From Owenia fusiformis (taxonomy: Eukaryota; Annelida; Polychaeta; Sabellida; Oweniidae): a stretch of 64,000 bases of DNA. The notes beneath the pieces are model-generated. The model was not told the DNA's origin, did no database searches, and was given only the letters and a program-made list of their open reading frames with translations. This document shows, in pieces, positions 1 through 64,000 of this stretch (positions are counted from its first letter, which is position 1; each line of letters opens with the position of its first letter). Both the position numbers and the translations under genes were made by a program. The DNA lies in contig CAIIXF020000005.1 in the NCBI GenBank assembly GCA_903813345.2, positions 21,579,375 through 21,643,374 on the forward strand. The letters are read 5' to 3'.

Positions 1-2537
1 TATTATTCAACGATTGTGATTTTCGAAGCTAAAATATAATATCTTGAGCAGATGGAAATACATTCCCATGAGATATGTATATATAGTCAAAACTGATAAC
101 TATTTATTGAGTGTAATGAAACGTATCCTTCGCCAACTGCTTTTGTTTGAGATAATTATCATGAAAAAGTTTTTAATTAATTTTATGTGTGTCATTGATC
201 CTAATCCACCCTGAAGTCTGGTGTTTGTAGAGCATTGCACCTCGTACAACTTATTCTCACAAATATCAAACCTCATTTACTAATTAATTTTTTGTGTGAA
301 TATGAAGTCCAAGCATTGCTTTTTTATGTTTACTTTATAGCTATATTTAGCCTTGATATCCATGATTTTTTAAAACAAAATCTCACCGTTAGATTTCGAG
401 CTATTCATGTTTACTCATTTTTCTAATTGGAAAACAATGCAAATCTCATTTTTTCAAAGGAAAAAAATTGAAATTCTAAGACGGTGAAAAATCATTAAAA
501 AATACACAGATTCAGAATCCGGCAAGCATTTTCCCTTATTCCTCTCCGTTAAGAAGTTTTGTAAGGTGGTGGATCCCTTTAAACATTTCTACACGAACAA
601 TGGTCCCTATATCATAACATATATAATGAGGTAGGAGGTAAGGGGATGTAATGCTACAAACAAATAAGTTGAGTGAGAGGAATTACTACGAGTTTCGAGA
701 TCATGCCATACTCGTACGAATGGCAAGTATTTTGAAATTGGCCGTGCCTGGAGAGCCTTAAAATTTAAGGCACCTTAGTTCATCTTGGGCCAACCTACCA
801 TTGAGTTCTATGCTAAAAGCTTGCGATAGTCACTCAATTTCATGAGTCTGAAATTTGAATGGCATACTATTAAATGACCCTGTCAATGAACATATTGTGA
901 TTAAACATGAAAATGTTGGTTGTCATACGATTAAACCATGGTTTTAAAGAATTTTAGCATAACATCAATGGAGATTTGGCCCAAGTTTTTTTAAAATGTC
1001 ATGGAGAATGATTTAAATGACATAATTGTGTAAATCAAAGCTATTATTGTAGGGAACATATCACTGAATTCAAATATGCTATCAAAAAGAAAGAAAAGTA
1101 AGTCATTAGAGGTAAAATGTGCAAATCTCTTAAAATCTCATGAAAAAACGAGAATTAGCGAGATTTCAAAATCATTTAGAAACTCCTCTATTCAATTTTG
1201 CCGTCGATTTAATTTTAAATGGTTCTAAGTATTCTCTGAGACTAACATAAATTTATGTTAGTCTCAGGTATTCTTTGAATTCTTACTATGACTTCTATTA
1301 GTACTGTTTTGACTTCCCCACTTCATAAAATAACATTATCACTTTTTAGGTGTCACTACGGTAAATCATTGAAAAATATTGAAAAATATCACAAAATTCA
1401 AGTTCTGGGGTACATATCGCCATTTTTGAACGAACTAGCCCATACAATGACTATATTTCTGCGTTCCCCTATACATAACCTTCATCTTGACACTATATTT
1501 AACATAGGGTTTGCGTCTCGATTTTTAAATATCACTACGCCAACATAGGGACTCATTTTTAGGTAAAATCCCTGCTTCACCGATGAAAATTAACGAATAA
1601 AGTAGTTCCAGTTTACGGGACTATATTCTTGCGATTTTTTTCTTAAAATGGCACATTTAGAAAGTACCTGGCCTCAGCTTTACAGACATACCTCAAATGG
1701 CCACATTGCAGACACTTAAGCCTACTATACACACCATTGAAGTTGGCATGGCTTCGTTTTTAAAGTATTAAAAAACACTGTCCTACCCGGAAGTGCTATT
1801 TACAGGAGTGACACCTTTACCAGACTCATAAATTTACTTCCGGTCTACCGAGAAAAATAAAAGTTCTTAACATTTCAATCCTCAGTCTAAATTTGGCTTT
1901 ATAAAGGTTCAAACGTCGACTTTGAATGGACCTTCATGCATTTATCGAAAATAGGTTTACCAGAGAGGGTCTAAGACCAGGCAATCACGTAAAAATGTCT
2001 GAGAGTCACATTTATTGATGATTTGATGCTAGCCTAAAATCGTTGATACCTGTACCATGCAAATGAAGGTAGAGGTTCTATGTAAGCAGTCACGACACTT
2101 AGAGCATTTTCCCATTTAGGACACCCATGGAAATTCTCCTTGTGTCCAATACAAATTTGGGAATTCTCATTACATACACTCAAACTTTATTTCTACATTT
2201 CACATGCAAGCCACATCAATTCATATGTAGTTTCCTCTTGTGTAATTCCACGAACAATGACACACCATTTGTCTCTAAGCTCAATGTCCAACATGTGTCA
2301 GGTACCTATACACATCGTGACCGATGCAAGCAGTCACGAAAATTCAACAAATCTCCTCAGTTATGCCTGTGAAATCTCCTCCACACGTGCGCACGTACCT
2401 GTATACGTAGTACTAACTCCCTTACATGCGCGAATCTCGCCCACATCCGTTTTGCCTGTGTAGCCTATTCTCCTCTACACGTGCACGTAGTACTTACTAA
2501 TTCGCCCTAATTCCCCTGTTTCACATCTTCGCACAGA
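1..2537. other. AT-rich DNA without a recognisable gene
   Basis: No open frame here has a recognisable domain or convincing splice signals. The longest frames (about 80-107 codons near 2127-2463) overlap in two registers and look like chance. The only structure I can point to is the short palindrome at 1236-1267. Confidence 0.5.
1236..1267. repeat. 32-bp perfect palindrome
   Basis: Each half is 16 bases (CTGAGACTAACATAAA followed by its exact complement) with no spacer. It could form a cruciform or hairpin. No flanking duplication was seen, so its origin is unknown. Confidence 0.8.
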
Positions 2538-3427
2538 TTGGTGGGGTAAACGGGGGTACGGGGAAACGGGGGTACATACTCATGTATTTACATATCTCCT
2601 ATACACTTCATCCTACTATATTACGTACCGTGGTTGGCGGGGTAAACGGGGTAGATACTCTGACATGTATTTACATATCTCCTATACACTTCATCCTACT
2701 ATACGTACCGTGGCTGGCGGGGTAAACGGGGTACATACTTCACATGTATTTACATATCTCCCATACACTTCATCCTACTATAAGTCATGTAAGTAACGTG
2801 GTTGGCGGGGTGAACGGGGTAGATACTCTTACATGTAATTACATATCTCCTATACACTTCATCCTACTATACGTATCGTGGCTGGCGGGGTAAACGGGGT
2901 ACATACTTCACATGTATTTACATATCTCCTATACACTTCATCCTACTATACGTACCGTGGCTGGCGGGGTAAACGGGGTACATACTTCACATGTATTTAC
3001 ATATCTCCTATACACTTCATCCTACTATATTACGTACCGTGGTTGGTGGGGTAAACGGGGTAGATACTCTCACATGTATTTACCCATCTCCCATACACTT
3101 CATCCTACTATACGTACCGTGGCTGGCGGGGTAAACGGGGTACATACTTCACATGTATTTACATATCTCCTATACACTTCATCCTACTATATTACGTACC
3201 GTGGTTGGTGGGGTAAACGGGGTACATACTTCACATGTATTCACATATCTTCTATACACTTCATCCTACTATATTACGTACCGTGGTTGGTGGGGTAAAC
3301 GGGGTAGATACTCTCACATGTATTTACCCATCTACCATACACTTCATCCTACTATACGTACCGTGGCTGGCGGAGTAATCGGGGTACATACTTCACATGT
3401 ATTTACATATCTCCCATACACTTCACA
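2538..3427. repeat. Minisatellite, unit about 79-83 bp, roughly 11 copies
   Basis: Head-to-tail units each contain GGGGTAAACGGGGTACATAC, then CACATGTATTTACATATCTC, then TACACTTCATCCTACTAT. Variants differ mainly by a 4-base TTAC insertion before CGTACC, by ctggc/ttggtg, and by acata/agata. The open frames of 105-128 codons across it are a by-product of the repeat length. Its core is shared, in the opposite orientation, with the array at 17128-18078. Confidence 0.95.
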
Positions 3428-3733
3428 CTCAAAGCCACTTAAGTGTGAAATAGATTTTGTTAAAAAGTGAAAAAAATTCTAAAATGTTTTTTCAAATAGA
3501 CATATAGTATATATCTGTATACAATTGTACATTCGTTACCCAAGGCATTTAAGTAAACTCCAAGGGAAATTGGCGAATTTTCAAATTGAAATTAGGGTCC
3601 GTCTCAAACATGTCGATCAAAAACAGGAATATTTTTTAATGTATCGTCGGGAAATAATTATTCTTCGGAAAAAGATTTACATCAAGAGCACGATTACAGT
3701 AGCATTAACCTTCAAGAATTATTACAAAGGGCA

Positions 3734-3742
3734 ACACATTTT
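3734..3742. repeat. Left 9-bp target duplication (ACACATTTT)
   Basis: Identical to 6936-6944 at the other end of the element, directly abutting both inverted-repeat termini. A 9-bp duplication is the usual signature of Mutator-like transposition. Confidence 0.9.
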
Positions 3743-4779
3743 GGCTTTGTATAAAAAACCTCCTACCCACGTACCCTCGTACCCACGTACGTGGGTCCTG
3801 ACCCAGTCTTTAAAGAGTTAAATTTTTAAATGTTTAAAACATTATTCAATCTCAGTTTATCCTGAATTATAGATGAATTTATGCATCCATATGCCTTTAT
3901 TTATAGGTCTGACATCTCTCTAGTAAAATAAAATAAAGCCGGAATTGCATAAATGTTCATTATTTTTGAGCTATTTGATTTATGTTTTTGATATGTCGAA
4001 ATGTTTTTTGTTGATCGGGCAGTCTTACCTGTTTAACACATCAGTGCTGATTAGCAATCTCCTAGCCTTCGTTCAGTGCAATCCGTGCCTCCTGTTACCT
4101 CATGCAGATTGTAAATGTCCCGGGAAGTTTACCCTTGTCCAAAAGTTGACATCTTTTTAAAAATATATTTCTTAGAGTTTCCAACCAATTAAATTCACCA
4201 CATTTTATTAGATGTTTATTTCAAATGTTATTAGAATTCATTCTTACGAATATTATACGTTATTAACGTATGTTAGTCAAAGATTTGGTGTCGTTGTTGT
4301 CCATTGTATTCACGTTTTACGCGCAAAAAGCTAGAAACTACAAAGCTGAACTTTTATCATTCAAACCAGTTTTACATCAAATCATTGTCAAAATAAAACT
4401 CTACACTTCATATTACCTAATTATGGATCAAACGGCCATGAATAATGTCGAAGTTTACAAAACCAAACTTACACTCCCCTGCATAAGTTTGGCAACTCTA
4501 ACTTTTAATTCCATCTAAATGATTCACTGAACTAGTGCCAAAAAGCGATAAAAAACTAATATAGCGAATCCTTTTACTTTTCAAATATTTCGTTATTTAA
4601 TTGCGCCACGGTTAAACAGAAATGCAGCCTTTATTATTCCTTGAGATCGTGTGAATTGATCACTCTATCACTTTGTATCTCCAATTCTGATGTTAAATTA
4701 AATAAAAGACATAAGACAAATTACACGTATAGTTCAAATCCAGTACTGTCAACCCCTAAAGATTTTCTCTCGGGACAGA

Positions 4780-5085
4780 TTTTTTAGACCCAGTGCCCAA
4801 AATTCGCGGGATTTTGCGGGACATGTACTAAATTCGCGGGATTTCGCGGGACATTTAAGGCATTTGCGTGATTGCGCTAATAGGCCAAAATTTTTTATCA
4901 AATTCGCGGGATTTCGCGGGACCATTCGAGGGACAAACACTCTAAATGCGGGACAGTTAACAGGTTTACCACCAAAAACTTCATAGAGGGACAGATGTTT
5001 TAGACAACGTGCCCTAAATTTGCGGGATTTCGCGGGACATCCACCTAAATTTGCAGGATGTCCCGGAACATTCAAGGGATTTGCG
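4780..5085. repeat. Block of AAATTCGCGGGATTTCGCGGGAC-type repeats
   Basis: Several imperfect copies of a ~25-bp unit containing TTCGCGGGATTTCGCGGGAC are interspersed with a 'catttgcgtgattg' phrase. A 108-codon minus frame across it is proline/cysteine-rich only because of the repeat. A related smaller block lies at 6255-6380 in the same element. Confidence 0.75.
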
Positions 5086-5486
5086 TGATTGGGACTAATG
5101 TAAAAGCATGTTAAAGTACTTAAATCAAACTTCCAGATACTGATTAATCAAATATAATGCACCGTTGCATTATAACTTAAATAAACGTCAACACAATTTC
5201 ACAAAATACGCATAGGAATATTATTAAACTTTATTGTAATTTATCAAAAACAAAAATCATGCTTCAGGTGTGAGTACCGTAATCTAACACGAAATTCAAA
5301 AATTTGGAACAATACTTTGCACTTCTGGCGTCGTGACCAACTATGAAACGCTTACCCCCATAATGTTATATATTAAAATGTACCTATTCATATACTGTAG
5401 GCATGGGCTTTCAATGGAAAGCCCATGATATAGGGGTTCGATTAATCTACATCAAATTATAGGGAATGAGGTTACTTTTCTAGATA

Positions 5487-5992
5487 GGGTTTGTATAAAA
5501 AACCGGGTACCGGGTAGTGAATCCTCCATGCTGGGTTCAAACTTGGTACCCGATTGAAAAAACTGGGTACCCAAAAAACGAAATATACGAATATACAACA
5601 TAATTAGATCATTAGAAAACGTGTAAGATTTGTTTTGAATTTACAAAAATGTATGTAACTTCCTTCAAAATTGCGCTAGAAGCTTCAAATGAAAAGCATT
5701 TTAAGGCTCTTTTCTTCCTTTATCATCATAACCAATGAAAATATGGCCATGACGATAGAGGAAGAAAAGAGCCTTAAACTATGCTTTTTATTTGAAGCTT
5801 CTAGCTCAATTTTGAAGGATGTTACATACATTTTTGTGAATTCAAAACAAATCTTACACGTTTTCCCATAATCTAATTATGTTATATATTCGTATTTTTC
5901 GTTTTTTGGGTACCCGTTTTTTTGACCGGGTACCAAGTTTGAACCCAGCATGGAGGATTTACAACCCGGTACCCGGTTTTTTCTACAAACCC
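5487..5992. mobile_element. Foldback MITE, GGGTTTGTA termini, 506 bp
   Basis: The two halves are inverted copies of about 240 bp. Termini read GGGTTTGTATAAAAAACC and GGGTTTGTAGAAAAAACC inward, followed by GGGTACC and a shared 'ctccatgctgggttcaaact' segment. The interrupted repeat exists without the insertion at 30086-30115, which shows the empty site. A second copy lies at 40107-41431. The short gene-like frame inside (5689-5871) lies across the central palindrome and is not credible as a gene. Confidence 0.85.
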
Positions 5993-6254
5993 TTTTTACA
6001 TATCAGCGTCCATTTATTGTAACTCGCGTTTGCTAACATTTGCTCAGTTCTGAGAAAAAGGCCAACGTTGGAACTGTTTGTGACCTACATCCCTATTTTC
6101 GTAATTAAAATGAAAGTTGAACCCTTCCTCTTTATTTTGATACCAAACAACAGCATGCTAGGTACTTACAACAAGGTAAACTTTACTCCTCAAAAGTGCA
6201 AAAACTTAGCTTCTTATATAAGATAAGATAATCACAATATAGGGGATTGGAACA

Positions 6255-6380
6255 ATTTCGGAAATTCGCGGAGGTTAAAGCCACATTTGCGGGACTTCGC
6301 GGGACATTGCTGGACACGCGAATTAGCCTAATTTTGATCAAATTCGCGGGATAATCCCGCCATTCGCGGGACACTTGACA
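6255..6380. repeat. Second CGCGGGAC-rich block
   Basis: Contains the same words (aattcgcgga, tttgcgggacttcgcgggac, aaattcgcgggata) as 4780-5085, in the same orientation. The pair could be subterminal repeats of an older element or transposase-binding sites. Confidence 0.65.
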
Positions 6381-8154
6381 GCTCTGCAAATCTGTCGTGC
6401 AAACAATGAATACTTGTAATATCGTTTGAAAGAATAAAAAGTATATGTGATAAAAATCGAAACTACAGGGTGTTAAAAAACAGGACCGATGAAAAGTTGA
6501 ATAACTTCGTCAATCCAGAATCATTCAGGTCATTCAATGTGAATTTTGTTGTGAAAGTTTGACCATATTCTGCTCATGGAGTCAAAAACTACAGCACTTT
6601 ACAACACATGCCCCATGTGGCCAATTTGCGCCAAGCAATAGATTGGTTGTACACTGTAAGACTGCCCGATCAACAAAAAATCGCTTCGATATATCAAAAA
6701 CAACACTCAAATAGCTCAAATGAACATTATGCAATGCCGGCTTTATTTTATGACGAGACAGATGTCCGATCTAGAAATAAAGGCATATGGGTACATAAAT
6801 TCATCCATAATTAAGCATACATTGAGATAGAATAATGTTTAAAAAATGTTAAAGATTTAACTCTTTAAAGACTGGGTCAGGACCCACGTACGTGGGTACG
6901 AGGGTACGTGGGTAGGAGGTTTTTTATACAAAGCCACACATTTTCATTCATTGGCGAAACAAATAAAAAAATTCGGAGATTTGGTTGACGTTTTTGACAT
7001 TGAATCATTACCCTTAATAGATACAGAATTTTTGAAATTGTCAAGATCTGCTAATTCAAGAAACCATGATGAAAACAGGCTATCAAATAATATAAAAGCC
7101 TTTGGGTTTGAACGTATACGTGTTCAGGGAGATGGAAATTGTTTTCATCATGCGATCGCAAATATTATTAAATTGTTACTTGAGCAGGGTGAATCACATG
7201 TTCAAGATCATCTAAATTCTTTGGGATTCACAAGTGCAATTGAAATGAAAGAAATGTCAACTTTGATCCGCCATAGTGGATGATGCATCCGGAGACGTAC
7301 CAAATATTCTTAAACGCGGACAATGAAAATAGTGTAATAACTGAGGCCACTGCTTTTTTTTACAAAATTCATTTTATGATTCTAATTTGGGGAACAGTTT
7401 GCCCTTTGCTGCAGCAAATGTTTTTAGTATGCCGATAGTGGTAATTACAGACAATGAAAACGCAATCGAAATAATAACCCCGACGCTTTCTTCACCGGTT
7501 GATAATGAAACTATTATCAGCGTTTCCTTAAGTAATGCGGGCTCAGCAGGTCATTATGACAGTTTGATTCAAAGAAACGCAAATTCTTTGGCACGCTCTG
7601 TAACTAAGAAAGATCGAGGTAGTAAAAAAGGTTGTAGGTGTGGTGTCAACCGAATAAGAAGTGGAAAAGAAATCTTATGCTGTGTAGGTAGAAGATGCCC
7701 ATGTTCTTCAAAAAATGCTAAATGTCAACAATCGTGTGCTTGCCCTTCAAAAAATTGTAACAATGGTAAACCAAAAAAGGAATTAAATGTGAAAAAAACT
7801 AGAAGGAGACTAACAAAAGCCAGCAAGAAACATGTAACATCTTTCGAATATTTGTCGAACAATTTGCAAGAAATTAATACCAGTAATACTGGGCCGACGG
7901 ATAAATTCCAATTTTATCTTATTGCCGTGATATACAGATTGCTAATAAAGAGAAATAACACGAAGGGTAAAGAAAAGGTAGACGTGAATAGGGTTTATGA
8001 TATATACTGTAAGTGCATCGACGCAATTAATAAAAGAAGAATGGCAAATGATTCGATTACGAAAATGAACATAAAACAAGTAAAACGTGTTGTAACAAAT
8101 ATAGACAAAAATGAATTTATACTATATTCCAAAGTGTGTAAACGAAATTCTTAA

Positions 8155-8980
8155 AATACAATTGCCTTTAAACGTTTGATATTGTGGTAGACTTTGCCAT
8201 TTTCACTATTATTGCCTCGTGGACCATCGTTTACACTAGACATATGGCGCGCATCGCCCCGTGATGTATAAAGTTAGCAAAGAAGATGTGCAGCTGAGAT
8301 AGGAGGATGAACTTTAACATATTGAATTTTGTTTTCAAAATATAAATTATCCATACTTTGCAAATTTCAAAATACCATCTTAAGTTAGTACATGTTCGAA
8401 ATGTGTATTGGGAAAATTTAATATCATGATCACTTGTTATAACACGAGGATCACTTTCTTTTACATTAGGCGTAGATATAAGCATATACGCATTTTTTAT
8501 AATAGCTTAATGCTACTAATAGGCGACTGATCACTATAATTGTTGGGTAACGGTGGTCTCAGTTATTACACTATTTTCATTCAATGATTTAATGACATAC
8601 TTTTATGGTCCCTCGATTACATACATCTGCTCTGTACATAATGACCACTTGACAAGTTGCACTCTCCAGATACACGAATGTGCGAATGATCTACTGATAT
8701 TTGAACTACGATGTCTTCTACAGAAACATTCAACAGTTTAGTCCCATGACAGAGCACATAATTAGTCGAAATTAACATTTGGAAATATTGTGTAACATTA
8801 TGTAAAACGCCACGCTGAAAATAGGTTCAGTCGCTACTGTAATATTGCTCTACTCATTAATTTAGATTTTGAGTGGATGATTAACTTACATTATACGTTT
8901 GAACTTTACATGAGTAGAGAGATTTCGCACGGCGTGAAAGTACAACTTATAACGTATACTTATACTTATAACCAAACGTA
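8155..8980. other. No recognisable feature
   Basis: AT-rich sequence after the OTU pseudogene. Frames of 60-84 codons have no domain. I see neither repeats nor splice-like structure. Confidence 0.4.
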
Positions 8981-9200
8981 CAAGGTGTTTCATTATGTGG
9001 GCTTTTCGTCAGGAAAGATCTTCTCGGACTGTAATAAATAAAGGTCAAAGGGATGCCATTTGTTCTTTCTTGAATTGTAGCATGTTTAGTTGATCCAAAT
9101 GTGTTTGTCTAGAATAAAATAGGCTCATATATAGTACGTATGTTATAGACCTATCTCTTATCAAATTGACTTTTTGAGATGCTCGTTATGAAACACCCTG
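8981..9200. mobile_element. Tc1/mariner-type MITE, 220 bp
   Basis: Ends read CAAGGTGTTTCATTATG and, from the right, CAGGGTGTTTCATAACG, flanked by TA on both sides (8979-8980, 9201-9202). The CAGGGTGTTTCAT terminus and TA duplication are typical of mariner-derived miniature elements. There is no coding capacity. Confidence 0.7.
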
Positions 9201-9412
9201 TATGTCATTTGTTGAGCTACTGAATGGGTCGTTTCCAGGAATTGCTAGAACCTACTAGTTTGATTGGTGTTTCAAATTGATGGTTTAAGTATTTGATTGG
9301 ATACTGTTCCTACTCAGCCAATTGTTTTTAAAAAATGCTTGCAGTCAATTGTTCCACACACATGCAGGTATTAGACTGTAAGCCATTCTGTAGAAGTGCT
9401 CTAGAAATGCAA

Positions 9413-10100
9413 CCTTCCTTACATGAAAGGTTACACATTCCAACCTATTTCAAACCATCTGTATGATTATACTGGACACTTTCTGGGTAGTTGGACTTTC
9501 TATAGGGGTGGCAGACGGCCCTCAGACCAATTAATACCCCTACCCCCAAAAAACCATGGGGGTACTTTAATACCACCCAATAAAAAGAATACTAATGCAT
9601 GTCAGATATTCATTGTTTTATATTGGGTAGGGCATGTTATGGTTAATAAGTGCCAGAAATTTCCAATCTCTAACTTATATGGTTACCATAGAAACAGTAT
9701 TTATATCTCGAAATATTCTCAATTTGACCCCCTCCCAAATGTGTCCCTTTGTACTCTAAGTGAAATATTTGCAAATCTGTTTGGATTTTATGGCTGCTAC
9801 TTTGTCAAAATGTGTAATATTATATCTATATTAACATTAAAACACTTAAAAGTTGATATAATGATCCTATAAATCAATAATATTTATCAAATATAGTCAC
9901 ACATAGCTGCTTTAGGGAAAAGTGGGCGTGGCACTTTTTGGTACTTGTGCGCTTGTTGCAGCATTAAATGAAAAATGCAGATTACACTAACAATAATTGA
10001 CATTTAATTAGCATCTACTAATGTTGTGTAACATTGTAATATGTTCATTATCATTATTAGACACTTTAAATATTTTATACATGTGTTATCCTGACCCTTC
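9413..10100 (+). repeat. Left arm of a 690-bp inverted repeat
   Basis: Begins CCTTCCTTACATGAAAGG and ends CTGACCCTTC. It matches 13614-14302 in reverse complement with only scattered differences. It carries a 149-codon frame starting MKGYTFQPISNHLYD that is largely kept in the other arm, but no domain is recognisable. Confidence 0.9.
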
Positions 10101-11012
10101 CCTATCATAGGTCATCAATGGTCAAATGAACTTTTAGTTTAAGTCTTATAGGGTCCTCGGTCTTTTAAGCCTGTCAAGAGTCAAGTCTTACTTATTCATT
10201 GACTTGTTCCTAGAATATGAATGGATACGTTCAAGTCATCTAGAGCTATTCAAGTCATCTATGCTTGTTCAACAATGTTCAATATTTAGAACCATTTTAC
10301 CATGTTTACTGCAATTGAAAAGTAATAAACAGTTCAATCCTTTTGGTATGATATTTGATGCTAGTGTGAATTGCATAACATTTATGATTAAACTTAAATG
10401 AACTAATTTAACTCTGGCTATTAACCCTTCCCTAGTATCCTTCACATAACCTCTAAATCATCTTCATATCCATGGCCTAAATGGGGAAGGAGGGAGGGGT
10501 TACAAATAGTGACCGAGGATAATTTGAATCAAAGCAAGAAGACGTAATACTCAAAACTAGAAAGATTGGAGACCATTTATACCCTTCCTAATATTTTGCC
10601 TAATACATAACACTAAAATCTATTTTGACACTTCTTTTATCAATACCTCAACATCAGTCAATGCATGATCTATCCAAAGGATTAAAGATTATACTTGATT
10701 CTAATATGGCAAAATTTATTTTTCGTATGAATTGCATAGAGCATCATTTTGCAGTTATAATAAAATGCATCCATTCATTCATTGGCTCATAGTTAACAAA
10801 AAAGCTATTCTCTGGAAGGTACAGTATAATTTCTATTAGTATTTAGCAAAATAATTGCAAGATAAACAATTTACACATGTTTCTGATATGCTGTATTTTC
10901 AATGATTCCTAGATCCTTCAATAGTGGTTCGGTATATGTTTTTGAAATACTTCATATAATTCCTAAACAAATCTGTTTAGTGTATGCAATCAAAAAAAGT
11001 AGATACATTTGT

Positions 11013-11160
11013 CCCATACTTGGATATGTTTCAGATACATATAGCAGGTTTATAAATACTTATATTTTCATCAGCGGGCAGATATAGCTAATGTCCCTGC
11101 CTGAGAGGGCAGATATATTACACCTGCCCACTAAGTCATAATCATCATTTGTGTATGATT
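11013..11160 (+). repeat. GGGCAGATAT repeat, copy 1
   Basis: Shares 'acttatattttcatcagcgg' and the gcagatat words with 44022-44155 (same orientation) and with 12497-12660 (inverted). It is a dispersed non-coding element rich in self-complementary gggcagatat / atatctgccc words. Confidence 0.75.
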
Positions 11161-11339
11161 AGCAATGAGGGAAGTAGCATACTTAATACGTTAATAATCA
11201 ATGATTCGAGAATATGTGGATGAATACTTAAAAAACAGGAGAATCCTCCTAAGGCCAAGAAAACAAAATTAGTCATGAATACATTTATGTGGTTGTATTC
11301 TTTCTAACTCTGGCCAATTGAACAATGTGAACCAGATAA

Positions 11340-11560
11340 GAAAGATTGATATGGGATAAACAGATAATCCTATAGTCAGTTCATGCTATTAGGATTATCC
11401 CTTGGCGAATATAATTTATTTTCCCCCAGGACCTAAGGCCTTTGGCCAATAGAAAATATCTTCCCTCGGGACCTACGACCCTCGGCCAGATATATTATAT
11501 TGGCCTCGGGATAATTCTAATACGCTGAACCTCATAGAGGATAATCTCTATTCGTCTTCA
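11340..11560. repeat. CCTCGGGACCTACGGCCCTCGG hairpin family, copy 1
   Basis: An imperfect palindrome about 200 bp long. Outer arms: 'gataatcctatag..gttca' versus 'gaacctcatagaggataatc'. Centre: gggacctacgaccctcgg. The closest relative is 44190-44345. Confidence 0.75.
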
Positions 11561-12254
11561 TCAATTATTATTATACATATAAATCGGGATATAAATATAA
11601 CCTAAAGTAAGAAATCACATTCTCTAACCAGTAATATTTAATTTTAAAATTGGTAAATGATGACTATGTCACAATAGAATTGATGACCATGATTTATTTG
11701 AGAATAAAACAGACAAAACAAAGGCTAACAAAAATCTTAAATATTTAAATATTTTAAAATTGCTTGTTTTTCATCATTATTACTTTGATCTCCAAACCCC
11801 AAAATTTGAGTGTTACAAATTGTTTCAAGTTAAAGTATGCCTAATTTCATGAGCAAACTAGTAATCTTGTTGGATATTTTTCCTCTACAATGCCTTATCT
11901 AATTCATCGATATACAAACTACTGGATTCAAAATGCTATTTTACAGGATGGGTGTTCATGAAAGTAACACTAAACATCAATTTTGTCATAAACTGAACAA
12001 TGCAGCTAATTGATTCTCCCATCTAAGCAACAGAGCCTCTTTTAATATATTGTAATTTCAAAATTGCCTCTAATGAAGTTCTTCAATCAAATCTAAAATG
12101 GACACAACTGGTAATATCTTTATACCATATGAGTAGAATGTTTGTTTCTTTCAAATTCATGCTTTCGTTAGAAACATGGATATCACTAATTCATAGTTTT
12201 GATTTATACTTCAAATGGTGTGCATTATATATGAGGTTTAATTAATGGGAAGTT

Positions 12255-12350
12255 TTTAATACAGGGAAATACAATATATCTGAGGGAAATACAATATACC
12301 TCCCCGAGGGGTTGAGGGTAGAATATTGTATTTCCCAAGGGTTATACCTT
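12255..12350. repeat. Hairpin repeat, GAGGGAAATACAATAT type, copy 1
   Basis: gagggaaatacaatatacct and its complement (gaatattgtatttccc) face each other around a ccccgaggggttgaggg centre. Relatives at 42830-42915 and 45045-45150. Confidence 0.7.
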
Positions 12351-12496
12351 GTAACCAAAATTATTTATCATATACGAAAATATGAGAAATTGCACAGAAT
12401 GAAATTCCTGCAGGGGATTACTGAGCGGGTGATAAACCTGGCGATACATAGAGATTATCCTATATGAGGTTCAGGATATTGGAACTATCCCGATTC

Positions 12497-12660
12497 AAAT
12501 ATAATATATCTGCCCAAGGGCGATTATGACGGAGTGGGCAGATATACTATATCTGCCCGCTCGCAACAGAATGTAAAGCTATATCTGCCCGCTGATGAAA
12601 ATATAAGTTTTTACAAACCTATTTTATGTACCTGAAACACGACCAAGTATGGGATAAAGC
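12497..12660 (-). repeat. GGGCAGATAT repeat, copy 2 (inverted)
   Basis: Reverse-complement relative of 11013-11160. Contains atatctgcccgctgatgaaa and the same flank mentioning 'ccaagtatgggata'. With copy 1 it brackets about 1.6 kb. Confidence 0.75.
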
Positions 12661-13613
12661 GGGATATGCAGTACATGTATATCCCCACTCACCTAAGGTA
12701 TCAATTATATTCATGCATTTTATTTACCTATAACACTAAGTATAGGATAAATAACTTTTACTGACAAATTGTATAAGTGCATGATTACATGAGTCACAAC
12801 TACTCACTAAAAGGTTAACTTATTGCATGAAGAAATGTAATTCTTCATGAAGATTTCAAATATGATATCACTTATTTGACTGAATTTTGAATTTTTAATG
12901 ATGTAAAGCAAAATTATTTCTACTTGCATCTAAATCTATTTCATTGTATAAGTCAACAATTAATAAGGCATATACATATCACTGGCTTCCTTGATTCATT
13001 TAGATTCCTTGCACTTTTAAAATCATCAATAATTCATATAGGGTTGAACTATCGAATAATGAAAACATTGCAAATGATGTGATCGAAATTTTTATACTAT
13101 TTAGCTTGGAAATATTGCTGATATAGTTTTAATGTGATTTTAGGAGATTAAATGTTCTACTGAGGAACTTTGATTATGTTCAATTTTCTATGATCTTTAA
13201 CTTTCTGAAAAAGGTCACACTAAATTCTCATTGAGACGATGTTAAAAATCTTAATGTTGACTTCCTAAATATTGAATTCTTTTGATTGTCATGAATTTAA
13301 GGTTCACACAAAATCTGAAGATCATATAGTTTCAAACACAATCTGAATCTCATTAAGTTTGGTGCGAAAGCAGTTTTACTTTAATCCAAAATAACAAATA
13401 TGGTAAATCAATATGTGTCTATGGTAGATGCTAGCGTGTAGTCCAACCAGCATAAGTGCTGCCATCTACCTATTCATTCATCAGTTTAGCACCTAATAAG
13501 GTCAGTACTCATGGTAAAGCTTTTGTACCTTGTCTATGGTAAAAATAAATCAAACAGAAATGTTAACTTTACACGATTGGTAATGCCCACCTTGAAGGGT
13601 GTAGGGATAAAGA

Positions 13614-14302
13614 GAAGGGTCAGGATAACACTTATATAAAATATTTAAAGTGTCTAATAATGATAATGAACATATTACAATGTTACACAACATAAGTAGA
13701 TGCTAATTAAATGTCAATTGTTGTTGGTATAATATGTATTTTTCATTTAATGCTGCAACAAGTACACGCGTACCAAAAAGTGCCACGCCCACTTTTCCCT
13801 AAAAGCAGCTATGTGTGACTATATTTGATAAATATTATTGATTTATAGGATCATTATGAACACTTTTCAGTGTTTAAATGTTAAAATATACATATTGATA
13901 CAATTTTTGACAAAGTAGCAGCCATAAAATCCAAACAGATTTGCAAATATTTCACTTTGAGAACAAAGGGACACATTTGGGAGGGGGTCAAATTGAGAAT
14001 ATTTCGAGATATAAATACTGTTTCTATGGTAACCATATAAGTTAGAGATTGGAAATTTTTGGCACTTACTAACCATAACATGCCCTACCCAATATAAAAC
14101 AATGAATATCTGGCATGCATTAGTATTCTTTTTATTGGCTGGTATTAAAGTACCCCCATGGTTTTTTGGGGGTAGGGGTATAAATTGGTCCGAGGGCCGT
14201 CTGCCACCCCTATAGAAAGTCCAACTACCAAGAAAGTGTCTAGTATCATCATACAGATGGTTTGAAATAGGTTGGAATGTGTAACCTTTCATGTAAGGAA
14301 GG
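13614..14302 (-). repeat. Right arm of the 690-bp inverted repeat
   Basis: Reverse-complement partner of 9413-10100. The same frame is preserved for 141 codons on the minus strand. The bases just outside the two arms do not form a clear target duplication, so the pair may be the ends of a 4.9-kb element or two separate inverted copies of one repeat. Confidence 0.9.
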
Positions 14303-15077
14303 AGTTACAATTATCAGAGTGGGGCGTAGTCTATATAGCGAGATAAATAGTGACATAAAAAAGGGCGAAAGCGCCGAAAACGGAACAAATCGTGGAACTT
14401 TCCATATATGACCAGACAACCTTCCTGGGTGTAAAAAGCAAATGTGCCGAAAATTTCCTCCATTTTTTATCCACTTTTCGCAATTTTTACCCCTACCCCT
14501 AAAATTTATAGGGGTAGGCTTAAATGACCAGCCATAACATTTTAGGATTATCATTAAATAGTACCATAACTTCAATGTTTGGACCTTTTACCATGATACA
14601 CATGATAATGATTGAGATTGCAGACAATTTTTAGTAAAATGAATATTTACTTATCTTTAATTTATTCCTTTTATCTCTTTTCCAGAGTGGCATATACTTC
14701 GACATGATAAACAATGTAATTTTAATTGAAAATAATGTTTGACAAACTATGTGACATCTGATGTGTGACTTGAATGCAAAAACAGAATAATCTAGCAAAA
14801 AGTGTATCTTTCTTACTCTAACATACCAAAATCACTTTCAGTTTTTGACAAGGTCATGCTTGAGTGACAATGAGCATCAACGTTTATGATAGAATCTAGA
14901 TCAGTTTTTTAAGTATGATTTTGACCTACATGATTAATAAAAATAATCAAGAAGTAGTTCTGCTTATTTTGCTGAACTGTTATGTTTTGAAATATGATAT
15001 TGTTGGTCTAATAAGGGGAGTTTTGAATTAAGAAGGAGTGTTGTGTGTGTTGGGAGGGGGTCTTGTTACTTGGGTAG
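14303..15077. other. No recognisable feature
   Basis: Contains 'acccctacccctaaaattta' and a 108-codon minus frame without domain. A pyrimidine tract ending in AG at about 14668-14685 looks like a splice acceptor, but nothing ties it to the pseudogene downstream. Confidence 0.4.
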
Positions 15078-17114
15078 ATTTCAGGTAGATTGCCAATCAA
15101 TTCAATATTGTCTCTTGATTTTGAATCTTGGATAGATACCCAGCATAGTGAAGAAACAGGGTTGCATATATTCAAATTCTGGTACATGGTACTCCAATTA
15201 CAAGTTCTGTGTCTAACAAATGTTAGAGCTGTGAGACTTGGGGACATCAAGCTCTACAAAGAAACTATCATTAAAATCATGCCATGGTTTTTCTCCCTGA
15301 ATCATACCAATTAAGCCCGCTGGGTACCTGTCCATGTAAGTGATATGGTTCAGCTCAAAGAATCCCACCCTGAAGTTCACAATGCTTTCATGAAGGGGCA
15401 TTTCACTGTCAGCAGTCAAGAAGAAGCTTCTCCCCCATGTCAATAGACCAAGCCCATGAGCAAAATAATAGTGTGATCAAAAGTGAAGGTGGAGCTGTGG
15501 GGTTGTTCAACAATCCAACCGCATTACAGAAGTGGATGGTTGGTGGTCCAGAGATGGCAAGAATGTTAACAGAGTTTGAGGATGAGATGAAGGATAATGA
15601 TGATGATGAAATCCTTGCAAACCATGAGCACAGTGTTAGTTATCAAACCAGTTTCAAGAAAGATGTCCATTCCCTTACTGAGGTTATCAATGATTTAGGA
15701 AACCCCTTTATTGCAACATCAAAGGAACTTTGGACACTTGATACTAAAGATGTAATGTCAAGCAGTGCAGTTGACACATTAAACACAATTGAGGAAAAGG
15801 GGAATATTCAATGTGAAGTATATATAAAGGAAAGAATTATTGAAAGGTCACAAGCCATCACAGACCCCATCAAGAGAAACAATTTTAAGATCTTCAAACA
15901 ACAAAAGAAGAAATCTAACTCAAGTTCAAAACTAGCAAGCTTGAAAAAAGACACTGCCCTATTTTCACAACAATACATAGCGTGCCAGAATAAAGATGAC
16001 AACTTAGATGAATTTTCCCAACATGAGAACCAGGCATATCCTCTATCCCTTTCACAAGATAGCGCAATCAAGACTGGACTCAGAGCAGATGTCTTAAAAC
16101 CAGTTGAAGACCTTGTTCCAAATAGAGAGATCAATACACAAGATGTTGAAGCCCTGTTTCTTGATGGTGCCATAATAGTCCACCTGCTGAAAGAAGAAGC
16201 AAGAACCTTCCTACAATACTCAAATGACATATTTAATAAGTATGTTGCAGATCAACTAAATAGAGTACAAAGACTTGATATTGTAGGGGATCAATATATA
16301 CCAAATAGTCTCAAATCTTCAACAAGAAAAAAGCATGGATCTGGAAAGCATCAAATAGTTTATCCAGAAAACAAATTGCCAGGGAATTGGCCAGAATTTC
16401 TACGCTCGGATGACAACAAAAGTGATCTCTTTACCTTCCTTGCATCAAATGTCTCAACCATTCCAGTACCAGAGAATAAAATGCTGATTACAACAATTGG
16501 GAATACTGCAGAGGCATATCCTAAGCAGCATTTTTCTGAGATTTCACATCATCCCATGAAGAGGCAGATTCCCGAATCTTTCAGCACATATATGATGCAA
16601 TGATAAAAGGCTTCACAAAAATGATGATTAGAACAGTTTATTCAGACATTGTTGTTCTGGCAGTTAGTATAGCTGCACAATACCCTGCTTGATGCCATGC
16701 CTATTTTAGAGCGGTTCATTATTCTGGTCTACAACAAAACAAGCAATGAAACATCAATCAACGCTGCGAGGAAGGAGATGTTCACAAAGAGGACTTCAAT
16801 AATATCTCACATTCCTCCAACATCAGATGCCCTTTTACAGCATATGAAGAGAGCCATATACCAAGCTGTATTTATTTGGGGGCAATCACTTACAGCGAAT
16901 CCTCAAGTTCCTTCCCCAGCTGAGTGGGAAGGGATATTGGAAGACACCAAATTGATACCAGGGTGGACAACTTTACCCCAAGCATCAGAAGCTTGCCAGG
17001 CTCTCATAAAGTGTAGCTGCAAAAAACCAACGCATATCAACACGATGCAAGTGCCTGAAAGGAAATCTTGTTTGTACAGCATTATCTGTGTGTGATGGCA
17101 ATTGCTCTTCATAA
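15078..17114 (+). pseudogene. Decayed member of the multi-copy HEEADSR (THEEADTR/GCDTTS) family
   Basis: Conserved landmarks appear in the expected order but in three registers: MPWFFSLNHTN (15279-15311), SIDQAHEQNN and GGAVGLFNNP (15440-15525), HEEADSRIFQHIYDAMIKGF (16555-16614), ALLQHMKRAIYQAVFIWGQS, then a cysteine-rich tail (KCSCKK ... RCKCLKGN ... CDGNCSS) ending at TAA 17112-17114. Lesions: a TAA at 15312-15314 where the family has a codon before ARW, a frameshift near 15425-15437, a frameshift just before 16555, TGA at 16690-16692 with loss of the segment that normally carries GCDTTS, and a frameshift near 17025. The largest intact frame is 15437-16603 (388 codons). From memory, such proteins are abundant and unnamed in cnidarians, molluscs and other invertebrates and may hold a PIN/FEN-like nuclease fold; function is not established. 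Confidence 0.8.
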
Positions 17115-17127
17115 GGACACTGCAAAA

Positions 17128-18078
17128 TACCCCGCTTACCCCATGGTATGTGTAGGAGCTGTCTCACAGTGTAGCAATGTAGAGAATACATGTAAAGGTA
17201 TGCACCCCGCTTACCCCGCTTACCCCACCTCCATGGCATGTGTAGAAGCTGCCTCACAGTGATGCAATGTAGAGAATACATGTAAAGGTATGTACCCCGT
17301 TTACCCCGCTTTCCAGCCTATGTATAGGTGCTTGACACAGTGTAGCAATGTGTAGCAATGTAGAGTATACATGTAAAGGTATGCACCCCGCTTACCCCGC
17401 TTACCCCACTCCCATGGTATGTGTAGAAGCTGCCTCACAGTGTAGCAATGTAGAGAATACATGTAAAGGTATGTACCCCGCTTACCCCGCTTTCCAGCCT
17501 ATGTATAGGTGCTTGACACAGTGTAGCAATGTGTAGCAATGTAGAGTATACATGTAAAGGTATGCACCCCGCTTACCCCGCTTACCCCACCTCCATGGTA
17601 TGTGTAGAAGCTGCCTCACAGTGTAGCAATGTAGAGAATACATGTAAAGGTATGTACCCCGCTTACCCCGCTTTCCAGCCTATGTATAGGTGTTTGACAC
17701 AGTGTAGCAATGTAGAGTATACATGTAAAGGTATGCACCCCGCTTACCCCGCTTACCCCACCTCCATGGTATGTGTAGAAGCTGCCTCACAGTGTAGCAA
17801 TGTAGAGAATACATGTAAAGGTATGTACCCCGCTTACCCCGCTTTCCAGCCTATGTATAGGTGCTTGACACAGTGTAGCAATGTGTAGCAATGTAGAGTA
17901 TACACGTAAAGGTATGCACCCCGCTTACCCCGCTTACCCCACCTCCATGGTATGTGTAGAAGCTGCCTCACAGTGTAGCAATGTAGAGTATACAGGTAAG
18001 GATATGTACCCCGTTTACCCCGCTTTCCAGCCTATGTATAGGTGCTTGACACAGTGTAGCAATGTGTAGCAATGTACA
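17128..18078. repeat. Minisatellite, ~181-bp period made of two ~90-bp half-units, about 5 copies
   Basis: Anchors atgcaccccgcttaccccgc recur at 17381, 17562, 17733 and 17914 (spacing 181, 171, 181; the short one lacks a 10-base gtgtagcaat). Half-units alternate between a 'ccacctccatggtatgtgta' and a 'tttccagcctatgtataggt' version. It begins directly after the HEEADSR pseudogene. Frames of 60-119 codons across it are repeat artefacts. Confidence 0.95.
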
Positions 18079-18294
18079 CATGTTGCATGGTTAGAAATGG
18101 CTAAGTGCCGTGACATTTTAGCTCGTGACTGCTTACATGAAAACCGCAGCCCAAATGAAGGACTTTTGAGCGGAAGTCCGGCATTAAACATGGATGATTG
18201 AGCGATGGAGCAAGCCCAAAAATTCTAGAAAAAATGTGTACATAATTTCCGGACCTCGGAAAACAAACTTCTGGCTTGTTTTTCATAACAAAAA

Positions 18295-18362
18295 GTGCTC
18301 CATAGTGGAATCGAAACCATGCCGCAGAAGTGCAAGGCAAGGTCCCTAACCACTACACCAGA
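18295..18362 (-). repeat. tRNA-like segment (SINE head candidate)
   Basis: On the minus strand an A-box-like TGGTGTAGTGG is followed about 40 bases later by a B-box-like GGTTTCGATTCC. That spacing fits a tRNA promoter, but I cannot draw a clean acceptor stem, so this reads as tRNA-derived repeat DNA rather than a tRNA gene. Confidence 0.5.
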
Positions 18363-18439
18363 GTGGTGTTTCATGGCTGGCCTTGATTTTTCGAAACTTT
18401 GTAGTGATATACATGTGTGATATTTTTAAGTGGCATACT

Positions 18440-18540
18440 AGAGTTGTTTCAAACTCGCCGACTTCGACAACAGAGTCCCGACACCGACTTGGTTACTGTA
18501 AATCGATACTGTAATTATGTATTTTCAAAGTTTATTTTTG
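18440..18540 (+). repeat. Left 101-bp inverted repeat
   Basis: Perfect reverse complement of 20345-20445 over all 101 positions, implying recent origin or active conversion. A 72-codon frame overlapping it is mirrored at the other end because of the duplication. Confidence 0.92.
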
Positions 18541-18706
18541 AGGTTAATATCTACCTAATTCAAATGGATTGTTTCAAGCTTCCGACTATGGAACACGAAA
18601 TGATATTTGTTGATTATATAATCAGAGGGACATAATATTCTGTTATGTATTCACTGGGTTTTTATTATTAATATATAATAATAATGATCATACAAGTGTG
18701 GTAAAG

Positions 18707-19845
18707 CTAATCTGACGATTCTGAGGAGGAAATACTAATGCCAAGTCCTGTAATAATTTTGGGCATTTTTTTCAATAGAAATCTTTCTTGGGATTTTAAA
18801 ACTCTTCTGTGGAGTTCAGTTAGTGTCTCTGTTTTCTTCTTCTTTTTCTTCTTTGTTGGAACTGCGAGTTCCTCATCATGACCACTCGACATATTATGTG
18901 CGATATTATCCCGGAAATCGTCCATCTGCTGATCGTCATCCTCATTAAAAATGGTGACGTTTTTGTCTTGAGTTGACGTACTTGCAGTTGCAGCTTGGGT
19001 CTGGGCTTTTGTAGACTTTGGGGTCGGGTTTTTTACAGGCTTTGGGGATTCCACAGGATTGGGAGTCTTCGCTTTGGTAGGCTGGGGGCAGGGTTTTTCC
19101 GCAAACCTCATTTCCATTTTCTTAACATCATCAATAGCCAATCTGAAACACAAGTCGGATAAAAATTTTATAAATAAGCAAAATCAAACTGAAATTTGAA
19201 AGTCTAGTAAATAATAGTACTAAAAAGAATGAAAAAACCCTGAAATCTCTTACTGAATTTCTGTATCTTTGACAACCTCCTTTCCTGTAACCAACTTCCC
19301 AAGCTTTGTAGAAAGATGGGTCTGTAGCTGATCATAGCTTGTTTGTTTGTAGTAACTCGACGTGTCTTCTGTTAGAAGATGGAGATTGTCTTTGATGGTA
19401 TCGACAATTTCTGTCCAACAACATGGATGCACCAAGTAGCTTCTTAGTAAAAGTAAAACTTCTGGTTTCGAAAAGAAAACCTTTCGTTTTCTTTTTGTCA
19501 AGAGCGTAGGTTCTGAAACAGATATAAATTCAGTAATAAGGCTGCTGCAAGGCGAACGCGTGCTTTGATTTGCACAGTGTCATGTTTATTCTTCACAGCT
19601 AACGTGCCATTCAAACCCTGTAAAATGTTAAGCCCCACAGAGTACGTAGTTTTTATAATATTGTGGGATATACATGTAGTTTCTGATTTCATTGAATAAA
19701 TAAACGAAACAGTAAACACGTACTGTTTTGAAATATCGAATGCATATTTAGAACAAGCTGTACGATGCCTGTAAGTATTTGAACGTACATATTTGTTAGC
19801 TAATTAGTCAAGTAACTTACCTTTGCTTACAGTTTTCGAAGCCAT
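18707..19845 (-). CDS. Three-exon gene for a 239-residue basic protein, family unknown
   Basis: Exons (minus strand): 19845-19821, 19512-19254 and 19142-18707. Donors are GTAAGT and GTAAGA, acceptors ctgtttcag and ttgtgtttcag, and the 720 joined bases form one frame from ATG (ATGGCTTCGAAA) to a stop. The protein starts MASKTVSKEPTLLTKRKRK, a basic stretch like a nuclear signal. Residues ~20-90 look like a compact helical domain with one tryptophan in CCWTEIV, possibly a divergent Myb/SANT or trihelix fold. A Pro/Thr/Lys-rich linker (~110-145), an acidic patch (EDDDQQMDD), a run of seven lysines (~192-198) and a SSSESSD end follow. It may be the DNA-binding partner gene of the element whose inverted ends enclose it, as Harbinger elements carry a Myb-like gene; this is inference. 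I do not recognise the family. Confidence 0.65.
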
Positions 19846-19973
19846 GTTACTCGTGTACTATCGTAAGAAGGTTGTGACACACCAGTGCACAAGTCAAGTA
19901 AATATATGAACGCATACGCATAGACACGTGTCACTGCCAAATACTCAGCGATGCACAAACTTGTCTCATGTTA

Positions 19974-20113
19974 TGCCTGGGTCACATAGGCTCCGATCCA
20001 TCGGCCGGCGCCCGGCCGATTGAGTGTTTTGTTCAATATTGTATTCAATTTTGAACAAAATACTCAATCGGCCGGGCGCCGTCGTGAAAATCAGAGCAAA
20101 TGTGACCAAGGCA
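19974..20113. mobile_element. MITE, 140 bp, TTA target duplication
   Basis: TTA flanks both ends (19971-19973 and 20114-20116). Ends read TGCCTGGGTCACATAGGCTC and TGCCTTGGTCACATTTGCTC inward. The inner 30-bp arms (20007-20036 and 20051-20080) match with one mismatch around a 14-base loop. A 3-bp TTA duplication fits Harbinger-type miniature elements. Confidence 0.8.
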
Positions 20114-20344
20114 TTACTTGAAAAAATCGTAGTTTTAGGACCGAATGAAGCGTATGGGCTCTGGGCTTAAACAATGCCGTTACTGTAAATCAATTGCAAA
20201 TTAAATTAGACCTTATGTAAAACGTGTAGTCTATCGTCTAATGATAAATGAAATAAACCTGAAAACCATTAAATGATGAATATTTGTCGAATATGCATTG
20301 GAATTTATCTAGAAATATTGCATGGTAAGTAATTAGTTTATCCG

Positions 20345-20445
20345 CAAAAATAAACTTTGAAAATACATAATTACAGTATCGATTTACAGTAACCAAGTCG
20401 GTGTCGGGACTCTGTTGTCGAAGTCGGCGAGTTTGAAACAACTCT
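20345..20445 (-). repeat. Right 101-bp inverted repeat
   Basis: Partner of 18440-18540, identical. Homology stops abruptly on both sides. Confidence 0.92.
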
Positions 20446-21042
20446 TCTAGGTTGAAAAACTATTGAGACTGCTGTTTTATTGTTTAGATTACGAAAACAT
20501 CAATATAAACACGGATTTTAAACACAAAGGCTCTCTAGTAGTCCAGTAAAAAACACAAAAATAAAGGAAAAAATTGCAAAAGTTTTTAAACCTGGTGAAA
20601 TCAATGTGTTTTGGTAAGTAAAAAAACATATCAAAAATCTAGAAAAATCTAAGAAGTGGAAGACTATGAATTTTCGTGCTGAAGATACCCCCCTCAATGG
20701 CCCCCCAAAATGACTACAATTTATTTTTAAAAAAATTATCACACTACTTTCTTTTTAAAGTGTCCCTTGTTTTTTCATGTATGTATTAGAAATATATCAA
20801 AATTGATAGTTTCATAGAAGAAAGTTTGAAAATATTCAGAAAATTTCATATTTGTATGTGTACATGACCTTACCTTGTATGCATTTTCACCCATTTTTCT
20901 CTATAAATGCCTATAATTTGATCATTAGACATAGTGATGACTTTTAAAAATTCACGAGAGTTGTCCTTCTATCAGATATTAGACACCATGAATATCAGAT
21001 CTGTAGGTAAATTTGTTTGACAGAAAAAAATTATTTAAGTTC
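20446..21042. other. No recognisable feature
   Basis: AT-rich sequence between the inverted-repeat element and the LINE poly(A) tract. The 74-codon minus frame at 20518-20742 has no domain. Confidence 0.4.
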
Positions 21043-24000
21043 TTTTTTTTTTTTTTTTTTTTTTAAATATTTATTCAAGTTTTAGATTTACATTATAATA
21101 TAAGGTTACATGATAAAACATATTATAAGAAAGTATATAAGGGGGTTTACAGGGGAGGGGAGAGACTATAATTACTTGATCTAAGTATAGTGGGTCAAAT
21201 GTGAGAGTTTGGTTTTTCTATTTAGGTCTTCTTTTTACCCCCTTTCTGACTCTGTATGTATGTTTTGTAGTATTTGGTTTCCAGCTCAGAAAGGGGGGTT
21301 ATACATAATTTTCTATCATTGAATTTATAAGATTCCATTTTCTGTCATGCAATTCTTCTTGTCCATGTGTTTTTGCAATATATTTGTCAACCTTCTTTAA
21401 CTAAATTTTCTCTTATTAAGTATCTTTGAAAAGCATTTATGGTAGGTGTTTTTTCTTCCAATTTATTAATATACATGAATCTCTTTATGAGTAAGGTTGC
21501 TAGGTTTTGGCTGAGAGACAATCTTGGAGATCCTAACATAAAAGCTTGGTCATCAGGTATCTCTTCATTCAGGATTCTGTAGCATTGTTGTTTGAAATCT
21601 TCCATCACTTGGCATTTCAGGAAACCATGTTCTATATCGTCTATTTGGTTGCTATTGCACAGTACGCATGTTTGGGTTTTTACTTTTTTTCATTTTGAAA
21701 AGTATTTTTCTGAAGTATATTGCCCTATTTAGTATCCTATATTGAAAATATTTCATTTTCGTATCTTTTGTCAGTTTGTTTATTAGATTATATATTTTTT
21801 TCCATTCTATGTCTTTTTGAAAGTAGTCTCTCCATTTGGTTTGACCTGTAGGGGTCTTTTGCTTGAACTTTTTGCTGAGCTTTTGGTACGTTTTTTTATT
21901 GTCCCATGCTTTTAATCTCTCAATATTATCTTCGTCATCTTGTAAGTTGGTGTTTGCCATTAGGGTTTTCCACCTTGGTGGTATGCATCTTATAACAGTG
22001 TGGTAGTTGAGAAAGGTCTGGTTTTGTAAATTATATTGATTTCTTAGTTGATCATAACTTTTTAAGTGACCATTTTGGTATAAGTGTTTAATTCTTGTTA
22101 TACCTTTCCTTTCCCATTCTTTATTTTGAAGCGGGTTTTTGTTTTGCTTTATACATTCATTGTTCCATATGATTTCATTGGAGGGGTTGTCAATATCCTG
22201 TTCTTTTATATATTTTACCTCATGCCATATTTTAAGAACTTCATCCAAGCTTTTCAAATTAGTTGTAATTACATCAGACTTGTAAGGGTTTTCAATGTTA
22301 TACTCTAAAATGTTATTGTCTCTGTTTTTGTCTAGTTTGCTCATCCAGATTCTCTTCCACTTACTGTTGCAATCTTCATCTTTTAGTTTACGCAGCCATT
22401 TTAGCTTTAGGTTTTTTGCATACGATTCAAGGTGTGTCATATCTAGTCCTCCTTCTTCTGTTGTTCTCCTAAGCGTTGCTCTTGCAATTTTGTCATTTTT
22501 ATTTGACCATATAAAGTTGTAGAGGAGATCTTCTAGGTCTTTTAATGTGTTGTCTTGTGGTATTGGAACTGTTGTCAAAACGTATGAAAGTTGGGACTGA
22601 ATTAAGGACTTTATTACACATATTTTACCAACTGGCGATAGAGATCTTTCTTTCCATGTTTTAATTAAATTCTTAATCTTCTGTATAGGTTTTTCTAAGT
22701 TGGCTTTCCCGATAGGTCTCCCATCCAATGGAATTGTAATTCCCAGGACCTTGATTTCAGTTTTTTCTAGTTTTGTGCCTACCTCATTGCATATGTTTTC
22801 TGCCTCTGCTGTTATAGCTCTGGTACTTTCTCCTAGTATACCTATCTTTGTTTTTTCTTTATTTATCTTTAGTCCTGAAACTTTACCAAATTTTTCAAGC
22901 ATGTCTACGGAGGGTTTAATTGATGCTTTGTCATTTAGGTACAACACTGTGTCATCGGCATACTGTGACACCTTACAGTTCACATTGTCTATATCAATGC
23001 CTTTTATGTCTTTTGTTGCTCTAAGTGCAGTACTTAGTATTTCGGCACACATAATAAAAAGATAGGGGCTTAATGGGCAGCCTTGACGTACTCCTCGTTC
23101 AATGTTTATGTAATTTGATGTATATCCGTTGTTGATGATAGTGCTTGTGTTGTCTTTATATATTGTTCTTATCCAGTTTGTTATTCGTTCTCCAAAGTTA
23201 AAGTATTTCATAGTTTTATAGATAAAGTTATGTTCTAGTGTGTCAAAGGCTTTTTGAAAATCTATCATCATTACTATACCATTCCTACCTTCTTGTTGAA
23301 GTCTTTCATTTGTATCTATGAGAAGCCTTATGTTTTCCCCTATGTATCTGCCTTTAAGAAAACCAGTCTGGTCTGTGTTTATGACTTTTTCTAGGTTGCT
23401 TTTAATTCGGTTAGCAATTGTTTTAGTAAGAATCTTGTAATCTGTGTTTAAAAGTGTAATTGGTCTCCAGTTTTTCAGTTTTGTGGCATCTTGGCCCTTT
23501 TTTGGTATGATTGTAATTATTCCGCGTCTTTGTTCTGTAGTTAATAGACCGTTTTCAAGAGAGAAGTTATAGCTTAGTATTAGTGTGTCTTTGATCTCTT
23601 TCCAGAAGTGTTTATAGAACTCTACTGGAATACCATCTGTTCCAGGTGACTTTTTATTCTTCATATCTCTAAGCGCTAGTACTAACTCTTCCTCTGTTAG
23701 ATCTTGGTCACATTTTTCCTTGTCATATTCATTAATTGTTGTAATATTTCTTACTTGTGGAAAAAAAATGTCGTCATACTCATTTAGATTGTTTTTGGTT
23801 GCTTCGTAGAGCTTGCTGTAGAAAGCTGCTTGTTCCTTTGCTATTTCAGCTTGTGTTTCCACGCTTTCACCATTGTCTTTAATAACCTTTGACATTGTTC
23901 TGTTGTTGAAGTTTCGCTTTTCAAGTTTCAGAAAATAAGATGTTGGTTTTTCTCCTTCTGCTATCCATTTTGTTCTGCTTCTGAAAATTGTTGCTTCTGC
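21043..24000 (-). mobile_element. L1-like non-LTR retrotransposon, 3' part, running into the gap
   Basis: Read on the minus strand it has reverse-transcriptase coding sequence, a ~320-base 3' untranslated region and a terminal poly(A) (22 T residues on the plus strand, 21043-21064). A poly(A) end and this RT type fit the L1/Tx1 branch. The 5' half, where an endonuclease would be, is hidden by the N gap at 24001-24500. A target duplication cannot be tested because the 5' end is not seen. Confidence 0.9.
21387..24000 (-). pseudogene. LINE ORF2: reverse transcriptase and C-terminal zinc knuckle, one frameshift
   Basis: The frame is open from the gap edge (KWIAEGEKPTSYFLKLEKRN just before 23895) to a stop at 21652. 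Counting from the methionine at 23895, RT motifs are KSPGTDGIPVEFYKHFW (~82-98), NWRPITLLNTDYKILTKTIA (~143-162), DFQKAFD (~212-218), GVRQGCPLSPYLF (~268-280) and the catalytic YADD (~312-315). Near 21680-21690 a short indel in an A-rich run shifts the frame. In the other register a CVLCNSNQIDDIEHGFLKC zinc motif (CCHC) and a tail ending at 21387 complete the protein. The RT copies element RNA at the target site. Except for this frameshift and the missing 5' end the copy looks young. Confidence 0.9.
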
Positions 24001-24500
24001 NNNNNNNNNNNNNNNNNNNNNNNNNNNNNNNNNNNNNNNNNNNNNNNNNNNNNNNNNNNNNNNNNNNNNNNNNNNNNNNNNNNNNNNNNNNNNNNNNNNN
24101 NNNNNNNNNNNNNNNNNNNNNNNNNNNNNNNNNNNNNNNNNNNNNNNNNNNNNNNNNNNNNNNNNNNNNNNNNNNNNNNNNNNNNNNNNNNNNNNNNNNN
24201 NNNNNNNNNNNNNNNNNNNNNNNNNNNNNNNNNNNNNNNNNNNNNNNNNNNNNNNNNNNNNNNNNNNNNNNNNNNNNNNNNNNNNNNNNNNNNNNNNNNN
24301 NNNNNNNNNNNNNNNNNNNNNNNNNNNNNNNNNNNNNNNNNNNNNNNNNNNNNNNNNNNNNNNNNNNNNNNNNNNNNNNNNNNNNNNNNNNNNNNNNNNN
24401 NNNNNNNNNNNNNNNNNNNNNNNNNNNNNNNNNNNNNNNNNNNNNNNNNNNNNNNNNNNNNNNNNNNNNNNNNNNNNNNNNNNNNNNNNNNNNNNNNNNN
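24001..24500. other. Assembly gap (500 N)
   Basis: Round-number run of N. It hides the 5' part of the LINE and its upstream flank. Frames reported across it on either strand are artefacts. Confidence 0.99.
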
Positions 24501-24769
24501 TTCAGACACCATCATCGTTGCGAAGGTCACGTGATGACTATCCCTACTGTGTTCAGGCCCGTAAGACACTTTTCTCGAAGGGGGGGGGGCGGTTTTTACT
24601 AAAGAGAATATGAAATTGTCAATTTTTGCCGCGTAAATCAAATCGCGTAAGTCAGAGGGGGGGGGGGTCGGTTACTCCCTATATTGGGGCCATTCAGCCT
24701 ATTTTGTTGTTTTATTGTTTTTAGATTAAATATTGAATGAGCAATTTGGAGAAACGCTGGAATAGGGGG
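24501..24769. other. Sequence after the gap, no feature recognised
   Basis: Contains runs of nine or more G (near 24582 and 24658) but no domain or repeat I can match. It could be LINE 5' flank. Confidence 0.4.
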
Positions 24770-27290
24770 AAGGTGTGCTAGAGGCATAAATGTTTACCCG
24801 AAACTTTTTACCAGTTCAAGATCACATTCAGTGATTTCTGGACACTTTAAGGTGTTTTAATCAATAGAATCAATTAACGGAAATTCAGATTTTCAATCAT
24901 TTTCTTCTTAGGGGAGCGAGGGGGCAGCACAGGAAAATTCTACCAATTCAAGATGCTGTCTGAGCACTTTTAATGTGTTTGAGTAAATTAATGCTTTAGT
25001 TTTTGGGGTGGGGTGCCAGAAATTTTTATGATTTCATTATGTCACTTGGTGACTGTTTAAGTGTCCAAACTGTCCAATTGTTTTGTATGGGTTGTGAGGA
25101 GTGGCCACTCCCTGTAGAAAATTTTACACTTTTCAGATGCTATTTGGTGCTTTCTGGGCTTTCTGAGTCAATAAAAAATGGGAATTCTTTTAGGGGTGTC
25201 AAAGAAGATGAGAGGGTGAAGTGTGGGGTGCCAGAGGGGGACCAAGTGGTTGTCCCCCAGAAACATTGACCATATCAAGATGCTATTTGATGATGTCTGG
25301 GCACTTTTTTGGTGCATCTGAGTACTTTTAAAGTGTATGAGTCAATAAAAAATTTGAAAAATAATTGTTTTTCTCAATTTTTGAGAATGGTCAAGGGGGG
25401 GGGGTATGCCAGAGGGGGAGGTTGGGTGGGGATACCAGAGGGCGAGTAAAAATTATTGACTATATCAAGGAGCTATTTGATGATGTCTGGGAACTTTAAA
25501 AGTGTCTGAGACAATACACAAAATTCAGAATTATTTCAATTGTTTTGTAGGACATGTGAGGGGTGACCAACTCTCCTAGAAAATATTACAATTTTAATAT
25601 GCTATTTGGTGCTTTCTAGGCACTTTCAAAGTATATGACTCAACAAACAAATATGAAAAAATCTTGGGGTGTTTAAAGGGGCGGGAGGGGGGTGCCAGAG
25701 AGCGAGGTGGGGTGGGGATGCCAAAGGGCGAGTAACTGTTTGTCTCCAAGAATCATTGACTATATCAAGGAGCTATTTGATGATGTCTATGGCATTATTT
25801 TTGCTTCTTTATTCATTAAATTCAAATATATTCGATATATGAAATATTTATATTCGCTAAATCATTTTTCCATTCGGTAAAAACGTTTATTTGTTTGTTA
25901 AAGCAAATTAAGTTTTCAAAATAGCCAATCACTTAATACTTTGTGCATTAAATTACATATTTCATTCGTTAAATGATATTTTTGCGTAAATTGTTATGGT
26001 ATTCCCTAAGAGTAACACATTATATGCACAATATTGAATTTCTATTTGAACCCTACCGAAATAAGTTTGGCTATATTAACCAAATGGTTTATTTTTCTAT
26101 TACATAGTTAATGCATTTTATCGAAAGCTAATTTGCTATTTACCGAATGCAATAAAGTAATATTCGATAACTTGCGTTGTTGTTCGATATTTTGTCACGT
26201 GACTTCGAGATTTGCAAAATGGCCGCGCAGCTATTCTACAAAGTACAAATATATCGCGTGACTGAAAGTCTCGTTAATTATCGAAAAATAACGAAATTTA
26301 TCGAATGTGGCATTCGGTATTTACCGAATATAAATAATTTAAATACCGAATGTACAAATAATTAATTGAATTATACGTGCGTTGAGGAAAACAAATTCGC
26401 TGTATCACACAAATACATGTATAAATATCAAATGTGAATTGTCAATACAAAGAACAAGTGAAACTATTTAGCGAATATAAATTGTATAGATTATTACATT
26501 TGATAAAATAAAAAACATTCGATAGATTGGGTAAAGGTTTGGTAAATTGTTTTTTTATTTGGTATTTATGGAATATTAATGTACCGAATAAAGAAGCAGT
26601 TTAAACACCATAGATGTCAGCCAACTTTAAAAGTGTCTGAGACAATATATAAAATAAATTCAGAAATTTTCAATTGTTTTGTTTTGGGTATGAGGAGTGG
26701 CCCACTCCCCCTAGAAAAGTTAACAATTTTAAGACACTATTTGGTGCTCTTTGGACACTTTCAAAGTGTATGAGTCAATTAAAACATTTGAGAAAATCAC
26801 ATTTTTTCCCATTATTTAGAGGGGTGTCAAGGGGGTGGGGGGGGGGGTGGGGATGCCAGAGGGGGAGCAAGTATTAGTCCCCCAGAAACATTGACTATAT
26901 CAAGGAGTTATTTAATGATGTCTGAGAACTTTAAAACTCTCTGAGACAATACACAAAATTCAGAATTATTTCAATTGTTTTGTGGGGGATGTGAGGGGTG
27001 GCCAACTCTCCTAGAAAATTATACATTTTTAATATGCTATTTGGTGCTTTCTAGGCACTCAATAAAAAATATGAAAAAATCACAATTTTTTTCAATTTGG
27101 GGGGTTTAAAGGGGGGGGGGGGGTGCCAGAGAGCGAGGTGGGGTGGGGATGCCAGAGGGCGAGTAAGTGTTTGTCTCCAAGAATCATTGACTATATCATG
27201 GAGCTACTGGTATTTAATGATGTCAGGCCACTTTAAAAGTGTCTGAGACTATACATAAGGGGGTCGCACCCATCGCACCCCCCCCCCCAT
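24770..27290. repeat. Degenerate G-rich tandem repeat, interrupted once
   Basis: Recurring phrases in the same order: 'ctatatcaaggagctatttg', 'atgatgtctgggaactttaa', 'aagtgtctgagacaatacac', 'caattgttttg', 'gaggggtgaccaactctcct', 'tgctatttggtgctttct', then G-runs with 'gggatgccagagggcgagta'. I count about five diverged rounds of a few hundred bases. G-runs of 8-12 could fold as quadruplexes. The array is split by an insertion at 25789-26611. Confidence 0.8.
25789..26611. mobile_element. Insertion of 823 bp dense in TTCGNTA words
   Basis: It interrupts 'gatgatgtct|gggaactttaaaagtg', which is intact in sister units of the array. Flanks TGATGTCT (25781-25788) and AGATGTCA (26612-26619) resemble an 8-bp target duplication with two mismatches; termini are ATGG...CCAT. 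The interior has some twenty occurrences of attcgata/attcggta/attcgcta/attcgtta or their complements (taccgaat, tatcgaat, tagcgaat). No coding capacity was seen. Confidence 0.6.
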
Positions 27291-27589
27291 CTGACGGCCC
27301 TGGTGTTACTTCTCATGTTCACATTTTATGTTTTTCAGCTTGAAATCCCTACAACTACTCTTCATGTTTCAGTATGATCCTAATCGGCACCAATTTATTT
27401 TGGTTTCAAAATAAACTACCCCCTCTTATACTGGCTTGTCACGTCCAGAATGTGTGACTAATCCCACACATCTAATGTTTGGTACTTTGTTTTAAATACT
27501 GTAACATGTTTTAGACGCACCTATAATAATTTAATTTTAGTGTGCCATTGTTTCAAAGATGTAGATTCTAAATAAATAATAAATAAAAA
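27291..27589. other. No recognisable feature
   Basis: Mixed AT-rich sequence with a C-run near 27280. No frame or repeat recognised. Confidence 0.4.
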
Positions 27590-27706
27590 TCAAGTTATTA
27601 ATTGCGCATGCGTTTAAATAAATTGAACCAATTGAATTGCTGGATTTTATGTGCATGTGCCAAAAAAACGAACCAAAGATGGAACCTTTCGCAGATTGCC
27701 CCTACA
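27590..27706 (+). repeat. Partial copy of the GAACCAATTGAATTGCTGG repeat
   Basis: Matches 28826-28927 in direct orientation, including gcgcatgcgtttaaataaat, 'aattgaaccaattgaattgc' and cgcagattgcccctac. It ends exactly where the 844-bp foldback begins. Confidence 0.75.
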
Positions 27707-28550
27707 CCCTATGCAGACAGAGCCTGTGGGAAATATTGGGTGCGGAGCAAATGAGCGGAGGGTGCGGAGCTAACGGTTATTTTTGAATTTAAATTTGGGA
27801 TATTTCTGAAACTAAGCCGTTTTGGGACTTCAAATATACCAAGATATGTGTATTTGACACCAAATATCAATACAATTGTGAAAATAATAGCGCAATTCAT
27901 TCTATAGCGACGCAGTGTGCCTTAAACCTTTCCCAGACCTATATATTTTGAAATCATCCTTTTAACTGAGTCCCCAGCATTCATAAAAAATGGTGTTCAA
28001 GGTGCACTATCTATACAAATTATTTTTGCATCTTGGAAGCCAGGCAGTATCTGTGTGATTTTATAAAAATTCGGAAATTTTTTCAGATATGAGCCCCCTC
28101 TAAATATTGGGTGCGGAGCAGCTCCATAAACGTAGCTCCGCACCCAATATTTAGAGGGGGCTCATATCTGAAGAACATTTCCGAATTTTTATAAAATCAC
28201 ACAGATACTGCCTGGCTTCCAAGATGCAAAAATAATTTGCATGGGTAGTGTATCTTGAACACCATTTTTTATGAATGCTGGGGACGCAGTATTAAAAGGA
28301 TAGTCTCAAAATATATAGGTCTGGGAAATGTTTAAGGCATACTGCGTCGCTATAAAATGAATTACACTACTATTTTCACAATTTTATTGATATTTGGTGT
28401 CAAATACACATATCTTGGTATATTTGAAGTCCCAAAACGGCTTAGTTTCAGAAATATCCCAATTTTAAATTCAAAAATGACCGTTAGCTCCGCACCCTCC
28501 GCTCATTTGCGCCGCACCCAATAATTCCCACAGGCTCTGTCTGCATAGGG
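27707..28550. mobile_element. Foldback element, 844 bp, near-perfect palindrome
   Basis: Both ends read CCCTATGCAGACAGAGCCTG inward, and the arms (~415 bp each) match with few differences around a ~14-base centre near 28128 (ctccataaacgtag). It contains the repeated phrase gggtgcggagc four times. No target duplication is obvious. It would form a long hairpin if transcribed. Confidence 0.9.
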
Positions 28551-28552
28551 TT

Positions 28553-28930
28553 CCCTAGTGCCGGGGCAATCTGTGTGAAGTTCGGATTTTACTTGGTTCG
28601 GTTTTTCATTAGGCTAATGGAAGATTACCACGATTCATATTGTTTTTCTGCGATCAGTTCGGCTTGGTTTGTACATAAAGGAGAAGTTTATATTCTGACA
28701 TTACACTCATGTTTGGTGTATTTGTTACAAACAAAAATATTCCCGCAATAAAAGGTGCATTATGGGTAGGGACTGCTGTGAATCAATGAACAAACGTGAT
28801 ATCTATCTAAATTATAAGTTCTTCATAGCGCATGCGTTATAATAAATTGAACCAATTAAATTGCTGGATTTAATGCCCATGCGCAAAAAGCCGAACCTAA
28901 AAATGGAACCTCACGCAGATTGCCCCTAGT
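28553..28930. mobile_element. MITE-like repeat, ~378 bp
   Basis: The left end (CTAGTGCCGGGGCAATCTG followed by a gaagttcgg segment) and the right end (from the outside, CCACTAGGGGCAATCTGCG then tgaggttcc) are inverted relatives. Its right portion has a direct relative at 27590-27706 on the other side of the foldback, suggesting a chain of insertions. Confidence 0.6.
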
Positions 28931-29199
28931 GGAACATCCTGGACTTCGACATCCTGGCTTTTCGAAAGAAACCCGTACGAAAACAAACCAACGAGGTTGA
29001 TTTTGAAAGCTAGAAGTTTCACGTGTTAGACAGCAAAGTACAAGAGAGGTATGTTGGATCATTTTGTAATAAGCGTATAGTCTCTTCTATTTGTTAGTGA
29101 GGATATTTTTTCGAAAATATTATCAAGAATCTTCTGGAAAATGGCGGACAGTCATGTGTACAGTGGTGAACATAAATAATTCCTAGCCTACTAAGATAT

Positions 29200-29440
29200 T
29201 TGCTCACATAGTTGGCCAGATCGTAAAATTTTAAATGTTAGTAACTACTTTGAATTTAAAAAATACGGAGTGGCTCCAGGACCGACAATTGTCGGTACTA
29301 GAGACTGTCCAGGGGTATTTGCTGGGGTACCGACAATTGTCGGCACTCTATCGTCACCTAGTAGTGTCAGATAGAGAACCGACAATTGTCGGTACGCAAG
29401 TGGCTGCTACGTGTTTTTGCTAGAGAGCCGACAATTTCAT
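29200..29440 (+). repeat. Palindrome array ACCGACAATTGTCGGT, 48-49-bp spacing
   Basis: Near-identical 16-bp palindromes lie at 29281-29296, 29329-29344 (last base altered) and 29378-29393, with a decayed fourth at 29427. Spacers of ~32 bp are related to each other (gagactgtccaggggtattt). A diverged second array is at 33455-33720. Confidence 0.85.
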
Positions 29441-29485
29441 AAATAAATTCACTACTTCTAATTTCATAAATAACTTCATCACTGG

Positions 29486-29551
29486 TAGTCTAGTGGTTAG
29501 CGAGCACGATTCGAACACACTCGGTCCCGAGTTCGAATCCCGGCAAGACCT
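29486..29551 (+). repeat. tRNA-derived SINE head
   Basis: A-box-like TAGTCTAGTGGTTAGCG and B-box GAGTTCGAATCCCGGC are spaced as in a tRNA. The T-arm stem has one mismatch, and the presumed acceptor strands (tcactgg / caagacc) do not pair, so it is not a working tRNA gene. A polythymidine stretch follows. Confidence 0.65.
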
Positions 29552-29559
29552 ATTTTTTC

Positions 29560-30430
29560 TTTTGAGGGGGGATAGTGCTTCTTTTGCATCGTACAGGCAT
29601 TAACTTGTAGTGAGCCATAATTTATTTCGACAAAAATTGATTCAACTTCCATCAAAATTGTCCTACAAGCTTCAATTAAAAAACATTTTAAAGCTCTTTT
29701 CTTGTTCTATCTAATGGGTCGATATATACAATTAGGAGGGGATGCTTTCGCCCCCGTCGACCTCTACCCTTACTACGCCATGGCACAGGAGAAATATCTC
29801 ATTTGGAATATATCACTGTTTACTTTGCGTTTGGTAGCTCTCTCATGCGAGATGGAATCGTAGCCATATCTAAGGGAGCCAAATGCAACTTCCATCAAAA
29901 ATTGTGCTATAAGGTATGAGTACAGTAATCCAACACCAAATTCGAAAATTCATAACAATACTTTGCACATATGCCGTTCGTGACCAACTATGAAACGCTT
30001 ACCCCCCCCCCCCCCATAGTGTTATACATCAAAATGCACCTGTCCATATAGGGGTTCGATTGACCTACATCAAATTATAGGGAGTCAGGTTACTTTTTGA
30101 GATATCAGCGTCCGTTTATTGTAACTCGCGTTTGCTACCACTTCCTCAATTCTGATATGACAGGCAAACGCGTAGTAAACATCCTCACGTTCGGAACTAT
30201 TTTGACCTACATCGCTATTTTCGTAATTCAAATGAAAGTTGAACTCCTCTTTATTTTGATACCAAATAGTTGCATACTAGGTACCCTAGAAGCCAACTAT
30301 GGGTTATTTAGAACGATACCACAGGTTTTTAAATGGACTATATACCTTTTGGCAGATGGATATGGAACCTCATACCATACGATAAGCTCTAAAAAACATT
30401 CTAGCTATTTTCTTCTATCTAATGGGTAGC
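29560..30430 (+). repeat. Dispersed repeat shared with the MULE interior
   Basis: 29910-30310 aligns with 5265-6170 (phrases 'gtgaccaactatgaaacgct', 'gatatcagcgtccgtttatt', 'gtaattcaaatgaaagttga'). This copy lacks the 506-bp foldback and so gives its empty site near 30095. It includes a 14-C run at 30002. The 110-codon frame at 30097-30429 is not supported by any domain. Confidence 0.75.
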
Positions 30431-30629
30431 AAACGTCCCTTCCTTTTTATTGGGTTTTCAACGTTTACTACCATTCCCTGTTCCCGGGCTACCATTTTTT
30501 GACTGGGTTTGGTAATCCCCGGGTAACCGGGGCTAATGCCCTCCCCGGGTTTTGCACTTGTTCCCAAAATATCCGTATGATATCTGAAATATCCCCCCGC
30601 GCATTGCGCATGCGCCAGAAAATTCGAAA

Positions 30630-30760
30630 ATCAATATTTGTCGGTCCTCTAGCGTGTAAACACAGCATATCTCCCGTACCGACAATTTATTTGTCGGTCC
30701 TCTAGCGTGCCACCACATCAGAGTCTAGAGTACCGACAATTGTCGGTACTCTAGCCTTTA
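30630..30760. repeat. Isolated CCGACAAT palindromes, one 30 bp long
   Basis: 30725-30754 is a perfect 30-bp palindrome centred on GACAATTGTC (arms CTAGAGTACCGACAA). Another near 30678-30700 has a spacer (taccgacaatttatttgtcg), and a half site is at 30639. They share the same core as the arrays at 29281 and 33540. Confidence 0.85.
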
Positions 30761-30969
30761 CGTAAAAAATAAGCAATCAAAGGCCCATATTGAAGCAGTA
30801 TATGTAAAAATAGAAACATTTATACATGTCCCAACTTTTGTATATTCTAGTCTCTATCTCTAGCAGTGTTCTCCCCAGGATTTTTTCCCAACTGGGTGCA
30901 ATATTTTGTCACCCTGAAAATTCGCTGCTCGCTTCGCTCGCGTTTTTCGAATTATAAACCTGCTGACTT

Positions 30970-31731
30970 AAGGTCTCATGGAAGTTAACAGGAAATGACA
31001 AAACAAAAAATGACAAAGCCATGCTGGATTTTGAAAATTTTTTGAACCAAGATAACAGAGTTCTGTTTGGACCTCCAGTCAGTTTAACTAGTTCCAAATA
31101 TCATTTACATGACCAGGAACACAATTGAAATGGTCAGAATGACCATAAACATGATAAAATAACCTTTTTAGCCCTCTGAAAATGTGACTGAAAAATAGCT
31201 AAAAGTAGGTGCTCAGGAAAGGTCAAATGAACAGAATCTTTTGTTTTTTTCAGAATATGTGTCCAATATATTGCTCTAAATGACACAATCTTTGAAATTT
31301 AAAAAAATCGTCTGAAACAATAATGGCTGTGGTAAAAAGGAAAATAGATCGATTTTCAATTCAGTTTTTTTCAATTTTTTCTTTTTCTAAGAATGATATC
31401 AAATTTTTTTGAATTGTATCATTTAGAGCAATATATTGGGCACATTTTCTGAAAAAGTCAAAATATTCTGTTCAGTGACCTTTCCTGAGCACCTACTCTT
31501 AGCTATTTTTTAGTCACATTTTCAGAGGGCTGAAAAGGTTATTCTATCATGTTTATGGTCATTCTGACCATTTCAACTGTGTTCCTGGTCATGTAAATGA
31601 TATGTGGAACTAGTTAAACTGACTGGAGGTCCAAACAGAACTCTGTTATCTTGATTCAAAAAATTTTCAAAATCCAGCATGGCTTTGTCATTTTTTGTTT
31701 TGTCACTTCCTGTTAACTTCCATGAGACCTT
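30970..31731. mobile_element. Foldback element, 762 bp, 331-bp arms
   Basis: Arms 30970-31300 and 31401-31731 are inverted copies (outer edge AAGGTCTCATGGAAGTTAAC) around a 100-base loop. Part of the same family is found at 35428-36556. There is no coding capacity. No clear target duplication. Confidence 0.9.
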
Positions 31732-33454
31732 AATCAATATAGCTCTTCATAACCCATTAAAATATAACCATTAATAAAGTAGCAATACAGGGTGCTAAAA
31801 CTCAATTTTTCTCTGTTGCCATTTTTGTCGGGGCTTAACTCTCTCATGACTGAAAATTTGGGGGAAATGGGAAGAAATGAAAAACTTAAATGTAAATGAA
31901 TCTAGAAGCAAGAAAAGGAAGCAACACCCAAGAATTTATATATCATTTTGAAGGGCTATACCCATACTTTATGTTTTTTGAAAAAAGATGTGAATATGCA
32001 AATGAGATAGGGCCATTGTGACGTCATAATTCAAGATGGCGCAGTTGGATTTTTTCAAAATGGAATTATTTTAGCATTTAATTTTTTATTGAGACTTTAA
32101 TTTAAAAATCTGAAAACACAGAATTATAGATCTTTTTATGCTGATTCTAGTGGTATTTGTACCATGACGTAACTCCTACAAATAAATTTTTTAGAGCTTC
32201 GAGACTGCAAATTCTCGGAAAATCTCTATGGCGATTTAACATGGGATTTTATTGTTTCCTCTGAAGGTTCCAAACTGTGTGAGCACAGGACCGTGGGTCC
32301 TTCATATTAAATCGAAGTGCAATTAGATAAGGTAGCGATAATTTATTTGCTATATTTGTTGAGTTCCAAACCCAATCTTATTGTATAACAAGTTTTAAAG
32401 CTAAATATAGCGTCAATAACCTGTATTTTAGACATGAAATCAGGTCCCAAAAGTGACAATTTTGGAGTCCCCGATCAACATTAATAGTCAATCATTAAGG
32501 CTGAGGAAATGTTTCAACCAGGCGCCAACTAGGCGCAGGAAATGTTCAACCAGGCGAGCCGCCTGGTGAATCATATTGTGCGGAGATCACTGTCTAGTTT
32601 GTTTTGTAGTTTAGCTATCATGTCTGTGCCCTCTTTTATTTTGATGCTTCTCCGCCATGTTATTTTCCACAGTCAGACAGAATGTTTCTGGCGAAAGGAA
32701 ATTCTGGGATTTCAAACACTTGAAGTTGGGAAACCGGAATGGCTTACCTTTTTTAATTCCCGAATCTCTCCGAAATTAGCTCATCTTGGTGACTGTAAAT
32801 TGCACAGCTGTATTCAATGGAGTCTTGTCATATTCAATCAGCCTCAATTTTAAAGTGTATATTTTATTTTTAACGTGATTTCATCGTTTTTTTGTCGACT
32901 GGTAAGAATACGCCGGGCAAATGGCAAGATGGATGACTTTTGACCTGACCTACACCGATGGCGGTGACGTCATCAATTTTATCTATACAAATTCTATTTG
33001 GTCACGTGACCTTGTGCCAGAAGTCCGACTTTTTGGTCAGTCGACCTGTTCAAAGTACATTTAGTAATAATTATTGCTTTTCAGAACAATTTAGGAAACA
33101 ATATTTTCTATCTACGTCGATTACAAAGCATCTAAGGTACGTAAATTTATATGAACAACTGAGTCAATAGGGATAAATAGCCCAACGAGAGTCGGCGGTC
33201 TTGAAAAATACTTGGATCTGGATGCCAGTCCTGTTATTGATATAATTCCAGGGCAGTTCGAAGAATGTATTAGATGTCCGTGTTATTTTCGGAAAAATTA
33301 ACATGGCTGAAACTCCCTAAATTACAAAAGGCCACAGCTTTTTGCACATTATACATAACTATCTGAAATATACAAAAGTTAGGACAAGTACATATGTTTA
33401 TTTTTTATATACTGTTGCAATATAGTCATTTGATTGCTTATTTTTTAAATTCAA
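31732..33454. other. No gene recognised in 1.7 kb
   Basis: Contains 'gtgacgtcataattcaagat' near 32020 and 'ggtgacgtcatc' near 32962 (CRE-like octamers TGACGTCA), but no nearby exon. The frame at 32542-32853 (103 codons) has no domain and no splice support. Confidence 0.4.
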
Positions 33455-33720
33455 AGTAGTTACTAACATAGGATTTCATAGGCTCAAAGAATAATTCAGA
33501 AGATGCGTCACTACAGTAAAATTTTTAATGTTTGGAACTACTTTGATTGTCGGTACGGGAGACTGCCCAGTGAGTATTTGCTCCTGTAGCAACAATTGTC
33601 AGTACTGGAGACTGCCCAGTGGGTATTTGCTTGAGTACCGACAGTTTTCGTCACTCTATCGTCTCCTAGTAGAGCCCTAGTAGGGCAAGATAGAGGACTG
33701 ACATTTTCAAAAATGAATAT
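33455..33720 (+). repeat. Second, diverged palindrome array (CCGACAATTGTC family)
   Basis: Palindrome positions near 33540, 33588 and 33637 repeat the 48-49-bp spacing of 29281-29427, and the flank 'tagttactaacat' parallels 'agtaactacttt'. The palindromes are mutated here while the spacers (gagactgcccagtg) are conserved. Confidence 0.75.
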
Positions 33721-34389
33721 ACTCCTGTTTGCATCGTTCCCTGATTATGTAGGAGTTACTGTCCAAGGCTGCTATGTTAGAATCAAAACACAAATTCGAT
33801 AGATAAGTTCATATGGTTAAAATAACGAAATAATGAAATGTTACCGTGTGTCTACTTAGCAGTTTGTTCTATGTCATCCCTCCTGCTAGGTTACATTGTG
33901 GAACTCAGGCAAACACGACGCTGAAGGCATAGCATAGTGTTGTAAAAAATTTGTATACATAAAAATGATAAAATATAGAACCATTGTGCCACTTTATAAA
34001 GTTTAGCTCAATTATAAGAATATTTACATGTACTGTAAATGCTATGTTACCATTGTAACATTTACGGTAGTGCATAGTTAATAAAATATGTAATTGAAAC
34101 TTTTATGGTAATACACTGTTAGTGAAGTACAACAAGTATGAAATCTGCTGTTTTTTTTGAGTTCATACTCTAAAGTCTCTAATACTAAACTAATACAACT
34201 AAAATGTTTGATTGTCCATATACTGTATGACTTAGTTTGTAAGTAATACTTGAATGTTTCACATATCATGGTTTATGGAAATGTCTCTACATTTATAAAA
34301 GTGTAAACAGTCTAATAGAAAGTTGGAAATATCAAAATATAAAGCTTATGTTACTTGAAACAAACAAACACTTGTATATTGCAACGATG
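33721..34389. other. No recognisable feature
   Basis: AT-rich sequence downstream of the gypsy remnant's coding end (the element is on the minus strand). An LTR might be expected here, but I cannot identify one. Confidence 0.4.
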
Positions 34390-35424
34390 TTGATACATTT
34401 AGAGATCAATTCTTTTCGCTGGATTTTAGATTCTGGTAGATCTTCTCAAAAGCACAGGTTCTTTACAGAGAGTTTTACTAGGAGTACAATTACTGGTTGT
34501 TTCAGATGATTTAGGAGGTTCAATAGCAACATGAGGTTGAGATTTGATTGGTTTAGGGATACAAAATGGTTTGACAGGACTGGGGCTTGGTGCTTTAACT
34601 GGTTGTGTTTCAGTGACAGGGTCGGGAATGTGCAAGAGGTCTTGACGGTCCCTTCTGTATACACCACCATTTTCTGCTTGTATTTTGTAAGATCTCTGTG
34701 AAATCTTCTTAAGCACTTTGGCTCTGACATCCCATGTGGCTTTCTCATCATGCTTTGATTTCATTCTTTCAGTATCATCTGGGGTTAAATTTGATAGATT
34801 CCTTGATCCTAGGGATCGTCTGAGTCTGTTAAGTATAGATCCTTTCTTTGGTTTCATGACTTGGGGAATGTTGCTTCTTAGTTTCCGCCCCATTAGCATT
34901 TCTGCTGGAGACATACCAGTTTCAATTGGTGAGTTTCGGTATGCCAACAATGCTAAATATGGATCTTCTTTGTTGTGGGCAGCTTTTTTTCAGCATGTGT
35001 TTCACGGACCTCACTGAATTTTCAGCCTTTCCATTCCCTCTATGTCTATATGGACTAGACAGTGAGACTTGGAATTCATATTGCTCAGCAAATTTGGAAA
35101 ATTCAACTGAAGCAAATTGTGAGCCAGTGTCCACTCTGACTACAAATGGTATCCCAAGCCTGGAAAATGTGGATTTCATCTGATGGATGATGGTACTGGT
35201 TGATGTGTTTGATAATGTAGCTACCTCTGGATAAGTTGAAAAGTAATCTGTCATGATCAGATAGTCTTTGCCAAATAGGTGGAATATGTCACAGCCTATT
35301 TTCTGCTATGGTGCAGTTGTTCGGTCTCCATCAACCATAGTCTGTTTCCCCTGACCATATCTGTGGATCTGGCAGGCTTCACAAGAATTTACCATATTAC
35401 AAATATTTTTGTAAATGCCTGGCC
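34390..35424 (-). pseudogene. Ty3/gypsy retrotransposon integrase remnant
   Basis: Minus strand, order as in a gypsy integrase: a zinc-binding remnant (CEACQIHRYGQGKQT), then GCDIFHLFGKDYLIMTDYFS (first Asp of the DDE core), VRVDTGSQFA (second Asp), GNGKAENSVRSVK (Glu), then YRNSPIETGMSPAEMLMGRK and a Pro-rich tail ending RRSTRI. An in-frame TAG interrupts it before QKIGCDIFH, and a frameshift near 34930-34950 separates the core (34922-35254) from the tail (34426-34950). Protease, RT and RNase H are absent; the 5' side stops abruptly at ~35424 against the foldback family. It is a dead fragment; integrase inserts the retroelement cDNA. Confidence 0.88.
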
Positions 35425-35427
35425 TTT

Positions 35428-36556
35428 TTTAACGAATGATATCAAATTTCCCAAGATTGTATCACTGAGAGCAATATATTAGGCACATTTTCTGAAAAAT
35501 GCAAGAGATTCTGTTCAGTGACCTTTCCTAAGCTCCTACTTTTATCTATTTTCAGTCACAAAGGACCTTATACACCCTCCATTGGGATCTCCCCATGGGA
35601 AAAAATAATTCAACTGATTTTTTAAAATGAGTATTTTGCTTCAATTATTACATTTATATGCATACTAGTATCTTGTTGACCTATATTCAGCACTGTATTG
35701 ATGTATATACCACTTATTAGGGTCATAATTCAATCATGAAGTGTAGAGGCATAGATTCCAAACCAGGAAGTATTTTTGTGTCTGTCAAAATCCATTTACA
35801 TCCTACGCATCCCTGCATCTTATCCAAATATGTTACTACATAATGAAATATAATAGTATAATCTTTGGTTTGACAAACTTGTTTGATATTTGATAAGTGT
35901 AAAAGTTGTTTTTTGAGCATTTTTCTATAGCCATTTTGTAGAAAAAAATGATGAAAAAATGTACAATCTTTTAATTTTAAGTATGACCTGAATCGATTGC
36001 AAACTTCATATTTGCACATTTGATGAGATAAACCATTTGTGTCGTATTGTGAAATTATTAAGTTTGCAATCGATTCAGGTCATAGTGTATTTTTGGTATT
36101 TCTGTGATAATCAATGGAAACCAATGGCCTCTATTGGGATCTGCTGATATCCTCATGTAAAGTCAATGGTGCACAACCCCATGTAAGTCAATACAACCTT
36201 ACTGAACGAAATGATCTCTATCTCAGCTTATGTATGTCCGAGCACTTTAATATTTTCCAAAGTATTATGACATTTTATTCTTCATGTTACACCTACGAAT
36301 GATTCATTTTGACCATAGGGATATTTGCCAATAATTGCACCTTGTCCTTTCAGAGGGCTGAAAAATTAATTTCATCATGTCTAGGGTCAATCTGACCATG
36401 GTCATTGTGATCATGGTCATGTAAATGGTATGTGGAACTAGTTAAACTGACTGGAGGTCAAAGCAGAACTCTGATATCTTGGTTCAAAAAATGTTTGAAA
36501 TCCAGCATGGTGTTGTCACTTCCTGTTTTGTCATTTCCTGTTAACTACCATGGCAC
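35428..36556. mobile_element. Disrupted copy of the 762-bp foldback family
   Basis: 35428-35560 and 36349-36556 together correspond to the right arm (31387-31731), separated by about 790 bp of unrelated DNA. The left arm is missing; the gypsy remnant lies there instead. The inner insertion edges read AAAGGAC and GTCCTTT, possibly very short inverted ends. Confidence 0.75.
35982..36084. repeat. 25-bp perfect hairpin stem with 53-base loop
   Basis: 35982-36006 and 36060-36084 are exact reverse complements (core GACCTGAATCGATTGCAAAC). It lies inside the ~790-bp segment inserted in the foldback copy. Confidence 0.85.
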
Positions 36557-36879
36557 CTAAAACCAGTGTAAGAAAAAAGATTAACTATACAAAAACGGTA
36601 GATCATGATCATGATCATGATCAGCTAGAAGTCACATTTTCAAAAGTATTAAATTTTCAAAGTTGATAAACAATTTCGAAACTATATTTTTAGATGTATT
36701 TTTACACGTAGATTTCAAATATGACATCACTTTGACTGAATTTTGAATATTTAATGACGTAAATCAAGATCATTTCTACTCGCATCTAGTCTGTTTCATT
36801 TTCTTGTTTCACTCCGTTGCATATTGGTATATACATGTAACTTGGAATCCCAAACACCCGGATGTATTATGTACAAATT

Positions 36880-37050
36880 GTTCGCGGTAACGGATCTCTG
36901 TGCGAGGTACAAGAAATATGTTCGGAAACAAGGAAATGGTGGTGCGCGACATAAGATTTCACGTTCGCGATATGAGATTCATGGTTCGAGTGCAAGGAAC
37001 GTAGTTCGCGGTATCAGAACTGATGTTCGCGTTGTTGGAAGTCTAGGAGG
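36880..37050 (+). repeat. Degenerate ~21-bp tandem repeat, GTTCGCG units
   Basis: Consecutive units begin gttcgcg or gttcg (gttcgcgatatgagattcat, gttcgagtgcaaggaacgta, gttcgcggtatcagaactga) at 20-22-base steps. A 125-codon frame runs through it, but only because the unit is close to 21 bases. Confidence 0.65.
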
Positions 37051-38612
37051 CCTGATACTAATACATTACTATATGGATTTGCAATGTCTAGGTTTTATTC
37101 AAGTAACTGACTCCACTGAGTGTGTATTCAAATGTTGTGCTTATAGAATGTATCGACTCCTATACTATCTTTTGAATGAAAATAAACTCTTCCAAAAGTG
37201 ATAGGACCTTAGTGCACCCATGCCATGGTAAGGACCTTAGGTTGGCATGCCAAAATGTAAAATCTCTATTTGCAGGGAGGATTAAATATGGAGTGTATAG
37301 CAATGGTCAATACGATATTTTCAGAGGGAATATCTTTTTTCTCTAGAAGTGGAACCCAAACTCAGTCATGACATGGAAGCTAACTTTTGCAATTAATAGA
37401 AACTTGTTTATTATTACATTTTTGTGTTCTATATTTGAGATGAAATAAAATGAGATTCATTTCTACAAGAGGATGGAATGAATGTCAACTTGTATATTGA
37501 ACTATACTCCATTTGTGAATAAATAGAACAACATTTTCTCCAAGCCATTTAAGAAAACCAAGGCCAATGAGTGTAATTTATGCCCAGTTAAACTAACACA
37601 ATAACAACTTTTTGTCTGGACTCACTTATTATGCAAGAATGAATTGTATTACTGTTTACTGCATTAAATGTCAAGTATACTATCTGTATTTAATTTCAAA
37701 TGCCTATCTCACTTATCGAAGGTATACAAGAAATGTTATTTTGAAACAAATTCAGCACAACCAAAACCATGTCCATATATAAGACAAATCCAAGACGGCT
37801 GCCACAATTTTAGATCCATGCACATGTGAAGAAGTTAGAAATACACATGAATCACAAGTCCTATCCCCAATAAAATGGGAAGTTTAAGGTTCTCACACAT
37901 ATCAACTCTATTCCAATATACTTTATATTTGTGGTAAGGCTTGTGATCTAGGTAAACTTAGCATGTGCATGTACCTCCTATCCTCTGAAGCAAAAAACAG
38001 AAATAGTGACTTCAATTGAGAAAAATGTATCTTATGGGCTCCATATACATTTTGAGTGGCTGTCCAGCTTAAGTTAGATACTACTGTTAATCTGAGATTG
38101 AAAATTTTGTCAAGTTTAGTCCTCTGAGCCTCTCATAACTGATAACTTCGAGGTAATTGTGGTGTTACTGCAAAAACCTCTATTTCTTCCTCACAACTCT
38201 ACCATCTTTTGCATCTGTCAAAACCCCTCATTTCATGTTAATTTTCAGAGTTTTGTTTGTGCCATCATTAAATATATATATTCAACTTGTTATTCAGAAT
38301 ATTTTAAGAACTTTTCGTTAGGTTTTTATTTTCACACTTTTGAAAAAATGACTAAGTCAGGGAATGGCCTCTTAATGGCATGTTCCCTTTCACGAATTCA
38401 TATTAAGAACCTTTGAAATGAGAGCATTATTCCGCGAACTTATTGAACCACCTGGCATATGTTAATAGACAAACAAGTTATGAAACGTAAGGTAGGTGTC
38501 ATTTTTCACACTGCATATGAAAAATGTTTTAGTATATTTTATTTCATATATCTATCCAAAACTTCTCAAAAACAGACATAAAATAAAAATTACTTTAAAC
38601 TTTGATTTTAAG
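37051..38612. other. Upstream of the DMTF1-like coding start; promoter or 5' UTR exons not identified
   Basis: No CpG-rich stretch, TATA arrangement or clear non-coding exon could be picked out. The coding start is preceded by a pyrimidine-poor acceptor-like ttgattttaag at 38602-38612, so a 5' UTR exon may lie further upstream. Confidence 0.35.
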
Positions 38613-38615
38613 GTG

Positions 38616-38888
38616 ATGGAGACTGATTCAAATACAGTCACACAAGTTGGGGAAATCGGTGAAGAAAGTACACACGAGGAACATTTGGAACAAGTTCCAT
38701 ATGAAATTGTTGAAGAAAATAATGAAGTAGAACAAGAGCTTGATCAAGAGAGTGTTGTTGTCGAAGGGGACAGTGTTGAACATGGCAATGAAGAGATGAA
38801 TAATAAAGAGATCACTGTTGCTGTTGTCAATGATAATATTCCAGAAAGTGAGGACCATAATGCACTTATCAACACAGAAACATATGAG
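38616..38888 (+). CDS. DMTF1: DMTF1-like coding exon 1
   Basis: 91 codons from ATG. Donor GAG|GTATGT at 38889, phase 0. Glu/Asp-rich (EEHLEQVPYEIVEENNEVEQ). The next upstream stop lies well 5', so the start is chosen as the first ATG after the possible acceptor at 38612. Confidence 0.75.
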
Positions 38889-41800
38889 GTATGTAAACTG
38901 AAAATGATATCCAACATTTTTGTTTATTATCACAATGCTTTATAGAGGTTTAAGTTGCTTTATGTTTCCATTGTTGTAATATATAATTGTAAAATATAAT
39001 TTTTCTTGAAAAATATTTGCACAGAAAATATTTGCACCCACCTGAGAAAAATTCCTAGTATAAGGAGATAACTGCTACATGGTTTGTCCAAATGTTTGTC
39101 TGAATTTATCTATGTGTAAAGATTGTATACTTCAGTTGCTCTTAAACAAAATATGTGGGGCAGTGTATTTATATTTTATAGGCTTATGGCCTGGGTGAAG
39201 GAACTGTGCTCAAAAAGGAATTCTCAATATGGCCGGATTCATTTCAAATTTTTTATGCTGTTGCCTTGAGACACATGACCTCTTCTCAAGAAGGGAATTT
39301 CAAGATGGCAGCTGATTTTTTTGTAAACAAAGATAAATTTTGATAACTCAAAAAACAGTTGACAGATTTGGTTCAAATTTTATATGCTGATGCCTAGAGA
39401 CAAAGGAGCTCTGATCAAAAAGACATTTTCATGATGGCCTCTGAATGTAAAATGGCCACAAATTTTTATAAAAAGGTCATCTTTGATAATTCGAATTCCA
39501 TTGGATGGATTTGGTTCATACTTTGTACTACTCCCTTGAGTTGCTGTTTTCTAGTTTACCAATATTTTATGTTATTTTCTTGCATATTCTATAATTTTAC
39601 CGGTTACCTGTATTTTGCAAGCGACCAGGCGACCCAGGCGGGCGCTTTTATTTTTTTCATAGGGGTGGTAGGATCAAAAACACATTCCAAAGTTAATTTA
39701 TGGACTATCTTTAAGATTATGTTGTCATAACAAAAAAAGCTAACATACGTATCAGGCCGGGGTATCAGGGCTAGGCAACTTTTTTCTCCAAGCAGATCTT
39801 GACAAAGAGTTTGCTGCATTATCTTGTTGGACCTATCTTGTTGTTGTCGTCTTCCGGTCAGGTCAAGGACACTGGATTTTTAACTTCCGGTCAAGATTTT
39901 AATTACACTAAATTTAGGAACTTTCCAAACAGTTTCGGCCTTTTAAATCCTGTGTAATATTTTGCAATATTGTTCAGTTTACTTATGCCATGCTCAGTTT
40001 GTCCCGATCTTCTCTAAACTTAATGTTCTCAGTGGTCAAGCAGGTGACCTCACTTGACCCTGACGTCACTGATCACTGTTGACCAATCAGCGCGCAGTAG
40101 ACCAGAGGGTTTGTAGAAAAAAAAAGGGTACCGGGTAGTAAATACTCCATGGACTTCTAGCTCAATTTTGAAGGAAGTTACATACATTTTTGTAAATTCA
40201 AAACAAATCTTACATGTTTTCTAATGATATTTATGTTATGTATTCGTATTTTTCGTGTTTTGGGTACCCGTTTTTTTCGACCGTGTACCGTGTACCAAGT
40301 TTGAACCCAGCATGGAGGATATACATGTTAGGGGTCACACGGTTAACCGTGGCTTGCGGTTACCGCGGTTCATACCTCCACGACGGTTAGCTCGGACACA
40401 ATCTTGAAAACCGCGGTTCTTGAAGAACCGTGACATTTTCAGTTTCACTTCAGAAAAATAAAAATGTAAACTCGGAATTAAACTCCATTTCAAGCTTTCG
40501 TGTAATACCAATTAACTAAACATCGTCTGGAATCGTTAATCATCATGCAATAATGCGAACCATACCTGATATTTACGACGATCTTCTGATATAGACGGCA
40601 GATAACAAAAACAAAAGGAAAATGTTGATAAATTTCACCGGCATATTGACCCGGAAGTGACCTACGCTAAACATTTCGCGCAATCCTATTGGTTGATAGA
40701 ACAGTATACTGTAAAAAGCCGAACGCCGAATGCATTGAATTTGCGAACGAGTCACGTTCTGTGTATTACGTTCGCCTTTGATCCATGTTGAGTCCTGACA
40801 AAGTGTTGAACTTAAGTTATATTTCTAAAGAAAACATTTATTCAGTTTAGTGAAGTATTGTGCTAATTTTGCCAACAGTTGACAAGTTGTCCAAATGTAT
40901 TCATCGGTTAGGTAAAGATAATTAATATGTATTACTTTCCTCAAATCACTAACCAAAATAACTTACTTTTTCGAGCTTTCGGTAGCAGCTAAGGTAGTAC
41001 AAAGGTAGTAGCTGCTACCGAAAGCTCGAAAAAGTAAGTTATTTTGGTTAGTGATTTGAGGAAAGTAATACATATTAGTTGACAAGTTATTTTATGTGTT
41101 GAAAAAACTTGAACATCAAACAAGAAGATCAACACAGTGAACACACAGATATTTTGGGAGGGAGGGAGGGAAAAAAGACTGAACAAACAAACATTGTGTG
41201 AAACTGGATACTTACAATACTGAATACAATAAAACACTGTGACACACTTAGTATGATTTCTGATTTTCAGATCAATTTCATATATTTTTGCTCATTTCAC
41301 GAGGCCCGTGAGAACCGCAATCAGAACCGAACCGAACTGTGAAATACAATCACCGAACCGAACCGTGAAATCTCAAACCGTGTGACCCCTAATACATGTA
41401 CTACCCGGTACCCGGTTTTTCCTACAAACCCTAGACCAGACCCATACATCGCTATCGCTCTCGTTTTATTTGAACAGATTCAAATTTGCTGCTACAATAT
41501 TGCGTATACCACCAAGTACCAACCACCATATATAGTTACACGACGACAGAATCTCAAAGATAATCATGCAATAAAATAATTTTGGAATGTGTTTTTGATC
41601 CTACCACCCCTATGAAAAAAATAAAAGCGCCCGCCTGGGTCGCCTGGTCGCCTGTAAAATACAGATAACCAATTTTACCTTTATATGCCATACTATACCA
41701 CAGAGTACCCTTCTTTGATGAGACACAGTGGTCACATTTCTAATAGGATTATGATTTTCTTTTCTTTTCAGGCTAGTGGATCAGAGGTTACAGGAAAAGA

Positions 41801-44800
41801 AACTGTTCGTCCTACTGTGTTGATTCTGTCTCCTGATGGTAAAGTCACTGTCACTGGTAAGCCCAGCACATACATATATCATACTGATAAAACGTCAGCA
41901 CTTTTAGACCTTAAAGGTTGAAAAGATAGTGCAGAGACGTATCCAATGATCATGGTCCTGGTGTCAAAATATATCGAATTTCGGATATTTCATTAAGGGT
42001 AACATCTGTTTTCATTCGCTACAAAGAAAACCCCCGAACGTACCTAATTTCTGCCGATATTCACAATCACTGGCATCCTAAATCCCCGGGAATCTTCTCC
42101 CGACATGGACAGAAAAAATGCTCACGTACATTTTAATGATTTCCCGGTGACATTGTCATGGGATTCCAGCCCCGTTTTCACCTAACGTTCTATCCAACAT
42201 TCTGTTTCCTATATACCATGCACGTTTCAAGAAGACCTTCAATATGAGCAGATTTGAGGTGTTTTAGTCTTCAATTTTTTTGATTTTTCTTCGTCAGTGG
42301 ACCAGGCTTACTGCAAGAGTCGCTGTAATAGACTGTCAATGGCGGTCATATTGTGTTCATGCATACGGTCACAGACAACCGCGGTTATACTGTAAACATG
42401 CTTACATGCGGTCTTACCTAATTTCAGCTGCAGTAAGAATTTTAAATGGCTGACATTCAGAAATGTTTCAAAAAACAAAATGCGGGACGTCTATCCTTTC
42501 AATTGCTTATTTAGAAGTCTATTTGCAAGTCTGAATGGTGGTATTCATCGACAAGTGCATACATTTTTTAAGAAAATAGGTATGGCAAAGAAGACTTTAA
42601 GCCAAACGTTGCACTAATAGCTCAGGAAAAGTAAAATGATCCCAAATTTCTTCTATGGTCTTTATTGAACCTTTAAGACCCTGATGCCTTAGTCTAATGC
42701 AATAAATAATCTTAAAAGGGTGGCTTGATAGAGTTGTGAAGTTATGCTTTTATTTCATCATTTACAGAATATCAAAAACTATACATACATACTTCATATA
42801 CATAGAGGTTATTTAATGGGAGGTTTTTGATACAGGGTTTATCAAAGGGAAATACAATATATCTACCCGAGGGAACGTAGGGACTGAGGGTTGATGTATT
42901 GTATTTACAGAGGGATGAGCATTAATTACTCATTTATTCTATACTTAGTGGATTCTGAGGATTAAGTGAGCATTGAATGTTATGGAACCCTCATGTAATA
43001 GTCTAGTTACAAATGATGATTACAATCAAAACATGAATATTTTATCTCAATAACAGTATATGGAATTAATATCTATCCAACAGAGCCATGGTTATACACG
43101 TACTGTACTGTTGTTTATATCATTAAGTGCTCAGAAAGTACCAAACGAAATGCCCAGGGATTACTGATGAGCGGGTGATATATACAGGGTGTATCAAATA
43201 AAACGCAACAAGTAGTTACTGTATCTCGTAAAATTCCAAAATTATTGATGACTACATGAATTTCATTTGATGCACCATAAAGCCACGTCTCTTCCTTTGC
43301 AATGATATGTCATTCATTTACATGTGGTAATGGTTGGGTGAGAAATCCTTCCATTTGCACAGTGGGTCAAAATCGACTCTGGGCCAAGTTTTAGATATTG
43401 CAAAAATCAGTGCAAGGGCTAAGTGCCAATGGAAGTTCCCCTGACTTGAATTGTTGTGACTTTTTCTTTTGGAGCTATCTCAGGAGCATCTGTGCTCACA
43501 ATTCCTCCACCAGATATTGCAAAACCTCGAGAAAGAATTGCCCATGGGCTGCTTTTCTCTGCTTTGACCCACAGATGACTCAGGGCTGAACCATGCATGA
43601 CGTGGACAGATGAGCGCATCTTTATGTGCAAGGAAGTGGTTGCAATTTGGAGGGTTATAGGATGTATTCTTGCAAGAGTATGCGTATGAACACTTTACTG
43701 TCCATGCCACACCTGTCACACCCTCTTCCAGTAGCCCCTATGCCCCTTATACTGACTTTTGCGATGTTTATAACTTGGTCCAAAGCTAATTTTGGCCGAC
43801 TTGGCAAATGGAATGATTACTCGCCCAACCATGACCAAATATCAATGAATGATATATCATTGTAAAGAGGAGACACATGGCTTTATGGTGCATTAAATGA
43901 AATTAATGCTGTTATCATTGGTTTTGTGCTTTTCTGAGATAACAATCTGTTGCATTTTTTTTTGATACACACTGTACATCTCCCGCTCACCTCAGTGGGA
44001 GATATATGTATTTATCCCATACTTGGACGTGTTATGGGTACATAAAGCCGGTTTGTAAAAACTTATATTTTCATCAGCGGGCAGATATAGCTTTACGTCC
44101 CGCTCCGAGCGGGCAGATATTGTATATCTGCCCGCTACGTCATAATCGCTGAACTTTGGCCAATTGAACAATGTGATTGGTATGGGATAAACAGATCATC
44201 CTATAGTCGGTTCAGGATATTGGGATTATCCCTTGGCCAATATAATGTATCTACCCTCGGGACCTACGGCCCTCGGGCAGATATATTATATTGGCCTCGG
44301 CATAATCCCAATATCCTGAACCTCATATAGGATAATCTCTATTTATCCTATGACAAGTGAGGTTTCAGGTACATAACAGCGGGTTAAACATTTTTTTTTC
44401 AATTTTAAAAAAATTGAAAAAAAAAATTTGGGAAAAATTAATTTTGAAAAAAAAAATTGAAAAAAAATTTTAAAAATATTTTTCACATTTTATTTTTTTC
44501 AAATTTTTTGAAAATCTCGCAATTTTTAAGAACAAAAAACCGCCTAGTACCTTAAGTTTGTTTTGGAATTTTGGATCTTTTTAAGGTATGATCACGGACC
44601 TAAAGTCCGTGGTATGATGTACCTAGGACCTCAGTAGGTATGAAATACATCTGTTATGTACGGTCGGTTTTGGATACATGTTTCATATACGACAAATAAA
44701 ATCAACATTAGTTTAGAAATTTAAAATCTTTTCAATTTACCAGTTGAGGAAATAATCAATGTCTCATTGATAAAAGTCACTTGTCATAGGATAAATTAGT

Positions 44801-47800
44801 TATGTGATGCTCGGTTTTGGATATGGGGCATATCCCTCGGGAAATATGATATCTTACCTCGTTCCCTCTGGGCCCTCGGTAAGATATCAATATTTCCCTC
44901 TGGATATACCCCATATCCAAAACCTCCCATAACATAACCCTCATATATCACCCGCTCACCTCAGATATCAATTATATTCCTGCATGTTATTTACCTATAA
45001 CACTACTAAGTATGGAATAAATAGAGGTTCTTTAATTGGAGGTTTTTGATACAGGGTATATCTGAGGGAAATACAATATATCTACCCAAGGGACCGTAGG
45101 GGCCGAGGGTTGATATATTGTATTTACCGAGGAATATACCCTGTATCAAAAATAGAGCATTTAAGTTGTACTAAAACCAATTAGAATCTCTTATTATTAG
45201 CTCACATGGTGAGCTTTTGCAATCACTCACTTGTCTGTCTGTCCGTCCGTCCGTGCGTCCATCCATCAACAATAGTGGCACATTTTAAAACCTCTGTCGA
45301 TAGGATTCCTGTTTTAAGTTATTTCTGTTCAACATCAATACAGAAAACTCCCCTATGACTCCTGGTTCAAAAGCTCGCCTATTTTCAAAATGGCCGCCAT
45401 TTTTGTCTCTCGAAATTCACTTTTGACCCATTTCCTAGCTTTACAAATAATTTCAGGTGTCGTACATTGTAAAAATCCATGTCAATGTAAAGAGTTGATA
45501 TATGAAATAATTTTGTTACAAAACAGACCGTCCGTTAACAATAGTGGCACATTTTAAAACCTCTGTGGATAGGATTCCTGTTTTAAGTTATTTCTGTTCA
45601 ACATCAATACAGAAAACTCCCCTATGACTCCTGGTTCAAAAGTTCTCCTATTTTTAAAATGGCCGCCATTTTTGTCTCTCGAAATTCACTTTTGACCCAT
45701 TTCCTAGCTTTACAAATAATTTCAGGTGTCGTACATTGTAAAAATCCATGTCAATATAAAGAGTTGATATATGAAATAATTTTGTTACAAAAAATCAGCG
45801 AAAAATTATTTCCATTTTTTTTATTTTCAGCCATTTTAGTTAATCTGACTATCTGACTCGCGAAATCCACTTTTCCGTCAACAACAGTGGCACGTTTTAA
45901 AACCTCTGTCGATAGGATTCCTGTTTTAAGTTATTTCTATTCAACATCAGTACAGAAAACTCCCCTATGACTCCTGGTTCAAAAGCTCGCCTATTTTCAA
46001 AATGGCCGCCATTTTTATCTTGCGAAATTCACTTTTGACCCATTTCCTAGCTTTACAAATAATTTCAAGTGTCCTACATTGTAAAAATCCATGTTAATGT
46101 AAAGAGTAGATGTATGAAATAATTTTGTTACGAAAAATCAGCAAAAAATTATATCCATTTTTTTATTTTCAGCCATTTTAGTTAACATTGATTTGTCAAT
46201 CTGTCTCGCAAAATCCACTTTTGGACCATTTGCCTTAAATCCTCTGTCTATAGGATTCCCGTTTTCAGTTAATTTTGTTCAACATCAATACAAAAAACTC
46301 TCCTATGACTCTTTGTTAAAAAGCTCGCCTATTTTCAAAATGGTCGCCATTCTTGTCTCGCGAAATTCACTTTTGGCCCATTTCCTAGCTTTACAAATAA
46401 TTTCAGCTGTCCTGCATTGTAAAAGGCCATGTCACTGTAAAGAGTAGTTGTATGAAATAATTTTGTTACAAAAATTCGGCAAAATTTTGTCTTGCGAAAT
46501 TCACTTTTGACCCATTTCCTAGCTTTACAAATAATTTTAAGTGTCCTACATTGTAAAAATCCATGTCAATGTAAAGAGTAGATGTATGAAATAATTTTGT
46601 TATGAAAAATCAGCAAAAAATTATATCCATTTTTTTATTTTCAGCCATTTTAGTTAACATTGATTTGTCAATCTGTCTCGCAAAATCCACTTTTGGACCA
46701 TTTGCCTTAAACCCTCTGTCGATAGGATTCCCGTTTGAAGTTAATTTTGTTCAACATCAATACAAAAAACTCTCCAGTGACTCTTTGTTCAAAAGCTCGC
46801 CTATTTTCAAAGTTGTCACCATTCTTGTCTGGCGAAATTCACTTTTGGCCCATTTCCTAGCTTTACAAATAATTTCAGCTGTCCTGCATTGTAAAAGGCC
46901 ATGCCACTGTAAAGAGTAGTTGTATGAAATAATTTTGTTACAAAAAATCGGCAAAATATTATATCCATTGTTTTATTTTAGTTTACATTGATTTGTCCAT
47001 CTGTCTCGTGAAATCCTCTTTTGGACCATTTGCTTAAAACCTCTGTTGATAGGATTCCAGTTTCAAGATATTTTTGTTCAACTCCAATACAAAAAACTCC
47101 CCTATGACTCCTGGTTCAAAAGCTTGCCTATTTTCAAAATGGTCGCCATTTTTGTCTCGCGAAATTTGGTCCATTTCCTAGCTTTACAAATAATATCAGG
47201 TGTCCTACATTGCAAAAAGCCATGTCACTGTAGTTGTATGAAATAATTTTGTTACAAATAATTCGCAAAAAATTACATCCATTTTTTTCAGCCATTCTAC
47301 TTAACATCGATTTGTCCATCTGTCTCTCAGTTAGTCCAGTGGCTAGTGGCTTGAAATAATTTTGTTACAAAAAATCAGCAAAAAATTATATCATTTTTTT
47401 TATTTTCTTTCATTTTAGCCATCATTCACTTTTGAGCAACACCATGTGAGCCCAGTACCCATGGTACTATTTTCTTGTTTTTAGCACAAATAGCATCCCT
47501 TTTGTTATTTTGACTACAATGCTTGTGATATGTGGCATTTTTTCTTTATACCAGCATAACATTAACTAAATAATCAATATGTAACTTTTCACCACGTAGA
47601 ATTTTAAAATATTAAGTTTGAAAATTCCGCTTTTGTAATGGAACTCAATGGGAAAAATGACATAATTTGAATTATTTTCAAACGTAGCGGCAGGATTTTC
47701 TTGAAATTGACAGATGTTATTATGAATAATGGTAAGATAAATTGTTTGTAGAAAAATGAAGAAAATTCACCTTCCTGGTTTTGCAAAATATTAAAAAAGT

Positions 47801-50800
47801 GAAATAATCACAAAAACCTGTGAAAATAGATTGAAGGGGGTGATATTCATTTTCAATGTGCCTTTCACTACTACAGGGTAACCATAGTTTTGTTAATGGT
47901 TTACTCATTTTTATGTCCCCACCACATAGTGTGGGGCCATATTGTTGGCCTAGGCGCGTCGATCTGTCTGTCCATCCATCCGTCCATCTGTCCGTCCGTC
48001 TTTAACTATTTAGTAGCTTTATGAATAATTTCAGATGTACTTTGTTGTAAAAGCCTATGTTATTGTTAACAGTAGTTATATGTGATAATTTTGTAAAAAG
48101 AAATCAGGAAAAACTCTTAATCACTTTTTTTGCTGGCCATTTTGGATTTTTCCGTCCTAAAATCTTGCGTTTTCAGGTTAACCGTTTGGTGGATCAATTT
48201 CAAATTTTCGGGGATGATTCCTAGTATAAAAATCTAGATCTGATTACTTTTTTGGCATTCTGGGTAAATGTCAAGGCAGCCATTTTGGATTTTCCGTCCT
48301 AAAATCTTGTCTGTAAAGTCTTGTCTACGCGTTTTCAGGTGAACCGTTTGGTAGATTAATTTCAAAATTTCAGGAATGATTCTTCGTATGAAAATCTAGA
48401 AGTGATTAGTTTTTTGGCATTCTGGGTAAATGTCAAGGCAGCCATTTTAGATTTTCTCTCCTAAAATCTTGTCTGTAAAGTCCTGTCTAGTCTACGCATT
48501 TCCAGATGAACCGTTCTGTAGATCAATTTCAAATTTTCAGGGATGATTCTTAGTTTGAAAATCTAGATCTGATTAGTCTTAAAATCTTGCCTGTAAAGTC
48601 TTTTAATATTAATTTCAATACGCAATGTCTGAGGTGCGGTAGAACCACCAATGATACTGTCAAACACATGATAGTAGAATGTCAATTTTTAATTGCATTA
48701 AGAAATGAAATGTATGAAAATATTATAAATAGCATCTCTGTGCATCAGTCATGTGAACTCCTAAACAGTGAAGATGACATAATCCTAGAATTTCTCCTTG
48801 GAGGACGCTCCGATATTTTGCATACAATTGATGATGCCACATCAATAAAATTGCTTAACATATGTGCAACATACATCAATATGATGATGTACAGATTCAC
48901 CAACACTTGTTTAGAATAATACTGCACAGGTAGTACAGATCATCTACCTATATTTTTAAAAGAAAGTCACACATCTGTACATACTATGATACTATAAATA
49001 GTTTTCTTATTATAATTTTATTTTGATATAATGTAAATTGCTGCTTATTAATGTTGTAAATCTTCATAATGAAGGAAATAAATCAATACAATACATCTGA
49101 TTAGTTTTTTATATTCTGCATAAATATCAAGGCAGCCATTTTGGATTTTCTGTCCTAAAATCTTGCCTGTAAAGTCTTGTCTACGCGTTTTCAGGTGAAC
49201 TGTTTTGTAGATCAATTTCATATTTTCAGGGATGATTCTTAGTATGAAAATCTAGAAACAAATTAGTTATTTGACATTCTAGGTACAGTACAGGTCTTGC
49301 CGAAGATCTTATAATTATGCATCGCGGCGCAGAACTTCGGTGCATCGATCGGTGCATCGGTGCACCCATTTCGGTGCATCGATCGGCGCGTTCGATGCAC
49401 CGATTGATGCACCGATCGTTGCAACGGGGAATTCTGTCGGTGCATCGAATGTTGCGCCGATCGGCACAGTAACTTGAGACAGGGTAAATTACAATGGGGA
49501 CAGATTATTTTTTAGTCTGATATCTGTAGATTTAGATTGTACGTCAAACGTATAAATTCTTTATAATCCTACTCTTCGAACACAGTATTTAGACATTGAC
49601 TTTTAACAAATATAAGCCAGCTCAAAATACTACACATATTTGAAATGTTTCGTACAATTTTCGTTTGTTATATATGACCCGACGTTCCGTCGATCGGCAC
49701 ATATTTTCACCGATCGTTAATAAATAACGCCTTTATAAAATATAATTTCTGACAACGGGGGCAAATCACGATTGAGACAGATATATATTTATTATACGAG
49801 TGGGACATATTTATGATCATATTGAAATCAGGAGTATTGTGTTCGAACGCGGTAGTTAATGTCAATGAACGAATATAAAACACGTAATCTATTTATTAAT
49901 TGGCGTTATTAATTTATTATAGTTATGGTAATTTAGTTTATTTGTATATAATACGTTGTTTTAGTGAACTGGATTTGGATTCAGTGGTCGTCTTCGAATG
50001 AACATTCATTTGTCATGATAACCACCAAGATGCAATGGTCAACTTTTGCTTTTACGTTTAATTATAATCAACGCCTTCCCTAAATTTCCTGTCAGATCAC
50101 CAGTATTTAATTTATATTTTGCGTTTTATCATCTTTCCCCAAAGCTACATTTACATGCATTCATGGTACAACTACTACTTACTGACTTTGGTTTATCATT
50201 GTTTTGTTGCAAATATGGGGATGTTTGGGTTGATGTGTTTGGGACTTCCCCTTTTCATAATGTAATTATATATTATTCTGTTTTGTAGGTTCTCGTGGGT
50301 AAGGTATACACAAGAAAAATACACACAAGAACAATATACGGTCCATCCTAAAGGGGCACAGACACAACAGTGCCGTTCTTCAAGTTATAGCCGTGGAATT
50401 ATATAGTTTATACATCTTGCCTCAAGCGACGTGTTAACCCTAAAAAGCTTTATCCCATGTTGGGTTTGAGAAACACAGTCGCTGGACAAGTGCAAACTAT
50501 GCAATAACAATAATATAACAATAGATAATGTTTGGCATGCATTGTGTTTCCGTTTCATTGTTAAATTAGTTGAAAGTATATGTAGTTATTCACCAGGAGG
50601 GATTTGATATGGAGAATATCACATGATATTAATATCTCCCGAGGGAACGCAGTGACAGAGGGAAATATTGATATCATCCGAGGGATATTCTCAATATCAT
50701 CCCGACAGATGAATAACGACCTTATACCATGGTCAAGAGCAACATATATCTAAAATCCTCTTTTGAATGAGAGAAAATTGAAAAAAATAAAACATTTTGA

Positions 50801-53800
50801 AAAAAATATCTTTTTTGAAAAATGAAAATTTTTGAATAAATACCCGGGTTGATATCCATATCATCCCTCTAATCCCAATATCATCCATATCCCAAATATG
50901 TGATTTATCACCTACTATTATATACTAAGATATTGCTCTGACCATGGTATAAAATAACTTATCATAAGCAGATTTTATTTCAGGGTATTCAACGGCGATG
51001 TAGTTTCCTCGGATATTCTCAAATAAGCAGTTATACCCGTTTGCATGTTTTACTTTGATTTGATTTGATTGTTTAAATTAGATAAAGTCTTTCAAATGCG
51101 GTCAGATGTCACCAGTGTCTGGAGGGTTGAGATTTGATTTAGGAATTAAATTAGAATAAGATTTTTTACTATCTGTTTTGTTTTCAACATTAAATAACGT
51201 TGATCTTATTGATTTATTTTCTAAACCATTTTCCGTTTTGTCGCATGAGTTCGAAATAACTTGATTTCAGCTAAAATAGATTATGCGTTGCAACCATTTA
51301 AAGATTATCCTTCTGTTGCTTGTGACCATATTAATTAATGAGAATATGTATGTTTAGGGGTGCATGCCGTTTTATTTTGCCATCTACATTTTATATTATC
51401 ATCTCTTATCTTGATATGTTGAGAATTCTTCAGAGACAACTCCCAGACACTATCCTGGACCGACTACACACTTTAAAGCCTAAAGTATAAGCAGCGGCCT
51501 GCTTTTGCCAAGGGGATTTTTATTGGATAACTGTGAAATTAGACTGTTAAAGGCATCTTTTCATATGGGTGACAAATTGCAAGCAAAATCAGATCAGATT
51601 ATTTTGCCATTTACATTTTATATTGTTATCTGTCTTGATAAGTTGAGAATTCTTCAAAGATATCTCCGAGAAACTAAAATGGACTGGCTACATTATTCAT
51701 AACCTGCTTTTGCCGGGGGGTCAGGGGTCGGGCCCGTCAGAAACCTGTCTTCAGGGGGTGCGGTTTACCCCCCCCCCCGGGGGCCTGATCCGTTTGTATT
51801 TCCCTACCCAACATGGACTGAGTGCGTGTTTGCGTGGGTGAAGGGTTTAGTATAATGGAGCTTCTTGAGAGGTACTTGGCAGTCAGAAATTATCTGCTCC
51901 ACCCCTTCAACCTTTATCAAATGAACTATGCATGTAGATTCCTCATAGTCATGACTTGAAATGCTGAACTATGCTTTATATGCATTGCAACAATATCAAA
52001 ATCAGAATTACGCCTTGTTTTCTAGTAACATTCAACAAAATCAAACGTTCAACAAATTGAGACGTCTGATTGCTTATTCCAGCGACCGTTTCCCGTCATT
52101 ACATTGCAATGGTATATTGTCGGGCAGAGGAAATCGAGTCTGTATTGATCCAATTAATATGTGATTATAGATTAAAGGAAGTGAGAGGAAAAGCAACTTT
52201 TGAGAAATCGAAATTATTTGATACCATTCGCACAGACATTCAATAGGCTAGTTTTTTCTTATTTATTTCATTCCTATCCAACAGCAATCATCCGTGACTT
52301 TTGACAAAGTGAAATCAACTATTCAGGCTTCATGATCTCGTGAAACTTCAATAAGGGAACGAGGGTTTTATCCTCATTATAAACAAATGCAAGAACCTTG
52401 AAGTATATTAAACCTTAATAATCTAGGAACTGTTTGGGAGGGGGGGTCTTATTTCTATGTCACTCCACCACAAGTAGACACATTTTGTCTCCAACTTTTT
52501 TTGTGAACGATCGATGTTTGGCGGTCGGTGTTCGACGTTCTGTAACAAAATGTAGTCACACAGGCAGATTAATAGTACTTTGAGTAATGATTATTATAGG
52601 TTATACCTATGTAGTGTCATCTTGGAGTATCATGGGAATCAAAGAAACTTGCATGGCATTGCAAACTTTTAACCCATAATAAGCCTACATTTGATAGCAG
52701 TTTGATATTTCATCGAACATAATTGCAATCAACGTCCATGATATTTGGAAAGAGCAAACATTTTGAAAGCAAATGTAATCAAGTTTCGGGATTTCTGATA
52801 TAGTTCAATCAAGCTTTGACGAAATTAACTTCATTTCCCCATTGTATCCTCAGAAAATTAAACTAATTGGAGGCATTATACTGTTTTTTAATTTCAAATT
52901 GATATCATATTACGCCTTTAATGTAGGCTACGGGGCGTAATTGTAATTATTCTCAATTATCCATTTAAAATGCAACCCGGCCTGCACTTTGTTGTGTTCA
53001 GTACTATGCATAGGCGTAGTCAGGGGGATGGGTGCGACCCCGATAACCAATAAAAATAGAACCATTGGATAGAAGAAAAGAGCTTTAAAATGCTATATAT
53101 TTAAAAGCGTCTAGCTCGCTTTTGAAGGCAGTTGCATCAATTTTTGTAAAATTCAAAACAAATCTTGAAGAAAATTGTTTTTGCCTTGCTCATGCCACGA
53201 TCGCCCCACGGGCAACCTGACTGAAAGCTGGCTACGCCCCCGCTGTGTATCAAAATAACTCAGGACTTTTTGCTGGAAGAGCGTCTGAGGACCAATATGA
53301 CGCTAGCTTTTGCTACTTTTAATTTGAAAATTGAGAAATTGAATCATTATCTGGTCAGAGAGTGTTATGCATCGTACATGTACATGTACGATGTCCAGTT
53401 GGAACTGATAATTTTAAATTTCCCCTAATCAATTTGAAGCAAGTTAAAAAAGTTTGATCTAATCGTGAGAACTTGTAGATTTTATGGTCAATTTGAAGCG
53501 ACTTGCAAAAACTTTGGAAGCGGTTGCACCCCCCCCCCCGGCCTAAAAACCTTTCAAACCATGCAATTTTTCACCATTCTGATCACTTTTCGCATGATTT
53601 TTTTGCCAAAACTGTCAAAAGTTACTCTCCTTGGCAATAGCTACCCCCCATTGGAAAAAGCTGGCTACGGGCAAGACAGTACATACAGTACCCTGGCTTA
53701 ATTTAAATGCATATTTCATGTATTTGCAGACGATGAAGAAAAAAGATTATACTTGTTTATACAACAAATTTTAAGAAATCAAAATATCCTGTTTGTGCCG

Positions 53801-56800
53801 GAAAGAGATCGCCGTGCTCCAGACAGTTAATTAGTATTTGTTTTGTTTAGTTACTGATCAAAGATGTCAAATTGTGGGAATCATGAATAATGACCGTTCA
53901 GACCAGTTTTTAAAATACCAACCGCCGAACTCCGAACACAAACCATCGAACACCGTCCACAAAAAGTTGGAGACTATATATAACAATATGTCATTTGTCT
54001 CACCGATTCTGATGGTGACACAACAATAACCCTTACATCCTCCCATGGATATACGAGCAGTCTTGTATCCAATATTCAGTCTCATGATAATCAGAGGCAT
54101 ATTAATAATTTTTCATTTGACTTTATATGCCTCTGTTATAATCATGGACGTCTATCCCCGTCAGATTATCCCCGGTCAATCATCATGCTACATGCAGGTA
54201 GCCATGCACAAAGATATGAAAAAATAACTGTCACAAGAAATGAAAACAAGAATTTTGGAAAGCAACTATAAGTCAAAAAAAAAAAAAAAAATTAACAACA
54301 AATCAACACAATTAACCGTTGAAAACGTCATTGATTAAAGAAGCACAAAAGTAATAAGCTTGATTAAAAAAATCTGTTTTATCTATAATCGTGCTGTAAT
54401 AATCTACATGTATTTTTGCAAGAGTTTGTCCCCGTCTGCTAAGGTGATAATAGGGTTAAAACACACGTTTCTTTAAAAAAAACTTGTACGTGAACGTGGT
54501 TCTTTAGATAATTATTTCTCCCATGTGTACTGTTTACTTGGCCGATTGAGTATAAGGGCATACGGAAAACAGTCCCAAGTGAATATGAGAGTGGAACAGT
54601 ATTCCCCGGCCGGGAACGAAATAGTACACGTTCGGGTACAAGTTCTTTTAAAAACGTGTAACTCAACCTTCTTATAAAACAAAGCAAAGGAAATGTAAAG
54701 CTAGCGTTAAATCGTGGAATTATCAGCCTTTACTATTTTTTGAATATGAAGACTTAGACTCTCTCTTTCAAGCATTCTAGTGCATGGCTCTGATAAATTA
54801 GAATGCTAGCTCTAATGAATTAAAAATGTATAAACTTAAATACAGTACGCAAAATGCCTAAAGATTAATTATTCGAAATGAATGTAGACCTCGTCATCAA
54901 AATTGTCATCATCACCGTCAACAGACCTGCGCCAACTATTTATGAATACCTGGAAGATAAATTAAACCCTTAATTATTAACTTTTAAGTGTTAACAATAG
55001 AACAAGAAACTGCATGCATAACATGAAGTATAAACACCCGGTTATAAACACATTGTTGGGCGCCGAGGTAGCATTCGCCAATTCAACTGACGGCTGACAG
55101 GTTCACCAACTAGGCTAATTCATGTCCAAGTCATTTAAATATGAATAGTGACTGTCACTATTCTTTCATTTATGTTTAAAATGGCTTAAAATCTAGGTTA
55201 AACCACCAGCCGTCATCTGGCAGGGGAATTCAACTCATTTAACTCATGAGTAGTACCTGCCACTATAAGTAATTGAATTTGCCACTGATAAAAAGTAGGT
55301 TAAACCTCCAGCCGGCAGCTGAATTGATGAATGCAACCTTAGTTCTGAATTATTTCGGAACTGTTTCTGCTGAATCCCAGGATGCGTTTTACACATTTCC
55401 CGAGTGAAGACCCCCGCTTTTCTCTACGTTGTGTCCTCCTCGCATGTGTCCATGCGTAACCCCAAAATTCACATGTCCGTCATGTTTGCAGCATTCCATT
55501 CATTGAGAGAACCTGTAAAAAAGAATATAATATTTAGCAGATGAGATATCAAATGGTGACTGAGACATCAAATGTTTTAACAACGGGCCTGGGTTAAATA
55601 TTGAACTTGCTTAAATTATATAAGATGGGGCATGCAGGCTCAATTAATGTGGGACGGGTATTTTAAAATCAATAACAAAAAGTAGCTGTCACAGTGTCAC
55701 ATTCGCTATATGGGCTCACCGTTTACCACTGAGTGGTTATTTGGGGCATACATTTTTTTATTAATTATTTTTTAATTTGGTGTTACTGGATATATCTAGA
55801 TATTTGTTTTGCCCATCGTGTATACATGCCGTGTCCCGCTGTCTGCCCAAGCAGAGTATTCACACGTTGTCGAACGATGAGCCCTTATGTCATAAGTGTG
55901 ATAGCTCCATAATAATAATGGTTTGCTTTTAAACGTTCAAAATACTCAAACATGTCTAAAATGAAAATATCATGAAAACCAGAGGCCTTGTTTTAAATAC
56001 TGAACATTGTATTAACGTCTAATGCTATTTGTAGTATGACAGAGGTACACGGTACTTTGGTATATTCAGGGCTGAAATCTAGATAGCTCCATAATAATAA
56101 TGGTTTGCTTTTAAACGTCCCATTGAACAAGAAGGGATTAGGCTATTTCATTATTATGTGGACTTAAACATAATGTTTGAAGTAAAATAATTCATATTTT
56201 CGTATATAGTTTCTGTTTATCTGAAAAGAATATCGAAATGTATCATTGCATTACACAAATGCGTTGCTTGCAAACATAAGTGTACCTTTACATTCGACTG
56301 ACAGTCTGACAGTTAACTGTTATTAATTAATTTAAATCTGTGAACGCGTCTTGACCCCTGTTCTTTTCTGCGGCACGTTTTTCAAGTTTGGTTTCAAGAA
56401 CTATTTATTTCAAAATTCATTTATTGGCGTGGGCCTTCTGCATGATTAAATTGTCTTAATATTCTGTCTCTATTGATGCATTACTCGATCCACCGATGCA
56501 CGTTGCACGATGCACCGAGGAATGCGTCGGTCGGCGTGTTAGCTTGCCGATCGATGCATCGATTAAATGCGCCGCGATGCAGCTCGGTGCACCGATGTCG
56601 TACCGATCGTTGCACCGATCGATGCGTCATTCGATGCACCTTTCGATGCACCGAGGTGAGATCCTCGGCGTGACCTGTACTGTAAATGTCAAGGCAGCCA
56701 TTTTGGATTTTCCATCCTAGAATCTTGTCTGTTAACCTTCTGCACTCTGACTTATTTCAGCAAATATCCCACGCATCTGACTTATTTTTCAAAAATGATA

Positions 56801-59800
56801 TGCCTGGACTAAATAATTAATATCTCAATAACTACTGAATGAATCTGGATAAAATTTTCACAAAGGTAAGATACACTAGCCTGGCTCATGAGAAAAATGT
56901 TCTCATGAATTTTTTTCGTACATAAACATGACTGGGCATAAATATACCATGAATACTCCTCCGGAATCTGCCGTTTCGCCCCAGGGGAGATTCAATGTCT
57001 GGTCAGAATCCAAAACTGAATTTGCAGCGATCGAATGTTCTTCTTTTCAGTTCAGAAAATATTCTAGTTTCTATTTTCGATGACCATTATCGGCTTCCAA
57101 GAGCCTAAAGAGCTCGAAATCGCAATCCATTTCCTCCACATTTTCGTTGTGATCATATTTGGCCGTCATTTTGTACGATTTTTTACTAAAAACGACTTAA
57201 ACACTGTTTAAATTGTTGAATTGAGAAATATTTTTCGAAATGGATCGCCATTTCTAGGTCAACAGGAAGTCACCTACTAAGGTCTGAATAAATCGGGCAA
57301 TCTAATTGGATCTTAAGAACGGCGGGAAAAAGTAAAGTTTTCAAAAGTTAGATTTGTGTCGTCCGGATCCGCCGGTGGATTCTGGCGGTAATTTTGAATG
57401 GGCGGACGCTAAAGGTTAAGTTTTGTTTACATGTTTTCTGGTCAACAGTGTGACGAATCAATTTCAAATTTTCAGTGGTGGTACTTCGTATGAAAATCTA
57501 GAACTGACTAAATTTTGGGCATTCTGGGTAAATTGTAAAGTCTTGTCTACTCATTTTCAAGATAACCATTTGACAGGATCACCCATTGGTGGGAACATAT
57601 TGTACACATTTGTGTTCTTGTAAAAGCATATCTTCCAGCACAAGTAATTCAATGAGTGAGTTATCATTAATTATCCCAATGAACGAAGTTCGGTCGGGAT
57701 TTAGTTCGTTGGGATTTGCTACTCCCATAGTTGCCGTTAGCTAGTTGGAATGGTATTATTATATCCCTTAGCAATATTGGTAAAAATGTAAAATTGATAA
57801 TATCACATACTAGTTCTTACCATCACATCGATCTATTATAATGCACATTAAACAATATAGGAGTAGATCTTCAAATTCAAGAATTGGGCTAAATTGTAAG
57901 ATAACTATTGTCCTTTTAAGTGTGTGCCTAAATTTAAAACTGCGCAGGCGCAGCGCTCCCGCTAACCTATATAAAGAGATTGCAGGGTACAGGCTTCAGA
58001 GGTAAGCCAGGAAGGTGTACAACTATCGTCCCGTGTTGATTTCCTGTATAATCGTAACCAGGCAAGTTTCAACATTGGAATTGGGGGTGGAAGTTCTGCT
58101 CGAAAGCCGATTTTCAAAATGGCCGCTCATTTAAAATATGTACAACTGTAATAGCAATATGTTTTAAATGTAAAAAAATTATATAGGACATTGATAAAGC
58201 TAGAAATGTAGATATTAAAGAAGCACATGGCAGCCATCTTGAAAAATGGCGGCCTTTACTCGTTATTTTACGATTTTTGCTGTAACTCAAGAAGTAGTGC
58301 CATTTTAGCATATTTACTATAACTCAAAAAGAAGTCGAGCGATTTTGTTCATATTTGGTTTGTGAATACTATAAGCATGGCACACTGTCTAATGACACTT
58401 TTGGTAGAAAGTGGCCATTTTGAAAAATGGCTGCCATTTTAACGTATTTTACTATAACTCGAAAAGTGGTGGAGCGATTTTGTTCATATTTGGTATGTGA
58501 ATACTATAAGCATGGTACACTGTCTAATGGCACTTTTGGAAGAAGGCAGCCATTTTTCAGAGGTAAGCCAGGAAGGTGTACAACTATCGTCCCGTGTTGA
58601 TTTCCTGCATAATCGTAACCAGGCAAGTTTCAACATTGGAATTGGGGGTGGAAGTTCTGCTCGAAAGCCGATTTTCAAAATGGCCGCTCATTTAAAATAT
58701 GTACAACTGTAATAGCAATATGTTTTAAATGTAAAAAAATTATATAGGACATTGATAAAGCTAGAAATGTAGATATTAAAGAAGCACATGGCAGCCATCT
58801 TGAAAAATGGCGGCCTTTACTCGTTATTTTACGATTTTTGCTGTAACTCAAGAAGTAGTGCCATTTTAGCATATTTACTATAACTCAAAAAGAAGTGGAG
58901 CGATTTTGTTCATATTTGGTTTGTGAATACTATAAGCATGGCACACTGTCTAATGACACTTTTGGTAGAAAGTGGCCATTTTGAAAAATGGCTGCCATTT
59001 TAACGTATTTTACTATAACTCGAAAAGTGGTGGAGCGATTTTGTTCATATTTGGTATGTGAATACTATAAGCATGGTACACTGTCTAATGACACTTTTGG
59101 AAGAAGGCAGCCATTTTTCAAAATGGCCACCATGTAACGTATTTTACTCCGCCTTTATTTGTTATTTGACGATTTTTGCTGTAACTTGAAAAGTAGTGGA
59201 GCGATTTTGTTCATATTTGGTATGTGAATACTATAAAAAAAAGCATATTACTTCTTCTGATGACAACTTGGCTAGTGAGCAATCATTTTGAAAATGGTGG
59301 CCTTTCTTATGTGTGTTATTTTATGATATTTGCTATATATTTTTTTGTTTGTAAAAATGCCAGCCATTTCTGTTCGATGGGATTCGCTACGCTTTGGCGT
59401 TGCCGTTGTTCTGGTTTTCCTAATGATCATTTGAGTTGTCACATCAATAACATATGGAAATAAACATGATAAGATGTCAAAAGAGTACTTTATCTTATTG
59501 TAAAAAATCAGGTTTGGTCACCAAGGGAACAGGTGAAATCCATGGGATATATGTATTATTTAATTGTAAGAAACTTATTCATGTTTCTACAATTGTGTGT
59601 TATTCTACTGTGCATGGTTATACCAGTGCATAATATTACAAAAATATTATTTACTTATTATCATAATTCAATGTGACAATATCAGTCTGCTCTTCAAATT
59701 TGTCTATAATAGTTTGCTTTCAAGGTTGGGCAAACCGTCTATTACAGGCACTTATTCATTGTTACTGCAAATTTCTAAAGCCTCTAACTTGTGTGGAATA

Positions 59801-61333
59801 GAGCATACAATGTTTTTCAGTTTCAAGCAGGTTTTAGTACATTCTGACCAATTGTATTTTCAGACTTGTTCATTTCATGATTATGCAATACTGACCTACT
59901 TATCTGTTTAGCGTATCTTTAAATATGGATTTTGTTCAAATGTTATATGCTGATGCCCAGAGACAAGGGAGCTCAGATACCAGTTGATAGATTTGGTTCA
60001 AATTTTATATGTTGATGGTGAGGGACAAACACGCTCTGCTCAAGAAGGAATTTTCAAGATGGCTGCTGAATTTAAAAATGGCTGCCGTTTTTCGTTAAAT
60101 AACGTATTCTTTGATAACTCAAATATGAGTTGATGGATTTGGTTCAAATTTTATATGCTGAAGCTAAGAAATAAGGGACATCTGTTTCGGAAGAACTTTT
60201 TAAGATGACTGCTATTTATTAAAAAGGCCACTATTTGTCGTTAAAAATGTAATATTTGATAACCCAAATACCAGTTAACTACGGTATACCAGTTAACTAC
60301 GGTTCAAAATCTATATGTTCCTACCTAGAGACAAAGTAGCTCTGCTGAGAAGAAATTGTCAAGATGGTAGGTGAATTTCAAAATACCAGTGGACTTGGTT
60401 TAGATTTTATGTGCTAATACAAAGGAACTAAGGGGCTCTGTTAAGAAAAAAATTTTAAGATGTTTTTTTTATCAAAATATGTTTTGTTCAGTGGGATTTG
60501 CTACTCCGTGGAGTTGCTGTTTTTCAAGTAATAAGCAGTATTATGTATAACTATGAGGGTCATAACAAGAAACATAGTTATATAGTTTGAAAAATAAATA
60601 TGTTATGGTTTCCATTTTTTGTTGATGGCGTTCGGCTGTCGACATCTGTTACAAATGGCAGTTGATGACATTTTGGATGATAATGCCTTGTTTCGTTTGT
60701 TAAAATGTATATTATTTTTTCTTTGATTTAGCTGTAGAAGACACAAATGGAGGGGAAGTTGGTGAACCATCAGCTAAAAGATACAAACTGGAGCAGGATG
60801 GCAACACATACGTCTTTTCAGTACCTGGTATGTAATACTTAAGTCCCTAAAAGCTTATTTCCTATTGTCATCCCCACTATGCCTCATCATCCAATCATCT
60901 ACCTTGAAGGCTCCTCTGTCCTCCCCACTATTCCTGATCATCCAGTCATCAAGTCATCCCATCATCTGCTTTTGCTGCTATGTGTTAACTTTTTCATAAA
61001 GACTATGATTTTTTATCAGTCCAGATATTAAATAACACAACGGGCCATGAATGTGTTATTTTGTGTTCTCGTTAATGTAACGCTTATCCATTCCTACTAG
61101 TACTACCTTTACTTAAAAAAATGAACTTTTCTGAAATATGCTTGATTAATTTATAGATGGCACTACTGAAGAAGCCTTGAAGGAGCATCTGTCTATTGGA
61201 CAACATAACACAGTAACTAACACCAACACCAATATCTGTGTCAACAGGACATCACAAGCCATTGGAGAGAAAACTGATATCACACAGGCGTGGTTTACCA
61301 CCAGGGATGATAAAAATGTACTCCATAAAAAAG
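38616..61333 (+). CDS. DMTF1: DMTF1-like (cyclin D-binding Myb-like factor) N-terminal part, 3' incomplete
   Basis: Four exons join in phase: 38616-38888, 41772-41856, 60732-60827 and 61157-61333 (631 bases, 210 residues plus one base). It starts METDSNTVTQVGEIGEEST; residues 1-91 are strongly acidic. Then come VTGKETVRPTVLILSPDGKV, PSAKRYKLEQDGNTYVFSVP and finally TQAWFTTRDDKNVLHKKG, which resembles the segment just before the Myb repeats of vertebrate DMTF1/DMP1 (AWFTTKEDK...). The family is a nuclear transcription factor with three Myb-type repeats that binds D-type cyclins and, in mammals, activates ARF. The Myb repeats should be encoded beyond the window, since the last exon ends with one base of an open codon. 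The sequence shows GT/AG junctions and acidic activation-type composition; the identity rests on the last exon and on memory. GMEB-type factors were considered and fit worse. Confidence 0.75.
39200..39540 (+). repeat. Dispersed ~120-bp repeat (ggttcaaattttatatgctg family)
   Basis: Two or three rounds of 'tttgataactcaaaaaacag', 'ttggttcaaattttatatgc' and 'agacaaaggagctctgatca'. The same family returns as a longer array at 59930-60480 in intron 2. Confidence 0.7.
40329..41391. mobile_element. Non-autonomous hAT element, 1063 bp, exact 8-bp target duplication
   Basis: ATACATGT flanks both ends (40321-40328 and 41392-41399). Ends are TAGGGGTCACACGGTT on both sides, followed by many aaccgcggtt / gaaccgaaccg words. 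TAGGGGT-type ends with an 8-bp duplication are typical of hAT. It carries the 67-bp palindrome below and no coding sequence. Confidence 0.9.
40924..41076. repeat. 67-bp perfect inverted repeat with 19-base loop
   Basis: 40924-40990 and 41010-41076 are exact reverse complements (outer edge AATATGTATTACTTTCCTCA, inner edge GGTAGCAGCT). Perfect identity suggests recent origin or an assembly fold-back at a read end. Confidence 0.92.
41772..41856 (+). CDS. DMTF1: DMTF1-like coding exon 2
   Basis: 85 bases between acceptor ttcttttcag and donor G|GTAAGC, entering in phase 0 and leaving one base. Encodes ASGSEVTGKETVRPTVLILS and PDGKVTVT. Confidence 0.75.
41857..42829. other. Start of intron 2, no feature recognised
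   Basis: Unique-looking intronic DNA with no repeats matched elsewhere in the window. Confidence 0.45.
42830..42915. repeat. Hairpin repeat, GAGGGAAATACAATAT type, copy 2
   Basis: gggaaatacaatatatctac faces gatgtattgtatttac around gagggaacgtagggactgag. Its right arm is damaged. Confidence 0.7.
43185..43974. mobile_element. Mariner-like element, 790 bp, TA target duplication
   Basis: Ends read CAGGGTGTATCAAATAAAAC and CAGTGTGTATCAAAAAAAAA inward, with TA on each side (43183-43184, 43975-43976). Similarity continues inward for ~215 bp ('gcaccataaagccacgtctc'). Inside, the plus frame near 43425-43500 has SPDLNCCDFFFWSYLRS, resembling the mariner SPDLNP-DFFLW motif near the third catalytic acidic residue. 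A MTWTDERIF stretch lies at ~43598 in the wrong order for an intact transposase, so it is a rearranged relic. Confidence 0.78.
44022..44155 (+). repeat. GGGCAGATAT repeat, copy 3
   Basis: Same orientation and content as 11013-11160 (acttatattttcatcagcgg, then gggcagatat and atatctgcccgc). Confidence 0.75.
44190..44345. repeat. CCTCGGGACCTACGGCCCTCGG hairpin family, copy 2
   Basis: Outer arms aggatattgggattatccct and its complement flank the centre ccctcgggacctacggccct. The best-preserved copy in the window. Confidence 0.8.
44390..44530. repeat. Low-complexity A/T hairpin-like tract
   Basis: Alternating runs of A and T (aaaaaaattgaaaaaaaaaa, attttttgaaaatc) that can pair with one another. 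A weaker relative is at 50765-50835. Confidence 0.7.
44815..44935. repeat. Hairpin repeat, GGTTTTGGATATGGGGCATAT type
   Basis: ggttttggatatggggcata faces tataccccatatccaaaacc; the centre is a cctcgttccctctgggccct palindrome. Same design as the other CCTCGGG hairpins with a different stem. Confidence 0.8.
45045..45150. repeat. Hairpin repeat, GAGGGAAATACAATAT type, copy 3
   Basis: gatacagggtatatctgagg and its complement at the other end, centre cccaagggaccgtaggggcc. Confidence 0.8.
45230..47420 (+). repeat. Tandem array of ~270-460-bp units (six rounds)
   Basis: Each round has tttaaaacctctgtcgatag, 'gttcaacatcaatacagaaa', tcaaaagctcgcctattttc, aaaatggccgccatttttgt and 'cctagctttacaaataattt'. 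Rounds start near 45275, 45537, 45880, 46225, 46705 and 47035. A short tgtccgtccgtccgtgcgtc microsatellite leads in. Frames of 65-105 codons in it are repeat artefacts. Confidence 0.9.
47421..47929. other. No recognisable feature
   Basis: Intronic DNA between two arrays. Minus frames of about 60 codons have no domain. Confidence 0.4.
48578..49092 (+). mobile_element. 5'-truncated non-LTR retrotransposon fragment
   Basis: It interrupts the 165-bp array; the array text atctgattagt occurs on both sides (ending ~48577 and beginning ~49093), consistent with a target duplication. The 3' end is an AATAAATCAATACAATACA-type tail rather than pure poly(A). The fragment codes only for a reverse-transcriptase C-terminus. 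Confidence 0.7.
48587..48919 (+). pseudogene. LINE reverse-transcriptase C-terminal fragment with zinc motif
   Basis: The frame reads TQCLRCGRTTNDTVKHMIVE then CQFL, a C-x2-C...H...C arrangement like the zinc finger after the RT domain in many LINEs. The catalytic RT motifs are absent because of 5' truncation. The first codons derive from array sequence, so the apparent start is not real. The stop is followed by ~170 bases of 3' UTR. Confidence 0.7.
49318..49465. repeat. Left subterminal cluster of GGTGCATCGA words
   Basis: At least eight ggtgcatcga / tgcaccgat variants in both orientations (ggtgcatcgatcggtgcatc, gatgcaccgattgatgcacc). The high density of CG within an AT-rich setting is striking. 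Confidence 0.85.
50600..50710. repeat. CCTCGGG-type hairpin within the 7.4-kb element
   Basis: Arms tgatattaatatctcccgag and its complement (gagggaaatattgatatcat) around gaacgcagtgacag. Follows the same plan as 44815-44935. Confidence 0.75.
53009..53246. repeat. MITE-like repeat with GGCGTAG ends
   Basis: Left 'taggcgtagtcagggggatg' and right 'ctggctacgcccccgctgtg' are inverted relatives. The interior (agaaaagagctttaaaatgc, caaaacaaatctt) recalls the interior of the GGGTTTGTA foldbacks. Confidence 0.55.
54869..54949 (-). CDS. Possible terminal exon (26 codons), tentative
   Basis: On the minus strand an acceptor-like ttatcttccag is followed by an open frame VFINSWRRSVDGDDDNFDDE and VYIHFE before a stop. 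Its acidic composition is unlike the surrounding AT noise. No partner exon was established; a stretch near 55370-55530 also has an acceptor but is not open. It could be the last exon of a gene carried by the 7.4-kb element. Confidence 0.2.
   Translation of the reverse strand, partial: VFINSWRRSVDGDDDNFDDEVYIHFE
56474..56662. repeat. Right subterminal cluster of GATGCACCGA words
   Basis: At least ten related words (gatgcaccgagg, gatcgatgcatcgattaaat, cgttgcaccgatcgatgcgt). Counterpart of 49318-49465; frames across it are rich in Cys/Ser/Arg only because of the repeat. Confidence 0.85.
56685..57560 (+). repeat. ~165-bp unit array, block 2 with intervening sequence
   Basis: 56685-56735 resumes the unit interrupted by the 7.4-kb element, and 57420-57560 holds another unit (gtgacgaatcaatttcaaat, 'gggcattctgggtaaattgt'). 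The 680 bases between are not obviously related and contain no gene. Confidence 0.7.
57561..57994. other. No recognisable feature
   Basis: AT-rich intronic DNA; 'cgcaggcgcagcgctcccgc' near 57944 is GC-rich but isolated. Confidence 0.4.
57995..59116 (+). repeat. Recent tandem duplication, two 561-bp copies
   Basis: 57995-58555 and 58556-59116 are nearly identical (for example cctgtataat versus cctgcataat, gtcgagcg versus gtggagcg). Each copy also contains an internal ~125-bp repeat (gagcgattttgttcatattt, actataagcatggcacactg). The 64-65-codon minus frames are duplicated accordingly. Confidence 0.93.
59117..59929. other. Decaying repeat tail, then unrecognised DNA
   Basis: 59117-59240 continues the gagcgattttgttcatattt repeat. 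The remainder has a 104-codon frame (59597-59911) with no domain, so it is not called. Confidence 0.4.
59930..60480 (+). repeat. ~120-bp repeat array (ggttcaaattttatatgctg family)
   Basis: Four or five diverged rounds with 'tttggttcaaattttatatg', 'agacaaggga', 'gctctgctcaagaaggaatt' and 'aagatggctgctgaatt'. Relatives lie in intron 1 at 39200-39540. Confidence 0.8.
60732..60827 (+). CDS. DMTF1: DMTF1-like coding exon 3
   Basis: 96 bases between acceptor ctttgatttag and donor G|GTATGT. Completes the split codon from exon 2 and leaves one base. Encodes VEDTNGGEVGEPSAKRYKLE and QDGNTYVFSVP. The preceding intron is about 18.9 kb. Confidence 0.75.
61157..61333 (+). CDS. DMTF1: DMTF1-like coding exon 4
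   Basis: 177 bases between acceptor attaatttatag and donor G|GTATAA. Holds the family-diagnostic TQAWFTTRDDKNVLHKKG at its end. The intron before it is only 329 bases. No following exon was seen up to 64000. Confidence 0.8.
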
Positions 61334-61794
61334 GTATAACAAATCCCTCCAGTGTTCGCCTTAAAACTGTTTTTGCTCATTTTTATGAAAATTTGAGATC
61401 GAAGGTTGGACAGAAAAATCAAAAACAACTTATATATTATATTATATATTGGATATTAAATAGTTTCGAGGTAACTTTTACTGCAGCATGGTAGCAATGA
61501 AACATGATTTTAATCAAGATTTTAAAACTCACAAAGTTTTTTTCTTTCCTTAGTCGGAGTGTGTTTATATCCGCAAATCTGATTGGGTACAGGGGCTACC
61601 ACAGATTTGCAGTATCTTTGGGACTCAGAAATTTTGAATTGCTACTGCGAACACTGCCCTCTTTGTGTGCCATTTTTTGTTTTTAAAAGTTTTCTAATGG
61701 AAATATACGAGATATATTAAAATTATATTATATTATTATCCTCGTATTATTGAAGATTATCATGTCAACTAGACCTAAAACATACAGGGTGGTC

Positions 61795-62993
61795 CAAAAG
61801 AATGAACTGTTGCAACAGGCTATATTTCCCTTATTACCTGCAGGAATCCTTTCATATTTTTACGTGTTGTAGAGGAAGGTCTAAAATTTTTGTTTGTACC
61901 ATTCATTTTTCGAAGTCTTGAAAGGATAGGTATCGATATGGAGAACTGAATTCTACAATGTTTTTCTCTTAAACCAATCATTGAAAACATTCTGTAAAAA
62001 ACATGGTATTTTATGTAATGTTGACTGATTAACAACAATTTAATGCGAAAATTATTAAGAAATATTTGATATAACTGTTTTTGTTAACATTTTTTGTTTT
62101 TTTAGTGCAATTGTTTTTGCTCCTTTCTACCAATTCTTGAGAATGAAATAAAATGTCTTTCCGAACCTTGTTGGAACAAAATACCATATACAACATGTTT
62201 TTGGACCTCTCAATATTAAAGTTATACAAAGGAATTTTTGGTTCATTTTAAAAAAGTATTCAAAAAATTAAAACAAAATCCCCCCAAAATAGATAAAAAT
62301 CAAAAAAAACTTTTATTTCATTAACAAGATACTTTTTTAAAATGAACCAAAATATCCTTTGTACAATTACAATATTGAGAGACCTAAACATGTTGTGTTT
62401 ATGTCGTTTTGTTCCAATGAGGTTCGGAAAGATGTTTCATTTCACTCTGGAAACATGATACCAAGAACAAAACAAGTGTTTGATGTGTTTTTTAAAACAA
62501 TATAGATGATAGTATGTATATCTATTTCAAATTATATTGTTACCATTCAAAAGATGGCCATTCAATTGACAATTTGTAAGATTTTCAAAAATTTTTGATG
62601 ACTTGTTTAAGAAAAACGTGTGTTCAAAAAGTTCGCCATATCGATACCCAATCTTTGCAGAAATTATAAGCCCTAACGTAACATCACTGAAAATCGATGT
62701 GAACTTCAACATTTGCGATTCTTCAACCCTTCAACAATCTTCCTCTAAACTTATATCTCTCACTGTAAGCTTTTTTTAAGATCATTAAATGTGTTTCAAC
62801 AATTTCCGTGAATCACATTGGTAAAATTTTGCACAATATCTAATTTTAGTCATGTTTATTTAATTCTTGTAATTTCTGCAAGACTGAGCATAAATTATGG
62901 CATCAACAAAATTTTTAGACCTTTCTCTACAAGATGTTTGTAGGAAAATATAGCCTGTTGCAGGGGTTCACCTTTTTGGTTTGGCCCACCCTG
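61795..62993. mobile_element. Mariner-like foldback, 1199 bp, TA target duplication
   Basis: Ends read CAGGGTGGTCCAAAAGAATG and CAGGGTGGGCCAAACCAAAA inward, with TA outside (61793-61794, 62994-62995). The two halves are diverged inverted copies for almost their full length (for example 62155-62255 against 62325-62440). No transposase frame. It sits in the intron after DMTF1-like exon 4. Confidence 0.85.
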
Positions 62994-63428
62994 TAGATAG
63001 CTGTGGCTTATATTTTAAGTTAGCCAGTATTATCAAAATGTGATATGTGGAACTTTCTTTCTATTTCAATAATTTTTTGTTTGAAAAATTGTTAACCTTT
63101 TTGAAATAAGTCAGTTAAATTATGGTCAGTCCTTAAGAAGTTTACTCCTAATTATCCTGTGTATGTGTATGGGGGTTTGGAAAACAGGAATTTGCATTAA
63201 TTTTGAGATCTTTCTGAAGTATGGCTTTATTATGGGGCCCTCTAAGGGGCTTCCTATAGTTTTTGTCTATTGTTTTTGCTTCTTTTCTTTATTTTTATTA
63301 TTTTTATTATTAAACTGAGTCTATGAGTCTATTGCTTTTGTCACTTTTTATCATACCTAATAAAGGTATGATATTGTTGTCAGCTTGACGGGTGGGCGGC
63401 GGGTGGGCGGCGTCTCACTTTTCAGCTT

Positions 63429-64000
63429 GTCTACAGGTTTCCAGCCAAACCATTTGACAGATTCATCTGAAATTTTCAGGAATGTTTCTTTGTATCAAAG
63501 TTAAGAACTGATTAGTTTTTGGGCAATCTGGGTAAATTTTAAGATGGCCATTTTGGATTTTCCGTCCTAAAATCTTCACTTTCAAGATTTGTCTACAGGT
63601 TTCCAGCCAAACCATTTGACGGATTCATCTGAAATTTTCAGGGATGTTTCTACGTATCAAAGTTAAGAACTGATTAGTTTTTTGGCATTCTGGGTAAAAT
63701 TTAAGGTGGCCATTTTGGATTTTCCGTCCTAAAATCTTCACTTTCAAGACTTGTCTACAGGTTTCCAGCCAAACCATTTGACGGATTCATTTGTTTGAAA
63801 TTTACAGGGATGTTTCTACATATCAAAGTTAACAACTGATTAGTTTTTGGGCATTCTGGGTAAATTTTAAGGTGGCCATTTTGGATTTTCCGTCCTAAAA
63901 TCTTCACTTTCAAGACTTGTCTACAGGTTTCCAGCAAAACCATTTGACGAATTCATCTGAAATTTTCAGGGATGTTTCTACGTATCAAAGTTAAGAACTA
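63429..64000 (+). repeat. ~162-166-bp unit array, block 3, runs off the window
   Basis: gtctacaggtttccagccaa recurs at 63429, 63591, 63753 and 63919. Units share cattttggattttccgtcct and gattagttttttggcattct with block 1 (47930-49283) but differ at roughly one base in five. Preceded by gggtgggcggcgggtgggcg. Confidence 0.92.

Follow-up and report, generated by a model that had tools for sequence, protein, structure and literature searches.

According to two papers, Harbinger systems use a separate protein that attaches to the terminal inverted repeats (TIRs) and delivers the transposase both to the nucleus and to the element ends (PMC2836001; PMC9179366). Pangu, one of the PIF/Harbinger-ISL2EU-Spy (PHIS) groups, is reported in another paper to have TIRs of 11–40 bp that usually start with AG or GG, together with a 3-bp ANT duplication (PMC4482050). 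The authors of that paper saw no known motif in the second ORF of Pangu, and elsewhere in it Pangu is listed among the groups with a Myb/SANT extra ORF. The same paper gives the first base of PIF/Harbinger TIRs as usually A or G and their length as 5–1042 bp, with ~93% under 60 bp, and has Spy inserting within AAATTT and making no duplication (PMC4482050). Beyond these groups, other papers give the ends of Kolobok as 5′-RR and YY-3′, with an extra protein in some lineages (PMC9587614), the termini of Ginger as TGTNR (PMC2836005), and the TIRs of Polinton as hundreds of nucleotides long, with a 6-bp duplication (PMC8969392).

The locus studied here occupies positions 18440–20445 of a 64-kb window, by which we mean the whole stretch of DNA that was analyzed, and it consists of 2,006 bp with inverted arms at both ends and a minus-strand gene between them (Table 1). 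We read it as probably a TIR element carrying its own gene, because the arms are identical and abruptly bounded, with an end pattern seen nowhere else in the window, and because each arm holds three classes of repeats, the CCGACNNCGAC motif is confined to the arms, and the exons and an AATAAA signal lie between them. Counting against this reading are the lack of an exact target-site duplication, the single copy in 64 kb, the lack of a family match above any cut-off and of a reliable fold for the protein, and the length of the arms.

The locus is closest in design to the Harbinger-like (PHIS) elements, and to Pangu above all; we claim no membership, and a Harbinger-like (PHIS) partner for the element is a tentative suggestion that we would sooner doubt than assume. 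Set against the published description of Pangu, the AGAGTTG end, with its start taken as 18440, agrees with an AG start, and the left flank, ACT, fits ANT, as ~10% of random sites do by themselves, whereas the right flank, TCT, does not, leaving no ANT duplication. The 101-bp arms exceed the 11–40 bp of Pangu, and the element has no DDE transposase among its frames of at least 75 amino acids. An accessory gene without a known motif would be a further likeness, made uncertain by the Myb/SANT count in the same paper (PMC4482050). PIF/Harbinger elements with a Myb/SANT ORF1 likewise have a small gene apart from the transposase, and the A at the start of the TIR agrees with them, but the locus lacks a 3-bp TWA duplication and a transposase, Pfam detected no Myb/SANT domain in its product, and the TIRs of most Harbinger-like families are shorter than its arms. 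Ginger was rejected on its termini, as the end here reads AGAGT and not TGTNR. Because PIF/Harbinger, Spy, Kolobok, Ginger, and Polinton each disagree with the locus at the flanks or the ends, and Pangu shows the mismatches given above, we have not filed the element in any named family.

Table 1. Features of the element and other inverted structures in the window
Feature	Position	Strand	Remarks
Left TIR	18440–18540	+	101 bp, starts AGAGTTG; matches 20345–20445 in reverse complement at 101/101 bases
Two CCGACNNCGAC motifs, 20 bp apart	18458–18488 (starts 18458, 18478)	+	Left arm; mirrored in right arm at 20417 and 20397
Direct TACTGTAA pair, 13 bp apart	18494–18514	+	Left arm; mirrored in right arm
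AATAAA polyadenylation-like signal	18661–18666	-	~40 nt past the stop
Exon 3	18707–19142	-	Lys/Pro-rich linker, acidic stretch, poly-Lys, C-terminal region with Ser/acidic tail, stop codon
Intron 2, 111 nt	19143–19253	-	GTAAGA...TTTCAG
Exon 2	19254–19512	-	Basic KRKRK stretch and probably helical region; low-confidence predicted helices
Intron 1, 308 nt	19513–19820	-	GTAAGT...TTTCAG
Exon 1	19821–19845	-	Start codon of the gene model
Imperfect palindromic MITE-like insert	19974–20113		Upstream of gene; TTA flanks 19971–19973 and 20114–20116
Internal 13-mer GTTACTGTAAATC, common to arms	20179–20191	+	Upstream of gene; weak
Right TIR	20345–20445	-	101 bp, perfect partner of 18440–18540
Inverted pair	3742–3829 with 6849–6936		1/88 mismatches
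Long hairpin	40920–40991 with 41009–41080 (40920–41080)		72-base arms, 1/72 mismatched, 17-base spacer

Terminal arms, flanks, and other inverted pairs

An earlier note on this DNA, made from its letters, had described 101-bp inverted repeats without a mismatch, and this description held. The similarity breaks off abruptly, with mismatches from base 102 inward and immediately at the outer side; lengthened to 108 bp, the arms have 2 mismatches. With up to three mismatches allowed, a 23-base end pattern occurs 2 times in the window, a number that none of 100 shuffles reached. When the element was compared with the window by blastn, the matches were the element, its own arms, the internal palindrome, and two short ones of 22 and 26 bases, and no second copy of the ends or of the element was found within the 64 kb. 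Three exact patterns of 21–23 bases from the end DNA gave 0 matches each in viral contigs; the collections searched for the ends and for the protein are viral or prokaryotic, and negatives there carry little weight. A 17-base end pattern led to 18 loci in GTDB contigs, all 18 matching the arm over only 17–21 bases and rejected as chance, and one of them also matches the element weakly over another 31 bases (E 0.18). We likewise rejected a DNA hairpin with a 5-bp stem at the arm tip, since the 101-base arm is not more stable than its shuffles (119/200 have equal or greater stability; z 0.28).

Short repeats recur inside the arms. All 4 occurrences of CCGACNNCGAC in the 64 kb lie inside the two arms, and 5 of the 13 occurrences of the TACTGTAA 8-mer in the window lie in the element. 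Each 101-bp arm contains three self-repeat classes, distinguished by offset, a number reached by 1/1000 shuffles; only the number of classes is unusual, since a single within-arm repeat of the observed quality (9/11) is present in 173/1000 shuffles. These repeats resemble clustered protein-binding sites and, judged from the letters, might be bound as such. The internal 13-mer GTTACTGTAAATC was considered as an operator and dropped, as equally long matches (at least 13) with the arm turn up in 10/1000 shuffles and in 2 of 66 other window segments.

The flanks carry no exact target-site duplication of 3–11 bp at shifts of −6 to +11. Their best near-match, TACTA/TTCTA (4/5), was equaled in ~27% of 5000 random flank pairs, a figure for which pairs with N were dropped yet counted in the denominator. 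For the immediate 3-bp flanks, ACT and TCT, a match of at least 2/3 is seen in 17% of random pairs, and no duplication of 8–11 bp at 75% match or more was found in the flanks. A query that joined the left and right flanks, as in an empty site, returned both flanks and one 24-base chance match, and no second locus. A fresh simple insertion should keep its duplication, so that its absence counts against the recent movement proposed in the earlier note. That proposal is now weak: 0/101 arm mismatches would allow a divergence of up to 2.9% (95%), other inverted pairs of the window are nearly perfect, and no intact duplication is seen. Intact arms between unmatched flanks would also be expected of a TIR element that inserts without duplicating its target site, or whose duplication disappeared through mutation or recombination between copies. 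DNA transposons without a duplication do exist, Spy in its AAATTT site being an example (PMC4482050), but Spy itself is excluded by flanks that are not AAA/TTT, and a single locus cannot separate loss from absence. We regard this explanation, which overlaps the reading of a TIR element with its own gene, as rather unlikely.

The missing duplication, and ends with no other copy in the window, would likewise suit a host gene, or a captured one, flanked by a local inverted duplication whose arms gene conversion keeps identical. The window holds 79 inverted pairs of at least 35 nt, and some of the 16 that were recounted are nearly perfect. Against such a duplication stand the abrupt inner and outer edges of each arm, the three repeat classes within an arm together with the absence of CCGACNNCGAC elsewhere in the window, and the position of the arms, which surround the coding exons without overlapping them; we consider it an unlikely origin. 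The same pairs bear on the statement that the perfect ends sit beside otherwise decayed elements, which stood in one part only. The 101 bases of the arms are indeed the longest perfect run among the 16 recounted pairs, but the next runs measure 96, 82, and 78 bases. As two other inverted structures have mismatches of 1/88 and 1/72 and one run reaches 96, the contrast is modest.

The MITE-like insert inside the element has arms (19961–20041 and 20046–20126) that are mismatched at 17/81 positions. If these arms were once identical, the insert hints at an age greater than that suggested by the outer arms, and an older insert would in turn hint at a later move of the whole unit or at homogenized outer arms. 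Many MITE-like inserts are imperfect from the start, and the age of this one is for that reason a hint only.

The enclosed gene and its product

Between the arms, the predicted minus-strand gene has three exons that join into 720 nt, encoding 239 amino acids and a stop, and the spliced 239-residue gene with two consensus introns and an unbroken frame is confirmed as a predicted coding sequence with coding-like bias. Codon-position composition of the spliced sequence departs from uniformity (chi2 32.1, p 1.6e-5), while the non-coding controls do not (introns, p 0.35; neighboring 720-nt flank, p 0.64). The score is equaled in 5 of the 172 720-nt windows of the 64 kb, and these sit at three places that hold long frames (~15.5, 22.7, and 38.2–38.5 kb). 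Within the interior, the two longest open stretches on the same strand add up to 267 codons, a sum that 1/1000 dinucleotide shuffles attained, and 6/1000 attained the 158 codons of the longest stretch by itself. Besides the signal past the stop, there are two more AATAAA, one in intron 1 and one in the left arm. Retention of intron 2 ends the frame at once and was considered as a regulatory switch; we dropped this idea, as a GTAA donor in that phase stops the frame of a retained intron as a rule.

The protein is basic over residues 1–20 (net charge +6) and mildly acidic over residues 21–100 (net −4), and after residue 100 a Lys/Pro-rich linker (+7) is followed by an acidic stretch (−9) and by poly-Lys with a basic end (+9). 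No Pfam family matched the whole protein at E ≤ 1, and the four pieces of the gene gave one weak unrelated match (PepSY_TM, E 0.3) at E ≤ 10. One weak match in PHROGs (E 0.19), three in NCBIfam (E 0.06–0.77, far below the cut-off), and two among PDB sequences (E 0.36 and 5.3) were, like the PepSY_TM match, taken as chance or low complexity. No relative was confirmed among 13 pattern stretches for the protein and 51 for exon 2 alone in viral contigs, nor among 64 for the protein in GTDB genome contigs.

Exon 2 was also searched by profile and by fold. It had no Pfam match at E up to 10, and a Myb/SANT domain was not detected. AlphaFold, given the single sequence of exon 2 and no alignment, predicted helices with a mean pLDDT of 54, and Foldseek found 72 matches to this model at E ≤ 10, with none at E ≤ 0.001 among the best 50 of the 72. 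The helices predicted in this poor model would agree with the small helical DNA-binding domain suggested in the earlier note, though they do not establish it, and with no match by either route the link to Harbinger Myb-like proteins is weak.

The alternation of basic and acidic regions along the protein, from its basic start to its poly-Lys end, is among the grounds on which we read the product as a candidate accessory protein, and the element probably functions in the manner of a two-component TIR system. The product would most likely be a nuclear DNA-binding protein that could recognize the repeated motifs of the arms, and the cutting enzyme might be supplied in trans by a longer relative, in an arrangement that would, by analogy, be that of two-protein Harbinger-like systems. 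In a bolder form, which we think improbable, the locus would represent a split two-component transposon, that is, a family with only the TIR-binding accessory gene, encoding a novel DNA-binding family, that spreads apart from the transposase and possibly without a duplication. If the accessory gene truly travels alone between its ends, nature would have supplied a test of the division of labor in two-protein transposons and of the way in which their two halves stay together. On present evidence, what lies in this repeat-rich stretch is a TIR element of a fairly ordinary kind, with a single gene and no assigned class.

Transposase search and other frames of the window

All four interior frames of at least 75 amino acids between the arm ends were scanned with Pfam and gave no match above the cut-off, in agreement with the earlier statement that the element contains no transposase; the absence of a DDE transposase is a result that a non-autonomous copy would also give. 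In the window, none of the 29 frames scanned, from a total of 99 of at least 75 amino acids and without N, matched a DNA-transposon transposase above the Pfam cut-off. One of the 29, at 34925–35305 on the minus strand, contains an integrase core (rve, E 3.6e-12) of the retrotransposon type.

A deletion derivative or other non-autonomous element from outside PHIS, such as Polinton/Maverick, a Mutator-like element, or Kolobok, that retains one minor gene would overlap the reading of a TIR element with its own gene. Arms of ~100 bp suit Mutator-like elements, which make duplications of 8–11 bp, and AG ends fit Polinton. The arms also come near the published length of Polinton TIRs (PMC8969392), and the purine and pyrimidine ends fit the RR/YY ends given for Kolobok (PMC9587614). 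However, the flanks show neither the 6-bp match of Polinton nor the 8–11 bp duplication of Mutator-like elements, nor the TTAA of Kolobok, and none of the interior frames of at least 75 amino acids matches a protein family of these classes; we consider such a derivative distinctly unlikely.

Several other features of the window were recorded. Close to the element, 18300–18368 on the minus strand has tRNA-like Pol III boxes A and B, recognized by eye, and is possibly the head of a SINE; ARAGORN reported no tRNA there. The window also holds satellites, which together with the introns of the gene and an L1-like reverse transcriptase suggest that the DNA is eukaryotic. The right arm of the inverted pair at 6849–6936 overlaps the start of a frame at 6861–7280 that weakly resembles otubain (Peptidase_C65, E 0.01, below the cut-off), and this frame is followed by a Cys-rich one at 7345–8151 that has no Pfam match. 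On the plus strand at 15374–17092, two neighboring frames of 409 and 140 codons have no Pfam match, and nowhere in the window is codon-position bias stronger than in the 409-codon frame. A reverse transcriptase (RVT_1, E 1.1e-44) lies at 21390–24501 on the minus strand and is L1-like by our own reading; the frame next to it matches zf-RVT weakly (E 0.0041, below the cut-off), and on the upstream side the reverse transcriptase region reaches a run of N at 24001–24500. Finally, an acidic frame at 38496–38942 on the plus strand, with weak Pfam matches (E 0.03 and 0.048, both below the cut-off), has a gene-like codon-position bias and is possibly a host exon.
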